NCBI RefSeq assembly: GCF_024643285.1
Contig: NZ_JAMSLW010000007.1
Location: 62,001 to 126,000, forward strand
DNA length: 64,000 nucleotides
Reading direction: 5' to 3'
DNA from: Parapedobacter lycopersici
Lineage (GTDB): Bacteria > Bacteroidota > Bacteroidia > Sphingobacteriales > Sphingobacteriaceae
Part shown: in pieces, positions 1 through 64,000 of the stretch
How the letters are laid out: every line of letters begins with the position of its first letter
Position numbering within the stretch: the first letter of the stretch is position 1
Made by a program: the position numbers and the translations under genes
Notes under the pieces: model-generated
What the model was told of the DNA's origin: nothing
Seen by the model: the letters and a program-made list of their open reading frames with translations, nothing else
The model's database searches: none

Positions 1-594
1 CCGTTCGATGCCGCTGACTACGGTATCGGCCATAAATACCAGTTCTTCTGATTGAATTGCGTTATGCACCCCCGTCGGCAACGGGATATAGTCGCTGTGC
101 AGGGCCGGATCAATGGTAAATTGCTCCACCGGCAGGTACTTGTTTCCCGCATCTTCCGGCTTTACGTTGTTTTTAGCATCGTATATTTTTCGTAGGTAAG
201 CCACCAATTGCCAGCGCTGGTCATCGTTCAGCGAACCCTTATAGGACGGCATGGGCCCCTTGCCCTCGGAAATTTTCCAGAATATCGCCCCATCTGTCTG
301 TTTTTGGAATGCCGGTAAGTGGAAATTAGCCGGCTTCACTTCAAACTCTGCTCCCATGGTGCCATCACCCTGCCCCCGCTCACCGTGACAGGTTGCACAG
401 TATGTTGCGTACAGCGTTTCTCCCTGGTCCAGTTCCGGCGAAGCTGCCCTGATCGGGTTCTTAAGCGTATCGGCCCAATCGGGTGCCTGCCAGGCATTGG
501 CATCCGCGGCTTCCCCGCCGGTTCCAAACTGGCATGCCCAGCATAACGATAACCCACCCACGCACAGCGTGGCCGCAAAAGTGGTCTTCTTCAT
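1..594 (-). CDS. c-type cytochrome lipoprotein, 3' part outside window
   Basis: The reading frame starts at the ATG at 594 and stays open to the window edge (198 codons seen). The N-terminus is a lipoprotein-type signal with Cys near residue 21. The haem c motif CATCH gives Cys66, Cys69 and His70, and a likely axial Met lies at about 115 in GKGPMPSYKG, so this is a class I cytochrome c domain at about 55-140. The last visible residues (ADTVVSGIER) resemble the start of the beta-propeller of PQQ-type aldose/sorbosone dehydrogenases, so the complete protein may be a cytochrome-dehydrogenase fusion; that is inference. It is the last visible gene of the SusCD locus, 80 bp after the CBM9-like gene. 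Confidence 0.85.
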   Translation of the reverse strand, partial: MKKTTFAATLCVGGLSLCWACQFGTGGEAADANAWQAPDWADTLKNPIRAASPELDQGETLYATYCATCHGERGQGDGTMGAEFEVKPANFHLPAFQKQTDGAIFWKISEGKGPMPSYKGSLNDDQRWQLVAYLRKIYDAKNNVKPEDAGNKYLPVEQFTIDPALHSDYIPLPTGVHNAIQSEELVFMADTVVSGIER

Positions 595-674
595 GAATCT
601 ATGTTGTTTTACAAAGTGTTTGTTTAGTTTGCATGATGCAATATTAACCCGAAATTACGGATGATAAATGGATT

Positions 675-1406
675 TTATTCAAAAATCAATGATCCAAATT
701 TTTCCATCTGGTGAAAGCTTCCCCGTACACCGGGGGTGGTTCGCTGCCATGTCCACGATGCGTATCCCTGATCGTAATCAATCCGGTAGCAATTGGCTTT
801 CCATACCGTTCCGGGTTCCGGACAGCCCTGTACCATCGGACTCAGCAGACGGAAGGGGATAAATAATTCACCGGTCCAGCCGGTTATCGCCGCACCGCTT
901 ACCCGTTTGCCCCCCTGTACGGATGTAGCGTGAACCACTTTGCGTCCTTCTCCGTATCCACTGGGCCGCCAGCCGTTAAACTTCCCGTCGATATTGACGA
1001 TCAGCAGCGGCAGTTCGTAGTTCAGCGGAGAAAGTTCATATTCCAGGTAGATGGGCAGGGAGGGGTCGGGGCGCAAAAAAACCTCCACGACATCTTCCCT
1101 GAACAGCGACCCGAAATCTTCCTCGATCGTGGCGTTAAGCTGCTGGTCTTCACATTGGAAAAGAAAATAAATCCCTGTTTCGGAATAGAGCGTTTTAATT
1201 TTTGTTTCGTAGGATACCTTGCCTTCCTGCATGGGCAGCATCACCCACTCGGCTTGTTCCCATGCAGCGGACTGCCCGGTACCATCCACCTGAAAATCGG
1301 CTGTCCGGCTCACGCGGAGCTCCGGCGCGGCGGGTATATCCTGGTGGGAAGGTAAATTTCCCACCAGGCTCCATACCAGGTTTATGCATATAAACAACAG
1401 TGTCAT
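675..1406 (-). CDS. CBM9-like carbohydrate-binding domain protein
   Basis: 243 aa with an N-terminal signal-like hydrophobic stretch (residues 1-17). The remainder resembles the CBM9-like beta-sandwich family common in Bacteroidota: a core around YSETGIYFLFQCED, then FREDVVEVFLRPD, then FNGWRPSG, and a C-terminal WTWQRTTPGVRGSFHQME. Proteins of this kind bind or process sugars at the cell surface or in the periplasm; no catalytic function can be assigned. It lies 12 bp downstream of the susD-like gene on the same strand and is probably co-transcribed with it. Confidence 0.75.
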   Translation of the reverse strand: MTLLFICINLVWSLVGNLPSHQDIPAAPELRVSRTADFQVDGTGQSAAWEQAEWVMLPMQEGKVSYETKIKTLYSETGIYFLFQCEDQQLNATIEEDFGSLFREDVVEVFLRPDPSLPIYLEYELSPLNYELPLLIVNIDGKFNGWRPSGYGEGRKVVHATSVQGGKRVSGAAITGWTGELFIPFRLLSPMVQGCPEPGTVWKANCYRIDYDQGYASWTWQRTTPGVRGSFHQMEKFGSLIFE

Positions 1407-1418
1407 GGATGGATCTGA

Positions 1419-3011
1419 TTATTCAACATCCCACCATAACAGCGTATACGGGCTGTCGTTGCCATCCAGGTACTGGCTTACCGCCTCATCCACCGCCGCC
1501 TTGCTGGCGTTGGTGATTGACGTTGGATAAGTAAGCCGTCGGATAAACGCCCCTTCCGGGATCAGGCCGCCGCTGTAATTCACCACATTCGGATATACCT
1601 TTGGATAGCCCGTCCTCCTGATCTCCGCCCAGGCTTCGCGGCCTTCGGGATAGATGGCGAGCCATTTCTGGATCATTATGCGCTCCAGTTTCTCGTCGGC
1701 ACCTGCGCCTTCATCCCATTTAACCGTAGTATGCGTCAGGATGCCGCCGTTGTTGTCCGGATTTTTGGGGTCGGTATAATCCGATGGGACAGCCGTTGCG
1801 TTATTCAGGTAATCGTCTACTCCGCCGACGTCATTCAGGTCAAATGACGCACGGACGCCGGACTCATAGAACTGCTGGGCCGTGCCGCCCATGTTCCAGC
1901 CCTTCAGCGCGCCTTCTGCCCGTAAAAAGTAACTCTCGGCTCCGTCCATGATCTTCACCGGCGTAGTCTGCTGGAAATTCGGTTTCGAAAAATTAACATA
2001 GGTATCTTTTAGGGAAATGTCTATTCCGTTCCGAATACCGATGTATTCGCCCTCAACGGCCGGATCGACGGCAGGCAGCGCATAGGTTTCCAGCCGCGGA
2101 TCGTTATAACCTTTCAAGTATGTAACAATCGTAGCCCCCATCCGGACATCCGACCACGCATTGGACATCTGTTCCAACGGGTGGGTAGTGGGCGCAATCA
2201 CCGCGAAGGAACCGTCTGCTGCGGTCAGCACCCCAAAGGGATGATTCACCGCCGCCTCTGCTTCCGTCCGGGCTTTTTCGGGATTCACATTGGAGATTCG
2301 CATAGCCAGCCGCAGCCGCAGCGTATTCGCCATCCGGATCCACTTGGCATAGTCTCCTTTATATAACGACTGATCAAACCGTGCGAAACGAAACTGATCA
2401 CCGTCGGGACTTTCATTTTCCGCGGTGGTTAAAGCATCAACAGCCCAAGCCAGGTCTTCAAAAAAAGCATCATAGGCCACTTCTTCGGAATCAAATGAGA
2501 CCTCGCTCGCGGATCCGTATTGCGTATAAGGTATGGGGCCGAATACATCGACCAGTCGATGACCGACAAAGACCTTACAGATCAGTCCGATGGCGTATAG
2601 ATCGGGGTATTTGATATCATTCTCTTCTTTCTTTGTTTGCAACCAGGGGTTTAAAACGGTTTCTGAGGGCCTTGACCACACCGGACTGTTCCAGGTATCA
2701 GACATCGCATAGGTCCGGTTCTGGATGTTTCCCTGAAACGGGGTTGGCGACGACAAATATCCGCTGAACGCGTCGCCGTTGTGGTTGTTGTCTCGTTGAT
2801 AATTTGCGGAACCGGTTGCGATAACGATGTTGTTCATCATTCCCGGCAATAACATACCGCCTTTTACGCCATCGATTTCGGCGAGTTCGTCCGAAAATTG
2901 CTTCAGGTCGCCATTTTCATACCGGTCAGTACAGGCACCTACCAATACCAACGATATGGCGCATAGGAGGGTCTGTTTGCCTTGGCGTATTATGTTGTGA
3001 TATCTTTTCAT
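1419..3011 (-). CDS. SusD/RagB-like outer-membrane nutrient-binding lipoprotein
   Basis: 530 aa with a lipoprotein signal (lipobox LVGAC, Cys27). The body matches the SusD-like_2 branch: an N-terminal VKGGMLLPGMMNNIVIA region, TPR-like helices with DYAKWIRMANTLRLRLAMRI at about 230, and a C-terminal IYPEGREAWAEIRRTGYPK block typical of the family. SusD proteins form the lid over the SusC barrel and capture the substrate on the cell surface. The gene is 18 bp downstream of susC. The substrate is unknown; this SusD branch is often linked to substrates other than large glycans. Confidence 0.93.
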   Translation of the reverse strand: MKRYHNIIRQGKQTLLCAISLVLVGACTDRYENGDLKQFSDELAEIDGVKGGMLLPGMMNNIVIATGSANYQRDNNHNGDAFSGYLSSPTPFQGNIQNRTYAMSDTWNSPVWSRPSETVLNPWLQTKKEENDIKYPDLYAIGLICKVFVGHRLVDVFGPIPYTQYGSASEVSFDSEEVAYDAFFEDLAWAVDALTTAENESPDGDQFRFARFDQSLYKGDYAKWIRMANTLRLRLAMRISNVNPEKARTEAEAAVNHPFGVLTAADGSFAVIAPTTHPLEQMSNAWSDVRMGATIVTYLKGYNDPRLETYALPAVDPAVEGEYIGIRNGIDISLKDTYVNFSKPNFQQTTPVKIMDGAESYFLRAEGALKGWNMGGTAQQFYESGVRASFDLNDVGGVDDYLNNATAVPSDYTDPKNPDNNGGILTHTTVKWDEGAGADEKLERIMIQKWLAIYPEGREAWAEIRRTGYPKVYPNVVNYSGGLIPEGAFIRRLTYPTSITNASKAAVDEAVSQYLDGNDSPYTLLWWDVE

Positions 3012-3029
3012 TTTTCTAAGTCATTAATG

Positions 3030-6000
3030 TTAAAACGTGGCCCTCAATGAAACACCGTAAGAGCGGGTAGATGGCAGGTTAAATCCTTCAAGCCCCTGCA
3101 GTCCGTTGGCAGGCGCGATACTGACTTCCGGATCAAACGGTGCTTCTTTGTGGAAGAAAAAGAGGTTGCGCCCCACGAAGGAAATATTCAGATCTTTAAT
3201 TCCCTTGGCAAACTGCGGGAAACGGTAACTCAGGCTGAGCTCGCGGAGACGGATGTTAGTCGCGTCAAACGTGTAAAGCTCCGCAGCACCCTGCTGGCCG
3301 GTACCCGATATCCGCTTAAAGTAAGCTTCCGCGTCCACCAGGTTGCCATTGACCATTACACCGCCAGCATTACGGGCGTCAGCGGTACGCTGCGACAATC
3401 CCTTCCAGTCCCGCCACGTTTCGGTAACGGATACAATTTCTCCTCCCCAGCGGCTGTCGATCAGGAATCCGAGGGAAAAGTTCTTATAAGCAAACGTATT
3501 GTTGAAGCCGGCAAGGAAATCCGGGTTGGCGTTGCCGATGTATTCGTCGGGGTTAGCCGACAATACCGGGAGGCCGTTATTATCGGTGACTACCGTTCCA
3601 TCTTCATTGTATTGTATCCGTTTGCCATATAGATCACCGTACGATCCATAATTTCCGTTTTCCGGACGTGTCAGGAACAATTGCACCTGGCGGGTCGCGT
3701 CAATGGATGTCAATACAAACCGGGGGGTGGTCAGCAGATCGCTCAGCTGCACAATCTGGTTGATGTTGCGCGAAAAGTTAATGCTCGGTGTCCATTGGAA
3801 ATCACCTTCGCCCACCTGGTAGCTGATCAATCCTTCAAATCCCTTGTTCCGTATGGTACCCCCGTTGATATAAAATTCCGATGCGCCAGACCCTGCGGGA
3901 GCACCGATCGTAAATACCTGATCATACGTCGTCGCATTATAGTACGTCAGGTTTACCGACAGTTTATCCCGCAAGAGCCGGAGTTCGGCGCCCAGCTCAA
4001 ACGACCGGGTACGTTCGGGTTTCAGATCGACGGTATCCGTACCGTTGAAGTAAGGTAACGTTCCCCTCGGGTTAACGTTCTCGTTGTTATCTATCGAATA
4101 GGGAGGGCGGTAATTAGCCACACCAAACGGCAGTGTATTACCCACTTCTGAATACGAAGCCCGCAATTTGGCAAATGAAAGCACGTCGCTGGACCCGATG
4201 GATTCGGTCAGGACATAGGACAGTCCGACGGAAGGGTAGAAAAACGGTAGATTAACCGTGTTACTCCATTCGTTCCGGCCGGTTACATCCAGGTACAGCA
4301 TGGATTTATAACCGATGTTTGCCGAAGCAAAAACGGCCTGGTTCAGGGTCTTTCTCAAGCTTTCCGATGCATCGAACGGAAACTGCAGTGCTGCTACCGA
4401 GAAATAATTCGCATACGAAAGTCCAGATGCCGTTATACTGCCCAGGTTGGTTGCAGACGTTTTAATATACGTATTGCTCGCGCCGAGTGTTGCAGAAAGA
4501 GAAATATTATCCCCCAAGTTATCGTTCGCAGTCACCAATACATCGGAGTACCATTGATCGGTGCTGGACGTGTTTTTGGTGTAGTCCCCGTTTGCGGAAG
4601 CCTGCAGTGGATCAGTAGTAGCAAAGAGCCGCTGTTCGTAACGGTCCTGCACCCGGTCATACGTAGTCCGGGCCTGGATGTCCAGCCAATCGGTCAACGC
4701 ATATTTTGCTGTGAAAGCCGCAATGGTACGTTCCCGGATCATATCGTTCTGGTTGCGATGCTGAATCCAGTAAGGGTTCTGATTAGAGCTGGCCTCGTTC
4801 ACAATATAAGGCCAGTTTTGCTGGTATAATTTCCGCACGGGATCCCAGGTTTCAAAATGATTGGCATCGTATTTTGAAAAGTCATCTCCTGTCGGGAATA
4901 AATACAGGCTGAATATAGGGCTTAGGTAGTAGCCCGATTGCGGACGGTTGTATACGCCCTGGTTAATGTAATTTACAGACCCATCCAGTGAAAGTTTATC
5001 GTCAAATAATTGGGTGGTTGCCCTTAAGTTAAAATTGTTCCGGTTCAGCCGGTTTTCGGGGACGATGCCTTTCGCATGCGTGTTGCCATAAGAGAAGTAA
5101 ACCTGTCCGATTTCGCTGCCGGTGGAAATGGAAATGCTGTTCAGGTAATTGGCACCGGTGTTGAAAAAGTCCGGGATATGCGAATTGGCACCATTGGTAA
5201 TGGCCGGCCCCCAGCTCTCGTTGCTTACGCCCGGCTCACGCTGCCCGTATCCGGTCTGGTTTTCGGGTAAGCCAATCGGGTTTTCAAATGTCGCTGTTGA
5301 GGAAAACTGCACCGTGGAGCTGCCTTTTTTTCCTTTTTTGGTGGTGACCAGGATCACCCCGTTGGCGGCCTGGCTGCCGTAGAGCGCCGCTGCCGAAGCA
5401 CCCTGAAGTACCTGTACGCTTTCAATATCCTCCGGGTTCAGGTTGGAAATAGCGTCACCGTAATCCTGCTGGCTGAACAGCGTGTTGCTCGACGTGCTGG
5501 ACGCATTGTTCATTGGCACACCGTCAATGACATATAACGGCTGGTTGGACCCTAAAATGGACTTATTTCCCCGTAGTAGCACCCGTGTGGATGCTCCCGG
5601 GCCGCCACTGCCTTTCGTAATGACGACACCTGCCGCCTTACCCGCCATCGAGTTCATAAAATTGGGGTCCTTAACACGGTTTAACTCTTCTTCGGAAACG
5701 TTCTGTGTGGCATAGGTAAGGCTCCGCGTGCTCCGCTCCAGGCCCAGTGCGGTAATGGTAACCTCACCCAATGTCTGTTCATCGCTTTGCAGGATGATTT
5801 GGATCATCGATTGATTGTTAACCTGGATTTCCTGGGTGAGAAATCCAATGGAACTCACTACCAGTACGCCGTTGGCGGGAGCATCGATGGTAAATTCTCC
5901 CGCCGCATTGGTATAAGTTCCGTTTTGCGCACCCTTGACCTGGACGGTCACCCCTTCAATGGGCTGCCCACTGGCGTCGGTAACCCTTCCGCTTACATCA

Positions 6001-6410
6001 ACCGCCGGTGGGTTTTCAGGCCGGGTGTTGACGACTTTGATGGGTTCCGGCGCTTCGCGGATCAATACTGTTTTGCGCTCAATGCTGTAGGTGAAAGGCT
6101 GTCCGGCAAGGCAGATCTCCAACGCTTCTTCCAACGGCGTGTTGTTGAAATTGACGCTTACCGTTTTGGCCGACTGCAGCCTGCGTGCCGACCACAGCAC
6201 GTTATATCCGGTCTGTTTGCGGATCTCACTGAACACCTGTTCTAACCGCGCGTGCGCATTACGGTAGGTAATTTCCTGCGCATATCCATGAGCGCTTACC
6301 TCCATCATGGTGGCCAGTAATATGGCAATGCTGAGTTTCATCACAATCCAGGATTTGTGTAGCATGCCCACGGGGCTACCCGCGGGCTTTTTCATAGAAA
6401 TTTTATACAT
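3030..6410 (-). CDS. SusC/RagA-type TonB-dependent transporter with STN signalling domain
   Basis: 1126 aa outer-membrane transporter. Order of parts: signal sequence (about 24-45), STN domain (about 50-112), a carboxypeptidase-regulatory-like beta-sandwich (about 137-215), a TonB plug ending in NGVILVTTKKGKKG (about 350), then the 22-strand barrel to the C-terminal Phe (GVSLRATF). The STN domain marks a transducer-type receptor: by family knowledge it contacts the FecR-like protein when substrate is bound and so switches on the ECF sigma factor. Both partners lie directly upstream on the same strand. Confidence 0.96.
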   Translation of the reverse strand: MYKISMKKPAGSPVGMLHKSWIVMKLSIAILLATMMEVSAHGYAQEITYRNAHARLEQVFSEIRKQTGYNVLWSARRLQSAKTVSVNFNNTPLEEALEICLAGQPFTYSIERKTVLIREAPEPIKVVNTRPENPPAVDVSGRVTDASGQPIEGVTVQVKGAQNGTYTNAAGEFTIDAPANGVLVVSSIGFLTQEIQVNNQSMIQIILQSDEQTLGEVTITALGLERSTRSLTYATQNVSEEELNRVKDPNFMNSMAGKAAGVVITKGSGGPGASTRVLLRGNKSILGSNQPLYVIDGVPMNNASSTSSNTLFSQQDYGDAISNLNPEDIESVQVLQGASAAALYGSQAANGVILVTTKKGKKGSSTVQFSSTATFENPIGLPENQTGYGQREPGVSNESWGPAITNGANSHIPDFFNTGANYLNSISISTGSEIGQVYFSYGNTHAKGIVPENRLNRNNFNLRATTQLFDDKLSLDGSVNYINQGVYNRPQSGYYLSPIFSLYLFPTGDDFSKYDANHFETWDPVRKLYQQNWPYIVNEASSNQNPYWIQHRNQNDMIRERTIAAFTAKYALTDWLDIQARTTYDRVQDRYEQRLFATTDPLQASANGDYTKNTSSTDQWYSDVLVTANDNLGDNISLSATLGASNTYIKTSATNLGSITASGLSYANYFSVAALQFPFDASESLRKTLNQAVFASANIGYKSMLYLDVTGRNEWSNTVNLPFFYPSVGLSYVLTESIGSSDVLSFAKLRASYSEVGNTLPFGVANYRPPYSIDNNENVNPRGTLPYFNGTDTVDLKPERTRSFELGAELRLLRDKLSVNLTYYNATTYDQVFTIGAPAGSGASEFYINGGTIRNKGFEGLISYQVGEGDFQWTPSINFSRNINQIVQLSDLLTTPRFVLTSIDATRQVQLFLTRPENGNYGSYGDLYGKRIQYNEDGTVVTDNNGLPVLSANPDEYIGNANPDFLAGFNNTFAYKNFSLGFLIDSRWGGEIVSVTETWRDWKGLSQRTADARNAGGVMVNGNLVDAEAYFKRISGTGQQGAAELYTFDATNIRLRELSLSYRFPQFAKGIKDLNISFVGRNLFFFHKEAPFDPEVSIAPANGLQGLEGFNLPSTRSYGVSLRATF

Positions 6411-6461
6411 TTGGTTGTCTGTTTTAAAAAAGTGATTCTTTGTTGAAGCAAGACATTTGAT

Positions 6462-6488
6462 GCCGGGGGCGTCGCAACCGCCCCTGGC
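6462..6488. other. GC-rich hairpin between fecR and susC
   Basis: GCCGGGGGCG (6462-6471) and CGCCCCTGGC (6479-6488) form a 10-bp stem with one G-T pair and a 7-nt loop. A T-run follows it only on the plus strand, where no gene ends. For the minus-strand transcript it would be a hairpin in the susC leader, perhaps lowering read-through from fecR; that is inference. Confidence 0.4.
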
Positions 6489-6586
6489 TTTTTGCCTGTA
6501 ATAAGAGGGAAACCCCGGTTAGGGGGGCACCTTTCTTTTCATATGTTACATTCCGGTTAGTACTGTACTGCGCGCGGCCACGTTCG

Positions 6587-7741
6587 TCATTGACCGGCAT
6601 AAATAAAGATGGTTCTTCCTTTGACCTGAAAGCGTACATCTCCCGTTTTTTCCAGCATGCGCAACACCGTGGTTACGTCATCAAAACGGGATACGGATCC
6701 GCCGAAGAGCTCTTCCTTTGGCTGGCTGTCTTCGTATACCACCTGTACGTCGTACCAGCGGGCTATTTTCCGCATCACGCTTTCCATGGATTCATTATTG
6801 AAGACGAAGAGTCCATTTTTCCACGCGACGACATCGTCGGGATTGACGGCACTGACACCGACGGCTTTACTGCCGGGGGATATCACGGCCTGTTGTTTAG
6901 GCTTCAGCGTGGTACCCTGCGGTGCGGCAGCCCCGGGAGAACCGGAGCCGGCAGGGGTTATCCGTACACTGCCCTCAAGTAACGTCGTCCGGGTTTCGCT
7001 GTCGTCGCCGTAAGCCTCGACATTGAAATGCGTACCCAGCACCTTCAGTTCCTGCTGTTCCGAGACGACGTAAAATGGTTGGTCGGCCCGGTGGGCTACC
7101 TCAAAATAGACTTCGCCTGTGATGCTTACCCGGCGTTCTTTGCCGGTAAACGCCGTGGGATACGTAATGGACGACTCGGCGTTCAGCCATACTTTCGTGC
7201 CGTCGGATAGCGTGACGGTATACTGGCCACCGCGGGGCGTCTGCAACACATTCAGTCCACCCGCCGCCGACTGGCCATTCTCGCGGTAGGTAATTTGTCC
7301 ATTTTCCAGCTTAACGACATTTGCGTTCCCCTGCACAGCCAGATTGCCCTCGCCGGCATCATCGAGGCTTATTTTCGAACCATCGGAGAGGGTCAGTACG
7401 GCCTCTCTCCCGCCGGGGACGATCGGTGTCGTCCCATCGCCGGCAGCAGCCGTCTGCTTTTCATCCTCCGAATTGCGGTAATGATAGCCGTATAGACCTG
7501 CCAATAGCAAAACAAGCACGGCAGCTGCAGCCACCAGCGGTTTCCAAAGTGACCGCCGGACGGGGAGCAACGGTTTCATGGACGACCAGGCGCGCTGCTG
7601 GGCATCGTTCACCAGATCTTCCTCCGGATAGGCGTCTTCGCCCAGTTCCGCAAACCACGCCTCCACCAACCGCCGTTCTTCAGCCGTACAACGTCCTGTC
7701 CGGTACTTTTCCAATAAGTCTTGAGCACTTCGTTTTGTCAT
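6587..7741 (-). CDS. FecR-family anti-sigma factor
   Basis: 384 aa. A cytoplasmic N-terminal anti-sigma domain (about 1-60) precedes one membrane segment (about 66-86). The periplasmic FecR domain (about 165-260) shows TPRGGQYTVTLSDGTKVWLNA and GEVYFEVAH. The C-terminal DUF4974-type region (about 310-380) includes VFNNESMESVMRKIARWYDV. It holds the cognate sigma factor inactive until the STN domain of the receptor signals across the periplasm. It sits 59 bp after the ECF sigma gene and about 175 bp before susC, the standard order for these modules in Bacteroidota. Confidence 0.95.
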   Translation of the reverse strand: MTKRSAQDLLEKYRTGRCTAEERRLVEAWFAELGEDAYPEEDLVNDAQQRAWSSMKPLLPVRRSLWKPLVAAAAVLVLLLAGLYGYHYRNSEDEKQTAAAGDGTTPIVPGGREAVLTLSDGSKISLDDAGEGNLAVQGNANVVKLENGQITYRENGQSAAGGLNVLQTPRGGQYTVTLSDGTKVWLNAESSITYPTAFTGKERRVSITGEVYFEVAHRADQPFYVVSEQQELKVLGTHFNVEAYGDDSETRTTLLEGSVRITPAGSGSPGAAAPQGTTLKPKQQAVISPGSKAVGVSAVNPDDVVAWKNGLFVFNNESMESVMRKIARWYDVQVVYEDSQPKEELFGGSVSRFDDVTTVLRMLEKTGDVRFQVKGRTIFIYAGQ

Positions 7742-7800
7742 ACCACACCGATGTGATTGTTAGTTGTAGACGAGTTTCGCCGGGCCAAAGGGTATAGGTT

Positions 7801-8391
7801 TCAGAAAAAATACCCGATCAATGCCAAAAAATAGACTCCGATATTGAGCCGCATACGCAAAATTCGCAGGGCTTTTTTTACGTGGGTGCGCACCGTCAGT
7901 TCCGATAGTTCCAGTTTCTCTGCAATCTCCTTATGGCTCAGGTTCTCGTACCGGCTCATCTCGAAGACCTCACGCATCTTGGGGGGAAGGGCCGATATTT
8001 CCGCCTCAATAAGCGCGGCCAGATCAAGCGACCTTACCCGGTAATCGGTGCCGGTTTGCTCCCGGTCGATAAAACCCTGAAGCGACTGGATGTATTTTTC
8101 GCGCACCTGCTGGCGGGCGATGACATCGAGAATCCGGTTCCTGACGGCGGTATACAGGTAAACGGCCAGGTTATCATTGGTTAACGAAAGGCGCTCCCGC
8201 CGCACCCACAATGCGGTGAACAGCTCCTGTACCACATCCTTTGCCTGTTCCGCATCGCGGAGTTTTTTATAAGCATGGATAAATAACAGTCCGTAATAGC
8301 GATGAAACACCATGGTGAAAGCGGCGGCATCTCCACGCTGCAATAAAACGACTAATTCCTGGTCAGATAAATTTGTCTGCAATGACATCAC
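7801..8391 (-). CDS. ECF sigma-70 factor of the SusCD module
   Basis: 196 aa. Region 2 is at about 25-95 (AYKKLRDAEQAKDVVQEL, TAVRNRILDVI) and region 4 at about 130-185 (LPPKMREVFEMSRYENLSHK, then ELSELTVRTHVKKALRILR). It belongs to the Bacteroides-type ECF family that works with FecR and STN-SusC proteins, and should direct transcription of the SusCD genes downstream. The 265-bp gap before it separates it from the divergent nuoA. Confidence 0.95.
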   Translation of the reverse strand: MMSLQTNLSDQELVVLLQRGDAAAFTMVFHRYYGLLFIHAYKKLRDAEQAKDVVQELFTALWVRRERLSLTNDNLAVYLYTAVRNRILDVIARQQVREKYIQSLQGFIDREQTGTDYRVRSLDLAALIEAEISALPPKMREVFEMSRYENLSHKEIAEKLELSELTVRTHVKKALRILRMRLNIGVYFLALIGYFF

Positions 8392-8644
8392 CTTTAGGTA
8401 TTAAACATGTTCCAAAAGCCAGCCAAAAACCGGTACATAAAAATAACAACAGCCGCACACGCAGCCATTGATTTTAAGCCGGGAGTTAACAGTTAAGATA
8501 AAGTTAGTAAACTTCGTAAAGTGTTACCTGTCATAATTTGGTTACTCTTTTATTACTGGCTGTCAAACTATAGACGGGCACCCGGCAGGGAGGGGGTATA
8601 CCCCCGGGAAAAAAATACCGCATGCGTCAAAATAATAAATTGCG

Positions 8645-8652
8645 TATCTTTG
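8645..8652 (+). promoter_or_regulatory. -7 promoter box just upstream of nuoA
   Basis: TATCTTTG matches the Bacteroidota -7 consensus TAnnTTTG and ends only 4 nt before the nuoA ATG, so the transcript may have almost no leader. No clear TTG -33 element was found 19-21 bp upstream. Confidence 0.45.
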
Positions 8653-8656
8653 AACC

Positions 8657-9253
8657 ATGGATGACCCGGCGCAACTTACGGAATTTGGTAAAATCCTCCT
8701 CATCGGGATTGTGGGTGCGCTGCTGGTTTTGTTTACCCTGCTACTGGGTAAAATCATCTCACCAAAGAAACCGAACAAAGAAAAGCTGAGCACGTATGAA
8801 TGCGGCGAAGAGGCACAGGGAAGTTCCTGGATTCAGTTCAATGCCCGCTTTTACGTCATCGCCCTGGTCTTTTTATTATTTGATGTCGAATTAATCTTTA
8901 TTTTTCCCTGGGCTACGGTTTTTGGCCAGGCGGATTTTATATCGACCGACCCCCGGTGGGGATGGTTCACCTTACTGGAGATGTTTGTCTTCGTGGGGAT
9001 ACTGATTGTCGGGTTGGTATATGTATGGCGGAAAGGCGACCTCGAATGGATCAAACCCCGCGTAGTAACACCCCGGGTACAGGTCAATATTCCCGGTGCG
9101 GCCTATGACCGGTTAAACCGGGAACGGTACCGGGTACAGCCGTTCGAGCCGCTGCGACCGTCCGAAATAAAAGAAACACCGAAAACGGAGGCTCCCGAAG
9201 CCAAAGCCCCGGCTTTCAAACCCAGATTCAAGAAACCCGGAACAACACCATGA
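8657..9253 (+). CDS. nuoA: NADH-quinone oxidoreductase subunit A
   Basis: 198 aa membrane subunit of respiratory complex I. Three membrane segments (about 11-31, 66-88, 104-125) and the diagnostic YECGE (47-51) with Cys49, then [12 protein letters not shown] (75-86), identify NuoA. The family is usually about 120-135 aa; here a hydrophilic tail of about 65 residues, rich in Pro, Lys and Glu, follows residue 131. The stop overlaps the nuoB start (ATGA), which implies translational coupling. Confidence 0.95.
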
Positions 9254-9753
9254 GCATGAATAAACAGCTGGAAAGCAATGGAGTGGTCATCGCCAAGCTG
9301 GATGACCTACTCAATTGGGCCCGGTTATCGTCTATGTGGCCGATGAGTTTCGGTATTGCCTGCTGCGCCATTGAAATGATGGGGGCCATGGCTGCTACGT
9401 ATGACTTAGACCGGTTTGGCGTATTCCCAAGGCCCTCACCCCGGCAGTCGGATGTGATGATCATCGCCGGAACGGTGACCTTCAAGATGGCCGACCGCAT
9501 CCGGCGGCTGTACGAACAGATGCCCGACCCCAAATATGTGATTTCCATGGGCTCCTGTTCCAACTGCGGCGGACCGTATTGGCAGCATGGATATCATGTG
9601 GTAAAAGGGGTCGACCGGGTTATTCCGGTAGACATTTACGTGCAGGGCTGCCCTCCGCGGCCCGAAGCATTGATCGGGGCGTTCCTGGAATTACAGAAAA
9701 AAATTGAGCAGGAGCATATTATCGCCGACAAGCTGCAATCAACACACGCTTAA
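9250..9753 (+). CDS. nuoB: NADH-quinone oxidoreductase subunit B
   Basis: 167 aa. This subunit carries iron-sulfur cluster N2, the last electron relay before quinone in complex I. The four expected Cys ligands are visible: Cys38 and Cys39 ([10 protein letters not shown]), Cys103 (MGSCSNCGG) and Cys134 (QGCPPRPE). The start overlaps the nuoA stop. Unusually, the next gene is purK, 24 bp downstream, not nuoC. Confidence 0.97.
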
Positions 9754-9777
9754 CCTTCATAACATTCCAAATCACCT

Positions 9778-10920
9778 ATGGCAAAAGATTTTTATGGCGA
9801 ATTACAATTGGGTATCCTCGGGGGCGGTCAGCTTGGCCGGATGCTGATCCAGGAAGCAATCAACTTCAATGTCAACATCCATATCCTCGACCCGGATAAA
9901 AACGCGCCCTGCCGTAACCTTTGCAATCATTTTCAATGCGGTGCATTAACTGATTTTGACACGGTATATGACTTTGGTAAGCATCTCGATATGATTACCA
10001 TCGAGATCGAAAAGGTGAATGTGGATGCCCTCGAAAAACTGGAGGAAGAGGGCGTACTGGTTTATCCGCAGTCGCGTGTGATCCGCCTGATACAGGATAA
10101 GGGACTGCAGAAACATTTTTTTAAGCAGAATAACATTCCGACGGCGCCGTTTCAGCTGATCTCATCGAGGGAAAACCTGTTCAGTACCCCCATGCGGTTG
10201 CCTTACATCCAGAAACTCCGCAAAGACGGCTACGATGGCCGGGGGGTAAAAAAACTGGTGACTGAGTCCGACCTGGAAACGGCCTTTGATGCGCCCAGCC
10301 TGATTGAGGAATGGGTCGATTTTGAGAAGGAGCTTGCCGTTATCGTATCGCGAAACGAACGGGGTGAGGTGGCGACATTCCCCTGCGTGGAGATGGAGTT
10401 TAATCCGGAAGCAAATCTGGTGGAGTTCCTGATATCGCCGGCTACGCTGCCTTTTGAAATTCAGCAACGGGCCGAAATACTGGCCAGGAAAATTGCCGAG
10501 GACCTGCAAATCGTCGGCCTGCTTGCCGTAGAGCTGTTTCTTACCCGGGATGGGCAATTGCTGGTTAATGAACTGGCGCCGCGCCCCCACAACAGCGGGC
10601 ACCAGAGTATCGAAGGCAATTTCACCTCGCAATTTGCCCAGCACCTCCGCGCCATATTCAATCTGTCACCGGGCAACACGGCAACGCGCAGCAACGCGGT
10701 GATGGTAAATTTATTGGGTGAAGCGGGGCATGAAGGACTGGCCTATTATAAAGGGGTTGAAGAAATTTTAGCAATGGAAGGTGTATATTTGCACCTTTAC
10801 GGAAAAAAATACACCAAGCCCTTCCGGAAAATGGGACACATATGTATCGTCAACGAAGACCGGGAAGCAGCCATTGAAACGGCCAGAAGGGTACAGCAAA
10901 CGATTAAAGTAATTACATAA
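9778..10920 (+). CDS. purK: 5-(carboxyamino)imidazole ribonucleotide synthase
   Basis: 380 aa ATP-grasp enzyme that makes N5-CAIR from AIR, bicarbonate and ATP in purine synthesis. It opens with GILGGGQLGRMLIQEA, has the ATP-grasp core with YDGRGVKKL (about 153) and LIEEWVDFEKELAVIVSR, and the metal/ATP motif LLVNELAPRPHNSGH (about 260), all standard for PurK. It lies 24 bp after nuoB and 9 bp before purE, probably in one transcript with purE. Confidence 0.96.
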   Translation: MAKDFYGELQLGILGGGQLGRMLIQEAINFNVNIHILDPDKNAPCRNLCNHFQCGALTDFDTVYDFGKHLDMITIEIEKVNVDALEKLEEEGVLVYPQSRVIRLIQDKGLQKHFFKQNNIPTAPFQLISSRENLFSTPMRLPYIQKLRKDGYDGRGVKKLVTESDLETAFDAPSLIEEWVDFEKELAVIVSRNERGEVATFPCVEMEFNPEANLVEFLISPATLPFEIQQRAEILARKIAEDLQIVGLLAVELFLTRDGQLLVNELAPRPHNSGHQSIEGNFTSQFAQHLRAIFNLSPGNTATRSNAVMVNLLGEAGHEGLAYYKGVEEILAMEGVYLHLYGKKYTKPFRKMGHICIVNEDREAAIETARRVQQTIKVIT

Positions 10921-10929
10921 CAGCGCAAA

Positions 10930-11454
10930 ATGGCAATAGATCAGACACCGGAAGTCGGCATCATCATGGGCAGCAAATCGGATTTGCCGGTCATGCAGGA
11001 TGCGGTAGATATCCTCACCCGTTTAGGTGCCCGGGTAGCGGTTACCATCGTATCGGCACACCGTACACCGCAGCGTATGTTTGATTACGCCCAGCATGCG
11101 GCAGCGCGCGGCCTGAAGGTGATTATCGCTGGCGCGGGAGGGGCGGCACACCTGCCGGGCATGGTGGCTTCCATCACGCACCTGCCGGTTATCGGCGTAC
11201 CGGTAAAATCATCCAACTCCATTGACGGCTGGGATTCCGTGCTCTCCATTTTGCAGATGCCCAATGGGATTCCGGTAGCTACTGTGGCCCTGAATGCCGC
11301 TATGAATGCAGGAATACTGGCGGCCCAGATACTGGCCATATCCGACACACAGCTGGCCGAACGGCTGCTTCAATACAAGGCCGAACTGGCCAAGAAAGTC
11401 GAAGAAACCGCCCGGGAGGTCGAAGAGGCTAATGCTTCAAACCAAGTGCGCTAA
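10930..11454 (+). CDS. purE: 5-(carboxyamino)imidazole ribonucleotide mutase
   Basis: 174 aa class I PurE. It converts N5-CAIR to CAIR, the step after PurK. Key motifs are GIIMGSKSDLPVM (about 10-22), SAHRTPQRM with the catalytic His (about 45), AGAGGAAHLPGM and GVPVKSS. Length is normal for the family. It ends 13 bp before the stop of the convergent oxidoreductase gene. Confidence 0.97.
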   Translation: MAIDQTPEVGIIMGSKSDLPVMQDAVDILTRLGARVAVTIVSAHRTPQRMFDYAQHAAARGLKVIIAGAGGAAHLPGMVASITHLPVIGVPVKSSNSIDGWDSVLSILQMPNGIPVATVALNAAMNAGILAAQILAISDTQLAERLLQYKAELAKKVEETAREVEEANASNQVR

Positions 11455-11467
11455 TGCGCTGAATCGG

Positions 11468-12778
11468 CTATACCGATGGCAGCTGATACCCGTTATGGTA
11501 GGCGGCGGCCAATAAGCGGTTAGCCTCCTCGCTGGTAAAGCGGCCAGCCTTAGCATCCCAGTAAATTTTTTCTCCCACCCGGTAAGCAATGTTTCCCATC
11601 TGGGAAAAAATAGCGATATGTGCACCTGCGGTAATGGGTGCGTTCAGTTCGTCGAGTTTCCGCGACCGCACCACATCGATGAAATTGGCCGTGTGGTTAT
11701 CCAGTCCGTTATCCTGGCTTTTCCGGAAGGGGACAGCCTCCATCCGGCCCTTTTCGGGAATCACTTCCCATCCCTGCCGGTCGAGCACCAGCGTGCCGTT
11801 ATTGCCTATAAAGGCGACCCCATGGTTACGGCCGTACGGCCCGCCATCAATACCGTTTGCGTGTTCCCACTGCACACTGAAATCCTCAAATTCGTAGACT
11901 GTGGTCAGCGTATCCGGCGTTTCGGCGGCGTCATCCGGATAAGCAAATTTCCCTCCCGAGGCCATAATTGCTTTCGGGGTGGTCGCCTGCATGCCGATTA
12001 ACGCAAAATCAAGCATATGTACGCCCCAGTCGGTCATCAATCCGCCTGCGTAGTCCCAGAACCAGCGGAATTCAAAATGGAACCGGTTCGGGTTAAAAGG
12101 CCGTCGCTCCGCGGGGCCCAGCCAACGGGTGTAATCGACGCCGTCGGGCACAGGACCATCGGGTTTAACCGGGATGCTTTTCATCCACCCCTGATACGCC
12201 CACGCCTTGACCAACCGGATCTTTCCCAGCTTTCCCGAATGGACAAATGCCATGGCATCGGCGAAGTGCTGCTGGCTGCGCTGCCATTGCCCTACCTGCA
12301 CGGCACGGTCGTAACGCCGGGCAGCGGCAACCATCGCGTTGCATTCGGCAATGGAGTTGCCCAGCGGCTTTTCCACATATACATCTTTCCCTGCAGCACA
12401 GGCATCCACCAGTTGCAGGCAATGCCAATGGTCGGGTGTCCCAATGATCACAGCATCCACCTGCGGATCGGCGAGCAGTTTCCGGTAGTCGGTATATAAT
12501 GCCGGGTGGATATTCCGTTCCGCAAGTTCGTCCGCCCGTTTCTTTAACACCCGACTATCGACGTCGCAGAGCGCCGTGCAGTGTACATCGGGATTTTTCA
12601 GCATGGCATTAAGGTCGGACCACCCCATTCCGTTTATGCCGATTGCCCCGACATTGATTTTGCGGTTCCAAGAGCGGGCCGTTCCGGATGAAAGGATCCC
12701 CGGAAAAGCCGAAGCGGTGCCGGCCGACAATGCCAACGTTGTCATTGTTCCTAAAAACTTTCTTCGTGTTTCATTCAT
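11468..12778 (-). CDS. Tat-exported Gfo/Idh/MocA-family oxidoreductase
   Basis: 436 aa from the ATG at 12778, chosen because it starts exactly at a twin-arginine signal (TRRKFLG). An upstream in-frame extension of 16 codons does not look like signal sequence. An NAD(P)-binding Rossmann fold (INVGAIGINGMG) and the conserved EKPLGNS motif are followed by the C-terminal alpha/beta domain with WFWDYAGGLMTDWGVHMLD. Family members act on sugars, often at C3, in the periplasm when Tat-exported. It diverges from a Tat-exported TIM-barrel gene (start 12905), and the two may act on the same sugar. Confidence 0.9.
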   Translation of the reverse strand: MNETRRKFLGTMTTLALSAGTASAFPGILSSGTARSWNRKINVGAIGINGMGWSDLNAMLKNPDVHCTALCDVDSRVLKKRADELAERNIHPALYTDYRKLLADPQVDAVIIGTPDHWHCLQLVDACAAGKDVYVEKPLGNSIAECNAMVAAARRYDRAVQVGQWQRSQQHFADAMAFVHSGKLGKIRLVKAWAYQGWMKSIPVKPDGPVPDGVDYTRWLGPAERRPFNPNRFHFEFRWFWDYAGGLMTDWGVHMLDFALIGMQATTPKAIMASGGKFAYPDDAAETPDTLTTVYEFEDFSVQWEHANGIDGGPYGRNHGVAFIGNNGTLVLDRQGWEVIPEKGRMEAVPFRKSQDNGLDNHTANFIDVVRSRKLDELNAPITAGAHIAIFSQMGNIAYRVGEKIYWDAKAGRFTSEEANRLLAAAYHNGYQLPSV

Positions 12779-12904
12779 AATCGGTATGGTAATGGTTTCG
12801 ACTAAATTAATAAAAAAGTACGGCATTAATTGATTTATATCGGGTTAGCGGCTTGGGTTTTTAATCAAAAAGCCTACATTAGATCAACCATTCGGTATAA
12901 CAAC

Positions 12905-13879
12905 ATGAGTTACGACAGACGAACGTTTATCAAACAGGTTGGCATGGGCCTAGGTGCGGCCTATTGCATGCCGGCATTTTGGGCCTGCTCTTCACCATCC
13001 GCAGGCCATGCACCCAAAGAAATAGGGCTGCAATTGTACACACTCCGCGAGTTGCTGGCAGGTCAGCTGGAAACCACCCTATCCCGGGTGGCTGAAATCG
13101 GCTACAGCCATGTAGAAACATTCGGTCCGGAAATCGGTCCGGGGGGAAGGGTGTCTTTCTGGGGTGCCCCGCTGGCTGATTTCGGTGGCCTGCTTCGAAA
13201 ACACGGCTTAAAAACATACAGTGGACATTATAATCTTACGGCTTTCCTAACCCCGGGTGACGGGGATGAGGCGGCATTGAAGGCCTACATTGATACGGCT
13301 GCGGAACTGGGACAGCAATACCTGGTTGTGCCGGTTCCGCCAATGGATCGGATTGGGCAATTTACGGTGAGCGATTACCAATTTATTGCCGACCAGCTTA
13401 ATAAGGGTGCGGAACTGGCCTCAAAATCGGGACTTAAAATGGGCTATCATAACCATTTTTGGGAGTTCCGGCAGTTGGAGGACGGCAGCAGGGGATTGGA
13501 CATCCTATTAACCCGCACGGAAAAGGAAATCGCATTTGAACTGGACCTGTTCTGGACAGAGAAATCGGGGGTAAGCAGCACGGACTATTTTGCAATGTAT
13601 CCGGGGCGCTTCCCGTTGTGGCATGTCAAGGATATGGATAAGGCCAATACGGCTCCCGTTACGGGACCAGGGCAAGACCAGAAGCCACTAACGGAAATTC
13701 TGCCATCCATTACCTATGCCGAAGTAGGAACAGGTGCCATTGATTTTAAGCAAATATTTGCGCAACGGGAAACAGCCGGACTGCAGCACCTCTTTGTGGA
13801 ACAGGACATCATTACGATTGATCCGTTTGAAAGTATCAGGCAAAGTTATGATTATGTTGCTACGCAGTTGTTGAAATAA
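12905..13879 (+). CDS. Tat-exported sugar isomerase/epimerase-like TIM-barrel protein
   Basis: 324 aa from the ATG at 12905, where the Tat signal begins (YDRRTFIKQVG; a hydrophobic stretch then ends in a lipobox-like FWAC). The body is the xylose-isomerase-like TIM barrel: LQLYTLRE, SHVETFGPE, YHNHFWEF, FELDLFWTE, LWHVKDMD and LFVEQD supply the usual His/Glu/Asp metal ligands. These proteins epimerise or isomerise sugars, or eliminate from 3-keto-glycosides. The gene diverges from the Gfo/Idh/MocA gene, with about 125 bp between them. Confidence 0.88.
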   Translation: MSYDRRTFIKQVGMGLGAAYCMPAFWACSSPSAGHAPKEIGLQLYTLRELLAGQLETTLSRVAEIGYSHVETFGPEIGPGGRVSFWGAPLADFGGLLRKHGLKTYSGHYNLTAFLTPGDGDEAALKAYIDTAAELGQQYLVVPVPPMDRIGQFTVSDYQFIADQLNKGAELASKSGLKMGYHNHFWEFRQLEDGSRGLDILLTRTEKEIAFELDLFWTEKSGVSSTDYFAMYPGRFPLWHVKDMDKANTAPVTGPGQDQKPLTEILPSITYAEVGTGAIDFKQIFAQRETAGLQHLFVEQDIITIDPFESIRQSYDYVATQLLK

Positions 13880-13895
13880 GGGCCTTATTCGATGT

Positions 13896-14882
13896 TTAAG
13901 CGGCAAAACTTAATACGGCCCATAATGCCGCGGCAGAGATGATGCCCCATAGCACAACGCCCTGAATTAACGGGCGGAATCCAACACTTAAAAGTAGTTT
14001 TCTGTTCAGTCCACAGCCAATTAGAAATAATGTCAATGTTAACCCAGCTTTTGCAATCCCGGTAAGGTAATGGCTGAAATTTTGAACAAACGGAATATAA
14101 GTGTTGGCAATCATGGCGAGGATAAACAGCCCAATGAACCAGGGGATTTTTACCTTGCTGCTGCTGTTTTTAAAAAGAAAGGCTGACAGAAGGGCCACAG
14201 GAATAATCCACAATGCCCGGGCCAGTTTTACGGTTGTGGCCACTTCCAGGGACTGCGTTCCGTATTTACCGGCTGCGCCGACGACAGAACTGGTATCGTG
14301 AATGGCAATGGCACTCCATAGGCCAAACTGTGTCTGCGACAGGTTAAGGGAATGACCGATGAAAGGAAAGATAAATAAGGCCAATGAATTGAGCATAAAA
14401 ATGGTACCCAAAGCTACAGAAATCTGCTTTTCCTCCGCCTTCATAACCGGGGATACGGCCGCGATCGCACTTCCGCCGCAAATAGCCGTTCCGACAGCAA
14501 TCAAATAAGCGCTTTTCCTGTCTATTCTGAGAATTTTTCCCATAAAATAGCCAATAACCAGTGTTCCGATTATGGAAGCTATTGTAAACAAGAAGCCGTC
14601 CTTACCCGCTTTTAAGGCATTGGAAGCATTCATCCCAAACCCAAGGCCTACCACCGAGATCTGCAACAAAATGTGTGTTGTTCTATGATTGAGGTGCAGG
14701 TAAGGATGACCGATGAATTGTGCAATGACAAGTCCCATCAAAAGTGCGACAGGTGGTGATATGAGTGGAGATAGACAGCATATTACTGCCAATAAAAAGA
14801 TAACTTCCCTTGTGGTAATGCTTCGATCAAGAAAGCCGTTAAAGCGGCCGGGTTTAATAGCCTTTCCAGTGCCGTGTTCCAT
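13896..14882 (-). CDS. YeiH/UPF0324-family membrane transporter (putative sulfate/sulfonate exporter)
   Basis: 328 aa with about 10 hydrophobic segments. Family signatures are QISVVGLGFGMN, VGTAICGGSAIAAVSPV, AIHDTSSVVGAAGKYG and KLARALWIIPVALL. YeiH proteins are putative exporters, linked to sulfite or sulfur-compound metabolism by their frequent LysR neighbour. Exactly such a regulator lies 69 bp upstream on the same strand. By eye the pair is richer in A+T than the flanking genes. Confidence 0.9.
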   Translation of the reverse strand: MEHGTGKAIKPGRFNGFLDRSITTREVIFLLAVICCLSPLISPPVALLMGLVIAQFIGHPYLHLNHRTTHILLQISVVGLGFGMNASNALKAGKDGFLFTIASIIGTLVIGYFMGKILRIDRKSAYLIAVGTAICGGSAIAAVSPVMKAEEKQISVALGTIFMLNSLALFIFPFIGHSLNLSQTQFGLWSAIAIHDTSSVVGAAGKYGTQSLEVATTVKLARALWIIPVALLSAFLFKNSSSKVKIPWFIGLFILAMIANTYIPFVQNFSHYLTGIAKAGLTLTLFLIGCGLNRKLLLSVGFRPLIQGVVLWGIISAAALWAVLSFAA

Positions 14883-14951
14883 AATACCTTATTTTACTAC
14901 AAAGGTCCGTATGGAAAGGGCTGATTAGAAATTGCTATTGGTAATCTGCCA

Positions 14952-15845
14952 TTACTTAAAGTTATAATTGATGGCAAACTTTATAAAGAAATCGGGCAGG
15001 GTTTCGGTATCGCCCTGGGCTTGTATAAAGTTGAATTGCCTTTCGATAGTAAGGCCCTTTACATCGATAATGGTACATTCGTTATTCTTTAGTTCCTTGA
15101 AAATAGCATAAACCGAAAGAAATGCCAGGGCCTCCGAGTTGAGCAGATAAAGTTTAATACTCTCCGGACTGTCGAGCTGCATTTCTACATTCAGATCACC
15201 TATTTTTATACCGGATTGCTTGAGCGCGTGTGCAATTACCTCCAATGTTCCCGAGCCAGGTTCGCGCAACAGGAATGAACATTTCAAAAGGTCTTCCGGT
15301 TTTGCAACAGATTTTTTAGCCAGTGGATGGCCGGTTTTAGCAACCAATACCAATTCATCTTTCACAAAAGGGGTGTATTTAAAAACCGTATTTCTTGACT
15401 TTCCTTCTATAATGCCGAGATCGATAGTCTTTTGCTGTAAAGCCGTTTCAATCAGCTCGGTATTACCAGTTACCAGCTGTACTTTGACAGTCTCAAATTT
15501 ATGATGAAACGCAGCCAATATAGGTGGCAACAGGTATTGGGCAGCTGTTGTACTCGCACCGATACGAAGTGTCCCTGACTTTCTTTGTGTGAAAGCATCC
15601 AGGTCAAATTCGAGATTTTGGTAAATGGCAAACAGTTGCTCCGCATAATGCAGCAATGTTTCACCTGCTGGCGTCAGTTTAATCTTTGTTCCGTTTCTAT
15701 CGAACAGTTTGACTTTAAAATAATTTTCAATTTCTTTAATGTGCTTGGTTACAGCCGGCTGCGTAATGTACAACGCTTCCGCGGCTTTGGTAAAATTGAG
15801 CCTTTTCGCTACGGTATAAAATACCCTTAATCTGAAATCGAACAT
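14952..15845 (-). CDS. LysR-family transcriptional regulator (YeiE/CbbR-like)
   Basis: 297 aa. The winged helix-turn-helix at about 1-60 contains LNFTKAAEALYITQPAVTKH, followed by the two-lobe effector domain (from about 88: SGTLRIGASTTAAQYLLPPI). The subgroup resembles YeiE/CysL/CbbR. It lies directly upstream of the YeiH-type transporter on the same strand, so co-transcription and control of that gene are likely. The effector is unknown. Confidence 0.93.
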   Translation of the reverse strand: MFDFRLRVFYTVAKRLNFTKAAEALYITQPAVTKHIKEIENYFKVKLFDRNGTKIKLTPAGETLLHYAEQLFAIYQNLEFDLDAFTQRKSGTLRIGASTTAAQYLLPPILAAFHHKFETVKVQLVTGNTELIETALQQKTIDLGIIEGKSRNTVFKYTPFVKDELVLVAKTGHPLAKKSVAKPEDLLKCSFLLREPGSGTLEVIAHALKQSGIKIGDLNVEMQLDSPESIKLYLLNSEALAFLSVYAIFKELKNNECTIIDVKGLTIERQFNFIQAQGDTETLPDFFIKFAINYNFK

Positions 15846-15927
15846 CCGTTAATTTAGTTTTTCGACATGCGCATTCACCAACATACGCCAACTTACCGTA
15901 GGCCCACCGAACATTGTTCCACCCCGG

Positions 15928-17070
15928 CTACCGAAAACGGTAGACCGTTTCGGTCTGATATACTTCCCCCGGGCGCAGTACCGTGGAGGGAAACTGCGGC
16001 TGGTTCGGGGAATCGGGGAAGTGCTGTGTTTCGAGACAGAAGGCCGAACGGTGGTGGTAAATATGGTCGCCTTTGCCGCCCTGCACCTCATCCATGAAAT
16101 TACCGCTATAGAATTGCATGCCGGGCTCTTCGGTGAGCACTTCCATGACAATGCCGGTCTTGGGACCTGTTACCATGGCAACCGGTTGCAACCCGGGACT
16201 TTTCCGTAGCACAAAGTTGTGGTCATACCCCTGGCCGTACTTCAGTTGTTCATTCGCTGCGTCAATGCGCGCGCCAATCGCTTTCGGTTCCCGAAAATCA
16301 AACGGCGTGCCGGACACGCCGGCTATTTCGCCCGTAGGGATCAGGGTTTCATTAACGGGTGAGTAGTCGTCCGCGTGGATCATCAGTGTATGGTCCAGGA
16401 TCGTAGGATCACCCGCCCCGTTGAGGTTAAAGTAAGCGTGGTTTGTCAGGTTCACCACGGTGGGTTTATCTGTGGTGGCACGGTACCGGATGGCCAGTCC
16501 GTTATCAGTCGTCAGACGGTATGTCACTGTAGCCTCCAACCGTCCCGGAAAACCGGCTTCACCATCGTCGGCAATATACCGCAGCACCAGGCTGTCGGCT
16601 GTTGCCTGCTGCACTTCCCATACTTTTCCTGAAAAACCGTTCTTCCCGCCGTGCAGCGTATTGGGGCCGTCATTCAATTCCAGTTGATACACCTGTCCGT
16701 CCAGTGAGAAACGTCCACCGGCAATCCGGTTTCCGTAGCGCCCGACAATGGCCCCGAAATATGCCTCTCCTTCCTGGCGGTAATGCGACAGATCCCGGTA
16801 TCCCAGCACCACGTCTACCGGTTTCCCCTGCCGATCCGGTACCTGCAAGCTAACGATGCGTGCGCCATAATTCGTAATGGTTACAGTCAGTTCATCGTTG
16901 GAAAGGGTATAAAGTTTTACCGGAACACCGTCGACCGTGGTTTCAAAATCGGCCGGTGAAACCGGGATCTGAACACTGTCAGCGCGACCAGTACTGTTAC
17001 TGCAGCCCACGGTTCCAGTGCTGATGGCTACCATTGCCACGATAGTCCAGCTGTGTTTATTTATTTTCAT
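15928..17070 (-). CDS. galM: aldose 1-epimerase, lipoprotein or exported form
   Basis: 380 aa. The N-terminal signal ends at Cys23 (lipobox-like GTVGC), so it probably acts in the periplasm. It interconverts alpha and beta anomers of aldoses. Family motifs: FGAIVGRYGNRIAGG, LHGGKNGFSGKVW with the first catalytic His, NLTNHAYFNLNG with the second His, GYDHNFVL, and EPGMQFYSGNF bearing the C-terminal Glu region. It starts 3 bp after the acyl-CoA dehydrogenase stop, so the two are probably in one transcript although functionally unrelated. Confidence 0.94.
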   Translation of the reverse strand: MKINKHSWTIVAMVAISTGTVGCSNSTGRADSVQIPVSPADFETTVDGVPVKLYTLSNDELTVTITNYGARIVSLQVPDRQGKPVDVVLGYRDLSHYRQEGEAYFGAIVGRYGNRIAGGRFSLDGQVYQLELNDGPNTLHGGKNGFSGKVWEVQQATADSLVLRYIADDGEAGFPGRLEATVTYRLTTDNGLAIRYRATTDKPTVVNLTNHAYFNLNGAGDPTILDHTLMIHADDYSPVNETLIPTGEIAGVSGTPFDFREPKAIGARIDAANEQLKYGQGYDHNFVLRKSPGLQPVAMVTGPKTGIVMEVLTEEPGMQFYSGNFMDEVQGGKGDHIYHHRSAFCLETQHFPDSPNQPQFPSTVLRPGEVYQTETVYRFR

Positions 17071-17073
17071 GCT

Positions 17074-18216
17074 TCAGTCTTTTAATATTTCCCGCGCAAT
17101 GATCAGTTGCTGTATTTCCGAAGTACCCTCATAAATCTGGGTGATCTTCGCGTCACGCATCAGTCGCTCTACGTGGTATTCTTTTACATAACCGTATCCG
17201 CCGTGGATCTGAACGGCGTCTACCGTTGTTTTCATCGCCGTTTCCGAGGCGTAGAGTTTTGCCATGGAAGAGGCCTGGGCATAGGGTAGGTTCAGGTCCT
17301 TGAGCCGGGCGGCCTTCAGGCATAGGAGCCTCGCCGCCTCAATCCGGGTTGCCATATCGGCCAGCTTGAATTGGATGGCCTGGTGCTGGCCGATGGGCTT
17401 GCCGAATGTCTGGCGTTCCTTTGCATAGGCAAGCGCCAGTTCGTATGCCCCTGAAGCAATACCCAACGCCTGTGCGGCAATTCCGATACGGCCGCCTTCC
17501 AATGTTTTCATCGCGAAGCTGAAACCGAAACCATCGGCTCCAATGCGGTTCTCCTTCGGTACTTTTACGTCGTTAAAGTGCAGCGAGTGGGTATCCGAAC
17601 CCCGGATGCCCAGCTTATTTTCCTTAGGGCCTACCGTAAATCCTTCGGTTCCTTTTTCTACAATTAAGGTGTTGATGCCGTGATGATCCTTTTCGGGATG
17701 TGTCTGCGCCATCACCAGGTAAGTTGTTGCTGTACTGCCGTTGGTGATCCAGTTCTTTGTGCCGTTGAGCAGGTAATAATCTCCTTTATCCACTGCCGTG
17801 GTACGCTGTGAAGTGGCATCCGAGCCGGCTTCCGGTTCGGAGAGGCAAAAAGCCCCGATCTGTTTGCCCATGGCCAGTGGCTTTAGGTACTTTTCTTTCT
17901 GTGCATCCGTACCATACTTTTCCAGCCCAAAGCACACCAGCGAGTTGTTGACCGAAACTACCACGGATGCAGAGGCGTCCACTTTGGATAGCTCTTCCAT
18001 AGCAAGCACGTAGGAAACAGTATCCAGGCCCGCCCCCCCGTATTCGGGCGCGACCATCATACCCAGGAATCCCAGTTCACCTAACCGCTTTACCTGTGCT
18101 GTGGGGAATTGCTGTTGTTCATCGCGCGCTATCACGCCGGGCTTTAATTCCTGCTGTGCGAAATCACGGGCAACATCACGGATCATACGTTGTTCTTCGG
18201 AGAGTTCGAATACCAT
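17074..18216 (-). CDS. acyl-CoA dehydrogenase (short-chain/butyryl type)
   Basis: 380 aa flavoenzyme for alpha-beta dehydrogenation of acyl-CoA. Motifs: FAQQELKPGVIARDE (N-terminal helical domain), GAFCLSEPEAGSDA (about 128, FAD and substrate site), WITNGS, and QIYEGTSEIQQLIIARE (about 360) with the catalytic Glu position of the butyryl-CoA dehydrogenase class. Length is typical. A perfect inverted repeat (18306-18324) lies between this gene and the divergent cardiolipin synthase gene. Confidence 0.95.
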   Translation of the reverse strand: MVFELSEEQRMIRDVARDFAQQELKPGVIARDEQQQFPTAQVKRLGELGFLGMMVAPEYGGAGLDTVSYVLAMEELSKVDASASVVVSVNNSLVCFGLEKYGTDAQKEKYLKPLAMGKQIGAFCLSEPEAGSDATSQRTTAVDKGDYYLLNGTKNWITNGSTATTYLVMAQTHPEKDHHGINTLIVEKGTEGFTVGPKENKLGIRGSDTHSLHFNDVKVPKENRIGADGFGFSFAMKTLEGGRIGIAAQALGIASGAYELALAYAKERQTFGKPIGQHQAIQFKLADMATRIEAARLLCLKAARLKDLNLPYAQASSMAKLYASETAMKTTVDAVQIHGGYGYVKEYHVERLMRDAKITQIYEGTSEIQQLIIAREILKD

Positions 18217-18305
18217 AATTACCGGGTTTAATACGTAGATGGTGTTACGTGTTAGAAAACAAAAATATAAAATAATCAGGATGCGCCCATATCAAAAACA
18301 ATGTC

Positions 18306-18324
18306 TCGTTACCTTGCGTAACGA
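18306..18324. promoter_or_regulatory. perfect inverted repeat, possible operator
   Basis: TCGTTAC, 5-nt spacer CTTGC, GTAACGA: two perfect 7-bp arms in the 139-bp region between the divergent acyl-CoA dehydrogenase and cls genes. The half-site GTTAC appears again nearby on both sides. The arrangement looks like a dimeric repressor site; the regulator is unknown. Confidence 0.4.
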
Positions 18325-18355
18325 TTAAATGTTACTTTTATAAAAAAACCAAGGG

Positions 18356-19810
18356 ATGAGCTGGCTCCTGCTGTATCAGATCGCATATACTACCATAGTC
18401 ATCCTGGTGTGTCTCCGGGTCATTTATGACACCCGCAGCACCACCAAGACACTGGCTTACTTACTGCTGGTGGTTTTTCTGCCATTTGTGGGCATCTTTA
18501 TTTATTTCTCTTTCGGGATCAATTATCGGAAACGGAAAATGTACAGCAAAAAATTAATTGAGGACGAAAAACTGGACATGCGATTGAAGCAGGAGATCCT
18601 TCAGTCTTCGGCGCAGGCCTTCGCTCAGGGAAACGAGGAGATCCAGCCGTTCAGGGAATTGGCACATATGCTGGCCAATAACAGTTTAAGTGCGTTAACT
18701 GCTGGAAACGAGGTTAAGCTATTGATTAACGGCGAGCATAAGTTCCCTGAAGTCATCCGGGCGATGCAGGCCGCCCGGCATCACATCCACATTGAGTATT
18801 ATATCTATGAGGACGATGAGATTGGACGGACACTTGAACAACTCATGATCCAGAAAGTACAGGAAGGGGTGACCGTCCGCTTTATCTACGATGACTTCGG
18901 CAGCAGCTCCATCCGCAAAAAACTGGTAAAGCGGCTGCGAGCGGGCGGCGTTCAGGCATTTCCTTTTTCACGGATCATTTTTATTGCACTGGCCAACCGG
19001 CTAAATTACCGGAATCACCGCAAAATCATTGTTATTGATGGCCATACTGCTTTTGTGGGCGGCATCAATATCAGCGACAAATACGTGAATACCGCCACGG
19101 AGAAGAAGCTGTTTTGGCGCGACACCCACCTGCAGCTGACCGGCCGGGGAGTAAATTACCTGCAATATCTTTTCCTGTGTGACTGGAATTTTTGTGCCGA
19201 CGAGCAGCTTCAGCCAAATGAACAGTTTTTCCCGCCAGCGGCTTCATTTCCTGTTTCCGGCAACAAGGTTGTACAGATCGCTGCCAGCGGCCCCGATTCC
19301 GACACGCCAACCATTCTGTTTTCGTTATTACAGGCAATCAGTCTGGCTACCCGGGAGCTGCTGATTACCACTCCTTATTTTATCCCGGGGGAAAGCATGC
19401 TCGACGCACTGATGATTGCCGCGCTCGGTGGAGTCCGCGTGAAGCTCCTGGTACCCGGTCATTCCGACTCTGTGGTGGTGAATGCCGCAGCACGGTCCTA
19501 TTATGACGATCTACTACACGCAGGAGTAGAAATATACCGATATCAAAAGGGCTTCGTACATGCGAAAACCATGGTGGTCGACCGCAAAATTGCGATTGTT
19601 GGCACGGCCAACATGGACCAGCGGAGTTTCGATCTCAATTTTGAAGTGAATGCCGTAGTATACGACGTAGCCATCGCGCAAGAACTGGGTGATGTCTTCG
19701 ACCAGGATCTCCTCCAGGCAAGCCCTATCGATCCGCAGGTGTGGGAGCAGCGTCCCCTGTACAAACAGCTGCTGGAAAAAACGGCACGGCTAATCTCACC
19801 GCTGCTCTAG
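18356..19810 (+). CDS. cls: cardiolipin synthase
   Basis: 484 aa phospholipase-D-superfamily enzyme that condenses phosphatidylglycerol into cardiolipin at the inner membrane. Two N-terminal membrane segments (about 1-22 and 34-55) precede the two HxK(x)4D motifs: NHRKIIVIDGHTAFVGGIN and HAKTMVVDRKIAIVGTANMD, the second followed by QRSFDLNFE. Length is normal. Its stop overlaps the 3' end of the convergent VOC gene by 4 bp. Confidence 0.95.
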   Translation: MSWLLLYQIAYTTIVILVCLRVIYDTRSTTKTLAYLLLVVFLPFVGIFIYFSFGINYRKRKMYSKKLIEDEKLDMRLKQEILQSSAQAFAQGNEEIQPFRELAHMLANNSLSALTAGNEVKLLINGEHKFPEVIRAMQAARHHIHIEYYIYEDDEIGRTLEQLMIQKVQEGVTVRFIYDDFGSSSIRKKLVKRLRAGGVQAFPFSRIIFIALANRLNYRNHRKIIVIDGHTAFVGGINISDKYVNTATEKKLFWRDTHLQLTGRGVNYLQYLFLCDWNFCADEQLQPNEQFFPPAASFPVSGNKVVQIAASGPDSDTPTILFSLLQAISLATRELLITTPYFIPGESMLDALMIAALGGVRVKLLVPGHSDSVVVNAAARSYYDDLLHAGVEIYRYQKGFVHAKTMVVDRKIAIVGTANMDQRSFDLNFEVNAVVYDVAIAQELGDVFDQDLLQASPIDPQVWEQRPLYKQLLEKTARLISPLL

Positions 19811-20316
19811 GTCAATGGTTGCCCGTCGTCCAGGGCAGCAAGCAGTCCGCCAAGGTCGAGGGGCATGGTATACATATCCAATGAGCCATCGGCCTGCTGT
19901 GGCCATAGCTCCCGGGGTCTGTCCCAGTACAGCTCCACACCATTCCCGTCGGGATCATCCAGGTACAACGCCTCGGAAACCCCATGGTCTGACGCTCCCG
20001 TAAGCGGATAGGCGGCCGCACGTAACCGTTGGTAAATAAAAGCCAGGTCCCGCCGGGAGGGATAAACGATAGCCAGGTGGTACAGGCCTACGCCGTGTGG
20101 GCTGGCCTTGGGCGCGTTTTTGCTATGCCAGGTATTCAGCCCGATATGGTGGTGATATCCACCAGCAGATACAAAGGCTGCCTGCTCACCATAGCGCATG
20201 GTCAGCTCAAAGCCCAATACGCCGCAGTAAAACGCCAAAGCGCGCTCCAGATCGGCCACCTTTAAGTGGACATGACCAATACGGGTCTGAGCCGGAATAA
20301 CATAAGAGTCTTGCAT
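19807..20316 (-). CDS. VOC-family protein (glyoxalase / extradiol dioxygenase-like)
   Basis: 169 aa. A beta-alpha-beta-beta-beta VOC fold is suggested by IGHVHLKVADLERALAFYCG (about 12-31), HHIGLNTWHSKNA (about 55), GLYHLAIVYPS and the closing YLDDPDGNGVELYWD. His and Glu residues at the expected metal-ligand positions (His17, the second-repeat His, Glu of VELYWD) are present, so it may be a metal-dependent dioxygenase-like or lyase enzyme of the CatE type. The substrate cannot be told. Confidence 0.85.
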   Translation of the reverse strand: MQDSYVIPAQTRIGHVHLKVADLERALAFYCGVLGFELTMRYGEQAAFVSAGGYHHHIGLNTWHSKNAPKASPHGVGLYHLAIVYPSRRDLAFIYQRLRAAAYPLTGASDHGVSEALYLDDPDGNGVELYWDRPRELWPQQADGSLDMYTMPLDLGGLLAALDDGQPLT

Positions 20317-20329
20317 GATATTGTGCTTT

Positions 20330-21304
20330 TTATCTGGTTGTAATTGTATCCATCAACTGCATTACTTTGACCCCGTCGGCAGCCGTGCAGGGGTTGGGTG
20401 CTCCATCCAGGAAATGTGCAACTACCCGTTCAATCATCGGCTGTTGAATGTGCGGACCGTGATCAAAGACAAAACGATCCGTTTTCCCTCCTTTATGCAG
20501 TGTATATTCCCTGCCGAAGACCGGAAAGCTTAGCTTACCTTCTGTGCCGATGATCTCACAAAGGTCTTTCGTTTCTTCAGGCGGTACGGTAAAGCTCCAA
20601 AGGCCATTGAATAGCACACCGCTTTGGAACTGGATTGCCGCAGCAACGGCATCGTCCGCCGCGTATTGTTTTCCCTGATTTAATGCAATGCCTGATGCAT
20701 AAGTCGGATCACCGAAGAAATAGAGCATTAAATCCAGCTGATGGGGGGCCAGGTCGTGGAACAACCCGCCACCGGATATATTGGGATCGACCCGCCAATT
20801 TTCGGCTGACCTGGCAATCATATCGGACTGCAGCGGCTGGAGCATGTGCAGGTTTACCAGTCGGACTTCGCCAATAGCGCCGCTTGCCAGTTCCCTTTTA
20901 ATCTCATTAAAAAAGGGCAGTCCCCGGCGATAATGGGCAACCGTCAGTTTAATGCCGGTTTGTTCGGATGCCTGGCGCATCTGGATTGCGGATGCTGCGG
21001 TCATGGTCATTGGCTTTTCAACATAGACGGGTTTCCCCGCCAGAAGGGCCGCAATGGTATAAGCCTCGTGGTACAGCGGTGGTGTAGCCACGTATATGGC
21101 ATTTACTTCCGGATCATTGATCAGGTCATATCCGTTGTCGTACCATCGCGGCACGCCGTGTCGCATGGCGTAGTCGCGGGCCTTCTCTGCATTGCGGCGC
21201 ATTACCGCCACAAGGGCCGAGCGCTCCACGCGGTTAAACGCGGGTCCGCTCTTTACTTCCGTGACATCGCCGCAGCCGATGATGCCCCAATTCAATTTTT
21301 CCAT
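20330..21304 (-). CDS. Gfo/Idh/MocA-family oxidoreductase (cytoplasmic)
   Basis: 324 aa with an N-terminal Rossmann fold (WGIIGCGDVTEVKSGPAF) and no signal sequence. The catalytic-lysine motif is VYVEKPMTM (about 95). The substrate half has GGGLFHDLAPHQLDLMLYFFG. Such enzymes oxidise or reduce hydroxyl groups of sugars or cyclitols with NAD(P). It shares its strand with the VOC gene 13 bp downstream, a likely two-gene unit. Confidence 0.88.
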   Translation of the reverse strand: MEKLNWGIIGCGDVTEVKSGPAFNRVERSALVAVMRRNAEKARDYAMRHGVPRWYDNGYDLINDPEVNAIYVATPPLYHEAYTIAALLAGKPVYVEKPMTMTAASAIQMRQASEQTGIKLTVAHYRRGLPFFNEIKRELASGAIGEVRLVNLHMLQPLQSDMIARSAENWRVDPNISGGGLFHDLAPHQLDLMLYFFGDPTYASGIALNQGKQYAADDAVAAAIQFQSGVLFNGLWSFTVPPEETKDLCEIIGTEGKLSFPVFGREYTLHKGGKTDRFVFDHGPHIQQPMIERVVAHFLDGAPNPCTAADGVKVMQLMDTITTR

Positions 21305-21339
21305 AGTCCCGATTCGTATTTGGCTGTTATCCGTTAAAT

Positions 21340-22101
21340 TTATTCCTCTTCTTCCAATTCCAGCAGGCGCATCCGAAATGCATTCATTGCTGTGACGCCC
21401 AGTTGCTGGGTCAAGCGGTAATTGACTACTGCACCAACGGCAGCACCGATTATCGGGATCAGCTGGGCCATTTTTGCCAAGTCAATATAATCCCGATACT
21501 CAAGCTGAAACGTACGCCAGTCAAAATGATCCACATCGTCGGGCAGGTTTGCTGCGTAAGTATCCCAGTGAATGATCCGCCTGTATACCTCTTCCCTGTG
21601 TTTGTGACTCGAAAACGCCAGCTGAAATACAGTCAGCAGAAAGAGCCGTTCCTTGTATTGCCCCACATCAAAACCGTAGGTAGCCGCAATATCAAAAAGC
21701 AGTTTCATTTTAATCGTCAGCAGTGCCGGAAAATCGGCAATACCCATCAGCAAACCGCCTGCACCGGTTACGGCACCTTCCACGGAAGCCGTTCTTTTGT
21801 AGGTTTCCATCAGGCGCAGCACATATGCCTCACGTAGCTGGAAACTCCGGTGTTCTTTGGGTGCGGGCACGGTATACCGTGCGCCAAACAGTACCCCTTT
21901 CACCATTTTCTCAATAGCAAAAGTAATTGCCTGATGTACTTTCTCCGGAATCAGGTTATTGATTTTCGTCTGGATATTCTTTGCCCATACACTGCCTTTT
22001 GGCTGCGGCCGCGTCATGCGGTGCTTCCAGAAAGCCAGCTCTATCAATACCCTCTCCCGGTATTGCGGTGTCATTTCGGCGTTGTCCTTATTGTGCTTCA
22101 C
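21340..22101 (-). CDS. EcsC-family protein
   Basis: 253 aa. Family features include VEGAVTGAGGLLMGIADFPALLTIKMKLLFDIA read as Gly-rich amphipathic segments (about 105-140) and a second one, LIPIIGAAVGAVVNYRL (about 213). EcsC proteins are named after the third gene of the Bacillus ecs ABC-transporter operon and have no settled biochemical role; no ABC genes adjoin here. It starts 179 bp from the divergent peroxiredoxin gene. Confidence 0.85.
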   Translation of the reverse strand: MKHNKDNAEMTPQYRERVLIELAFWKHRMTRPQPKGSVWAKNIQTKINNLIPEKVHQAITFAIEKMVKGVLFGARYTVPAPKEHRSFQLREAYVLRLMETYKRTASVEGAVTGAGGLLMGIADFPALLTIKMKLLFDIAATYGFDVGQYKERLFLLTVFQLAFSSHKHREEVYRRIIHWDTYAANLPDDVDHFDWRTFQLEYRDYIDLAKMAQLIPIIGAAVGAVVNYRLTQQLGVTAMNAFRMRLLELEEEE

Positions 22102-22224
22102 GGATTATCTGGTATAACGTACGGTATACCTGCCGTTTGATTCCCGGTACCGCAAATCGTTACGTTAAAATTACATTATTTTCTCCGAAATTCAGTTCCC
22201 GCTTTTATTTTCCGTAAAATCTAC

Positions 22225-22232
22225 TAACTTTG
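22225..22232 (+). promoter_or_regulatory. -7 promoter box of the peroxiredoxin gene
   Basis: TAACTTTG matches TAnnTTTG and lies 48 bp before the start codon. No convincing -33 TTG was found. Confidence 0.4.
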
Positions 22233-22266
22233 TAGACATACAGATTGTTTTTTTATATTTAACAGT

Positions 22267-22273
22267 AAGGAGG
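22267..22273 (+). promoter_or_regulatory. strong Shine-Dalgarno site of the peroxiredoxin gene
   Basis: AAGGAGG sits 7 nt before the ATG at 22281. A full-length SD is uncommon in Bacteroidota, where most genes lack one, and suggests high expression. Confidence 0.6.
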
Positions 22274-22280
22274 ACAAAAT

Positions 22281-22916
22281 ATGAGTTTAAGATTAGGAGA
22301 TACCGCACCGAATTTCAAAGCGGTAACGACAGTAGGAGAAATTGACTTCTACGATTACACCGAGGGAAGCTGGGTGGTATTATTCTCACACCCTGCAGAT
22401 TACACACCGGTATGCACGACCGAATTAGGGCGTACCGCGCAATTAAAAGATGAGTTCGATAAACGTAACGTTAAAGTATTAGCTGTGAGTGTCGATCCGA
22501 TCGACGACCACAAGGGCTGGGTAAACGATATCAATGAAACACAGCAAACCGAAGTGAATTTTCCACTGATTGCCGATGAGGATCGGAAAGTATCGGAACT
22601 GTACGATATGATCCACCCCAATGCGTCCGCTACGGCTACTGTCCGGTCGGTATTCATCATCGGTCCCGATCGCGCGGTTAAATTAATGATTACCTACCCG
22701 GCGTCCACAGGCCGCAACTTTCAGGAAATTCTCCGGGTGATCGATTCCCTGCAGCTTACTGCAAATTACAGTGTGGCTACGCCTGCGGATTGGACACATG
22801 GCGAAGACGTTGTCGTGTCACCGGCAATTGCCACCGAGGATATCCCCGCTAAGTTCCCGAAAGGACACAAAGTCATTAAACCCTATCTGCGGACGACTCC
22901 CCAACCGAATATTTAA
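22281..22916 (+). CDS. 1-Cys peroxiredoxin, Prx6 family
   Basis: 211 aa thiol peroxidase that reduces hydrogen peroxide and organic hydroperoxides. The peroxidatic Cys45 lies in PADYTPVCTTE and is the only Cys in the protein, so the resolving thiol must come from a partner. The C-terminal Prx6 extension is present (DWTHGEDVVVSPAI onward). A full SD precedes the gene and a strong hairpin follows it, so it is probably a highly expressed single-gene unit. Confidence 0.96.
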   Translation: MSLRLGDTAPNFKAVTTVGEIDFYDYTEGSWVVLFSHPADYTPVCTTELGRTAQLKDEFDKRNVKVLAVSVDPIDDHKGWVNDINETQQTEVNFPLIADEDRKVSELYDMIHPNASATATVRSVFIIGPDRAVKLMITYPASTGRNFQEILRVIDSLQLTANYSVATPADWTHGEDVVVSPAIATEDIPAKFPKGHKVIKPYLRTTPQPNI

Positions 22917-22945
22917 TCGGATTTACACCGTACACACTCGGTAAA

Positions 22946-22987
22946 TAAAGAAAGCGGTTGGTCCGATCGGGCCAACCGCTTTCTTTA
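22946..22987. terminator. bidirectional intrinsic terminator
   Basis: A perfect 16-bp stem, TAAAGAAAGCGGTTGG (22946-22961) with its complement at 22972-22987, has a 10-nt loop. One arm ends in TTTCTTTA on either strand. It lies between the convergent peroxiredoxin and protease genes and can stop transcription from both. Confidence 0.9.
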
Positions 22988-23007
22988 TACATTGTTTCAC
23001 ATCAGCC

Positions 23008-24114
23008 CTAAAAGACCTTGACCATATATACGTAATCCTGGATCCGCTTAACCTGTTCGGTTCTGGCCAGCCCCTGGAGGGTGTTTTTCTTGCCCATCAC
23101 TAATTTATCCGTGAGGGAATCCTGTGGTATGGCTTCAATTGATTTTAATAATGCTTCGGATTTAATGGCAAATGACGCACCATCCAGGCCTTTTTGTTTG
23201 CCGCTGATGATACCGATCACATTTCCACGGCTATCCAATACCGGTCCGCCACTGTTCCCCGGGTTGACTGGGATGGATATTTGGTAAGCAGTAGTATCGC
23301 CTGCATAGCCGGTTTGCGAACTCAGGTATCCCTGTCCGTAAACCATGTCATCTCTGGGAAATCCAACGGTAAAGACATCTTCCCCAACATCTGATACGGC
23401 CGCTTTGAATGTATACGGCATGCTTTTCAGGGGTTTAAACGCACTATCGCCGATATGTAGGAGCGCCAGGTCATTGGCCGGATCAATATAAATCACCTCG
23501 GCCCTGAATGCATCCCCTTTGCTGTTCTGAAGGTGAACGGAATCGGCATCCTTTATCACGTGGTAATTAGTCACGACATACCCATTGGTCGAGACGATAA
23601 ATCCCGTCGCTCCAAAATGACTTTTTGATTCATCACCCCGCCGTTGACCGCTGTTGATGCTGTTGATCACCGCGTTCTGTGCATTTACATTTTTCTTCAC
23701 CGTATTCATGTCCCGTCGCAGCGCACTATAGTTCGACGTGGCGGTTTCAATGGTCTTGTAATAGCCCGACAACCACAGGGTAGAGAACACAGCAATAATG
23801 GCCACACTCGCTGCCACCAGTGAATTAATCTTGAACCTATTCCATAAGGTGGTAATAATGGTTGTCTGTTTAGCTTCCAGTGGTCCACCAGCAGCATATT
23901 TATCGGCGATAGCCGTCAATTCCTGTTTTAATGCTTTCCGGTCGGCGTGCACCTGCAGCTGTTCCAGGAACAATTGATGCGTTGTCAGTTGCGTCGCCTT
24001 GTCAGGATGCGCCGTACAATACGCCTCGAAAGCCGTCCGCTCTGTCGCATCCAGCTCTTTTCTCAGGTATTTATCCGCAAGAAATATAAATTCCTGCTCA
24101 CTCATACTGTTCAT
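23008..24114 (-). CDS. membrane-anchored trypsin-like protease with anti-sigma-like N-terminus
   Basis: 368 aa. Residues 1-75 form an acidic helical region like the cytoplasmic zinc-less anti-sigma domain of Bacteroidota regulators (FIFLADKYLRKELDATE). One membrane segment follows (about 97-116), then a linker and a DegP/HtrA-like serine protease domain facing the periplasm: His185 (VTNYHVIKDA), Asp215 (DPANDLALLHI), Ser288 (NPGNSGGPVLD). There is no PDZ domain; only about 60 residues follow the domain. It starts 7 bp after the stop of an ECF sigma gene, so it is probably that factor's regulator or effector. The fused architecture is seen; the signalling role is inference. Confidence 0.88.
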   Translation of the reverse strand: MNSMSEQEFIFLADKYLRKELDATERTAFEAYCTAHPDKATQLTTHQLFLEQLQVHADRKALKQELTAIADKYAAGGPLEAKQTTIITTLWNRFKINSLVAASVAIIAVFSTLWLSGYYKTIETATSNYSALRRDMNTVKKNVNAQNAVINSINSGQRRGDESKSHFGATGFIVSTNGYVVTNYHVIKDADSVHLQNSKGDAFRAEVIYIDPANDLALLHIGDSAFKPLKSMPYTFKAAVSDVGEDVFTVGFPRDDMVYGQGYLSSQTGYAGDTTAYQISIPVNPGNSGGPVLDSRGNVIGIISGKQKGLDGASFAIKSEALLKSIEAIPQDSLTDKLVMGKKNTLQGLARTEQVKRIQDYVYMVKVF

Positions 24115-24120
24115 CTTCCC

Positions 24121-24699
24121 CTATTTATTATTTGCTGTAAAATATAGTTTCTTTAGCCGTTGCAGGCATTTATACTTTTGATTTTTGGCATTGTCGGCGT
24201 TGGTATATCCGAACCGCTCACAAATTTCCTGCATCGACTGTCCCAATATGTAAAAATCATGAATAATGCTCCGGCAGGGTTCACCCAGTTTATCCAGCGC
24301 CTCTTCCATCAGCGACATTTGCTGATCCTTTTCTTCGTGCACCGCCAGGTCATCTTCCACCGATATCGTGTCTTCATAATCGCGCACATCCTGAAACATT
24401 CTTCCCTGATCACCCAGCTGTTTTAACCAAAGTCGCCGGCAGACTGCATATAGGTAGGTCTTCAATTTGCTGTTCAATTCGAAACCGCCCTGCTTAACCC
24501 GGTCGTACAATACGATAACGGCTTCCTGAAAGATATCCTTTGCCTCATCCGATGTCCCGCTGTTCTGGGTAACCATGTGCAGTACCATTGGAAAATAATC
24601 GCGATACAACGCCTCCAGTGTACCTGCATCTCCCGAAGCAATCCCCGCGATCGTTTCCCGGTCTGCTTCCAATGCTGTGGATGTATGCAACTTACTCAC
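24121..24699 (-). CDS. ECF-type sigma-70 factor paired with the membrane protease
   Basis: 192 aa with a GTG start at 24699. Region 2 at about 25-95 contains SGTSDEAKDIFQEAVIVLYD and KTYLYAVCRRLWLKQL; region 4 at about 130-185 contains LGEPCRSIIHDFYILGQSMQ and an HTH with GYTNADNAKNQKYKCLQRLK. The region 4 HTH with a NAKNQKYKC motif is typical of one Bacteroidota ECF branch. The protease with an anti-sigma-like N-terminus is 7 bp downstream. Confidence 0.92.
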   Translation of the reverse strand: MSKLHTSTALEADRETIAGIASGDAGTLEALYRDYFPMVLHMVTQNSGTSDEAKDIFQEAVIVLYDRVKQGGFELNSKLKTYLYAVCRRLWLKQLGDQGRMFQDVRDYEDTISVEDDLAVHEEKDQQMSLMEEALDKLGEPCRSIIHDFYILGQSMQEICERFGYTNADNAKNQKYKCLQRLKKLYFTANNK

Positions 24700-24877
24700 C
24701 TGTTAATACGCTAAATCTCCAATTGTAACCCATGCAGCGGTTCTTTCGGGTACCGAACCCGCTTTATGCTGTGCATGCCATCAAACCTACTATATTTTTT
24801 TTGATTTTAAAACCAGGTTTCCAACAAGCGGCTTTCCGATCTGAATCCCTATCTTAGCCCCAAAATTAACCACAGGC

Positions 24878-25855
24878 ATGCAACAGACGGTCGAATTACA
24901 GCAGCGGATTGCCGAAGCATTATCCAGCATCCACATCCCCGAAAAACCGGAGAACCTGTATGATCCGATTCGGTACATGCTGCAAATCGGCGGTAAACGT
25001 ATCCGGCCATTGCTCACGTTAATGGCGGCTGACCTGTTCTCGATATCCGACAGCAACCGGGCGGTACCCGCTGCACTTGCCATTGAACTGTTCCATAATT
25101 TCAGCCTGGTTCATGATGATATCATGGACGCGGCCCCGCTCCGGCGGGGGAAGCCGACCATTCATCAAAAATGGGATAGCAGCGTAGCGATCCTCTCGGG
25201 CGACCGATTGCTGATCATGGCGTACGATCAGCTGGCCCGCTGTGGGGGTGACAGGCTCGCGGCGTTGGTCAGCACATTCAATGCCATGGCTACAGCAGTG
25301 TGTGAAGGCCAGCAGCTGGACATGGATTTCGAGCGGCGGGAACAAGTCGGCCTTGCGGAGTATATCCATATGATTACGCTGAAAACATCCGTCCTGCTGG
25401 GAGCGGCGCTGAAAATGGGCGCCATCGTCAGCCACGCAACCGAAACGGATGCCCGGCTTATTTATGAATTCGGCATTCATCTGGGCATTGCATTCCAACT
25501 GCAGGATGATCTGCTGGATGTATATGGCAACCCCCGGCAATTTGGTAAAAAGCCCGGCGGCGATATATTGGCAAACAAAAAGACCTATTTACTGGTCACG
25601 GCTTTTGAAACTGCCGATGCCGAGACACGAGCCGAACTGACCAACTTATTCACTGCCAAAGACTCGGTGCCGGAAAATAAAATTGATGCGGTAAAAGCCA
25701 TTTACGACCGGCTGCAAATCCAGCAATTAGCCGAGGACAGCAAACAGAATTACATCAGCAAGGCATTCAACGCCCTGGACAGCATTACTGTTGATGAAGC
25801 CCGTAAAACCCCCTTGCGGACACTGGCTCAAAATTTGCTTCACCGAGAAGCGTAG
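24878..25855 (+). CDS. short-chain trans-polyprenyl diphosphate synthase (probably GGPP synthase)
   Basis: 325 aa. It condenses isopentenyl diphosphate with an allylic diphosphate. The two Asp-rich motifs are DDIMD (80-84, in LVHDDIMDAAPLRRG) and DDLLD (in FQLQDDLLDVYG). Phe75, five residues before the first Asp, suggests a product of C20 or shorter rather than a long quinone chain; that is inference from family knowledge. GGKRIRPLL (39-47) binds the homoallylic substrate. Chain length should be tested. Confidence 0.93.
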   Translation: MQQTVELQQRIAEALSSIHIPEKPENLYDPIRYMLQIGGKRIRPLLTLMAADLFSISDSNRAVPAALAIELFHNFSLVHDDIMDAAPLRRGKPTIHQKWDSSVAILSGDRLLIMAYDQLARCGGDRLAALVSTFNAMATAVCEGQQLDMDFERREQVGLAEYIHMITLKTSVLLGAALKMGAIVSHATETDARLIYEFGIHLGIAFQLQDDLLDVYGNPRQFGKKPGGDILANKKTYLLVTAFETADAETRAELTNLFTAKDSVPENKIDAVKAIYDRLQIQQLAEDSKQNYISKAFNALDSITVDEARKTPLRTLAQNLLHREA

Positions 25856-25973
25856 TCATTTGCTGCAGGAAAATCCCGCTGGACACAGGGATCAGTCTGC
25901 ACAATTACAAATTTATTGTTAACTTGTGCTTTTGGCACACCCAAATTAATCAAGAACTTCATTGTTTTCAGAT

Positions 25974-26753
25974 ATGGATGCATTAAAGATCACCACGTTC
26001 CAGGCATACTTATTTTGGGAAAACATCGATAAAAACCTAAGCAATCTTTCGCTCAGGCTATCGGCAATCCGCGAAAAAACGGACCTTATCATTTTGCCGG
26101 AAATGTTCAATACCGGCTTTACGATGAATGTGGAGAAGTGCGCCGAAAAGCCGGACGGTCAAACGATGCACTGGATGATGGAAACGGCGCATAAATATAG
26201 CTGTGTGGTAGCCGGGAGCCTCATCATTGAAGAAGATGGGAAGTATTATAACCGGTTTATCTGGATGAACCAGGATGGCAGCTATGTGAAATACGACAAG
26301 CGGCACCTCTTTGGCATGGCCGGGGAAAATGAAAAATTCACGCCGGGAAATAAGCGGGTTATTGTAGAACTCCACGGTTGGAAGATATGTCCCATGATTT
26401 GCTATGACCTCCGGTTCCCGGTTTGGTCGCGCAACCTGGATGGTGCATATGATGTTCTGTTATATGTGGCCAGCTGGCCGGATAGACGGTCGGCCCACTG
26501 GCGGAGCCTCATTCCGGCGAGAGCAATAGAAAACCAGGCCTTCGTCATTGGCGTAAACCGCGTGGGGCACGATGGCAACGAAGTGTATTATTCCGGAGGT
26601 TCCATGTGCATCTCGCCGATTGGCGATGTCGTATATTATAAACCGGAATACGAAGACCTGTATACCTTCTCCATCTACCGGAAAGATATTGACGATACCC
26701 GCACTAGCCTGCCGTTTTTAAAAGATATTGACGATTTTAAATTGGATATTTGA
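25974..26753 (+). CDS. omega-amidase / nitrilase-family amidohydrolase (YafV-like)
   Basis: 259 aa from the ATG at 25974. The Glu-Lys-Cys triad of nitrilases is visible: Glu43 (LPEMFNTGF), Lys109 (YDKRHLFGMAGEN) and Cys143 (CPMICYDLRFP). The combination with HLFGMAGENEKF places it with YafV/Nit2-type omega-amidases that hydrolyse alpha-ketoglutaramate and related deaminated amides. A TTG start 12 bp upstream is possible but less likely. Confidence 0.93.
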   Translation: MDALKITTFQAYLFWENIDKNLSNLSLRLSAIREKTDLIILPEMFNTGFTMNVEKCAEKPDGQTMHWMMETAHKYSCVVAGSLIIEEDGKYYNRFIWMNQDGSYVKYDKRHLFGMAGENEKFTPGNKRVIVELHGWKICPMICYDLRFPVWSRNLDGAYDVLLYVASWPDRRSAHWRSLIPARAIENQAFVIGVNRVGHDGNEVYYSGGSMCISPIGDVVYYKPEYEDLYTFSIYRKDIDDTRTSLPFLKDIDDFKLDI

Positions 26754-26770
26754 GCAGCGGTTCTTCTCTG

Positions 26771-27214
26771 TTATTGATATGGCCGTTCCAAAATTGCCGA
26801 TTGAATGACTGCGTCCCGCAGGTCAAATGCATATCCCCCGTCTGCTTTTCCCGTATGCGCCGTGTCTGTTACATGCAGCCGTTCGGGGACACGCTGGCCG
26901 GAATGGCTTCGCGCCCGGCGCATTTTCGCTGTGTCGATATTACCCGTATACGCATCAAAAGCCGCAGAAGGGGTAGCGGACGTTTCATCCGGTTGCCACG
27001 CCGGTGCGCGGAGGTCACGATGGCCTGCCTGCTGTTTGCCAACAACCTTGCCGGGTTGTTCGGATCTGCCTGCGGCAGCCTCGTCCGTGCCTGCTCGCGG
27101 ACGGCCCTGCGCCGGATTTCTTTTCCGTGCCTTTTCCTGCTCCTTCTGAAAATTCGCATACGCCTGAAGACCAAAAAAGGCCAGTGCAATCAGGATCGGG
27201 AGAATCGTTTCCAT
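26771..27214 (-). CDS. small membrane-anchored protein of unknown function
   Basis: 147 aa. An N-terminal membrane segment (about 4-20, ILPILIALAFFGLQAYANF) is followed by a basic KEQEKARKR stretch, a long low-complexity linker rich in Ala, Gly, Arg and Pro, and a conserved-looking C-terminal FDLRDAVIQSAILERPY. That tail recurs, as I recall, in small uncharacterised Bacteroidota proteins. This strand is preferred over the overlapping plus-strand frame because of the start, the membrane segment and the tail. Confidence 0.7.
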   Translation of the reverse strand: METILPILIALAFFGLQAYANFQKEQEKARKRNPAQGRPRAGTDEAAAGRSEQPGKVVGKQQAGHRDLRAPAWQPDETSATPSAAFDAYTGNIDTAKMRRARSHSGQRVPERLHVTDTAHTGKADGGYAFDLRDAVIQSAILERPYQ

Positions 27215-27336
27215 TTGCTAAAGTTAAAAAAATATCCGGAAAAAAAGCCTCCGATACATGTCGGAAGTCTACCCGCTTATCCGCATCTTTGTAACAGGTA
27301 GTTGTTCCATACGTCTAATCCACGTAACCGCTGCTC

Positions 27337-27834
27337 ATGAGTAATCAACGCATATTATTTCAGCAACTATTTGACGACAATTCCAAGCGGGTATACCACC
27401 TCTGCTACGGCTATACCGGCGACAGCGATGCGGCCAACGACCTGATGCAGGAAACCTTCATCAAGGTTTGGCAGCACCTCGACACCTTCCGTAACCAGTC
27501 GCAGCTCTCCACGTGGATATACCGTATTGCGGTAAATACCTGTCTTTCCTACCTGCGCACAGCGAAGCGCCGGGCTACAGATGAACTGAACGACCACATC
27601 ATTGAAAATCATACCGAAGAACCTTCGGAAAAGCAGGAACAGGTGGCTTTATTATACCAATCCATTGCTCAGCTGGAAGAAAATGAACGCATTATCATTA
27701 CCATGGTGCTTGATGAAATCCCCTACCCGGAGATTGCGGAGATTTCGGGGATTTCCGAAGGAAATCTGCGGGTCAAAATACACCGGATAAAACATAAGCT
27801 AACAGAAATATACAATAGAAATGAAAGGGTTTGA
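27337..27834 (+). CDS. ECF-type sigma-70 factor
   Basis: 165 aa. Region 2 has HLCYGYTGDSDAANDLMQET and TWIYRIAVNTCLSYLR; region 4 has NERIIITMVLDEIPYPEIAE and ISEGNLRVKIHRIKHKL. It has no FecR partner; the next gene overlaps it by 14 bp and encodes a membrane protein with a cytoplasmic N-terminus, a possible anti-sigma factor. Third sigma factor in the window, from a different branch than the other two. Confidence 0.93.
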   Translation: MSNQRILFQQLFDDNSKRVYHLCYGYTGDSDAANDLMQETFIKVWQHLDTFRNQSQLSTWIYRIAVNTCLSYLRTAKRRATDELNDHIIENHTEEPSEKQEQVALLYQSIAQLEENERIIITMVLDEIPYPEIAEISGISEGNLRVKIHRIKHKLTEIYNRNERV

Positions 27835-28420
27835 AGATTTACAACAGCTTTGGCACCGGCAAACGCCGGAACCAAACGTTAGCTTTGACACGATATTAAA
27901 GCGGATCAAAGAAAGCAAGGGCGAGCTGGCGAAAAAGCTCTTCTGGCAGAGCGTGGTAGTTGCCGCCGCTATCATCGTACTCCTGTTGGTCTGGGTAGCC
28001 GTTTCGTTTTCTACCTGGACCACCTACCTCGCCCTGGCACTGACCATGGGCTGTATCTGTTATTTCTTTGTCAACCAGCTAGCCGATTATCGCCGGATCA
28101 GCAGCAGTCATTCACTCTTATCCAAACCACAGGAGTATATCGTTTACCTACAGGAATTCAAGCAAAAACGCAATCGTTTCAATACCCGGAATTACATGGC
28201 ATATGAAATCGTATTGGCAGTCGCCTTTGGACTTTATGCCGTTGAAATGTATTTCTCCGTACCATTCTGGGCCTTTATCACCTTTCTGCTGGTTGTAGTC
28301 TGCTGGTTCCTGATCTGTCATTTCGTTTTCATGAAACAATACATCAAACAGGAAAATGCACGCATCCAGGAAATGATTGACAACCTCGGACGCATTAATA
28401 AACAGTTCCACGAATCCTGA
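27821..28420 (+). CDS. polytopic membrane protein, possible anti-sigma factor
   Basis: 199 aa. A short cytoplasmic N-terminus (about 1-40, GFEDLQQLWHRQTPEP) precedes two membrane segments (about 42-64 and 66-84), a polar stretch with SSSHSLLSKPQEYIVYLQEF, and two further membrane segments (about 120-138 and 142-165). No FecR-type domain is seen. The 14-bp overlap with the sigma factor gene points to a role in holding that factor at the membrane; this is inference from position only. Confidence 0.75.
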   Translation: MKGFEDLQQLWHRQTPEPNVSFDTILKRIKESKGELAKKLFWQSVVVAAAIIVLLLVWVAVSFSTWTTYLALALTMGCICYFFVNQLADYRRISSSHSLLSKPQEYIVYLQEFKQKRNRFNTRNYMAYEIVLAVAFGLYAVEMYFSVPFWAFITFLLVVVCWFLICHFVFMKQYIKQENARIQEMIDNLGRINKQFHES

Positions 28421-28454
28421 CCATGGCCAATAAGAATTTTTGGCACAATCCTTG

Positions 28455-28470
28455 TAGTTGCATATACAAC
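28455..28470. promoter_or_regulatory. MarR-type operator copy 1
   Basis: TAGTTGCATATACAAC, with inverted arms GTTG/CAAC around a 6-nt centre, lies 9 bp before the marR-type ATG. It matches the copy at 28931-28946 in 14 of 16 positions, so it is probably the autoregulatory site. Confidence 0.65.
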
Positions 28471-28479
28471 TTTACAACA

Positions 28480-28920
28480 ATGAGCAATTCTATTTTTCAA
28501 GCTAAAGAATTTTACGACTTTCTTACCGGGAAGGCATATACGGCTATTTCCCGGCGACTGCATAAAAATTTCCGCGAAGCAGGCATCGACATCACCAGTG
28601 AGCAATGGAGTATCCTGTACAGCCTGTGGGAAGAAGAAGGGCTTACCCAACAGGAACTTGCCACACGGACATTCCGTGAAAAGACAGCCATTACACGGCT
28701 TATCAATAACCTTGAGCGCAGCCAGCTCGTCATACGTGTTGTGGATAAGGCCGATCGCCGAACAAACCTGATCTATTTGACGAAGGCGGGGCGTAGCCTG
28801 AAGGAAAAATGCCTGGCACAAGCAAACAAAACCCTGGCGGAGGCGTTAATTCATGTCAAAGACGACCATGTACGGATTGCCAAGGACACCTTAAAAACAG
28901 TCTACGAAAACTTATCCTGA
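28480..28920 (+). CDS. MarR-family transcriptional regulator
   Basis: 146 aa from the ATG at 28480, chosen because the upstream in-frame extension covers the operator and does not look like family sequence. The winged helix-turn-helix includes LTQQELATRTFREKTAITRL and the wing VVDKADRRTNLIYLTKAG. It precedes the TolC/HlyD/ABC-2 efflux genes and probably represses both itself and them through two matched operators. The ligand is unknown. Confidence 0.93.
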   Translation: MSNSIFQAKEFYDFLTGKAYTAISRRLHKNFREAGIDITSEQWSILYSLWEEEGLTQQELATRTFREKTAITRLINNLERSQLVIRVVDKADRRTNLIYLTKAGRSLKEKCLAQANKTLAEALIHVKDDHVRIAKDTLKTVYENLS

Positions 28921-28930
28921 TTTTTTACAA

Positions 28931-28946
28931 TAGTTGATTATACAAC
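28931..28946. promoter_or_regulatory. MarR-type operator copy 2
   Basis: TAGTTGATTATACAAC lies between the marR-type gene and the tolC-type gene, 15 bp before the latter's ATG. It is almost identical to copy 1 and has the same GTTG/CAAC arms. Confidence 0.65.
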
Positions 28947-28961
28947 AATATACTTTTCATC

Positions 28962-30356
28962 ATGTCAACACATTGGATTAAAAGATACCTCATTGCCGGA
29001 ATCAGCTGTATCGCCGGAGGTCAGGTCTTCGCCCAGCAGGCGCCCAGCCTGGCCGAACTGGCAGAGAAAGCAGTTGCAAAAAGCTATGAGCTAAGCAATA
29101 TGAGACTTGCTATTCAATCCGAGCAGGAAACCCGGAAATCAATCAGCGAAGTTTACATGCCTCATCTTGAAGCCGGCGGAAAATACGCTTACCTCAGCAG
29201 TAACCTATTGGCCGACATACCATCAACCACATTGCCCATATTGAATATTCCTGTGTTTGAAGGTGATTCCGAATTCTCGACACGGGGCAATCTATGGACG
29301 GCCGACCTAACAGCTAGTGTCGTATTGTTCAGCGGTACAAAGGCGCCCAAACTTGGAAAGGCACTTGATCATAAAATCGAGGCACAGGAGCGCCTGATCG
29401 AGAAACAGCGACAGGAAATTATCGACAAAGTAAGCACGGCGTATGACCAGCTTATTTTGCTAAAACAGGTGCAGCTATTGCTTACCGAAAGTGAAAAAAG
29501 ACTCCAGATTGAAAAAAAGACAGCCGAGAAAGCGTTTGGTTATGGCCTTATCACCTCATATGAGCTCAACAAAGTAGACGTAGCCCAGGCGACACTGGCG
29601 GCTAAGCTGCAGGAGTATACGGGTAAGCATCGTTTATTGCTGCAGCAGCTGCACCAGCTGACCGGTGTTGCAATTGGGGAGCTGGAGTTAATTGACCGGG
29701 AACTCCGGCCCTTTCCAATCGATGACCCGGCCACCGGCATTGGAAACCGGCCCGAAATAGCCGCACTGAACGCAGCTATTGAGGCCAGCAAGTACCGCGT
29801 CGCTGCAGAAAAAACCCATTGGATCCCCAAGGTTCAGGCCATGGCACGGGTAGGGTATTACGGGTTAACGAACACTCGTATGACAACACCCTACCACAAC
29901 CCGGTAACCGGCCGTGAAATCGACTTCAGGCTGAACAGGCTACAGGCATTCCCAAGCTACACCGTGGGTATCGGGATGCAATGGGATATTTTCGATGGTT
30001 TTAAGGGAAGAAGGGAAGTGAATAAGGCGCGCATTGAAGTCCAGAAAGCGGAAAACAACCGGGCACATGCGGAGGAAATGCTGACCTTAAACCTGGAAAA
30101 GGCCCGTACCGAATATCAGTTGGCCGTTAAACAGGTCGCCGCAGGTGAAACCCGGTGGAATATCGCACAAAAAGCATTAACACTCGCCCAGAAAGAATAT
30201 AAAACCGGTCTCATTAAACTCGCGGAACGCATCAGTGCTGAAACAGATCACCAACAGGCCGCACTGGACTATTATCAGGCCGTATTCAATCAGCGCAGGG
30301 CTGCATATCAATTATTAATGGCTACGGGTGATCTCACCCTCGAACACGTAAACTAA
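28962..30356 (+). CDS. TolC-family outer-membrane efflux protein
   Basis: 464 aa with a signal peptide (about 1-25, ending QVFAQ). Two long coiled-coil outer-membrane-efflux repeats follow (about 35-235 and 255-455), including LGKALDHKIEAQERLIEKQR and WDIFDGFKGRREVNKARIEV. It forms the exit duct of a tripartite exporter. It is first in the structural part of the operon, downstream of the MarR-type regulator and its second operator. Confidence 0.94.
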   Translation: MSTHWIKRYLIAGISCIAGGQVFAQQAPSLAELAEKAVAKSYELSNMRLAIQSEQETRKSISEVYMPHLEAGGKYAYLSSNLLADIPSTTLPILNIPVFEGDSEFSTRGNLWTADLTASVVLFSGTKAPKLGKALDHKIEAQERLIEKQRQEIIDKVSTAYDQLILLKQVQLLLTESEKRLQIEKKTAEKAFGYGLITSYELNKVDVAQATLAAKLQEYTGKHRLLLQQLHQLTGVAIGELELIDRELRPFPIDDPATGIGNRPEIAALNAAIEASKYRVAAEKTHWIPKVQAMARVGYYGLTNTRMTTPYHNPVTGREIDFRLNRLQAFPSYTVGIGMQWDIFDGFKGRREVNKARIEVQKAENNRAHAEEMLTLNLEKARTEYQLAVKQVAAGETRWNIAQKALTLAQKEYKTGLIKLAERISAETDHQQAALDYYQAVFNQRRAAYQLLMATGDLTLEHVN

Positions 30357-30378
30357 TCACCCCTAAAAACAATTTACC

Positions 30379-31338
30379 ATGAAAACCAATTTATATACGC
30401 GTTTTGCTGCAGCAATCATTTTAGTAGCAATTGCATCCTGTGGAGCACCTGCTCCAAACAACAAGGAAGGTAAGGTTAAACGGGAAAGCATCAGCGTTAC
30501 TACGAAAATTCCAGGAAGGATCAATACGCTTCTGGTCCAGGAGGGCGAACTGGTAAAAAAGGGCGATACCCTCGCAATTCTTGATATTCCGGAAGTAGAT
30601 GCCAAAATTGCCCAGGCACAGGGCGCTGTCCGGTCAGCTGCTGCCCAATACGAAATGACGGAGCGCGGGGCCACGGCCAATCAACTGAAACAACTGCAGG
30701 CCAAGCATGATGCGCTTAAAGAGCAGTTTGAGTTTGCCCAGAAATCCTTTCGCCGTGTGGAAGCCATGTTTACCGATTCACTGGTGTCGCCTCAGACATA
30801 CGACGAGGCTTTTGCGAAATATCAGGGTGCACGCGCCCAGTATCAGGCGGTCATTGCCGAGCTCGATGAGGCAAAGTCAGGTGTGCGCCGCGAAAACAGG
30901 CTCATGGCACTCGGACAGCAGGAACGGGCCAGCGGGGCGCTACGTGAAGCCGAAGTTGCCGCTAACGAACGCTATGTCATCGCACCGACCGATATGACCA
31001 TTGAAACCATTACGTTGCATGTAGGCGAACTTGCCACGCCGGGTTACGCGCTGTTCAATGGCTATTTACCGGGCAGCACCTGGTTCAGGTTTACCCTTCC
31101 GGAAAACGAAATCGGTGCCGTTCAGCAGGGCCAGGACGTGGACATCTATATTCCTTACCTCCGTGAACATACCAAGGGAACGGTTACCCTGATTAAGCAA
31201 TTGACTAAATATGCCAACGTCACCACGGCCTACCCGGAATATGAAATGGAGCAGGCCGTTTACGAAATCAAGGTCGTTCCACAGCAACAGGAAATCGCCC
31301 AGAAACTACTTAACAACGCGACGGTCACGCTCAACTAG
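30379..31338 (+). CDS. HlyD-family periplasmic adaptor lipoprotein
   Basis: 319 aa. The lipoprotein signal ends at Cys21 (VAIASCGAP). A biotinyl-lipoyl-like half is at about 45-75 (PGRINTLLVQEGELVKKGDT, LDIPEVDAKI), followed by an alpha-hairpin and a beta-barrel region (from about 200, VIAPTDMTIETITLHVGELA). It bridges the inner-membrane permease and the TolC-type channel. It lies 22 bp after the tolC-type gene. Confidence 0.93.
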   Translation: MKTNLYTRFAAAIILVAIASCGAPAPNNKEGKVKRESISVTTKIPGRINTLLVQEGELVKKGDTLAILDIPEVDAKIAQAQGAVRSAAAQYEMTERGATANQLKQLQAKHDALKEQFEFAQKSFRRVEAMFTDSLVSPQTYDEAFAKYQGARAQYQAVIAELDEAKSGVRRENRLMALGQQERASGALREAEVAANERYVIAPTDMTIETITLHVGELATPGYALFNGYLPGSTWFRFTLPENEIGAVQQGQDVDIYIPYLREHTKGTVTLIKQLTKYANVTTAYPEYEMEQAVYEIKVVPQQQEIAQKLLNNATVTLN

Positions 31339-31344
31339 TGCTTC

Positions 31345-32508
31345 ATGAAAACGTTCATCAACTTAATAAAGCGGGAATTCCGTCTATTCTGGGGTAATTC
31401 CGTACTTCGCCTGCTGTTCATCGGGGCGCCCATACTATATGGTGTCCTGTTTGGTTACGTATATAAAAAAGGGAAGGTAACCGACCTTAACATTATCGTG
31501 GTAGATGAGGATGATACGCCGCTTAGCAACCGCCTTATTGACATGCTCAACGATACGGAAGTGCTGAATGTAATTACGGTGAAACCTCAGGGCAGCGGAC
31601 TGAAAAAAGCGATGATTGCTTACGACGGGCAGGCGCTTGTATCCATTCCCGACCGGTTCGAAGCTGATGTATTGCAAAATCGTTCGCCTGAGATCAATGT
31701 CGACATTAATCTGGCCAACATCCTTACCGCCAATTACGCCTCTCGTGCCATACAGGTCGTTTTAGGGACCTTAAATGCCGGCATGGAGATGGAAGCCCTG
31801 AAAAAGAAAGGCACTCCCGACTTTGCCGCCATCGATAAATATGAGGCGTTCAAGACGAACTATGTCCGCCTGTACAATAGCTCATCCAACTACATGAGTT
31901 TTCTATGGCCCGGCATGCTGGCCACGATCATCCAGCAGGTACTTTTGCTGGCGCTGGCGTTAAGTTTTGCACAAGAATATGAACGGAACACTTTTAAATC
32001 TGAGTTATTGGCTCAGACCCGGTCGCCACTGCAGGCCATGCTGGTCAAGTGTATTCCCTATTGGCTGATGATTATCCCCATCTGGTTGTTTTTTTTAGCG
32101 CTCCAGCATTGGTTCAGGGTCCCGCTTGCGCCGGAACAGACCGCAACCAACCTGCTTCTCGCAGCGCTTTTTGTCATCTCTGCTTCGTTACTGGGTGTGT
32201 TGGTAAGTATCCTGATTCCCAACCAGCTCAAAGCGACTGAAATTCTGATGGTTGTGGCTACACCCAGTTTCGTTGTCAGTGGCTTTACCTGGCCCCTGAG
32301 CCAGATGCCCCGCTGGGTCGCCTATATTGCCGACGTGATCCCATTAACGCACTTCCTGCAGGGCTATCGAATTCTACTTACCCAGCAGGGTACAATCACG
32401 GACATTCAACGACCGCTGCTTGCACTAGGGATATTAACTGCTGTCTTTGGCGTCTGTGCATATGTTGCTCTTCGAATAAAAATGAAACGGGCACTGAAGG
32501 CCGATTGA
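31345..32508 (+). CDS. ABC-2-type transporter permease (YhhJ-like)
   Basis: 387 aa. The N-terminal membrane segment (about 20-42) is followed by a large extracytoplasmic domain (about 45-175) and five more membrane segments; PSFVVSGFTWPLSQMPRWV and IPLTHFLQGYRILL are typical of ABC-2 permeases of the YhhJ/DrrB type. It begins 6 bp after the hlyD-type gene. No ATP-binding subunit is found beside it. Confidence 0.9.
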   Translation: MKTFINLIKREFRLFWGNSVLRLLFIGAPILYGVLFGYVYKKGKVTDLNIIVVDEDDTPLSNRLIDMLNDTEVLNVITVKPQGSGLKKAMIAYDGQALVSIPDRFEADVLQNRSPEINVDINLANILTANYASRAIQVVLGTLNAGMEMEALKKKGTPDFAAIDKYEAFKTNYVRLYNSSSNYMSFLWPGMLATIIQQVLLLALALSFAQEYERNTFKSELLAQTRSPLQAMLVKCIPYWLMIIPIWLFFLALQHWFRVPLAPEQTATNLLLAALFVISASLLGVLVSILIPNQLKATEILMVVATPSFVVSGFTWPLSQMPRWVAYIADVIPLTHFLQGYRILLTQQGTITDIQRPLLALGILTAVFGVCAYVALRIKMKRALKAD

Positions 32509-32541
32509 CATTCTGTAAAATTACCATTACATTTGGTAATT

Positions 32542-33783
32542 ATGAATCTAAAACTGCGGCTCCAATTATCCGCAATGATGTTCCTGGAATATTTTATCAA
32601 GGGCGCCTGGTTTGTCACACTGGGTACATACTTGTTAAAAAACCTGCAGGCCGACGGACTGGAAGTGGCCCAGGTATTTTCCACCCAGTCCCTCGGCGCG
32701 GTGGCGGCTCCCTTTTTTATTGGTTTTATCGCAGACCGGTATTTCAACGCGGAACGGGTACTTGCTGTCCTGCACCTGCTCGGGGCATGTTTATTGACCG
32801 GCATGTACCTGGCCGACAGCATTTCTTCATTCTATCCCTATGTGCTGGCCTATTTCATCGCCTACATGTCGTCACTGGCGCTCGCCAATTCCATCGCATT
32901 CCGTCACATCCGGAATACCAAACGCCATTTTCCGGGCATCCGGGTGTGGGGAACCGTTGGCTGGATAACCGCGGGCTCAGCCATCAGCCTGGTTTTCCAT
33001 TGGGATAACGCCGCATCGGTCGATGCCGGTGCGCTGCGCAACACGTTTCTGCTGGCATCGGGCTGCTCCCTGTTATTAGCCGTACTGAGTTTTCTGCTGC
33101 CTAAAACACCTCCTTTACTGCGAGCGGGCAATACCCGGTTCACGGTGGCCAAAGCGCTGGGTTTAGAAGCCCTTGTTTTATTGAAAAACCGGGGATTTCT
33201 GGTGTTTTTTATTACGGCGATTGTTATCTGCATCCCGATGTCTTTTTATTACCAGAATGCAAACCCCTACCTGGTGCACGTAGGGCTAAGCAACCCTACC
33301 GCCAAAATGGCGCTGGGCCAGCTATCGGAGGCCTTGTGCCTGTTGGCTATTCCTTTTCTGTTTGCCAGACTGGGCTATAAGCGGATGATCCTCGTGGGGA
33401 TTGCTGCATGGACCATCCGCTACCTGCTCTTTGCCTATGGTAATCATCCCGATTTAGCTGCCATGCTGATTGTTGCTATTATCCTCCATGGCGTCTGTTA
33501 CGATTTTATGTTTGTTGTCGGACAAATTTATACGGATACCATTGCGGGCGAGAAATACCGCTCTTCCGCCCAGGGTCTGGTCACTGTTGCTATGTATGGT
33601 ATCGGGATGCTGCTGGGATTCTGGGCTGCGGGTAGCACTTCGGATTACCTGGGGGTGCATTTCAGTGACAACGACTATTGGAAATTCCTTTGGATCACGC
33701 CCGCCGCGATGGCTTTTTGCTGTCTGCTGCTGTTTGCTTTCTTTTTCAGGGAGCAGAAAGCAGCAACGGAAGACCGTTATTGA
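32542..33783 (+). CDS. MFS nucleoside:proton symporter (NupG/XapB-like)
   Basis: 413 aa from the ATG at 32542, with 12 predicted membrane segments. Signatures: MFLEYFIKGAWFVTLGTYL near the start, GFIADRYFNAERVLAVLHLLGA, FPGIRVWGTVGWITAG and a C-terminal half with GVCYDFMFVVGQIYTDTI, which are characteristic of the nucleoside-H+ symporter family. It probably imports nucleosides. A 33-bp gap separates it from the efflux operon, so it may be expressed on its own. It ends directly against the convergent DUF2520 gene. Confidence 0.9.
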   Translation: MNLKLRLQLSAMMFLEYFIKGAWFVTLGTYLLKNLQADGLEVAQVFSTQSLGAVAAPFFIGFIADRYFNAERVLAVLHLLGACLLTGMYLADSISSFYPYVLAYFIAYMSSLALANSIAFRHIRNTKRHFPGIRVWGTVGWITAGSAISLVFHWDNAASVDAGALRNTFLLASGCSLLLAVLSFLLPKTPPLLRAGNTRFTVAKALGLEALVLLKNRGFLVFFITAIVICIPMSFYYQNANPYLVHVGLSNPTAKMALGQLSEALCLLAIPFLFARLGYKRMILVGIAAWTIRYLLFAYGNHPDLAAMLIVAIILHGVCYDFMFVVGQIYTDTIAGEKYRSSAQGLVTVAMYGIGMLLGFWAAGSTSDYLGVHFSDNDYWKFLWITPAAMAFCCLLLFAFFFREQKAATEDRY

Positions 33784-34545
33784 TCACGACCGGCCGATCT
33801 GCCTGCTCAGTGCGTCATACAGTGCAGCCCAATCGGGATGTTCCTGTAGTAACCGCATGTGCTTCTCCATTGTCTGTATATCCTGCCGGACAGCGGGCCC
33901 GGTTTGCACTTCTCTTGGTTTGTGTTGCATCACTTTTTCGGCAGTTTCGCGGATAAGGGGGCGTATAAGGTCAAAACCAAGCCGATGCTCATGGAGCAGG
34001 TCGTCTGCAATGGCATAACAATGATTGGTAAAATTACAGGCAAATACCGCGGCTGCGTGTAATGCAAGCCGCTGTTCCGAATTACATAAAAACACCCGGC
34101 CGGATAATAGGCCTGCCAGCCGGCTCAGGCTTTCCTGGGTTTCGGCGTCCGACGCTTCGATGGCCAGGGGGACGTGCCCGAAATCAATGTGTTTTTCCTT
34201 CGAAAACGTCTGTACCGGATATAATACGCCGTAACGCCGGGCGTACCCGTGAAAAACAGCCATTTCCACACTGCCTGCCGTATGCAGTACGATACCGTTC
34301 AATGCAGGGGGCAGTTGCGAAAGTACCGTTTCCAGTGCATCGTCTTTCACCGCGACAAGGTAGACGTCTGCAGTTGTGTCAATATCGCTAAGCTGGCTGA
34401 TTGCCGGAACAGTCCATGTACTGGCCAATGCCCGGGCGTGCGCGGGAGTCCGGCTGTATACCTGTATGATCCGGCATCCCGCTTCCACAAAGGCCCTGCT
34501 GAAATGGGAAGCGACATTGCCACTGCCGATCACCACAATGTTCAT
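33784..34545 (-). CDS. Rossmann-like and DUF2520 domain protein
   Basis: 253 aa. An N-terminal NAD(P)-binding fold (NIVVIGSGNVASHFSRAF, 2-19) resembles the ProC/6-phosphogluconate-dehydrogenase group, and a C-terminal helical DUF2520 domain follows (about 125-250, FACNFTNHCYAIADDLL). The reaction is unknown. Its start overlaps the ccmF stop by 4 bp, so it is translated with the cytochrome c maturation genes; whether that is functional is unclear. Confidence 0.88.
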   Translation of the reverse strand: MNIVVIGSGNVASHFSRAFVEAGCRIIQVYSRTPAHARALASTWTVPAISQLSDIDTTADVYLVAVKDDALETVLSQLPPALNGIVLHTAGSVEMAVFHGYARRYGVLYPVQTFSKEKHIDFGHVPLAIEASDAETQESLSRLAGLLSGRVFLCNSEQRLALHAAAVFACNFTNHCYAIADDLLHEHRLGFDLIRPLIRETAEKVMQHKPREVQTGPAVRQDIQTMEKHMRLLQEHPDWAALYDALSRQIGRS

Positions 34546-36995
34546 GCGGTTTCCAACGGTTTGATTTCCTTATTCCTACGGAAAATCGACAGCAAGAAGC
34601 CGATTGTCATAATTATCGTTCCGCACCAGAAAAAGTTGATATACGGGAACTTGATGGCTTTAAAGACAATCCATTTCTTTTCGGGGAGCGGTTTTTGGTA
34701 CACCATCAACTCCAGTCTATCCTTGTCAGGCATAATGTTGCTGAACCGGAAACGCAGTCCCTGGTCGCTGACATCCTTGCTGAAATCGTAGGTCGACCCA
34801 TCCTTAATCAGGAATATTGGTTCCACCTGGTATTTCTCGCCGTCTGCTGCATAAACTTCCAGGTTAAGTCCGACGACCACATCATTTTCCCCTTTTGGAA
34901 TATTTTCCACCGTCGCATCACGGTTGATTCCAGCAACCACAATATAGCCATTCCGGTACCGCAGGGTATCCCCGATATTGGTTTCGTATACGGCTGGCTC
35001 TTCGTATGCATCCAGCCCTTCCCGCTCGTTGGAGCCCTGGGCCAGCATATGCGTTTCGGACATAGCCGCGGTAATCAGGGTATACACATCGTGCGTAAGG
35101 TAGTGCCGCGTATCCGGCGTGCCGATAAGCCCACCCATCGAGGGGTTGTTCTGCGCGAAAGGCCGTAGCTGAAAACGATCGACCACGCGGCCCGTTTCAT
35201 CGTCAATCTCTTCGTAATTGATTTTGTAGTAAACATTTGGTGGGGCAATGCTATCGCCTACATATGTAATGCGGTAATTACCCATCTGCACCGGCTCATT
35301 TTCTGTCAGGAAAAGGTTCTCACCCGGTTTTTCCACCTGGTCAAAGCCGGCTACAGCAATATAGCCACTGCTGTTGAGCGAAATAACTTCATTGGTAGCC
35401 GCGGCAACAAGGGCGCCGATCAACAGCAACCCAAACCCGATATGGGCAATGGACGACCCGGCCAGTTTCCATTTACCCCGAATCGCCTCACCCAGTATCT
35501 GGCCATTGGCGACAATAGCATAAGTCGCGGCAAACACCATGAGGATATACATGAAATTAGTATATACCTTGGTCACATACACCAAAACGGCTGTCAGCAC
35601 CAGCGCCCCGATCAACGAAGCAACAGCTGCAATATAAAATTTGCGGACGTCCATACGCCGGTATTTCATAAACTGCGTAAATGCCGAGAGAATACCGACA
35701 ACCACCGCAAAGCCTGCCTGCCATTTGTTATAATGCTGCACCGGATCAACGGGCGGGGCTACGTTGGTTCCAAACACGGCATTAAAAACCGGAATGGACG
35801 TCGAAGCGATGATCTGGACACAGGCCACGGTAAGTACGAGCGCGCCGATAAACAACCAGAACTCCCGTGAATAAATCTCTTCTTCCTTTTTAGTTGACGG
35901 CATGTGCTTTTTATGTACCACCAACATGCCAACCATGATACCCAGGAAAATGATATTGAATGCGATCAACTGCCAGAACAGGCCAAGGTCGGTAAATGAG
36001 TGTACCGATGTTTCGCCTAAAATGCCACTGCGGGTCAGGTATGAGGCGTAGATCACCAGTACAAAGCTCACCATGACCAAAAACGTAGCCGTAAAATAGG
36101 AGTGGCCAGAGTTTTTATAAGCAACCATGACGTGCACGGCGGCGATCAGCGTAAACCAGGGAATGATCGATGCGTTTTCAACCGGATCCCAGGCCCAGAA
36201 ACCCCCGAAGTTAAGCGCTTCGTAAGCCCAGAACGATCCCATGATTATACCTGCACCCAGCACCATTACAGCAAACAGTGCCCATGGCAGGCCGGGCCCG
36301 ATCCATTCCTTATACCGCTTCTGCCACAGTCCGGCCACCGCGTAAGCAAATGGAACGATCATGGAAGCAAAGCCGAGGAAAAGTGTCGGTGGATGAATTA
36401 CCATCCAGTAATTCTGAAGCAGCGGATTCAGTCCACGGCCATCAGTAATCATGCTCAGGTAATTAGGATCCGAAAATATAGGAGCCTGCATGGCCTCCCG
36501 CAACAGAATGAACGGCGAGCTCCCTACCCGTTCACCGAGTATTTCAATGCCGATAAGCATGGAGCCCAGCACCAGCTGACACAGCATCACGACGGCCATC
36601 ACCGGGCTTTCCCAGCTTTTGGCCCGGAACAATAAGACGACCCCGAGTACAACCTGCCAGAACATCCATAGCCAGAAGCTGCCTTCCTGTCCTTCCCAGA
36701 AACTGGAAATGATGTAATGCGTGGGCAGCGACTTCGACGAGTGCGACCACGCATAATGGTATTCAAACTGGTGATTGTAAATAATATAAAATAAGCTGGA
36801 GCCAATGCCCACAACGGCTATCGCGTTTAGCCAGAAAGAAAGGCGGGCAATGCGGAACCAGGACCGATCTGCCTTATTCACAGTGGCAAAATAATAGCTA
36901 ATAGCGGCCAGTAAAGCAGATCCAAAAGAAAGGATAACGAAAAACTGCCCAATCTGACCCGGCAGGAGGTTTTCACCTACGTAGTTGATGTCCAT
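34542..36995 (-). CDS. ccmF: cytochrome c maturation protein CcmF / haem lyase
   Basis: 817 aa, many membrane segments. The haem-handling tryptophan-rich motif is GGFWAWDPVENASIIPW (264-280, WAWD at 267-270), and HPPTLFLGFA (201-210) has a conserved haem-ligand His. It joins haem to apocytochrome c on the periplasmic side. Length exceeds that of the proteobacterial protein (about 650 aa), the difference lying in a long periplasmic C-terminal domain before the last membrane segment. It follows ccmE with a 13-bp gap. Confidence 0.93.
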   Translation of the reverse strand: MDINYVGENLLPGQIGQFFVILSFGSALLAAISYYFATVNKADRSWFRIARLSFWLNAIAVVGIGSSLFYIIYNHQFEYHYAWSHSSKSLPTHYIISSFWEGQEGSFWLWMFWQVVLGVVLLFRAKSWESPVMAVVMLCQLVLGSMLIGIEILGERVGSSPFILLREAMQAPIFSDPNYLSMITDGRGLNPLLQNYWMVIHPPTLFLGFASMIVPFAYAVAGLWQKRYKEWIGPGLPWALFAVMVLGAGIIMGSFWAYEALNFGGFWAWDPVENASIIPWFTLIAAVHVMVAYKNSGHSYFTATFLVMVSFVLVIYASYLTRSGILGETSVHSFTDLGLFWQLIAFNIIFLGIMVGMLVVHKKHMPSTKKEEEIYSREFWLFIGALVLTVACVQIIASTSIPVFNAVFGTNVAPPVDPVQHYNKWQAGFAVVVGILSAFTQFMKYRRMDVRKFYIAAVASLIGALVLTAVLVYVTKVYTNFMYILMVFAATYAIVANGQILGEAIRGKWKLAGSSIAHIGFGLLLIGALVAAATNEVISLNSSGYIAVAGFDQVEKPGENLFLTENEPVQMGNYRITYVGDSIAPPNVYYKINYEEIDDETGRVVDRFQLRPFAQNNPSMGGLIGTPDTRHYLTHDVYTLITAAMSETHMLAQGSNEREGLDAYEEPAVYETNIGDTLRYRNGYIVVAGINRDATVENIPKGENDVVVGLNLEVYAADGEKYQVEPIFLIKDGSTYDFSKDVSDQGLRFRFSNIMPDKDRLELMVYQKPLPEKKWIVFKAIKFPYINFFWCGTIIMTIGFLLSIFRRNKEIKPLETA

Positions 36996-37008
36996 TTACG
37001 TATTTAAA

Positions 37009-37443
37009 TCAATCAGCGGCTGGCGCTTCCACAAACCCCAACGTCTGTGCGGTTGACACTTCTGTAACTTCCACTTCATTCTCCTGATATTTGGATGGGC
37101 ACTTCATGAGTATTTTGCTGGCGTGGAATTCATTACCTATCATTTTCCCGGTCAGTACGATTTGCTCCGAACGCTCAATATCCTGCGGTTTAGCGCCCCG
37201 GAATACCACCTTGCACTCCGTGCTGTCGTTATCATACATGTAAAAAGAAAAATGATTGGCATCTTCAGTAGGCTCATAATGAAGCGCTTTCTCTTTGTTG
37301 AGCACACCTACCACATACAACTCTGTCTGCTCTTCCTTAGCCTCCGTAAACGTCGAGTAGGTACTCGAATCCGTATACATTACAATAATCATCGCAATCG
37401 CCAAGGCGATAATAATGATCCCGATTACCGAACTTTTCTTCAT
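37009..37443 (-). CDS. ccmE: cytochrome c-type biogenesis haem chaperone CcmE (CxxxY variant)
   Basis: 144 aa from the ATG at 37443. One N-terminal membrane anchor (about 5-22) is followed by the OB-fold (about 35-120). CcmE hands haem to CcmF. The haem-attachment motif, HxxxY in most bacteria, is Cys115-Pro-Ser-Lys-Tyr119 here (ILMKCPSKYQ), the CxxxY form described for archaeal and Desulfovibrio proteins. It is the first gene of a ccmE-ccmF-DUF2520 unit. Confidence 0.93.
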   Translation of the reverse strand: MKKSSVIGIIIIALAIAMIIVMYTDSSTYSTFTEAKEEQTELYVVGVLNKEKALHYEPTEDANHFSFYMYDNDSTECKVVFRGAKPQDIERSEQIVLTGKMIGNEFHASKILMKCPSKYQENEVEVTEVSTAQTLGFVEAPAAD

Positions 37444-37475
37444 GTCATTATTCCTCAATGGATTAAACCCGATTG

Positions 37476-37483
37476 CAAAATTA
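37476..37483 (-). promoter_or_regulatory. -7 promoter box upstream of ccmE
   Basis: On the minus strand this reads TAATTTTG, a match to TAnnTTTG, 32 bp before the ccmE start. Confidence 0.35.
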
Positions 37484-37528
37484 CGAATTGAAACACGAAG
37501 CTACGAATAATGCAATCTATTGCTATTT

Positions 37529-37545
37529 TTTAGAATCGTTCTAAA
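37529..37545. promoter_or_regulatory. perfect inverted repeat upstream of ccmE (Fur/PerR-like)
   Basis: TTTAGAA, TCG, TTCTAAA: a perfect palindrome with a 3-nt centre, between ccmE and the divergent lpxR. It resembles the 7-1-7 boxes of Fur/PerR-family regulators (TTAGAAT-C-GTTCTAA). About 45 bp upstream of a -7 box for ccmE. Function is inferred only. Confidence 0.4.
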
Positions 37546-37680
37546 CAGATGGCTGGCTAATGACACTAACAGGTCCGTATCAAGCCTTAAGTTTCAGGCA
37601 GCAGGGCCGTTGTTTATCCCCTTGCCTGATCGCTCATCAGTTAAAAAATCATTATGTTTGCATAAACACCTTGCCTAACC

Positions 37681-38637
37681 ATGTTTGTGCCCAAAAAACG
37701 CACCATACCGATTGCCGCCACGCTTTTGCTGTGGTTTATGGCTGTTCACGGGCAACGGCTTCCCCGCATGGAGTGGGGATTCCAGAACGACAACGACCTG
37801 TATCTGCTGAACAAACAGGACCAATATTACACCAACGGTATTTTGCTATCGGTGCGTAAAGCCGCAGACAGCACGGCGTTGGCTCCACGTGAGCTTAATC
37901 GGATATGGGGGATCTCCGGTGGGCAAAAGCTCTACACCGCCTATACCGGACAGATCCACGAAATCGAAGAAGTTGACCGCCCCATTACCGCATATCTTTT
38001 CCTCGGGATCAACCGCACGCATTATTATGTCAATGAATCGATGTTAGCCCTGTCGGTAGAACTGGGCACCATCGGCAGCCGCGCGTTGGGAAAGGAGGCG
38101 CAGGAGAGCGTCCACAAAGCATTTAATTTATATGAGATCTCCGGTTGGGAATACCAGCTGAAGAGTGCTTTCGGTGTGGATCTTGGTGCAGAATATGCTA
38201 AACGGTTATACCGCAATACCGGTCGCTGGTTCGATATTACCGCGTATGCCGCAGGTAAACTGGGCCTCAATCACACCCACATGGCAGCAGCACCGATCTT
38301 TCGGATCGGCCGGCTAAATCCCCTGCATGCAACGGCCTATTTTTCAAGTCGTTTACAAGCACATCCCGCCAATATCGCCAATGAGCTTTTTCTCTACTTC
38401 AAACCCATGGTGAGCTGGGTAGCTTACGATGCAACCATCCAGGGAGGCCTGCTCCGGGAAGATAAGGGTCCAGTAACATTCCGCCCTGCCCGCTGGGTAT
38501 TTGCTAATCAAGTCGGCCTTGTCTACGCCCGCAGGGCGTTTACCTGCAGCCTTCAATACGTATTCAGTTCAAAAGAATCACCCAGTATGTTTTTCAGGCA
38601 CCGGTATGGTTCATTGGGAATAAGTTACCGGTATTAA
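37681..38637 (+). CDS. LpxR-family lipid A deacylase-like outer-membrane protein
   Basis: 318 aa with a signal peptide (about 1-24, ending VHGQ). The N-terminal strand carries the family's active-site Asn-Asp pattern (GFQNDNDLYLL, 34-44) and DQYYTNGILLSV. LpxR proteins are 12-strand outer-membrane barrels that remove the 3'-acyloxyacyl chain of lipid A. In Bacteroidota the family (DUF2219) is common and its substrate is mostly untested. The chain ends in an aromatic barrel signature (SYRY). Confidence 0.85.
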   Translation: MFVPKKRTIPIAATLLLWFMAVHGQRLPRMEWGFQNDNDLYLLNKQDQYYTNGILLSVRKAADSTALAPRELNRIWGISGGQKLYTAYTGQIHEIEEVDRPITAYLFLGINRTHYYVNESMLALSVELGTIGSRALGKEAQESVHKAFNLYEISGWEYQLKSAFGVDLGAEYAKRLYRNTGRWFDITAYAAGKLGLNHTHMAAAPIFRIGRLNPLHATAYFSSRLQAHPANIANELFLYFKPMVSWVAYDATIQGGLLREDKGPVTFRPARWVFANQVGLVYARRAFTCSLQYVFSSKESPSMFFRHRYGSLGISYRY

Positions 38638-38662
38638 GCACCGATCACAGACCAGCCACCCA

Positions 38663-39076
38663 TCACTCCCAGTCTTTCCGGCGATCTATTTTCCGCAGGG
38701 CCCGTTTACGCTTGGTTTCCAGTCGGGCCCGCACGGAGGCCTTTGAGGGTTTGGTTGCCTTACGGGGCTTTATTGGCTGAAGGGCCAACCTCAGCAATGT
38801 CACTAACTTCTTCAGTGCGATTTCCTTATTTTCCAACTGGCTTCGCGCCTCCTGGCTGTTTACCTGCACAGCCCCATCAGCCTGTAGCCTGTTTTGCAGC
38901 CGGGTCTTTATCCGTGCTTTCTCTTCGTCGGAAAAGATACCCGCGGCATCCACGTCAAACGACAGGGTAACCCTGGTTTCCACTTTATTGACATGCTGTC
39001 CGCCACTGCCGCCGCTGCGGGAGGTCCGGAATCGAATATATGGCATTAACGATCCGGAATCAATCTGCTTACTCAT
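38663..39076 (-). CDS. arfB: alternative ribosome-rescue factor ArfB (YaeJ-like)
   Basis: 137 aa from the ATG at 39076. A single release-factor catalytic domain carries the GGQ motif (Gly25-Gly26-Gln27 in GSGGQHVNK), and the C-terminal tail is strongly basic (RARLETKRKRALRKIDRR), the ArfB design in which the tail enters the empty mRNA channel of stalled ribosomes and the GGQ loop hydrolyses peptidyl-tRNA. No codon-recognition domain. The start overlaps the upstream symporter stop by 8 bp. Confidence 0.93.
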   Translation of the reverse strand: MSKQIDSGSLMPYIRFRTSRSGGSGGQHVNKVETRVTLSFDVDAAGIFSDEEKARIKTRLQNRLQADGAVQVNSQEARSQLENKEIALKKLVTLLRLALQPIKPRKATKPSKASVRARLETKRKRALRKIDRRKDWE

Positions 39077-40316
39077 CTGTCGTCGTATCGGGAGGGCTCT
39101 TCCATCCAAAACGGCTGACCAGCATTGCCGCTACGGTATCTCCGGTTGCATTCAGGAGTGTAGCCATGGGATCAACCAACGTGCCGATGATCATCACCGC
39201 TGGGATCGCTTCGGTAGGCAGCCCGTAAACCGAAATCATCAACATTTCCCCGATGTAGCCTCCATTCGGAATACCACCCGCCACAATACTCACCAGGATG
39301 GTAATCCCCACCGCCGTGAGCAAGGTTACCGGTTCGAAAAAATCACGGCCGATCAACACGAACGCAACATAGATCTTCACCACGCTTGAAATTGCCGAAC
39401 CATCTTTATGCAAGGTCATGCCCAGCGGGATTACCACATTGGCTACCGGAACCGGGATTCCCATCTTCGGGGCTGCAGCCAGGTTTACCGGCATAGTGGC
39501 TATGCTGCTGCATGTACTGATAGCTGTGGCCGTTGGCAATACATTATTTTTCCAGTACCGGGATATACCCTGCCGCCCATTCGCCACATAAGCATATATA
39601 CTGAAGAAAACGACGAAATAAAAAAGACCGAATGCATAATATAACCCCAATGGCTTGGCATAAAATCCGAAAAGCTCGGGGCCGATGGTCCCCACCTGAT
39701 AGGCAAAGTAAGCCCCTAGTCCGATCGGGGCGGCCTTCATAATCAGCAAGAGCAGCTGTTTCATGACTTCATTTCCTGAGGCGAGAAAGACCCGGAAGGG
39801 TGCCCCCGCCTCGCCCGACCGCATCGCTGCGATGCCCACGAGGAACGAGAAAATCACAAATGCCAGCATGTTCTGCCTGGACAGGAGCTGCGAAAACTCG
39901 CCCACCGTAAGAAACCGTACGATACGGTCGGCCCAGGTATCATTCGGATCCCCCCCCAGCAGTCCATCGGACACTTCCTCCGTAGTACGGACCGCGTCCA
40001 CAGGGAAGAACCACAGTACCACCATGGTGAGCACCGCCGAGATGATTACCGTCGATAAGAAAACGCCGATCATGGTGGTCACGATTCGTCCCAGCTGTTG
40101 CGAGGCATCGATGTTTGCCAGTGCCGACGCAATAGCAAAAAAAAGCAACGGAATAACTGCAGCAAACAACAGGTTCAGGAAAACATCTCCCAATGGCTTC
40201 AGCCAGCCGACGATTCCCGGCATAAACACGCCGACAACACTACCCGCGACGATGCCGAGCAATAAAAGCAGGATGCTGTTGTAGTTGCTTAAGAACGTTG
40301 ACGGTTGTCTTTCCAT
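39069..40316 (-). CDS. dicarboxylate/amino acid:cation symporter (DAACS family)
   Basis: 415 aa, about eight membrane segments plus the two re-entrant hairpins. Signatures: TCSSIATMPVNLAAAPKMG (serine-rich HP1 region), PLGMTLHKDGSAISSV (in place of the usual NMDGTA motif) and DPMATLLNATGDTVAAMLV (HP2/TM8). It imports glutamate, aspartate or C4-dicarboxylates with Na+ or H+. The NMDG motif departs from the consensus (LHKDGSA), so the coupling ion may differ. Confidence 0.92.
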   Translation of the reverse strand: MERQPSTFLSNYNSILLLLLGIVAGSVVGVFMPGIVGWLKPLGDVFLNLLFAAVIPLLFFAIASALANIDASQQLGRIVTTMIGVFLSTVIISAVLTMVVLWFFPVDAVRTTEEVSDGLLGGDPNDTWADRIVRFLTVGEFSQLLSRQNMLAFVIFSFLVGIAAMRSGEAGAPFRVFLASGNEVMKQLLLLIMKAAPIGLGAYFAYQVGTIGPELFGFYAKPLGLYYAFGLFYFVVFFSIYAYVANGRQGISRYWKNNVLPTATAISTCSSIATMPVNLAAAPKMGIPVPVANVVIPLGMTLHKDGSAISSVVKIYVAFVLIGRDFFEPVTLLTAVGITILVSIVAGGIPNGGYIGEMLMISVYGLPTEAIPAVMIIGTLVDPMATLLNATGDTVAAMLVSRFGWKSPPDTTTDE

Positions 40317-40408
40317 AATCCAGTGACTAAAGTAATGGATTTTATTTTAAGTTACGGAACATTCCTAAAAACTGCAGGTTGATTTTCGCGAACAGCAATT
40401 AATTCGCG

Positions 40409-40416
40409 TAAGTTTG
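40409..40416 (+). promoter_or_regulatory. -7 promoter box just upstream of mnmD
   Basis: TAAGTTTG matches TAnnTTTG and ends 5 nt before the ATG at 40422, so the transcript may be nearly leaderless. Confidence 0.45.
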
Positions 40417-40421
40417 CACGA

Positions 40422-41093
40422 ATGATGGAATTTGTTGTTACAGCCGATGGTTCCAAAACCCTGTACCACCCCGGGATCGGTGAACACTATCATTCCCGCC
40501 ACGGTGCCGTGCAGGAAAGCCGGCATGTATTTGTTGGTATGGGACTGGAACACAGCGTCACGCAGTCGCAGGTTGATTCGCTGGCCATATTGGAAGTGGG
40601 TTTTGGTACCGGACTTAATTTTTTACTTAGTGCGGCCCATTGCACGAAGCATGGACTTCGTTTAAATTACACCGGTATCGAAGCGTTTCCGTTGCCACTG
40701 GATACGCTGAAGCAAACCGGCTACGATGCGTATAGCACACCTGCGTTATGGACGGCCTTCTTATCCCGCTACGAGGAAAGTCTGAAAGCCCCGCAGCTGC
40801 TCGATGCCGGCAACCAGCTTCGGGTTATCCCGATTGATATCGCCCAGTTCGCTTCCGACCAGGCATACGACATCCTTTACTTCGATGCCTTTGCCGCGGT
40901 GCACCAGCCGGAAATGTGGTCGGCAGAAATATTGAGGCATATTTGTCAATTTTTGAAACCGGGCGGTATCTTCGTTACCTATGCCATTACAGGCCAGCTG
41001 AAGCGCACAATGAAAGCGTTGGGTTTTACGGTTGAAAAAATTCCCGGTGCACCGGGAAAACGGGAAATGTTACGAGCCGTCAAAACCCCATAG
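40422..41093 (+). CDS. mnmD: tRNA 5-methylaminomethyl-2-thiouridine methyltransferase, stand-alone MnmD type
   Basis: 223 aa. A SAM-binding motif (LAILEVGFGTGLNFLL, about 54) with N-terminal PLYHPGIGEHYHSRHGA-like family sequence (YHPGIGEHYHSRHGAVQE) and C-terminal YFDAFAAVHQPEMWS identifies the MnmC(o)-less DUF752 methyltransferase. It performs the last methylation to mnm5s2U at the wobble position. The FAD-dependent MnmC1 half of E. coli is absent here, as usual outside gammaproteobacteria. Confidence 0.92.
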   Translation: MMEFVVTADGSKTLYHPGIGEHYHSRHGAVQESRHVFVGMGLEHSVTQSQVDSLAILEVGFGTGLNFLLSAAHCTKHGLRLNYTGIEAFPLPLDTLKQTGYDAYSTPALWTAFLSRYEESLKAPQLLDAGNQLRVIPIDIAQFASDQAYDILYFDAFAAVHQPEMWSAEILRHICQFLKPGGIFVTYAITGQLKRTMKALGFTVEKIPGAPGKREMLRAVKTP

Positions 41094-41126
41094 GTTTTTA
41101 CAAACATACGTTTGACATAACCTATG
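41089..41126. terminator. putative bidirectional terminator hairpin
   Basis: CATAGGTT (41089-41096) pairs perfectly with AACCTATG (41119-41126); the 22-nt loop contains a smaller AAAC/GTTT pairing. The left arm includes the mnmD stop. It lies between convergent mnmD and slyD. A T-run is weak, so termination is not certain. Confidence 0.45.
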
Positions 41127-41158
41127 AGGTAGTTGGTCTGCGGTATATCACGGACTGA

Positions 41159-41656
41159 TTAATGTTCGTGTGTACCGTCCGGTCCATGCGAATGGCCGTG
41201 CGACAATTCATCCGGGGTAGCTTCCCGCACGGACAGCACTTCAATTGCAAAATGCAGATTGTGTCCAGCCATGGGATGATTGAGATCGACCACCACAACT
41301 TCCGGGGAGACCTCGGTAACCTTGCCGCGGAATTGATTGCCCTGATTATCCTGCAGGGGCAATATCTGGCCGACGGCCGGCATACCCGCCTCGTCAAACA
41401 TATTAACCGGCAGGGAGGTAATCGCCTGCTCGTTAACCTCACCATAAGCATCCGCAGCCGCCAGTTCAAAATCTGTGGTATCACCCGCCTTCAGTCCGGC
41501 AATGTTTTCCTCAAATTTTGGCAGCATCATTCCCACCCCAAATAAAAAATCCAACGGATTATCTTTCCCGGCTTCTTCCACAAAAGTCTTTTCTCCGTTC
41601 TCCACCGTATGGAGTTTGTACGTTAATGTCACTACGTTGTTGGGTGCTATAGTCAT
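41159..41656 (-). CDS. slyD: FKBP-type peptidyl-prolyl isomerase, SlyD-like
   Basis: 165 aa from the ATG at 41656. FKBP core motifs PLDFLFGVGMMLPKFEENIA and GLKAGDTTDFELAAADAYGE flank the inserted chaperone flap of SlyD (about 70-125, including GMPAVGQILPLQDNQG), and the C-terminus is His-rich (SHGHSHGPDGTHEH), a metal-binding tail. It folds proteins by prolyl isomerisation and may carry nickel. Confidence 0.94.
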   Translation of the reverse strand: MTIAPNNVVTLTYKLHTVENGEKTFVEEAGKDNPLDFLFGVGMMLPKFEENIAGLKAGDTTDFELAAADAYGEVNEQAITSLPVNMFDEAGMPAVGQILPLQDNQGNQFRGKVTEVSPEVVVVDLNHPMAGHNLHFAIEVLSVREATPDELSHGHSHGPDGTHEH

Positions 41657-41688
41657 TTGTTTTGATTTATGGATGTGCACACATCCGG

Positions 41689-43692
41689 TTATAGAATTAA
41701 TTCCAATAGTTCATCCGTAGTTGCCACGGGCAGGCTGCATGCTTTATTTCTACACACATAGGCCCGTGTAACATCGCTTACTCGCCCTGCCAACAACGGA
41801 AGGGTACCTTTTGTTCCGCCCAAAAGGACTTTATTGGGCACATATCGTTCATCCACTACCCTGCGGAAAGTTTTCCAATCGGGACCGGTCAGTGCCACTT
41901 CCCGCAAGGGGTAAACCACCTCCAGTAGCTGGATAGCCCAGTTGGAATAGGCCGATCCATACCGCTCGATCTGGGGTGCTACATTCGCCAGCAGCTGTTC
42001 ACCGGTGGCCGTATACCGCTGCTCATCCAACAATAGCCCCAACCGGTGCAGTTGGCGGGCAATGGTTGAATTAGCCGACGGGATCACGTTATCCATAATT
42101 TCATATTTCCGTGCAATGAGCGGCTCGGCATCCGATGCGGTATAGTAAAATGCGGCCGCCCCTTCGTCATAAAACTGCGCAATGGCAATGTCCGTCAGGC
42201 GCCTGGCTTCCTGAAGCCATTGCTCGTCAAACGTCGCCTCATACAAGGCTATAAACGCTTCTATACAGCATGCGTGGTCATCCAGAAATCCAATAATCAT
42301 TTTTCCATTTGCTGCCGGTTGATGCAATAACCTCCCATCGGCTGTGTATAGCTGACGGCGTATAAAGTCGGCATTTTTCAACGCGGCATCCAGGTAGTCC
42401 GCTACATCAAACACACGGTAGGCGTCCACATACCCCTTGAGCATCAAGGCATTCCATGCCGTTAGCAGCTTATTATCCAACCCCGGGCGGACCCGCTTAT
42501 TCCGGTAAGCCAGTAATTTCGCTTTTACCTCCGTCAGGTAAGTCTCCCATTCCGCAGGGGCAAAACCGGCCGCTTCCGCGAGCTGGTCGGCCGTCACATC
42601 CGTTTTTAGCACGTTGGTATGTTCTTCAGCCCAGTTACCTTCCTCCGTCAGGTCAAAATACCGGACAAATAATTCGGCATCCTTGCCCAGGATTTCCGTT
42701 ATCTCCGCAAGATCAAACGTGTAAAATTTACCTTCCACCCCTTCGCTGTCGGCATCCAGTGCACAATAAAACCCACCTTCAGGGCTGGTCATCTCCCGAC
42801 TTATCCAGTCCAGCGTTTCCGTTACTACCCGCCGGTACTGCACGACCGGGCGATGTTGCCATGCCTCGGCATACAGGCTCACCAGTTGAGCATTGTCGTA
42901 TAGCATTTTTTCAAAATGCGGGATATGCCAGTGACTGTCGACGGAATAGCGCGCAAAACCTCCTCCGATGTGATCGTATATGCCTCCCGAAGCGATCTTC
43001 TGCAGGGTCAGATGCACCTGTGACACTACGGCCTCATCATCCGCCAGTACGCCATAGCGAAGCAGAAATAACCAGTTATTCGGCAGTGGAAATTTCGGTG
43101 CACGGTTATAACCCCCTGCTTCATGGTCAAACCGCCGCTTCCAGGGGGTCACGATCGCTTCCAGCTGCTGTACGGTATATGTTTCCGGAATCCGGTTGAC
43201 CGGTAGCTGTTCACTTTGCCGGATGCCGGTGGTCAGGCGGTCGGCATAGTCCAATGCGACTTCCGGTGTTTCCCGCCACATATCCGCCAATTGCAGCAAT
43301 ACATTTTTCCAGTCGGCCGGACGGAAGTAGGTGCCTCCATAGATCGGCCGACCGTCCGGCAGGCAGATGCAGTTGAGGGGCCACCCGCCCTGATTGGTCA
43401 TCAGCTGTACCGCAATCATATAGATCTGATCGATATCGGGCCGCTCTTCCCGGTCTACTTTGATGGACACGAAATAACGGTTCATCAATTCGGCCACTCC
43501 AGCATCCTCAAAACTCTCCCGCTCCATTACGTGACACCAATGGCAGGCCGAGTAACCGATGCTCACGATCAGTAGTTTGTTGGCCGACTTTGCGGCTTCC
43601 AATGCTTCCTTTCCCCAGGGGTACCAGTCCACCGGATTATGTTGATGCTGCCGGAGATAGGGCGACGTTTCGTGTTGGAGTCTATTGAGCAT
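41689..43692 (-). CDS. thioredoxin-domain protein of the YyaL/SPATA20 family
   Basis: 667 aa. The N-terminal thioredoxin-like domain has [16 protein letters not shown] (Cys50 and Cys53), then [18 protein letters not shown]. The rest is an (alpha/alpha)6-barrel like N-acylglucosamine epimerases or glycoside hydrolases, with [20 protein letters not shown] and [13 protein letters not shown]. The function of the family is unknown. Length is typical; it starts 79 bp before the sixA-type stop. Confidence 0.93.
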
Positions 43693-43770
43693 GAACGGGT
43701 AAAGGTAAGGTTTTAGGAATAAGGATCAAAGGCACCGCCGCAGAGGCACAATGCTCCCCGGGAGGAGGTA

Positions 43771-44262
43771 TTATCCCTTGGGCGAGTTAAACCAAGCCAG
43801 CCGTCCCAACCCGCCACTGACGAAAGCCCAGTCCTGTATATCTTCAAACACAATGTGCGCAATGCCACAGGTTGGGATGTTGGCTATGTTTTCGTCAGAC
43901 AGTACGTTGGCCAGCAGGGTGACGCCCGGATTATGGCCAAATAATGCCACACGGTCATACCGGTTATCCACCTCATTGATAATGTCCAGCAACGTACCCG
44001 GCAGCGCCTCATAGACACGCGGATCAATGCGGATATCCCGGACCGCCGTATGCAGGCGTTCCGCAAAAATCTGGGCCGTGGTCAGCGCCCGCTTCGCCGG
44101 GCTGCTGACCAGCAGTTGCGGTGGTTCACCGTGCTGGATAAGCCGTTGTGCCATTTCCGGAGCATTGTCAAATCCGCGGGCATTAAGCGGACGGTCAACG
44201 TCGCTCACTTCAAAGCTCCAGTCTGATTTGGCGTGCCGGATAATGAATAAATGCTTGGACAT
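43771..44262 (-). CDS. SixA-like histidine phosphatase
   Basis: 163 aa from the ATG at 44262 (a GTG two codons upstream is an alternative). The catalytic histidine is in LFIIRHAKSDWS (RH near residue 8); the second His lies in VALFGHNPGVT (about 109). SixA removes phosphate from histidine, for example of phosphotransfer domains. No histidine kinase adjoins. Confidence 0.9.
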   Translation of the reverse strand: MSKHLFIIRHAKSDWSFEVSDVDRPLNARGFDNAPEMAQRLIQHGEPPQLLVSSPAKRALTTAQIFAERLHTAVRDIRIDPRVYEALPGTLLDIINEVDNRYDRVALFGHNPGVTLLANVLSDENIANIPTCGIAHIVFEDIQDWAFVSGGLGRLAWFNSPKG

Positions 44263-44482
44263 GATCACTATTGCTCTTTCCTCTCATTCGGCAATAATCA
44301 TGCCCACATCCTGCCGATTGGCGGTTTAAGGGCTGCGATGCGATTTAGGAGTATCATCCGTCAGCTTATCCCAACATCAGCTAAATCACCGTCTAAATAA
44401 TGTACAATCGAGCATGCAATGTCTTGTTGGTCCAGTTATGCTGTGCTACTGTGTCACGGGGCCCTACCGCAATTCCTTTTAG
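44263..44482. other. intergenic stretch, nothing recognised
   Basis: The 408-bp gap between the sixA-type gene and the next operon has nothing recognisable in this first half. The second half carries the promoter and TPP riboswitch described separately. Confidence 0.6.
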
Positions 44483-44513
44483 TTGCAAACCACTCCGAAT
44501 ATCATTATGTTTG
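44483..44513 (+). promoter_or_regulatory. Bacteroidota-type promoter of the TPP-riboswitch operon
   Basis: TTG at 44483-44485, a 20-bp spacer, and TATGTTTG at 44506-44513 fit the -33/-7 consensus (TTG, 19-21 bp, TAnnTTTG). Transcription should start about 44519, a few bases before the riboswitch. Confidence 0.7.
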
Positions 44514-44526
44514 TCCCGTAATAACA

Positions 44527-44601
44527 AAGCACGGGGTGCCGATTAACGGCTGAGATAATACCCGATAACCTGATTTGGATAATGCCAACGTAGGGATGCA
44601 T
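44527..44601 (+). promoter_or_regulatory. TPP riboswitch (THI element)
   Basis: The conserved blocks of the thiamine-pyrophosphate aptamer are in order: CGGGGTGCC (44532-44540), GGCTGAGATAATACCC (44548-44563), ACCTGATTTGGATAATGCCA (44568-44587) and ACGTAGGGA (44588-44596), with GCA/TGC closing P1 (44529-44531 with 44597-44599). It lies 70-140 bp before the first gene of the operon. Downstream, TTCTTC (44629-44634) can pair with GAAGAA (44664-44669) just before the ATG, a possible translation-blocking hairpin; that part is inference. Confidence 0.93.
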
Positions 44602-44670
44602 ACGACTAAAATCTGATTTTTTCCTTGCTTCTTCGTACCTATCCCAATCGGTTGCTGATCGCAGAAGAAC

Positions 44671-45393
44671 ATGGAAATACAACACAAAAATGCTGAATTA
44701 ATCCCTCCTGGCCAGCAAAATTGGCAGGGGCGGCCGGAATGGTTTTTTAACCGGGAACACACCGATACGTACGAGCAATGGTATGAGGGGCGCTACAAGC
44801 GCGCGGAAGTATGGCAAAAGAAAGTGATGGAACAGCTGGTTGCGGGAGATGGGCGGATAAAGACCCTGCTTGAATTTGGCTGTGGAACCGGCCGTTTTAC
44901 ACGGTGGTGGAAAGAAATTGACATCAAAGCCACAGGGGGAGATATCTCACCACTGATGCTTTCGCAGGCAATTCACCTGTTCGACGGCGATCTGGTTATG
45001 GCCGACTCACATGCGATGCCCTTTAAGGATCATACCTTTGATGCACTGGCATTCATCACCACTTTCGAATACTACAAAGACCCGGTTCAGGTAATCCGCG
45101 AGGCTGCACGTGTGGGCAAATACGGAATTGCCATGGGGATGATGAACCGTAATTCGACTAAAGTCGTCCGCCGCCGGGTCCAGCAGCTGTTCGGTAAAAA
45201 TCCCTTTTATATCACTGCCACATTTTACACACCCAAAACATTGCAGGATATTATCCATAAGGCACTTGCGGGCAGGGAATATACGATAACCTGGAGTTGC
45301 ACCGGACTACCATCCTGGTTTCCCGTGCAGCAATGGGGGATACCCTTCGGTGATTTTTTCGGATTATATGTACAATTCAACGATGTGCAGTAA
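44671..45393 (+). CDS. class I SAM-dependent methyltransferase, first gene of the TPP-riboswitch operon
   Basis: 240 aa. SAM-binding motif I is LEFGCGTGRFTRWW (67-80); motif II acid is in TGGDISPLML (88-97); motif III-like ADSHAMPFKDHTFDALAFIT (111-130) follows. An N-terminal Trp/Tyr-rich extension (WQGRPEWFFNREHTDTYEQW) precedes the fold and could be a substrate lid. Like UbiE/Methyltransf_11 proteins it should methylate a small molecule, but the substrate is not known. The next gene overlaps it by 11 bp. Control by TPP is expected from the riboswitch. A Trm112-like protein, a known kind of methyltransferase partner, is encoded as the last gene. Confidence 0.9.
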   Translation: MEIQHKNAELIPPGQQNWQGRPEWFFNREHTDTYEQWYEGRYKRAEVWQKKVMEQLVAGDGRIKTLLEFGCGTGRFTRWWKEIDIKATGGDISPLMLSQAIHLFDGDLVMADSHAMPFKDHTFDALAFITTFEYYKDPVQVIREAARVGKYGIAMGMMNRNSTKVVRRRVQQLFGKNPFYITATFYTPKTLQDIIHKALAGREYTITWSCTGLPSWFPVQQWGIPFGDFFGLYVQFNDVQ

Positions 45394-46453
45394 CAGCAGG
45401 GCTACTACCACAGGAAAACTAACAGACGTAAATTTCGACACTTGGGTCAGCGGGCGCTGCGGATCCCCACGGCGCGAAGTACGTATCGGCCCGCGGTTCG
45501 GTGTAGACGTTTCCTTAGTGGATTTACCCGGTGATATGGTGCTGGCACAGACCAGCGACCCGCTTTCGTTGATTCCTTCTTTGGGGCTGCAGGAGTCGGC
45601 TTGGTTATCGGTACACCTGATGGCCAATGACATGGCCACCACCGGCCATGCACCCCAGTACGGCCAATTTGTACTCAATCTCCCTCCGTCGCTGTCGACA
45701 GCTGATTTCAAAGCATATTGGGGCTATATTGATCGGTATTGTACCGACATCGGCATAGCTATAACCGGCGGGCATACCGGATTCGTTGCAGGACAGGAAT
45801 CAACCATTGCCGGTGGAGGTACGCTGACGGCGGTGTTACCCAAAGCAACTACACGTGTATCCAGTATGGCTCGTGTGGGTGACACCCTGCTCGTTACCAA
45901 ATCCGCTGGAATATCCTCGGCAGCGATACTCGCGATGAGCTTTCCGCATACGGTAAGGGATAGGTGCGGTGTGGAAATTCACAGGGAAGCCTGCAATGCT
46001 TTTTACCAAACATCATCGTTGTGCGATGCGCTCGCGGCGGTTGACATCGGTGAGGATAGGCAAGCGGTTTCCGCGATGCATGACGTAACGGAGGGTGGCG
46101 TACTTGGTGCCCTCCACGAACTGGCGGTCGCTTCCGGGAATGGCGCTATCGTATACCATTCGCAGCTACCCGTTGCGCCTGCACAAGCTGAAGTCTGTGC
46201 GGCATTTGGCCTTGACCCTTATTCGTGCATCGGTGCAGGCGCCATGATTATTGCATGCCGGCCAGCCACCGCCGGTCCCATAATCTCCCGCTTGTCACAG
46301 GACAGGATACCATGTGCCGAAGTAGGCAGGTTATGCACGTCGGCCGAAGGCATTCAACTGGAAAAAGACGGCGCACTTATCCCGTTTACTCGCAGCCAGT
46401 CGGACCCCTATTGGGCCGCTTTTTTAAACGCATATCAAACCGGACTGAAATGA
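45383..46453 (+). CDS. AIR-synthase-fold protein (HypE/ThiL-like)
   Basis: 356 aa from the ATG at 45383. It has the AIRS/PurM-like two-domain fold: an N-terminal acidic motif (FGVDVSLVDLP, 39-49), TSDP (57-60), ANDMATTGHAPQ (81-92, like HypE NDxAxxGAxP), GGHTG (129-133) and the C-terminal AMHDVTEGGVLGALHELA (231-248). Enzymes of this fold (HypE, ThiL, SelD, PurM, PurL) bind ATP and make acyl- or thio-phosphate intermediates. The TPP riboswitch and ThiE-like neighbour point to a ThiL-like role, but overall it looks closer to HypE. There is no HypE-type C-terminal Cys, so it is not the hydrogenase protein. The stop overlaps the next start (ATGA). Confidence 0.85.
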   Translation: MCSNSRATTTGKLTDVNFDTWVSGRCGSPRREVRIGPRFGVDVSLVDLPGDMVLAQTSDPLSLIPSLGLQESAWLSVHLMANDMATTGHAPQYGQFVLNLPPSLSTADFKAYWGYIDRYCTDIGIAITGGHTGFVAGQESTIAGGGTLTAVLPKATTRVSSMARVGDTLLVTKSAGISSAAILAMSFPHTVRDRCGVEIHREACNAFYQTSSLCDALAAVDIGEDRQAVSAMHDVTEGGVLGALHELAVASGNGAIVYHSQLPVAPAQAEVCAAFGLDPYSCIGAGAMIIACRPATAGPIISRLSQDRIPCAEVGRLCTSAEGIQLEKDGALIPFTRSQSDPYWAAFLNAYQTGLK

Positions 46454-47079
46454 AAAAAGATGTTAAAGACGGTGTATACCTTGTTATTGATCCCGCTATG
46501 GAACGAGGGCCCCTGTTTGAAAAATTACGGCAGGTGCCTTTGGGAAACTTGACTGCTGTACAATTATGGGATAATTTTGGCCCGAACGGAGTGGATGATA
46601 CACTGGTTGCCGAAGTGGCCGCTTTATGCCTTCCCTATGGTGTTCCATTATTGATGAACAATCATTGGGAATATACCCATTACACAGGCGTCGATGGAGT
46701 GCATTTCGACGAAATCCCGACTGATTTCGACACTATACAGTCGCAAATGTGTCCCACCGCTATCGTAGGGATTACCTGTAATAACGATTTAACCGTAGTG
46801 CGGTGGGCATCAGCACACCAATTAGACTACATTTCGTTTTGTTCCATGTTTCCATCTGCAACCGCCAACAGCTGTGATCGCGTCACATTTGAAACGGTAA
46901 AAGAAGCCCGTACCCTAACCACGTTACCATTGTTCCTCTCCGGCGGAATAACACCCGATAATATAGCAAAACTAAATGAACTGGATTATTCGGGCGTGGC
47001 AGTCGTATCCGGCATTTTATCAGCGGCCCAGCCTGCAGAATCGCTTAGGGCCTACCACCAAAAACTAAACAGAAGATGA
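46450..47079 (+). CDS. divergent thiamine-phosphate-synthase-like TIM barrel
   Basis: 209 aa. The ThiE/TenI fold is shown by VDGVHFDE (81-88, like GADGVHLGQ), VGITCN (106-111), LDYISFCSMFPSAT (125-139) and FLSGGITPDNI with GVAVVSGIL (162-190). Several catalytic positions differ from true ThiE: the INDR/IND motif is NNHWE (70-74), and the TxTK loop after FPT is replaced by SATANSCD (137-143), without the Lys. True ThiE joins HMP-PP to thiazole phosphate. With these changes it may bind the same substrates but run another reaction. Overlaps both neighbours by 4 bp. Confidence 0.85.
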   Translation: MKKDVKDGVYLVIDPAMERGPLFEKLRQVPLGNLTAVQLWDNFGPNGVDDTLVAEVAALCLPYGVPLLMNNHWEYTHYTGVDGVHFDEIPTDFDTIQSQMCPTAIVGITCNNDLTVVRWASAHQLDYISFCSMFPSATANSCDRVTFETVKEARTLTTLPLFLSGGITPDNIAKLNELDYSGVAVVSGILSAAQPAESLRAYHQKLNRR

Positions 47080-47375
47080 GATTACAAACCATTGAAAAAC
47101 TTTGCTGCCCATTTGACCGGACCGACCTTGAACTAACGGTTACCAGCCGTGATGTTGAAGATCGGGTTATTGCCGGCTTCCTGATATGTCCATCCTGCGA
47201 ACGTCTCTACCCCATTGTGAAAGGTATACCGATCATGAACCCTGATGAATACCGCGAGTTCCATCTGGAGCAACCATTGGTGCGCCAATGGGAGGCTTGG
47301 CTCAACGGGCGCTCGTTTACCAACTTCCGGCTCACCAGCGAAACAACACCAGAGACTCCCGGTTTCTCAAAATAA
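47076..47375 (+). CDS. Trm112-like small zinc protein
   Basis: 99 aa. It resembles UPF0434/Trm112: N-terminal KLCCPFDRTDLEL (8-20) with Cys10/Cys11, then FLICPSCERLYPIVKGIPIM (35-54) with Cys38 and Cys41. The first CPxC pair is degenerate (Asp in place of Cys), so zinc binding is uncertain. Trm112 proteins activate several methyltransferases by binding beside the SAM site. Here it closes an operon that begins with a methyltransferase, overlapping the ThiE-like stop by 4 bp. A partnership is inference. Confidence 0.8.
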   Translation: MRLQTIEKLCCPFDRTDLELTVTSRDVEDRVIAGFLICPSCERLYPIVKGIPIMNPDEYREFHLEQPLVRQWEAWLNGRSFTNFRLTSETTPETPGFSK

Positions 47376-47384
47376 CGGAATGCT

Positions 47385-48620
47385 TCAGGCTGCGGTCGGC
47401 CGCTTGGCCTTCCGTTTCTTTTTGCGTTTTTTCGCCGCATTCGCCGTGGAGGCCGCGGGCTTCTGCGGCTGGGCATAGGATATATCGGAGGCTATGGGAA
47501 AGGGATGATCCGTCACCTGGTCGATCTCCCTGCCGATCAGCTGCTGGATCTGCCATAGATATTCCCGTTCCTCCACGTCGCAAAACGACCAGGCCCTGCC
47601 GCTGGCACCGGCCCGTCCGGTGCGTCCAATGCGGTGCACATAGGTTTCCGGTTCGTTTGGCAGGTCGTAATTAATAACCAGATGCAGTTGATCCACATCA
47701 ATGCCCCGCGCGGCAATATCGGTGGCTACCAGCGCCTGGATGCTTCCATCTTTGAAACGGGACAGGGCTTTTTGCCTGGCCTGCTGGGACTTATTTCCAT
47801 GTATGGCATCGCCCACGATACCAGCCTGTTTCAATTTACGCACAATTTTATCGGCACCGTGTTTTGTACGTGAAAATACCAGGATATGTCCCTTTTTCTC
47901 TTGCTTGAGGATATGAGTCAGCAGGCCAATCTTATCCGCTTTCGCCACAGGAAAAATAGCCTGTTCAATCGTCTCTACTGTCGACGAGACCGGAGTTACG
48001 GCAATCCGCACAGGATGCCGCATGATCGACCGTGCCAGGTCTTCAATGCTTTTGGGCATGGTTGCCGAAAACAATAGCGTCTGTTTATTGGCCGGCACCA
48101 GGTTAAGGATTTTTTGGATATCCCGGATAAAACCCATATCCAGCATCCGGTCCGCTTCATCGAGCACCAAGTGCGCAACAGCCTGTAAGGAAACCGCACG
48201 TTGCGCCAACAGGTCGAGCAGCCGCCCGGGTGTCGCTACCAGGATTTCCGGCCGTTTGCGTAGTTCGGCAAGCTGGCCATTAATCGAAACCCCGCCGAAT
48301 ACCACCGCGTGTTTGATGGCGGTCCGGCTGGCATACGTACCAATATTCTCGCCAATCTGGATGGCCAGTTCACGGGTAGGAGCCAAAATCAGCACCTTAG
48401 GGCCCGCTGCACCATTTTGGCGCTTCGTAATCAGGAGTTGGATAAGCGGCAGTGAGAATGACGCCGTTTTCCCGGTTCCGGTCTGGGCGCAGGCCAGTAC
48501 GTCCTGCTGCTGTAAGACCACCGGAATGGCCTGTGCCTGTATAGGGGTAGGCGTATGGTATCCCGCTTTTTCCAGAACCGTCAATATCGATTCTGAAAGA
48601 TTAAATGATGAAAATTGCAA
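47385..48620 (-). CDS. DEAD-box RNA helicase (RhlE-like)
   Basis: 411 aa. ATP-dependent RNA helicase with all motifs: Q motif (TPIQAQAIP), I AQTGTGKT, Ia PTRELAIQ, II DEAD (VLDEADRMLDMGF), III SAT (FSATMP), VI HRIGRTGRAG. A short, basic C-terminal tail (KKRKKKRKAKRP) likely binds RNA. Length fits RhlE. It converges on the Trm112-like gene, 9 bp away. The cold-shock gene upstream on the same strand suggests a cold-related RNA module. Confidence 0.95.
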   Translation of the reverse strand: MQFSSFNLSESILTVLEKAGYHTPTPIQAQAIPVVLQQQDVLACAQTGTGKTASFSLPLIQLLITKRQNGAAGPKVLILAPTRELAIQIGENIGTYASRTAIKHAVVFGGVSINGQLAELRKRPEILVATPGRLLDLLAQRAVSLQAVAHLVLDEADRMLDMGFIRDIQKILNLVPANKQTLLFSATMPKSIEDLARSIMRHPVRIAVTPVSSTVETIEQAIFPVAKADKIGLLTHILKQEKKGHILVFSRTKHGADKIVRKLKQAGIVGDAIHGNKSQQARQKALSRFKDGSIQALVATDIAARGIDVDQLHLVINYDLPNEPETYVHRIGRTGRAGASGRAWSFCDVEEREYLWQIQQLIGREIDQVTDHPFPIASDISYAQPQKPAASTANAAKKRKKKRKAKRPTAA

Positions 48621-48755
48621 ATTACTTTAATTTAAAGGCATTGAATGCATAACAATACCGGCATCCAGTCGAATATGGATCTGAAAGGATGCGGCAAAGT
48701 TACGCAAAATTTTCGAAAGCAATAGGAAGCCGGGGGCGGGGCGTCGTTTAGGTTT

Positions 48756-49208
48756 TTATAGTTTCCGTACAGAGGATGCCTGCCAGCCACGGGGACTTTT
48801 TACCGCAGTATACTCCACCTTATCACCAACCGTCAGGGTTAGCCCGGGTTCGGTCAGCTGGTTTACGTGCACAAATACCCGTTCACCCGTGTCGGGGTCG
48901 GATATAAAACCATATCCCTTTGCTGCATCGAAATACGTGACCACCCCTGTAGGCAGTGCATCCGGATCAGCTGGCGCTTCTCTAGGCACGTCGATGACAA
49001 TATCTTCCAGGGGGACCTCCTGTTTTTTATTCGGATCCGGCGGTGTGGATGAGATGTTTCCGTTTTCATCCACGTAAGCGATCATATCGTCCAGGCTTTT
49101 TCCTTTGCCGGAAGGTTCCTGCCGTTTTTCGTCACGGCGCTGGGCTTTTTCTTTCCGTCTTTGAAGTTTCTTTTTTGTTCGTTCTTTTTTGTTAAATGAA
49201 TCTGCCAT
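48756..49208 (-). CDS. cold-shock domain protein with basic N-terminus
   Basis: 150 aa. The cold-shock fold (about 83-150) keeps the nucleic-acid motifs KGYGFISDP and VFVHVNQL. The first 40 residues are highly basic (KKERTKKKLQRRKEKAQRRD), and a linker of about 40 residues rich in Pro and acidic residues follows. It should bind single-stranded RNA. The preceding 480 bp holds no gene, so a long leader, as in cspA genes, is possible. Confidence 0.92.
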   Translation of the reverse strand: MADSFNKKERTKKKLQRRKEKAQRRDEKRQEPSGKGKSLDDMIAYVDENGNISSTPPDPNKKQEVPLEDIVIDVPREAPADPDALPTGVVTYFDAAKGYGFISDPDTGERVFVHVNQLTEPGLTLTVGDKVEYTAVKSPRGWQASSVRKL

Positions 49209-49691
49209 TTATTGTTTTAATTTGTTCATGAAAGAGGCCGGGTGCCCCATAGCGGTTAAGCATAAGTTGGCGTGGGTTGGAGCGAAGGTACGAAATTTTC
49301 CGCAATCTGCATGCATCCGTCCTTCCACCGCACGGATGTATACCGCATAGCCGTCGCACTTCGACAATTGAAATTCTCTCTCCACAGCAGCCTCAGTTAA
49401 TGAAAACACGCCGCGCTGAATTTTTATACGCTAAAATTACCATTTTAAAAATAAATTGCTATCTTTACAACCAGACACTAACTAATAGATACAATTAACG
49501 CCCTATTGCGCTTGCGAAAGGGTTAGCCTAAATACAAAAAGCGTAGGTCTTACGGTAATAGGTAATTTAAAGAATCATGTGTGCAGCCTTTTGCGTAGGT
49601 CCCTGCTGCACCCCATTTGGCAGGGCCTCGCAATTGGTTTACCGAACGACGCATTGTATACGCATCACCGTAAACACAACGGATCAGTCGG
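49209..49691. other. 483-bp stretch without a recognised gene
   Basis: Lies between two minus-strand genes, so it is the 5' region of the cold-shock gene. It has a 9-bp direct repeat GCGTAGGTC (49541-49549 and 49593-49601), a hairpin at 49597-49628 and a weak promoter-like TATCTTTA at 49460. A 55-codon plus-strand frame from 49577 is unconvincing. No RNA family was recognised. Confidence 0.5.
49597..49628. other. hairpin in the gene-free stretch
   Basis: AGG(T)CCCTGC pairs with GCAGGGCCT across a 13-nt loop, with one bulged T. The stability suggests a structured RNA on either strand. Confidence 0.4.
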
Positions 49692-49985
49692 TTATTTCCG
49701 GAATGAAAGTCCCTTTTCAGCCAGTGCCTTTTTCAGGATAGGAATGGATGTCTTGCCCATGCCGTGCAGGCTCATAACATCCTTCTCAGTAAGGGTGGAT
49801 AAATCCGCCAGCGTGGCGATGCCCTGATTCGTTAACGCCCGCCTGGCCGGTGCGGCCAGCAGGGATAGAAAACCCGATTCCGGTTTAGCCATCGCTTCAC
49901 ACACCGGACAGGTCGGACAATCCGAAGTTTTATAGAACTGATGTCCATTTCTGCAGGTCTTCTTCTTTTCTACTGTTATTGCCAT
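49692..49985 (-). CDS. small zinc-ribbon/RNAP alpha-CTD-like protein
   Basis: 97 aa. An N-terminal Cys-rich part (CRNGHQFYKTSDCPTCPVC, 11-29) looks like a zinc ribbon. A C-terminal helix-hairpin-helix part (about 50-95, ALTNQGIATLADLSTLTEKD and LHGMGKTSIPILKKAL) matches the RNA polymerase alpha C-terminal domain fold. Proteins with this combination exist in Bacteroidota and have no known role. It may bind DNA or RNA polymerase. Confidence 0.85.
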   Translation of the reverse strand: MAITVEKKKTCRNGHQFYKTSDCPTCPVCEAMAKPESGFLSLLAAPARRALTNQGIATLADLSTLTEKDVMSLHGMGKTSIPILKKALAEKGLSFRK

Positions 49986-50023
49986 CTGTTTTTAGCTAAC
50001 GTGCAAACCATGTCCTATGTGCG

Positions 50024-50467
50024 CTACCGGTAAACATGGAGCGGTATTTCACGCAGCGGGGTCCCTCCGTCTATGAACAGCTTCCCCGTTTCGGTGAGTG
50101 CCTTTGCAATCCGATGAAGCGCACGCTGCTCCAATTCCGGATGCCGCCCATCCAGCGCTCCGACGCGCACGGCAAAGGCGATGTCGTAAGGTTGTTCGCC
50201 GGGTAGCAGGTCAAAATCTTCCACCGCCACCCGGCGGTACTGCAACCGACTGGCCGCAATTTCGGCGCCGGCGCTTTTAATGGCCTGCCGGATAGCCTTC
50301 TCGGAGCGATCAATGGCCAAAACAAAACCAGGGTCAACACGGGCAGCGATTTCCCGCGCGGCGACACCCGGGCCACAGCCTATCTCCAGTACACGTATGC
50401 CCGGGTACAGAGGGAGCGCCTCCACAATGGCTGCCAACCGGGGCGATAGGTTATTGCTGTTTTTCAT
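50024..50467 (-). CDS. class I SAM-dependent methyltransferase, short
   Basis: 147 aa from the ATG at 50467; an 18-codon upstream extension to 50521 is an alternative. Motif I is IRVLEIGCGPGVAAREIAA, motif II AIDRSEKAI, and motif post-I is PYDIAFAVRVGALDGRHPE. This is only the N-terminal half to two-thirds of a usual methyltransferase; no substrate-binding C-terminal part is visible. The substrate is unknown. Confidence 0.85.
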   Translation of the reverse strand: MKNSNNLSPRLAAIVEALPLYPGIRVLEIGCGPGVAAREIAARVDPGFVLAIDRSEKAIRQAIKSAGAEIAASRLQYRRVAVEDFDLLPGEQPYDIAFAVRVGALDGRHPELEQRALHRIAKALTETGKLFIDGGTPLREIPLHVYR

Positions 50468-50533
50468 TGCCCGTATCCAGTTGTTCCAAAATCGACGGCT
50501 TGCCCATCGGTCGCCCGTCAATGAGTATGTCGG

Positions 50534-51589
50534 TTAATTTCTCAGCGATGCCATGTCAATAACAAAGCGATAATGCACATCGCCTTTCAGCAAGCGTTCA
50601 TAGGCCTCGTTAATTCCCCGGATATCAATCAGCTCAATATCAGACGTGATGTTGTGCTCGCCGCAGAAATCAAGCATCTCCTGTGTTTCGGCAATACCGC
50701 CGATGGTTGATCCCGCCAGGCTCTTCCGGGCCGGAATCACACTGAACGCCGCCACCGGAAGCGGGTGTTCGGGTGCGCCTACCAATGTCAGTGTCCCATC
50801 GCGTTTCAGCAGACTGAGGTAGCCATTAATGTCGTGCGAAGCCGAAACGGTGTCCAGTATAAAATCCAGGCGGCCACGCTGCTGTTCCATCTGCTGCTCA
50901 TCGGTAGACAGCACCACTTCGTGTGCGCCGAGCCGCTGGGCATCGGCCTGCTTGGCTACAGAGGTGGTAAACACCACCACATGGGCACCCATTGCTTTTG
51001 CCAATTTCACGCCCATATGTCCGAGGCCCCCGATCCCCACGACACCAACCCTTTTGCCCGGCCCGATACCCCAGTGCTTGAGGGGGGAATAGGTCGTGAT
51101 GCCGGCGCACAGCAGCGGGGCGGTGGCGGCAAGATCGAGGTTTTCCGGTATGCGCAGGGCAAAATGCGCATCGACCACGATACTTTCCGAGTAACCACCG
51201 AATGTCTGCATCCCCAGATGCTTGTCCGCCCCATTATAGGTCTGGATGTTGCCTTCTTCACAATATTGCTCCAGGCCTTCCCGGCAGCTATCACACACCC
51301 GGCAGGAGTCGACCATGCAACCAACCCCCGCGAGATCGCCCACATGGAACTTGGTAACGGCATTGCCCACACGGGTTACCTTTCCCACAATTTCATGGCC
51401 CAGCACCGCCGGATAAACCGTGCCATGCCATTCGTTCCGGGCGGTATGGAGGTCGGAATGACAGATGCCGCAGAACAGGATTTCGATTTCCACGTCGTTC
51501 GGTGTTACTTCCCTTCGCTGGATATTCAACGGTTTCAATGGTGCGTCAGGAGCCGCCGTACCAAATGCTTTTACGTTTTTTGTATTCAT
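50534..51589 (-). CDS. zinc-dependent alcohol dehydrogenase (YahK/CAD-type)
   Basis: 351 aa. Catalytic zinc ligands are in CGICHSDLH (Cys, near 39) and GHEIVG (His-Glu, near 65); structural zinc uses VDSCRVCDSCREGLEQYC. The NADP-binding fold has VGVVGIGGLGHMGVKLAKA. It belongs to the aldehyde-reducing cinnamyl-alcohol-dehydrogenase-like group (YahK), which reduces many aldehydes with NADPH. Substrate in vivo is unknown. Confidence 0.95.
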   Translation of the reverse strand: MNTKNVKAFGTAAPDAPLKPLNIQRREVTPNDVEIEILFCGICHSDLHTARNEWHGTVYPAVLGHEIVGKVTRVGNAVTKFHVGDLAGVGCMVDSCRVCDSCREGLEQYCEEGNIQTYNGADKHLGMQTFGGYSESIVVDAHFALRIPENLDLAATAPLLCAGITTYSPLKHWGIGPGKRVGVVGIGGLGHMGVKLAKAMGAHVVVFTTSVAKQADAQRLGAHEVVLSTDEQQMEQQRGRLDFILDTVSASHDINGYLSLLKRDGTLTLVGAPEHPLPVAAFSVIPARKSLAGSTIGGIAETQEMLDFCGEHNITSDIELIDIRGINEAYERLLKGDVHYRFVIDMASLRN

Positions 51590-51788
51590 GTGTTTTCTGT
51601 TTTTATCAGGTAAGCTCCAACAAAGCTATCGAAAAGGATTCACAAAGCAAGCACTACCGTCAGCCGTTTTTACCTTCAGTTCCTTTTGGCTGTCCTGTTT
51701 TGCAGCATGCGCCACCCTAACCGCCATGCCTGTGTCAAAAGGCACCGATCCGGAAACCGGTGCATTCGGTTTTGATTGCAATAATCGC

Positions 51789-51796
51789 TAACTTTG
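51789..51796 (+). promoter_or_regulatory. -7 promoter box just upstream of lipA
   Basis: TAACTTTG matches TAnnTTTG and ends 5 nt before the lipA ATG, the same near-leaderless spacing as at nuoA and mnmD. Confidence 0.45.
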
Positions 51797-51801
51797 CTGC
51801 T

Positions 51802-52683
51802 ATGATTGAATTACCGGTTATCCCTGCACATCAAATGCCGCGCAAACCCGATTGGCTGCGCGTCAAACTTCCTGTAGGTCAAGCATACAAACATGTCCGC
51901 AGCTTAGTCGACGAGCATAAACTGCACACCATCTGCGAGAGCGGCAATTGCCCCAATATGGGCGAGTGCTGGGGCGCAGGGACAGCCACGTTTATGATCC
52001 TGGGCAATATCTGTACGCGATCGTGCTCCTTCTGCGCTGTGGCTACCGGCAGACCCCTTGCAGTCGACCTGGACGAACCCAATCGCGTGGCGCAATCGGT
52101 GAAGCTTATGCAGGTGAAACACTGCGTGATCACCTCAGTCGACCGTGACGACCTGAGGGATGGCGGCTCGACCATCTGGGCGGAAACCGTAAATGCCATC
52201 CGCCGGGAAAGTCCCGAAACCACACTGGAAACCCTGATTCCCGATTTCAAAGGACAGTGGGATAACCTCGACCGCGTACTGGCCGTACGTCCCGAAGTTG
52301 TATCACACAACCTCGAAACCGTCCGCCGCCTCACCCGCGAAGTACGCATACAGGCCAAATACGATCGCAGTCTTGAATGCCTAAGTCGTATTTCGGCTGC
52401 CGGATTGCGCACCAAATCGGGCATCATGCTCGGCTTCGGCGAAACTGAGGCCGACGTCATTGAGGCGATGACCGACCTGTACAACGCCGGCGTACACATC
52501 CTTACCCTTGGGCAATACCTGCAGCCTACCAAGGCCCATCACCCCGTGGTTGAGTGGATTACCCCCGACCAGTTTAAATACTATCAGCAAATAGGATTGC
52601 AACTGGGTTTCAAGTACGTCGAAAGTGGGCCGCTGGTGCGTTCTTCCTACCATGCTGAGAAACACCTGTTTGATATGCAATAA
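51802..52683 (+). CDS. lipA: lipoyl synthase
   Basis: 293 aa radical-SAM enzyme that inserts two sulfurs into octanoyl groups on lipoyl-domain proteins. Both 4Fe-4S clusters are seen: auxiliary [12 protein letters not shown] (Cys45, Cys50, Cys56) and radical-SAM CTRSCSFC (Cys71, Cys75, Cys78). The C-terminal RSSYHAE holds the conserved Ser that ligates the auxiliary cluster. The start at 51802 fits family starts; a 14-codon upstream GTG is unlikely. No lipB is near. Confidence 0.97.
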
Positions 52684-52715
52684 CTGCCCCGCGGGCATTG
52701 CAGGCAGACGGGCCA

Positions 52716-53900
52716 TCACGCGTCGGTAGTCGGCGATGTACCTCCCCTCCGCCGGTTAAGCAGGTATATCAGTGCCAGAAAGGCCACACCCGCGGCAGCA
52801 TACATAATATAGGGAATCCGCTGTATTTCATCGTGGTAAACCCATCCTGCCACCAGCGCGCCGAGCCCGATACCCGCTTCCAGCGAAATATACATGGTAG
52901 CCATGGCCTTGCCACGATGCTGCGGATGGCTCAGGTCGATGGTCCAAGCGTTAAGTGCAGGAGAAAGAATACCGGTCGCCACACCGTAAATGGAGGCGCC
53001 CACCAGCAGCCAAAACATGCTTTTACCCATTCCCAGTATCAACAGTGACACAATGAGGATGGCCATACCGGTCTTCACTACGCTGATCCGACCGTAACGA
53101 TCGGAAAGCCGGCCCGCCAAAAACCGGATCAGTAAGGATGAAACGGTAAACGCCACGAAAAACAGTCCCTTGTTGGCAATTCCCAAATGCCCGCTCCAAT
53201 CGGGAATTAACGTGAGGATGACCCCATACGCGACATAGGACAGTAAGGTGGCAATGGCTGCCGGCAATACCCGGAGGTCGACCACATCGTGGCGTGATAT
53301 CCGCAATGTCGACCACCGGAAACGCTGTCGGTTCGGCAATGTTTCTTTCATATTCATCAGGATGACGATGGAAAGCAGGGCAAAGGCCGACGAGCAGTAA
53401 AACAGGACATCAAGGGAGTAGCGCTGACTGATGGCGCTGCCCACTGCCGGCCCAAGTGCCATGCCCATGCTGAAGCACAGGCCATGGATACCGGCTGCCT
53501 CACCCCATCGTTCACGAGGGACAATATCAGCCACATACGCGGCCGTTGCCGTGGGCTTGAACCCGGTGGAAAAACCGTGGATCAGCCGAAGAAAAAGAAA
53601 ACCCGCTACGCTTCCCAGCACCGGATATAGAAATCCGCAAATAAAGCACACAATGGACCCAACGGCCATTACCGGTACACGTCCCACCGTATCGGTCAGC
53701 TTGCCACTGAATGGCCTGGAGATGCCGGCCGTAAGGGTAAATAGCGCAATGATCAGCCCCTTATACTCCGCACCTCCCATACTGCTCAGGTATGCAGGCA
53801 ATTCCGGTATCAGCATATTGAAGCTGGTCGAGAAGAGCAGTGAGCTGAGGCAGAGTAAGGCAAATGGCAGGTTATAAATGGGATGCTTTCCAGTATGCAT
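52716..53900 (-). CDS. MFS transporter (drug:H+ antiporter type)
   Basis: 394 aa, about 12 membrane segments. The MFS motif A variant is GKLTDTVGRVPVMAVG (about 63-78) and GRLSDRYGRISVVKTG (about 266-281), symmetrical in the two halves; SMGMALGPAVGSAIS is the antiporter-type motif C. The substrate is not known. A 34-codon miaE-like remnant lies 26 bp upstream on the same strand. Confidence 0.9.
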   Translation of the reverse strand: MHTGKHPIYNLPFALLCLSSLLFSTSFNMLIPELPAYLSSMGGAEYKGLIIALFTLTAGISRPFSGKLTDTVGRVPVMAVGSIVCFICGFLYPVLGSVAGFLFLRLIHGFSTGFKPTATAAYVADIVPRERWGEAAGIHGLCFSMGMALGPAVGSAISQRYSLDVLFYCSSAFALLSIVILMNMKETLPNRQRFRWSTLRISRHDVVDLRVLPAAIATLLSYVAYGVILTLIPDWSGHLGIANKGLFFVAFTVSSLLIRFLAGRLSDRYGRISVVKTGMAILIVSLLILGMGKSMFWLLVGASIYGVATGILSPALNAWTIDLSHPQHRGKAMATMYISLEAGIGLGALVAGWVYHDEIQRIPYIMYAAAGVAFLALIYLLNRRRGGTSPTTDA

Positions 53901-53925
53901 ATCGTGAAACAGGGTTCCGCACCCC

Positions 53926-54030
53926 TTAGCCGTGAATCTGCTCTTTCCTGCCGTACGACTGGATCAGCTTCCCTTCGAAATCGAGCCATTCCACCCAGCG
54001 CGGATCAGTCAGCAATTTAAGTCCAAGCAT
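53926..54030 (-). pseudogene. internally deleted miaE-like remnant (34 codons)
   Basis: An open frame with its own ATG at 54030 and TAA at 53926-53928. Residues 1-13 (MLGLKLLTDPRWV) equal, from memory, the start of Bacteroidota tRNA 2-methylthio-N6-isopentenyladenosine hydroxylase MiaE, and residues 14-34 (WLDFEGKLIQSYGRKEQIHG is the last 20) look like its extreme C-terminus (ending IHG). About 150 codons of the iron-binding core are missing, so it appears to be an in-frame internal deletion and cannot be an active enzyme. Not checked by search. An assembly artefact is possible. Confidence 0.6.
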
Positions 54031-54111
54031 AGCGACGTCGTTTTTGGGTAAGCCGCAAAATTAAGCTATTTAGTGTAATAAAAGGCGTTTATTCATCTTA
54101 TTGAAAATCGC

Positions 54112-54119
54112 TACTTTTG
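54112..54119 (+). promoter_or_regulatory. -7 promoter box of the DUF1801 gene
   Basis: TACTTTTG matches TAnnTTTG, 11 bp before the ATG at 54131. No clear -33 TTG. Confidence 0.35.
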
Positions 54120-54130
54120 CTTGATAACCA

Positions 54131-54529
54131 ATGAGCGCTATGATTCACGCTATTCAAGCCTACAACGACACCCAGGATACGGAATACCGGAAAGTCTGTG
54201 ACCTACTGTGCCGTGAGATTAGCCGCCACCTGCCTGATGCTGAACACAAGATCTGGCACGGACATCCGGTCTGGTTTCTCGAAGGCAACCCTATCGTTGG
54301 ATACAGCAAACTTAAAAATTGCATCCGTCTGCTGTTTTGGAGTGGTCAGTCATTTGATGAGGACCGGCTGCAAAAAGGAGGCAGCTTTAAAGCCGCCGAG
54401 GCCTGCTATAATACAACGGATGAGGTCAATCTTTCCGACCTGGAGCGATGGCTCGGGAAAGCGCGGACCATTCAATGGGACTACAAACACCTGGTTAAGC
54501 GCAAGGGAGTGCTCGAACGATTAAAATAG
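54131..54529 (+). CDS. DUF1801-domain protein
   Basis: 132 aa. It has the small alpha/beta fold of the DUF1801/YdhG family (HKIWHGHPVWFLEGNPIVGYS and IRLLFWSGQSFD), with a C-terminal LERWLGKARTIQWDY helix. Members are single-domain proteins of unknown function. A downstream ATG at 54140 is also possible. The next gene is 76 bp downstream. Confidence 0.9.
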   Translation: MSAMIHAIQAYNDTQDTEYRKVCDLLCREISRHLPDAEHKIWHGHPVWFLEGNPIVGYSKLKNCIRLLFWSGQSFDEDRLQKGGSFKAAEACYNTTDEVNLSDLERWLGKARTIQWDYKHLVKRKGVLERLK

Positions 54530-54605
54530 TTTTTCCTTCCGTATTACAAACAATTTGTTTTCTTTGCTATCTAATTGCTTATATAAATTAAATTCAAGTC
54601 AGGGT

Positions 54606-54935
54606 ATGAAAACAAAAATTTATGCTTTACTGGCCGTCATGATGTTGGCATTTACATTCAGTGCACCGGCATCGGCCAGAACGGAGGAAGAAAACCCGGG
54701 TAATAAAACGGAACTTACCCAAGCGGAAATTGACGCAAGACTAACCGAGATGCGTGCCCGCGTAGCCGAGATCAAAGCCATGGACCGCTCAAGCCTGAGC
54801 AAGGAAGAGCGCAGGGCCCTGCGAAAAGAACTGCGGGAAATGAACAGGCAGGCGCGCAGCTGGGGCTCTGGTGGCGTTTACCTGTCCGTGGGTGCCATCA
54901 TTATCATCATACTGGTATTGATTCTGATCTTATAA
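54606..54935 (+). CDS. small secreted/membrane protein with helical middle
   Basis: 109 aa from the ATG at 54606. A signal peptide (about 1-24, SAPASA then cleavage) precedes a charged helical region with LTEMRARVAEIKAMDRSSLS and SKEERRALRKELREMNRQ, possibly a coiled coil. A C-terminal hydrophobic stretch (about 89-109, LSVGAIIIIILVLILIL) would be a membrane anchor. It resembles small Sphingobacteriia proteins of unknown function. Confidence 0.75.
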   Translation: MKTKIYALLAVMMLAFTFSAPASARTEEENPGNKTELTQAEIDARLTEMRARVAEIKAMDRSSLSKEERRALRKELREMNRQARSWGSGGVYLSVGAIIIIILVLILIL

Positions 54936-54947
54936 AACCCTGAATTT

Positions 54948-54990
54948 CCTACCTGCCGGCCCACTACATCGTATTGAACCGGCAGGTAGG
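54948..54990. terminator. bidirectional intrinsic terminator
   Basis: A perfect 12-bp stem, CCTACCTGCCGG (54948-54959) with CCGGCAGGTAGG (54979-54990), extended by GAATT/AATTC around one bulge, and a 19-nt loop. It separates the small membrane protein gene from the convergent chitinase gene. Confidence 0.8.
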
Positions 54991-55060
54991 AATTCTTCGG
55001 GCCGCTTGCCGTCACTGCAGCACCTCAGCGCAACGCGCCTGTGCCGCAATACGAAACGGC

Positions 55061-56206
55061 TTACCGCAATGCGGCATTGATCTCATCCAGCAGGTATTCT
55101 TTCGGGTCGGAGCTGTATTCCCAGAACATAACACCGGCCATCCCGTGTTTTTTCACGTAATTACATTTATTGCGTACTGACCATTCATCGTCATACGTGA
55201 TAAATTCCTGTGTTTCCTTATTGTAGATATAGGGAGCCTTGGCCTGGGCATCCCGGTATTTTTTATAGCCCTGCTGATTTTCCACGCTGTCTTTGAGCAA
55301 CGTAAACCCGCCGCCCGACAGCCGCGATACCACACTGTCGCCCAGGCCATGTGCGGCGTCATCAGGGAGTTTATATTTACGGCCATAAAACGCGATCCCC
55401 ATCACCAGCTTTTCGACTGGTACGCCCGCCGCCACAAACTCCTGAACGGCTTTATCAGCTGAATTTGTGCTGTTCGCCTTATCAGAAGCGAATAAGTTGG
55501 TGTGGTGCCCCGCCGTCCGGCCGGAATAATCATATGTCATCAGGTTTACGAAATCGAGGTACCGCTCAGCACGGCCCATCTCCGTGCTCTCCAGAAAGCT
55601 ACTGAATGCCCCCACAGCCGTGGTGAGTAATTTCTCCTCACCGGTTTCGCGTTCCAGGGCATCCAGCTCCTTCCGTAGCTCGGCGAACATGGTTGTGAAA
55701 TTCTCCTTATCCTCCGGCCGGTATACATTACCCTCATATCCTGGGCGGCCCGGATATTCCCAGTCAATGTCGACACCATCCAGGTTATGCTTCCGGATGA
55801 TATCCACGGCACTGGCCGCAAAAGCCCGGCGCGCGGTATCGGAGCGCACCGCATCTGAAAAATTGCCGCTCCAGGTCCATCCCCCCAGGGAAATCAGTAT
55901 TTTCAGGTCGGGATTCTGTAACTTAAGCGCCCTCAATTTCCGGAAATTAACGGTGTCCGTCTGCTCATTGGTAAGCACCGCACGGTTATTCACTACATTG
56001 ACAAAGGCATAGTTGATGTGAGTAAGCTTATTAGCTGCAACGTTTTCGATATCGGCCAGGCCCCTGAAGCCACCGACGTAGCCGATGATTACGGGCAGTT
56101 TGCCATCCGCCGGAGGCGGGGGAGTGGTCATCGGGCGGCTCTCCGCAGCCGATGCGAGCAGCAGCGAAATGCCAAACAAAGTACTTTTAATCAGCATGGT
56201 ATTCAT
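55061..56206 (-). CDS. glycoside hydrolase family 18 chitinase-like enzyme
   Basis: 381 aa with a signal peptide (about 1-23). GH18 motifs: LGGW (107-110) and DGVDIDWEYPG (143-153), giving the DxxDxDxE catalytic sequence with Glu150 as acid; MTYDY and MFWEYSSD follow. It hydrolyses beta-1,4-N-acetylglucosamine bonds and would act in the periplasm or outside. No chitin-binding domain is seen, and no chitin SusCD is near. A 12-bp tandem repeat directly precedes the start. Confidence 0.94.
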   Translation of the reverse strand: MNTMLIKSTLFGISLLLASAAESRPMTTPPPPADGKLPVIIGYVGGFRGLADIENVAANKLTHINYAFVNVVNNRAVLTNEQTDTVNFRKLRALKLQNPDLKILISLGGWTWSGNFSDAVRSDTARRAFAASAVDIIRKHNLDGVDIDWEYPGRPGYEGNVYRPEDKENFTTMFAELRKELDALERETGEEKLLTTAVGAFSSFLESTEMGRAERYLDFVNLMTYDYSGRTAGHHTNLFASDKANSTNSADKAVQEFVAAGVPVEKLVMGIAFYGRKYKLPDDAAHGLGDSVVSRLSGGGFTLLKDSVENQQGYKKYRDAQAKAPYIYNKETQEFITYDDEWSVRNKCNYVKKHGMAGVMFWEYSSDPKEYLLDEINAALR

Positions 56207-56208
56207 TG

Positions 56209-56231
56209 GTTAGTTAATAAGTTAGTTAATA
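56209..56231 (-). repeat. 12-bp tandem duplication in the chitinase leader
   Basis: GTTAGTTAATA occurs at 56209-56219 and again at 56221-56231, directly before the chitinase ATG at 56206. Copy-number change here could alter translation. Confidence 0.55.
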
Positions 56232-56406
56232 TAGGCCATGGCAACAGGAGTCTGTACCGCCACGTGGAGTAAAGATAAGCGTTAGTTCTGGCTTGCCCTA
56301 TATTTTTAGCCAAATTCTGTCGTAACGGCATCGTACCCAGCCCGATGGACAGGAGCATTGGCCATGGTCCGGGTTACCGACGGGATCGTCGTGTACTAAG
56401 GGAATA

Positions 56407-56880
56407 CTATTGCACGACCTTATTGGCGCAGGCCGAGCTTGCAAAGGCTTCCGGCTTGGCTTTAAACACAAAACCCATGCTGAGGATATAACCCATGGCA
56501 TCGTGAAGTGCCTGATTGGATTTGAACATGGGATTGGTATTGATATCGGCATGCACCTCCAGGTCCACATTATAACGGTCGAGCAGGTCGCACAGCGGAT
56601 ACGCAATCTCAATCGACCGCTGCACTTCAGCCAGCATACGCTCCTTGATGGTCATTTTAACGGATGTCCGGTCCTGATGAATGTACATGAAGCCGCCCTT
56701 TTTCTCGCGGACGAACACGATGACGGTAGCAAACTCGGTGGTGCCGCTTTTTACTTGGGAATCGGTGCCAATGCAGACTTTAAGTTTGTTGCCCAGGGCA
56801 TATTCACGGGCGATACTGTTGGATACCTCATCGGCAATGGGTTGGCGCAAAGGTTCTCCGCTGAATTTTTTCCAGGTCAT
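56407..56880 (-). CDS. YkuK-family RNase H-like protein
   Basis: 157 aa. The YkuK (DUF458) fold begins KVCIGTDSQVKSGTTEFATV, with the acidic residue of GTDSQ, and continues with VFVREKKGGFMYIHQDRTS, VHADINTNPMFKSNQAL and GYILSMGFVFKAKPEAFASS. The family is RNase H-like in fold, with no proved function. It ends about 200 bp before the chitinase start. Confidence 0.92.
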   Translation of the reverse strand: MTWKKFSGEPLRQPIADEVSNSIAREYALGNKLKVCIGTDSQVKSGTTEFATVIVFVREKKGGFMYIHQDRTSVKMTIKERMLAEVQRSIEIAYPLCDLLDRYNVDLEVHADINTNPMFKSNQALHDAMGYILSMGFVFKAKPEAFASSACANKVVQ

Positions 56881-56965
56881 AAGATGGGAATTGGTGAAAG
56901 AACAAAATCAGGATAAAGATAAGCGCAAAGCTGCTTGTTATTAACAACTTAGTGTTATGTTTTTA

Positions 56966-56987
56966 TTAACAACAATGAGGTTGTTAA
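56966..56987. promoter_or_regulatory. inverted repeat upstream of ykuK-type gene
   Basis: TTAACAAC, AATGAG, GTTGTTAA: perfect 8-bp arms and a 6-nt centre. A further TTAACAAC copy lies at 56941-56948. Between the upp stop and the ykuK-type start on the same strand, so it may be either an operator or a weak terminator. Confidence 0.4.
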
Positions 56988-57025
56988 CATGTGTGGCTGT
57001 GGCTGCCGGCCCCTTTAACCTTCGG

Positions 57026-57670
57026 TCACTCCTTTGCCCCGTAGGCCAGGTCGCCGGCATCGCCTAATCCGGGTACGATATAGGCCTTGCTGGTGAGTTC
57101 ACTGTCAATATCGCCGACCCACAGGTGCGCTTCCGGCAGAAATGCCCGTACATGGGCCACTCCCTCCTCACTGGCGATCGCTGTAGCGATGTGCAGGGTG
57201 TCAATACGGAACGCACCGAGCAGCTCCTGGCAGATCAGCACCATCGTTTTCCCGGTGGCCAGCATGGGGTCGGCCACAATTACCGTTTTCCCGGTGAGGT
57301 CGGGTGTGTTCAGGTACTCCCTGCGCAACTCAAATGTACCGCTCTTCTTCGCCTTGCGGTACGCCGCGATAAACGCGCATTCGGCACGGTCAAAAACGTG
57401 GAGCATACCCTGGTGCAGGGGCAGCCCCGAGCGGATGGCCGCAACCAGCACGGGCTGCGCGTTAAGCAGGGCGGTTTCAGCCGTACCCAACGGGGTTTCA
57501 ATTTCCGTAGGTTCATAGGTTAGCGTCTTACTGATCTCATACGCCAGCACTTCGCCCAGCCGTTCCAGGTTACGCCGGAAACGCAGGCGGTCCGACTGTA
57601 TTGCTACGCTGCGCAGCTCGGCGAGGAAATGATTGGCAATGGTATGTTGCTCGGTTAAGACATGGACCAT
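57026..57670 (-). CDS. upp: uracil phosphoribosyltransferase
   Basis: 214 aa. It salvages uracil with PRPP to make UMP. The PRPP-binding loop is VIVADPMLATGKTMVLIC (about 130-147), and the uracil-binding C-terminal signature is YIVPGLGDAGDLAYGAKE. Its N-terminus is divergent from the E. coli protein, as in other Bacteroidota. It diverges from uvrB with a 212-bp gap. Confidence 0.94.
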   Translation of the reverse strand: MVHVLTEQHTIANHFLAELRSVAIQSDRLRFRRNLERLGEVLAYEISKTLTYEPTEIETPLGTAETALLNAQPVLVAAIRSGLPLHQGMLHVFDRAECAFIAAYRKAKKSGTFELRREYLNTPDLTGKTVIVADPMLATGKTMVLICQELLGAFRIDTLHIATAIASEEGVAHVRAFLPEAHLWVGDIDSELTSKAYIVPGLGDAGDLAYGAKE

Positions 57671-57695
57671 GGGCGGTGCTATTCGTTGTTTTTGC

Positions 57696-57703
57696 TATCT
57701 TTG
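57696..57703 (+). promoter_or_regulatory. -7 promoter box in the upp-uvrB gap
   Basis: TATCTTTG matches TAnnTTTG on the uvrB strand, 180 bp before the ATG, so the uvrB leader may be long. No clear -33 TTG. Confidence 0.35.
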
Positions 57704-57882
57704 TATCTTGCCTTGCGGAGGAACGGGTTCCTGCCAGCTACCTGTCCGTTCATTTGTTCTTCCGCGGCGCACACAGCCGGCGGCCGTGTGTAAATAACGA
57801 TCATTATGGCGCGTTTTCCGGCAATTACTTAAACAATTATGCGCCCATATGGTTTTTGGTTTAATCGCGATTTCCCATACCT

Positions 57883-59919
57883 ATGAAATTTAAACTGACT
57901 TCGGAATATGTGCCCACGGGCGACCAGCCGGAAGCCATCCGCCAGCTGGTGGAGGGGGTTAATGCAGGTGAATTGTATCAGACACTGCTCGGGGTAACTG
58001 GATCGGGCAAAACGTTTACTGTCGCCAACCTGATCGAACAAACCCAGCGGCCGACATTGATCCTAAGTCACAATAAAACACTGGCGGCGCAGCTATACGG
58101 TGAGTTCAAGCAGTTTTTCCCCGAAAACGCCGTCAACTACTTTGTTTCATATTACGACTACTACCAGCCCGAGGCATACATCGCGTCGACGAACACCTAC
58201 ATCGAAAAAGACCTTGCCATCAATGATGAAATAGAGAAACTGCGCTTACGCACCACATCGGCACTCATGTCCGGAAGGCGTGATGTCATTGTTGTTTCCT
58301 CGGTATCCTGCATTTACGGTATGGGCAATCCCGAAGATTTCTCCCGGTCGGTATTCCGGTTCGGTGTAGGGACCGTCATTAGCCGGAACGCCTTTCTACA
58401 CCGCCTGGTGGAGATTCTTTATGCCCGCACGACCACCGATTTCAAGCGGGGCACATTCCGCGTCAAGGGCGATACGGTTGACGTATTTCCCGCATACATG
58501 GATGAGGCCTACCGGATTTCCTTCTTTGGGGATGAGATTGACGAGCTGACCATCATCGATCCGATATCGGGCAAGACGCTGGAAAAAATGGAGACCATGT
58601 CGCTATTCCCGGCTAACCTCTTTGTGACCCCAAAGGAAAAGTTTACCCAATCGCTGTGGGCCATTGGCGAGGAGCTGGAACTCCGCAAAGAGCAACTGCT
58701 GCTGGATGGAAAACCACTGGAAGCCAAGCGGCTGGAGGAACGGGTGAATTATGATCTTGAAATGATGCGCGAACTGGGATATTGCAGCGGCATTGAAAAC
58801 TATTCCCGGTTTTTCGACGGCCGGCAGCCGGGCATGCGCCCATTCTGCCTGCTGGATTATTTCCCCGAAGATTACCTGATGGTGATCGATGAAAGCCACG
58901 TAACCATACCGCAGCTCCGCGCCATGTACGGCGGCGATCGCTCACGGAAGATCGCACTGGTGGATCACGGCTTCCGGCTTCCTGCCGCCCTGGATAACCG
59001 GCCACTCAACTTCCCTGAATTTGAGTCGCTGGTGACGCAGACCATCTACGTCAGCGCCACACCGGGGGATTATGAACTGCAGCAGACGGAAGGCGTGGTG
59101 GTAGAACAGGTGATCCGGCCGACCGGGCTGCTGGATCCGCAGATTGAAATCCGGCCGGTCACCACACAGGTGGACGACCTGTTGGATGAGGTGGACCTGG
59201 TAACAAAAGAAGGCGGGCGGGTATTGGTAACCACCCTGACCAAACGCATGAGCGAAGAGTTGACGAAATACATGGCCAAACTGGGTATCCGCGTGCGTTA
59301 CATCCATTCAGAAATCAAGACGCTGGAGCGGGTGGAGATCCTGCGTGGGCTCCGCCTGGGCGAATTTGATGTCCTGGTCGGCATCAACCTCCTGCGGGAA
59401 GGGCTCGATCTGCCCGAAGTGACGCTGGTGGCCATTCTGGATGCCGATAAGGAAGGGTTCCTGCGTTCAGAGCGTTCCCTGATCCAAACGATCGGCCGGG
59501 CTGCCCGTAACGATAAGGGCCGGGTAATCATGTATGCGGATTCCATCACGCAAAGCATGCGCGTTACCATCGATGAAACCAACCGCCGCCGTGAAAAGCA
59601 GATCCGGTATAACGAAGCCCATGGAATTACGCCGCGTACGGTGGGCAAATCCCGTGAAGCGATACTAGAACAGACGTCCGTGGCCGACTTCCGTGGCGGG
59701 GAAGCCAAAATCTATGTGGAACCCGAACCAACCGCCAGTATCGCTGCCGACCCGTTGGTGCAGTACATGAGCAAGCCACAACTCCAACAGGCAATAGATA
59801 ACGTGCGGAAAGGCATGGAAAAGGCCGCCAAGGATATGGACTTTCTCCAGGCTGCCAAGCTGCGTGACGAGTTGTTTGCCCTCGAGAAAACGTTTGTGGA
59901 GTTGTTTGGCGAACGCTAG
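57883..59919 (+). CDS. uvrB: excinuclease ABC subunit B
   Basis: 678 aa. It loads on damaged DNA with UvrA and forms the pre-incision complex for UvrC. It has the Walker A motif GVTGSGKTFT, the beta-hairpin SYYDYYQPEAYIAST, the helicase motif INLLREGLDLPE, QTIGRAARND, and the C-terminal UVR motif (QAIDNVRKGMEKAAKDMDF, then FLQAAKLRDEL). Length is normal. uvrA is not here. Confidence 0.97.
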   Translation: MKFKLTSEYVPTGDQPEAIRQLVEGVNAGELYQTLLGVTGSGKTFTVANLIEQTQRPTLILSHNKTLAAQLYGEFKQFFPENAVNYFVSYYDYYQPEAYIASTNTYIEKDLAINDEIEKLRLRTTSALMSGRRDVIVVSSVSCIYGMGNPEDFSRSVFRFGVGTVISRNAFLHRLVEILYARTTTDFKRGTFRVKGDTVDVFPAYMDEAYRISFFGDEIDELTIIDPISGKTLEKMETMSLFPANLFVTPKEKFTQSLWAIGEELELRKEQLLLDGKPLEAKRLEERVNYDLEMMRELGYCSGIENYSRFFDGRQPGMRPFCLLDYFPEDYLMVIDESHVTIPQLRAMYGGDRSRKIALVDHGFRLPAALDNRPLNFPEFESLVTQTIYVSATPGDYELQQTEGVVVEQVIRPTGLLDPQIEIRPVTTQVDDLLDEVDLVTKEGGRVLVTTLTKRMSEELTKYMAKLGIRVRYIHSEIKTLERVEILRGLRLGEFDVLVGINLLREGLDLPEVTLVAILDADKEGFLRSERSLIQTIGRAARNDKGRVIMYADSITQSMRVTIDETNRRREKQIRYNEAHGITPRTVGKSREAILEQTSVADFRGGEAKIYVEPEPTASIAADPLVQYMSKPQLQQAIDNVRKGMEKAAKDMDFLQAAKLRDELFALEKTFVELFGER

Positions 59920-60292
59920 CCGCCGACAATCCTGCTCCGTAAGAAGAACACTGGAAATAACCTACAAACGCATTGCCGCATGCCTGTGCTATAACCCCGC
60001 TTGCCCGCAATTCAAATAGCCCGTCCGGTTACAGGGGTATCATATTGTACATAAAGTGTACAACATTGTCCACAAATCCCAATTCCCCAATGAATGGAGG
60101 CTAGGTTCTTTTCAATCAGCAAAATAAACAAAACACACTGATAATAAGCTAAATAAATATATTAATCACGCAAGTATGAATTAACATTGTAGCGTTTCGG
60201 CATCATATTTCGTAGTATACCTAAAACGATGTTTAACCGGGTCCGACCGGAGCCGGTCTTGCAGATACGATGTTCATTTTAGCGCAACGATT
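59920..60292. other. 373-bp gap without a gene
   Basis: No gene found. It contains a perfect inverted repeat (60045-60063) followed by a similar TTGTCCACAA at 60066-60075 and an AT-rich stretch (60120-60200), probably the promoter region of the glycan cluster. Confidence 0.6.
60045..60063. promoter_or_regulatory. perfect inverted repeat, possible operator
   Basis: TTGTACA, TAAAG, TGTACAA: perfect 7-bp arms and a 5-nt spacer, followed within 3 bp by TTGTCCACAA. Lies between uvrB and the DUF4254 gene, about 230 bp from the latter. Looks like a site for a dimeric repressor. Confidence 0.45.
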
Positions 60293-60907
60293 ATGATCAG
60301 TGAAAAGGCAAATTACATTTTCGAGCAGGCCATAGCCGACTACCACGTATACGACGCGACGGACCAGCCTATAATCAGGCCCTACTTTAATCACCCGCTG
60401 GAAAACCTATTGTATAAAAAATGCTGGATTGACACGGTACAATGGCACTTGGAAGACGAGATACGCAATCCGCATATCGATCCCATTGTCGGGCTATCGC
60501 TGAAACGCCGGATCGATGAATCCAATCAGCTGCGCACAGATGTCGTGGAAGAAATCGACAGCTTCTATTTACACTATTTCACTCACGTAAAGCCCAGCAA
60601 AGACGCCCGCGTCAATACCGAGAGCCCGGCGTGGGCACTCGACCGCCTTTCAATCCTCTCCTTGAAAATATACCACATGCGGGAAGAAACCGAGAATACG
60701 GACGCTTCACCGCAGCACATTGCGTCCTGCATGGACAAGCTGATGGTGCTGCTCCGGCAGCGCAAGGACCTCTCCCGCAGCATCGATGAGCTATTGGAAG
60801 ATATCCAAGCCGGACGGAAATACATGAAGGTATATAAGCAGATGAAGATGTATAACGATCCGATGTTGAATCCGGTGCTGTATGCCCAGGCCAACTCCAA
60901 TGCATGA
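60293..60907 (+). CDS. DUF4254-domain protein
   Basis: 204 aa, all helical. Family motifs: NHPLENLLYKKCWIDTVQWH (about 36-55) and HIDPIVGLSLKRRIDESNQ, then a C-terminal helical pair. Often next to a GT9 glycosyltransferase in Bacteroidota, as here, but its function is unknown. Stop overlaps the next start by 8 bp, pointing to co-translation. Confidence 0.93.
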   Translation: MISEKANYIFEQAIADYHVYDATDQPIIRPYFNHPLENLLYKKCWIDTVQWHLEDEIRNPHIDPIVGLSLKRRIDESNQLRTDVVEEIDSFYLHYFTHVKPSKDARVNTESPAWALDRLSILSLKIYHMREETENTDASPQHIASCMDKLMVLLRQRKDLSRSIDELLEDIQAGRKYMKVYKQMKMYNDPMLNPVLYAQANSNA

Positions 60908-61931
60908 ACAGGCCAGCATCGTCGTGTTCCGGTTTTCGGCGATGGGTGACGTGGCGATGGCGGCAGCCGTTGTCCGTGATTTTTGCGCTCAATATCCGCA
61001 GATTACCGTTATATTCGTGAGCCGGCCGACCTATCAATCTTTTTTTTCCGGAATCCGGGGCGTTACATTTCATCCAATACACCCAGGTACCGACCACCGT
61101 GGCGGACGTGGCTTATATCGGCTGTTCCGGGAATTAGCCGCTTACCGCCCCCTTGCGGTGGCCGACCTGCACCACAATATCCGTAGCCGTATATTAGCGG
61201 CATTTTTCCGTTTAGGGGGCATTCCTGTTCAGCACATCGATAAGGGCCGCAAAGAAAAAAAGGCGCTGACACGCCGCAAACAACGGATTCTGCGTCCGCT
61301 GAAACCAACGGTTGAGCGCTATGCCGATGTTTTCCGGGCACTCGGATACCCCGAATTTACTCTGCCTGCGAAACTGCAAAAGCAGTCGCGCCCGCTTCCT
61401 GAGCTGGCAAGGCGACTGTTTGCTGATCCGCAGTCCGCCAAGATTGGAATTGCACCATTTGCCCAGCATGCCGCCAAGACTTACCCGCCCGAACGCATGG
61501 AAACCGTGATTGCTTATTTGACCAAGCAGGGGCACGACGTTTTTATTTTCGGGGGCGGGGCGACAGAACAGCAGGCCGCAGCGGCCTGGGAAATCCGCCA
61601 TCCCGGGGTGACCAGTTTAATTGGTCGGTTTCCCCTGCAGCAGGAGCTGGATATCATTGCACACCTCGACCTGATGCTGACCATGGATTCTGCCGGTATG
61701 CACCTCGCGTCGCTGATGGGTGTGCGGGTATTATCGGTTTGGGGCGGCACGCATCCCTATACCGGATTCCTGGGGTACGGACAGCGGATGGAAGACTGCA
61801 TCCAGGTAGACCATCCCAACCGACCCAGTTCAGTGTATGGCAATAAGCCCTGCATCTGCGATGGCAAGGACAGCATGGAACTTATCGAACCACAGCTGAT
61901 TATTTCACGCTTAAATGCATTGGGGTTATGA
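60900..61931 (+). CDS. GT9-family glycosyltransferase (LPS heptosyltransferase-like)
   Basis: 343 aa from the ATG at 60900. GT-B fold: N-terminal VVFRFSAMGDVAMAAAVV, then a second domain with IGIAPFAQHAAKTYPPERME and the donor-binding TMDSAGMHLASLMGVRVLSV and WGGTHPYTGFLGYG. It transfers a sugar from an ADP- or other activated sugar to lipopolysaccharide core. Acceptor unknown. It overlaps DUF4254 by 8 bp and the next gene by 4 bp. Confidence 0.93.
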   Translation: MHEQASIVVFRFSAMGDVAMAAAVVRDFCAQYPQITVIFVSRPTYQSFFSGIRGVTFHPIHPGTDHRGGRGLYRLFRELAAYRPLAVADLHHNIRSRILAAFFRLGGIPVQHIDKGRKEKKALTRRKQRILRPLKPTVERYADVFRALGYPEFTLPAKLQKQSRPLPELARRLFADPQSAKIGIAPFAQHAAKTYPPERMETVIAYLTKQGHDVFIFGGGATEQQAAAAWEIRHPGVTSLIGRFPLQQELDIIAHLDLMLTMDSAGMHLASLMGVRVLSVWGGTHPYTGFLGYGQRMEDCIQVDHPNRPSSVYGNKPCICDGKDSMELIEPQLIISRLNALGL

Positions 61932-63052
61932 ATATCGGTTACGATGCAAAGCGGATTTTCCACAATCGGACGGGGCTGGGCAACTATGGTCGCGACCTGA
62001 TCCGGATATTGAGCACGCTCCACCCGGAGCACCGGTACTGGTTGTATAACCCAGGGCCAGCGGACCCGCCATTATACTTACCGGATGATGCGCAGGTAAT
62101 CCAGCGGCAACCAGTTACATTTCTTGACCGGAAATTCCCGGGGTGGTGGCGGCGCAGCCGGATTGGCAGCGACCTGCAATGCGACGGGATATCCCTGTTT
62201 CACGGGCTGTCGGGTGAATTACCGGCCGGATTGCGTCGGAAGGGCATTCGCCAGGTGGTCACGGTGCATGACCTTATTTTTATGCGGTACCCCCAGTGGT
62301 ACCGATCCCTCGACCGACAGATTTACTGGAAGAAATTGCGCCACGCCTGCCGGAATGCCGACAAAATCGTAGCCATCAGCGCACAGACCCGGGCTGACCT
62401 GGTGGAGTTTCTCGGCATCGATTCAGCCAGTATACAGGTTATTTACCAGGGTTGTGATCCCATATTCCGGCAACCGCATGATGCCTCCGGCCAGGCCGAC
62501 GTCATACGCAAATACCGGCTTCCCCAAGACTTTATCCTGAATGTAGGGACAATCGAGCCTCGTAAAAACGTGCTTTCAGTCATAAAAGCGCTGGAAGGTA
62601 CCGATGTACACCTGGTTATCGTCGGCCGGGCCACCACGCCGTATGCCAACGATGTGAAAGCATATGTGCAGCAGCATGGGTTAACGAGCCAGGTAACGTT
62701 TATCCACGGCGCATCCACGGCAGAGCTGGCCATGCTGTACCAGGCCACCAGCTTGTTTATTTACCCTTCGTTGTTTGAGGGATTCGGTATTCCCATCATT
62801 GAGGCTTTATCGGCCGGGACACCGGTTATTACCACGCGGGGCGGTTGCTTTCCCGAGGCCGGTGGTCCGCATACCTGGTATATCTCGCCGGATGATGTGG
62901 AAGAAATCCGACACGCCATTAGCACCCTGCTGACAGATACCGCACTGCGGCGGGAGGTGATAGCGGGTGGATTGGAACACGTGCGCCAGTTCGAAGATCA
63001 TACGCTGGCCGACCAGTGGGTAACGCTGTATCAGGAAATCATTTCGGCGTAA
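61928..63052 (+). CDS. GT4-family glycosyltransferase
   Basis: 374 aa. GT-B fold: N-terminal IGYDAKRIFHNRTGLGNYGRD, FHGLSGELPAGL, VTVHDLIFMRYP; C-terminal NVGTIEPRKNVLSVIKALEG, then YPSLFEGFGIPIIEALSAG (EGFGIPxxEA: the E(x7)E donor motif). Acts as a retaining mannosyl- or glucosyltransferase. It starts within the GT9 stop (ATGA), so translation is coupled. Confidence 0.94.
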   Translation: MNIGYDAKRIFHNRTGLGNYGRDLIRILSTLHPEHRYWLYNPGPADPPLYLPDDAQVIQRQPVTFLDRKFPGWWRRSRIGSDLQCDGISLFHGLSGELPAGLRRKGIRQVVTVHDLIFMRYPQWYRSLDRQIYWKKLRHACRNADKIVAISAQTRADLVEFLGIDSASIQVIYQGCDPIFRQPHDASGQADVIRKYRLPQDFILNVGTIEPRKNVLSVIKALEGTDVHLVIVGRATTPYANDVKAYVQQHGLTSQVTFIHGASTAELAMLYQATSLFIYPSLFEGFGIPIIEALSAGTPVITTRGGCFPEAGGPHTWYISPDDVEEIRHAISTLLTDTALRREVIAGGLEHVRQFEDHTLADQWVTLYQEIISA

Positions 63053-63105
63053 AATCAACATTTTCTTATATTCGCGCTGACGATGACCCACTAACCAGGA
63101 CACGC

Positions 63106-64000
63106 ATGGCGGACGAAAAGAAAAGCATCTCGGTACTTATTCCGAATTATAATGGGCGTCAGCTTCTGGAAAAGCACCTGCCCTATACCTATGCAGCACT
63201 GGAAAATGCAGGCATCCCATTTGAAATCATTGTGGTGGATGACTGCTCCACCGACGACTCGGTATCGTTCCTCCGGGGGTGCTATCCGGATATCCGGTTA
63301 CTGGAAAATCCGGTGAACCGGGGCTTTTCCGTTACCTGTAACCGCGGTATTGCGGCAGCGCAGCACGAATTGCTGCTGTTGCTGAATTCGGACATTCAGC
63401 TTACAGTCGATTATTTTGCCAATCAGTGGCCCTGCTTTATGCATGAAAATACGTTCGGTGTTGCTGGCCAGATCATCGACGCGACAACCGGCACAACTGG
63501 TAATGCTGGCCGGCTGCTGAAAAAATACCGGTACCGGATCAATACCAAACGTTTCTTTAAAACCACCACGCCCGGAAAACCCGTACCCACGGTGCAGCTT
63601 TCGGGGGCCAATGCCCTGGTCCGGACCGACCGGATCCGGCTGTTAGGCGGGTTCGACGAAATCTTTTCTCCCTTTTACTCCGAAGACACGGACCTCAGCC
63701 TTCGGGCATGGCGGATGGGCTGGGCCTGCTACTATGATTTCGGGTCAACCTGCACACACCTCGGCGCTTCCACCATCAAGGCCAAGCACTGCAGGCAGGA
63801 AATCAAAAAAATCTATTACCGCAATAAATTTATACTGAATGCCATCCACCGGCGGGGAGTCCCCGGCACCGGGTTCAGTATCCAACTGGTCTGTTTTGAC
63901 GTGCTGCCCAAGCTCCTTGCGGGCAAGACCTGGATCTGGGATAGCTTTACTGCCTACAGGCGTTACCGGGCGGCCGTTATGGGTTCCCGTGAGCATCTGC
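63106..64000 (+). CDS. GT2-family glycosyltransferase, 3' end outside window
   Basis: Open from the ATG at 63106 to the window edge (298 codons seen). GT-A fold: SVLIPNYNGRQLLEKHLP, the nucleotide-sugar site VVDDCSTDDS, NPVNRGFSVTCNRGIAAA, LLLNSDIQL (DxD-like), and the acceptor-side GGFDEIFSPFYSEDTDLSLR. It resembles rhamnosyltransferase-like inverting enzymes. It follows GT4 by 53 bp in the same cluster. Confidence 0.93.
   Translation, partial: MADEKKSISVLIPNYNGRQLLEKHLPYTYAALENAGIPFEIIVVDDCSTDDSVSFLRGCYPDIRLLENPVNRGFSVTCNRGIAAAQHELLLLLNSDIQLTVDYFANQWPCFMHENTFGVAGQIIDATTGTTGNAGRLLKKYRYRINTKRFFKTTTPGKPVPTVQLSGANALVRTDRIRLLGGFDEIFSPFYSEDTDLSLRAWRMGWACYYDFGSTCTHLGASTIKAKHCRQEIKKIYYRNKFILNAIHRRGVPGTGFSIQLVCFDVLPKLLAGKTWIWDSFTAYRRYRAAVMGSREHL

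Follow-up and report, generated by a model that had tools for sequence, protein, structure and literature searches.

The locus and its control region

The window, that is, the whole stretch of DNA analysed here, covers 64,000 nt of the Parapedobacter lycopersici genome (GCF_024643285.1, contig NZ_JAMSLW010000007.1, positions 62,001-126,000), and the locus of interest lies at 44483-47375 within it. A promoter and a TPP riboswitch aptamer precede four closely packed genes:

44483-44513, + strand: Bacteroidota-type promoter, read from the sequence, with TTG at 44483-44485 and the -7 box TATGTTTG at 44506-44513
44522-44613, + strand: TPP riboswitch aptamer (RF00059, 70 bits)
44614-44670, + strand: leader from the aptamer to the first gene, the presumed expression platform
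44671-45393, + strand: class I SAM methyltransferase (MT; Methyltransf_11, 5.6e-17)
45383-46453, + strand: AIRS-fold protein (AIRS) of the HypE/ThiL/SelD superfamily (AIRS_C, 3.5e-17; AIRS, 1.3e-7)
46450-47079, + strand: divergent ThiE/TenI-type TIM barrel (TE; TMP-TENI, 1.3e-28)
47076-47375, + strand: Trm112-like zinc-ribbon-type protein (T112; Trm112p, 1.5e-7)

A sequence-only reading of this stretch had proposed a promoter and a TPP aptamer ahead of four genes of these types, and the HMM searches it had called for bear this out, as all four family matches lie above the Pfam cut-offs. The overlaps it gave (MT/AIRS 11 bp, AIRS/TE 4 bp, TE/T112 4 bp) agree with the ORF coordinates, the first hinging on the start chosen for the AIRS gene, which has alternative in-frame starts at 45350 (GTG) and 45368 (ATG). 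Family searches place none of the four genes with thiC, thiG, thiH, thiD or tenA, as had been claimed. That the operon holds no standard thiamine gene stands for MT, AIRS and T112 but not for TE, which is a ThiE-family homologue, yet one that scores 92.3 bits against the NCBIfam thiE equivalog cut-off of 145.1. GC content gave no sign of foreign origin (operon 50.7%, window 51.2%).

The aptamer reaches 70 bits with the covariance model against a gathering score of 54.3 (E 1e-11), and it is the sole Rfam match at gathering score across the 64-kb window. The -7 consensus of Bacteroidota promoters is TAnnTTTG. Of the homologous loci (the best 80 of 274), 51 have this motif closely 5' of the aptamer, where about 0.02 are expected per locus; TTG stands at the corresponding spacing in 17 of those 51. 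An E. coli-type sigma-70 scan gave no promoter at the locus. A hairpin with a T-run occurs in the leader of 54 of 76 sources. In the leader of the window itself (44614-44670) no hairpin with a T-run was found, and it folds on its own no better than shuffled sequences do (z -0.02). Anti-P1 pairing 3' of the aptamer was unsupported in the 76 sources, the mean longest complementary stretch being 2.29 versus 2.12 in shuffled sequences.

Recurrence of the cassette and its four proteins

A plain single-protein query against genome contigs returned no relative. A profile built from a five-row AIRS alignment gave 274 loci with AIRS relatives, from which the best 80 were fetched and the other 194 left out. 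Because the four genes stand in the same order (MT-AIRS-TE-T112) behind a TPP riboswitch in all 80 fetched loci, the cassette is not a chance arrangement; the recurrence in other genomes that had been proposed as a check is thus found in 80/80 of the best 80 of 274 loci. Carriers include Parapedobacter, Pedobacter chinensis and Algoriphagus. The surroundings vary and there is no constant extra member, the next commonest neighbour cluster occurring in 8 of the 80. Searches of plasmids gave no match to MT and only distant relatives of AIRS and TE, and among phages AIRS had two matches, neither above 30% identity, of which one is annotated as HypE and comes from a record naming a Salmonella genome. 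In the literature, as far as the text of the sources was available, no account of the four-gene set was found, in line with the earlier remark that no described pathway with such a set is known.

MT scores 62.6 bits for Methyltransf_11 (cut-off 21.2), and E68, G70, G72, D91 and D112, which we take to be SAM-binding positions, are conserved in at least 97% of 93 proteins. No named family was found for it, the best NCBIfam models remaining far under their cut-offs. Its predicted model is of moderate quality (pLDDT 72.5), making fold ranks weak evidence, and its matches among solved structures include BUD23 and the Trm112-bound Hvo_0019 (19-20% identity). T112 exceeds the Trm112p cut-off (31.7 vs 22 bits), falls under that of Trm112_arch (58.6 vs 77) and matches the haloarchaeal Trm112 structures 6zxw/6f5z, and its C10, C11, C38 and C41 are conserved in at least 97% of 94 proteins. 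The two genes share the operon in all of the best 80 of 274 loci and the pairwise distances of the two proteins correlate at 0.83; the pair may work together as one holoenzyme. The methylation step proposed earlier is putative, being based on the intact SAM-binding motifs of MT and its coupling to a Trm112-like protein.

Known Trm112 partners modify RNA and proteins of translation, and together with the matches to BUD23 and Hvo_0019 this would fit a pair that marks RNA or protein and is tied to thiamine supply in a purely regulatory way. The fixed coupling with AIRS and a ThiE-family protein in 80/80 loci argues against such a role, which we regard as very improbable. With a mean pairwise identity of 78.9% among orthologues, the most conserved member of the cassette is a SAM enzyme, which would also suit the making of a thiamine derivative, whether methylated or changed in another way, or the detoxification of a thiamine analogue. 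This is quite unlikely, as it leaves unexplained both the absence of ThiC and ThiG from carriers (see below) and, if TPP is the substrate, the repression by TPP.

AIRS belongs to the same superfamily as HypE and the TMP kinase ThiL but lies far under both NCBIfam equivalog cut-offs (hypE 63.6 vs 251.6 bits, thiL 56.3 vs 184.15 bits). Its nearest solved structure is HypE, in which a C-terminal cysteine accepts a carbamoyl group; unlike in HypE, this cysteine is absent in the five aligned AIRS proteins. The GGDT and DVSDGL of ThiL are replaced in AIRS by GGHT and HDVTEGG. We considered AIRS as the ordinary ThiL of the cell and ruled this out, since a separate canonical ThiL was found in 30/30 genomes, including all 24 carriers.

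The TE model (pLDDT 95.4) matches the folds of ThiE (TMP synthase) and TenI (thiazole tautomerase), with which it shares its family. In Bacillus subtilis ThiE, R59, K61, D93, D112 and K159 presumably bind the HMP-PP pyrophosphate and Mg. Relative to the canonical ThiE of locus L197, TE shows QLWDN for QLREK, MNN for IND, DEIP for GQRD and SATA for TATK, and a second alignment agrees on the changes at the IND, GQRD and TATK positions. TE has thus lost the ThiE positions presumed to bind the HMP-PP pyrophosphate and Mg. It retains Q38 and H85, and W40, D87, C131 and C142 are new conserved residues. It is the sole ThiE-family protein above 30 bits in 19 of the 24 carriers.

Thiamine genes of the carriers

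We surveyed ThiC, ThiG, ThiD, ThiE, ThiL and thiamine pyrophosphokinase (TPK) in 24 carriers and six non-carrier congeners. ThiC was found in 1/24 carriers versus 5/6 non-carriers, true ThiG likewise in 1/24 versus 5/6, and true ThiD, the source of HMP-PP, in 1/24 versus 6/6. The exception is a carrier (G104) with ThiC, ThiG, ThiD and another ThiE. Partial ThiG matches of 20-32 bits, over the Pfam cut-off, occur in 11 further carriers and were taken for other barrels. The window genome, 99% complete, has no match to ThiC or ThiG, the pair that classically marks de novo synthesis. A survey of 395 Bacteroidota genomes found the operon in 13, ThiC in 138 and the two together in none (P=0.003), an exclusion that weakens to P=0.07 once one heavily sampled family is set aside. 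The rarity of ThiC, ThiG and ThiD in carriers and the riboswitch in 80/80 loci support the earlier proposal that an undescribed gene set works on thiamine or a precursor.

TPK was recognised in 12 of the 24 carriers, and therefore the operon is not the sole way to TPP there; in the other 12 none was recognised. In 11 carriers ThiL has no other known source of TMP because neither ThiC, ThiG, ThiD nor TPK is recognised in them, although ThiL may have been retained for other reasons. An apparent lack of TPK by Pfam in the window genome was dropped when a later search found a divergent TPK, and Pfam could have missed more of them.

The carriers with no recognised TPK, the placement of AIRS in the ThiL superfamily and the Haloarcula loci, in 3/3 of which an AIRS relative adjoins thiamine-binding and transport genes, would all fit AIRS as a thiamine kinase that turns imported thiamine into TMP, with the other proteins repairing or remodelling the imported thiamine. 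However, a TPK-type gene is present in half of the carriers (12/24), MT, TE and T112 would be needless for a kinase alone and yet are present in 80/80 loci, and no thiamine genes were seen at the AIRS-relative loci of Halobacterium (one) and Haloferax (two). A phosphorylation module of this kind is distinctly improbable.

A candidate route to TMP and its known counterparts

The cassette probably feeds the vitamin B1 pathway through an as yet undescribed route. The reading we prefer, to which we give an even chance of being correct, is that a TPP-repressed module of four proteins supplies TMP to ThiL from a thiamine-related precursor, bypassing ThiC, ThiG, ThiD and HMP-PP. It draws on sequence evidence, namely the promoter-like box, the aptamer, the tight coupling of the genes, their conservation as a unit, the rarity of the classical genes, the kept ThiL and the changes in TE. 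TPP binding to the aptamer would halt transcription, the MT-T112 holoenzyme would use SAM on the precursor, AIRS would activate it with ATP, and TE would form or process the thiazole or pyrimidine skeleton, taking something other than HMP-PP as donor, after which ThiL would produce TPP. The precursor is most likely imported, i.e. salvaged, because most of the examined carriers (13/14) have a second TPP riboswitch ahead of a TonB-receptor-like gene (receptors named by eye); PnuT under a TPP riboswitch was also seen. Of the earlier suggestion of salvage, modification or analogue synthesis, work on thiamine or a precursor is supported and salvage is favoured, while the methylation step stays putative and the making of an analogue is a less likely option.

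A complete alternative de novo route, in which the four proteins build TMP, or a single ring of it, out of ordinary metabolites and the carriers are prototrophs, is unlikely. AIRS would perform a PurM-like ring closure, MT-T112 would provide a methyl group and TE would couple without HMP-PP, together replacing ThiC, ThiG/H/F/S, ThiD and ThiE. Such a replacement of the whole classical set with ThiL remaining would suit the gene content, and biosynthesis and transport are combined in Bacteroides according to the available text of PMC5613172. On the other hand, radical SAM enzymes, sulfur carriers and flavin enzymes are missing from the cassette, and the TonB receptors and PnuT under TPP riboswitches point to uptake. 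In the parts of the sources available, Riemerella anatipestifer ATCC 11845 needs vitamin B1 for growth (PMC8383284), the operon being known from another strain of the species (L067), and ThiC is present in 100% of 21 leaf strains that do not need thiamine (PMC9666465).

Predictions of B1 status for environmental bacteria usually look for ThiC and ThiG, and by that measure 23 of the 24 tested carriers, having no ThiC, would count as auxotrophs. Such predictions are incomplete if the cassette supplies TMP from a precursor that has gone unrecognised, and if it were a de novo route, carriers scored as auxotrophs would be prototrophs. If the preferred reading is true, a widely shared gene set of unknown role gains a function, with new chemistry for ThiE-, AIRS- and Trm112-type proteins.

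The cassette resembles the Hvo_0019-Trm112 (6f5z) and BUD23-TRM112 complexes in having a class I methyltransferase next to a Trm112-like protein, both parts matching chains of such complexes, but it sits in a thiamine-controlled operon and its complex is a predicted one. Another counterpart is the ThiM-ThiE-ThiD operon of a congener (G006, locus L197; ThiM and TenA named by eye), presumably for salvage, which likewise has a TPP riboswitch in a genome with neither ThiC nor ThiG, and differs in having standard kinases and a canonical ThiE in place of MT, AIRS and T112. The Bacteroides system, with its thiSEGCHF-tenI operon, OMthi and pnuT-tnr3, is alike, as far as the available text goes (PMC5613172), in a TPP-riboswitch-controlled thiamine supply in Bacteroidota, in a ThiE-family protein, in ThiL finishing TMP and in a TonB receptor and PnuT that TPP riboswitches control at other loci. 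In contrast to the Bacteroides operon described there, the cassette lacks ThiC, ThiG, ThiH, ThiF and ThiS and adds a SAM methyltransferase, AIRS and a Trm112-like protein.

Organization and conservation of the operon

The operon lies in a genome of 3.62 Mb (22 contigs, 99% complete; window G000:C20:62001-126000). It is preceded by two elements:

44483-44485 and 44506-44513, upstream of the aptamer: Bacteroidota-type promoter, TTG and TATGTTTG, read from the sequence
44522-44613, + strand: TPP riboswitch aptamer, 70 bits

The promoter was recognised by what we take to be the Bacteroidota consensus. The window sequence bears out the sequence-only reading of four ORFs 3' of the aptamer with overlaps of 11, 4 and 4 bp. 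They encode a SAM methyltransferase (MT), a HypE/ThiL-type protein (AIRS), a ThiE/TenI-type barrel (TE) and a Trm112-like protein (T112). The family assignments of that reading also held in Pfam HMM searches (Methyltransf_11, AIRS with AIRS_C, TMP-TENI and Trm112p, each above its own cut-off). None of the four proteins reached a curated equivalog score among the models compared (bits against cut-off: thiE 92/145, hypE 64/252, thiL 56/184, selD 47/125, Trm112_arch 59/77).

Searching 100 relatives with the AIRS protein gave an orthologue of at least 52% identity in five (own genome counted), and in each of them the complete four-gene set came with a TPP riboswitch. The five-sequence AIRS alignment retrieved 274 loci with an AIRS relative from a species-representative genome collection, and in each of the best 80 of these the order MT-AIRS-TE-T112 recurred on one strand with a TPP aptamer 5' of MT. 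The aptamer model used there rests on 13 sequences, of which 10 come from these loci and match by construction; the Rfam gathering score was passed in 8/8 of the loci scanned with Rfam. Going by record titles, we take all of the best 80 of 274 to be Bacteroidota, with Pedobacter, Mucilaginibacter, Sphingobacterium, Chryseobacterium, Riemerella, Arenibacter, Gramella, Flavobacterium, Algoriphagus, Cyclobacterium, Rufibacter, Aquirufa, Roseivirga and Mariniphaga among the genera. No further constant neighbour was found among 1,023 ORFs picked, the next ORF cluster after the four occurring in 8/80 loci. When the initial five loci and a further 12 were added, all four genes were present in 97/97 sources (some loci are present twice, giving 93-94 distinct proteins), and the riboswitch reached the Rfam gathering score in nine of the ten loci scanned among the additional 12 (exception L267). 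The whole cassette occurs twice in Arenibacter arenosicollis (L053 and L058, on two contigs) and in Arenibacter sp. F26102 (L062 and L064, ~32 kb apart on one contig).

Thiamine genes of the carriers

We compared 24 hand-picked genomes with the operon (19 of the 80 named loci and five G-numbered genomes) with six congeners without it. ThiC was found in 1/24 carriers (G104, a Ferruginibacter) versus 5/6 non-carriers (Fisher P 2.4e-4, kinship uncorrected), ThiG above 300 bits in 1/24 (again G104) versus 5/6, and ThiD above 150 bits in 1/24 versus 6/6. Partial ThiG matches of 20-32 bits in 11 more carriers, flagged over the Pfam cut-off of 23, span a third to half of the profile or less and are taken for other TIM barrels. 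TE is the sole ThiE-family member above 30 bits in 19/24 carriers, own genome among them; a second is present in G102, G104, G106, G116 and G117. ThiL, at 280 bits or more, was kept in 30/30 genomes.

Thiamine pyrophosphokinase (TPK) was detected by Pfam in 6/24 carriers and 0/6 non-carriers. A divergent TPK-like family, seen next to ThiE-like genes at L191 and L192 of two carriers and given 13 bits or nothing by Pfam, coincides with the Pfam TPK positions in G101, G109 and G114 and was present in 9/24 carriers (own genome among them) and 6/6 non-carriers. Members of this family (N-terminus MSSHHIV) include:

L192:6676-7248, divergent TPK-like gene
L191:5253-5855, divergent TPK-like gene
G000:C18:336730-337296, divergent TPK-like gene

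By both searches a recognised TPK is present in 12/24 carriers. The other 12 are G104, which has the classical genes, and 11 genomes with ThiL in which ThiC, true ThiG, true ThiD and TPK were all unrecognised (G003, G008, G024, G045, G100, G106, G108, G112, G113, G115, G118), so TMP there would come from the operon, an undetected kinase or TMP uptake.

The AIRS alignment (E 1e-30) and ThiC were also searched against one set of 395 Bacteroidota genomes. AIRS was positive in 13, each at 420 bits or more, and ThiC in 138; operon and ThiC never occurred together (4.5 expected, P 0.003, genomes not independent). P was 0.07 after removing the 81 ThiC-positive genomes of family f52 and 0.048 within the genus alone (three carriers, six others). 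The exclusion shows the same trend at every scale and is modest allowing for kinship. As the cassette occurs in 13/257 genomes without ThiC, it is one of several ways to live without it.

The four proteins

The predicted TE model has the ThiE/TenI fold (pLDDT 95.4); its best PDB match by E-value is TenI 1yad, with ThiE 2tps among the next and higher in TM-score. Against the canonical ThiE of the congener G006 (L197), QLREK is changed to QLWDN, IND to MNN, GQRD to DEIP and TATK to SATA. Alignment with B. subtilis ThiE agrees on the last three changes, and PDB entry 3o16 (K159A mutant) fixes the TATK position. The changed positions are presumably the ThiE sites that bind pyrophosphate and Mg of HMP-PP, and their change fits the rarity in carriers of ThiD, the source of HMP-PP. 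TE retains Q38 and H85, which we take to be equivalent to the pyrimidine-site Gln and His; its newly conserved residues are W40, D87, C131 and C142.

Of the four proteins, MT varies least (mean pairwise identity in 93 sets: MT 78.9%, AIRS 59.1%, T112 55.9%, TE 45.9%), with 114/240 residues conserved at 97% or more. T112 matches haloarchaeal Trm112. The Trm112-bound Hvo_0019 is one of the structures matched by the MT model, whose confidence is moderate. Pairwise-distance correlations were 0.83 for MT-T112, 0.82 for AIRS-TE, 0.79 for AIRS-T112, 0.72 for MT-AIRS, 0.63 for TE-T112 and 0.51 for MT-TE; 0/500 permutations were as high for any pair, and shared ancestry inflates all. Working pairs MT-T112 and AIRS-TE are only hinted at, since the AIRS-T112 value almost equals the two highest.

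The nearest solved structure to AIRS is HypE, although the AIRS C-terminus has no cysteine; ThiL carries GGDT and DVSDGL, whereas AIRS has GGHT and HDVTEGG at the same places. AIRS relatives were found in 23 plasmid records (20 haloarchaeal, three others; ~30% identity, best E 8e-37). The closest, an AIR synthase family gene on Haloarcula plasmids (L271, L274, L275), in 3/3 loci adjoins katG and is oriented divergently to genes for thiamine-binding and thiamine ABC substrate-binding proteins. The loci viewed from Halobacterium (one) and Haloferax (two) showed no thiamine-gene neighbours of the AIRS relative.

Regulation, probable uptake and the proposed route

TAnnTTTG stands directly 5' of the aptamer in 51/80 loci (~0.02 expected per locus), 17 of the 51 having TTG at matching distance. 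A stem of at least seven pairs near a T-run follows the aptamer in 54 of 76 sources parsed (81 tried; mononucleotide shuffles expect 4.5), and therefore TPP probably acts via transcription termination in most relatives. In the window itself the leader departs from this pattern, and simple anti-P1 pairing 3' of the aptamer found no support.

Besides that of the operon, the own genome has three TPP-riboswitch matches. Two, under the gathering score, lie 5' of PnuT with an acyl-CoA-dehydrogenase-like gene (51.7 bits) and of a TonB receptor (46.7 bits). The third, over it (55.8 bits; G000:C18:7938-8034, - strand, L005), is oriented into the 3' end of an opposite-strand gcvP-like gene, with no same-strand gene downstream within the stretch viewed. 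Fourteen carriers held 36 matches, 15 of them 5' of the operon. Of the 21 others, 20 were inspected, with the genes named by eye: 13 lie 5' of a TonB-receptor-like gene, three before PnuT and/or the acyl-CoA-dehydrogenase-like flavoprotein and four before no clear thiamine gene. Because such riboswitch-linked receptors occur in 13/14 genomes (none seen in G118), uptake of some thiamine compound by carriers is favoured. PnuT followed by the flavoprotein was seen in four places (L007:1718-3438 on G000 C1, L193:2159-3888, L247:376-1966, L255:6369-7992), three with a TPP-riboswitch match 5'; Pfam underlies the L007 pair only.

In the favoured route, TPP would repress the operon, MT-T112 would act with SAM on a precursor, AIRS would activate it using ATP, TE would form or complete the TMP skeleton without HMP-PP, and ThiL would yield TPP. 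We favour a precursor imported rather than made in the cell. The less likely alternative, that the four proteins make TMP de novo from ordinary metabolites, would likewise suit carriers without classical genes. However, in the one growth result located, Riemerella anatipestifer ATCC 11845 failed to grow in GCB medium lacking vitamin B1 (extract of PMC8383284), and the species is said to require thiamine (extract of PMC3111989), which leans against de novo synthesis, although the carrier is strain CCUG25054 (L067) and ATCC 11845 is absent from the best 80 of 274 loci.

Extracts of earlier studies describe OMthi and PnuT as thiamine transporters in Bacteroides thetaiotaomicron, where ThiL finishes biosynthesis (PMC5613172), loss of the whole thiamine pathway in Flavobacteriales auxotrophs (PMC12448291), and, in a leaf collection, ThiC in 100% of 21 thiamine-independent and 7% of 14 thiamine-requiring strains (PMC9666465). 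No account of the MT-AIRS-TE-T112 set was found in the open-licence full-text literature, which omits most subscription papers and bioRxiv. With its enzyme set undescribed, we file the operon as a TPP-regulated thiamine-supply operon, a known type.
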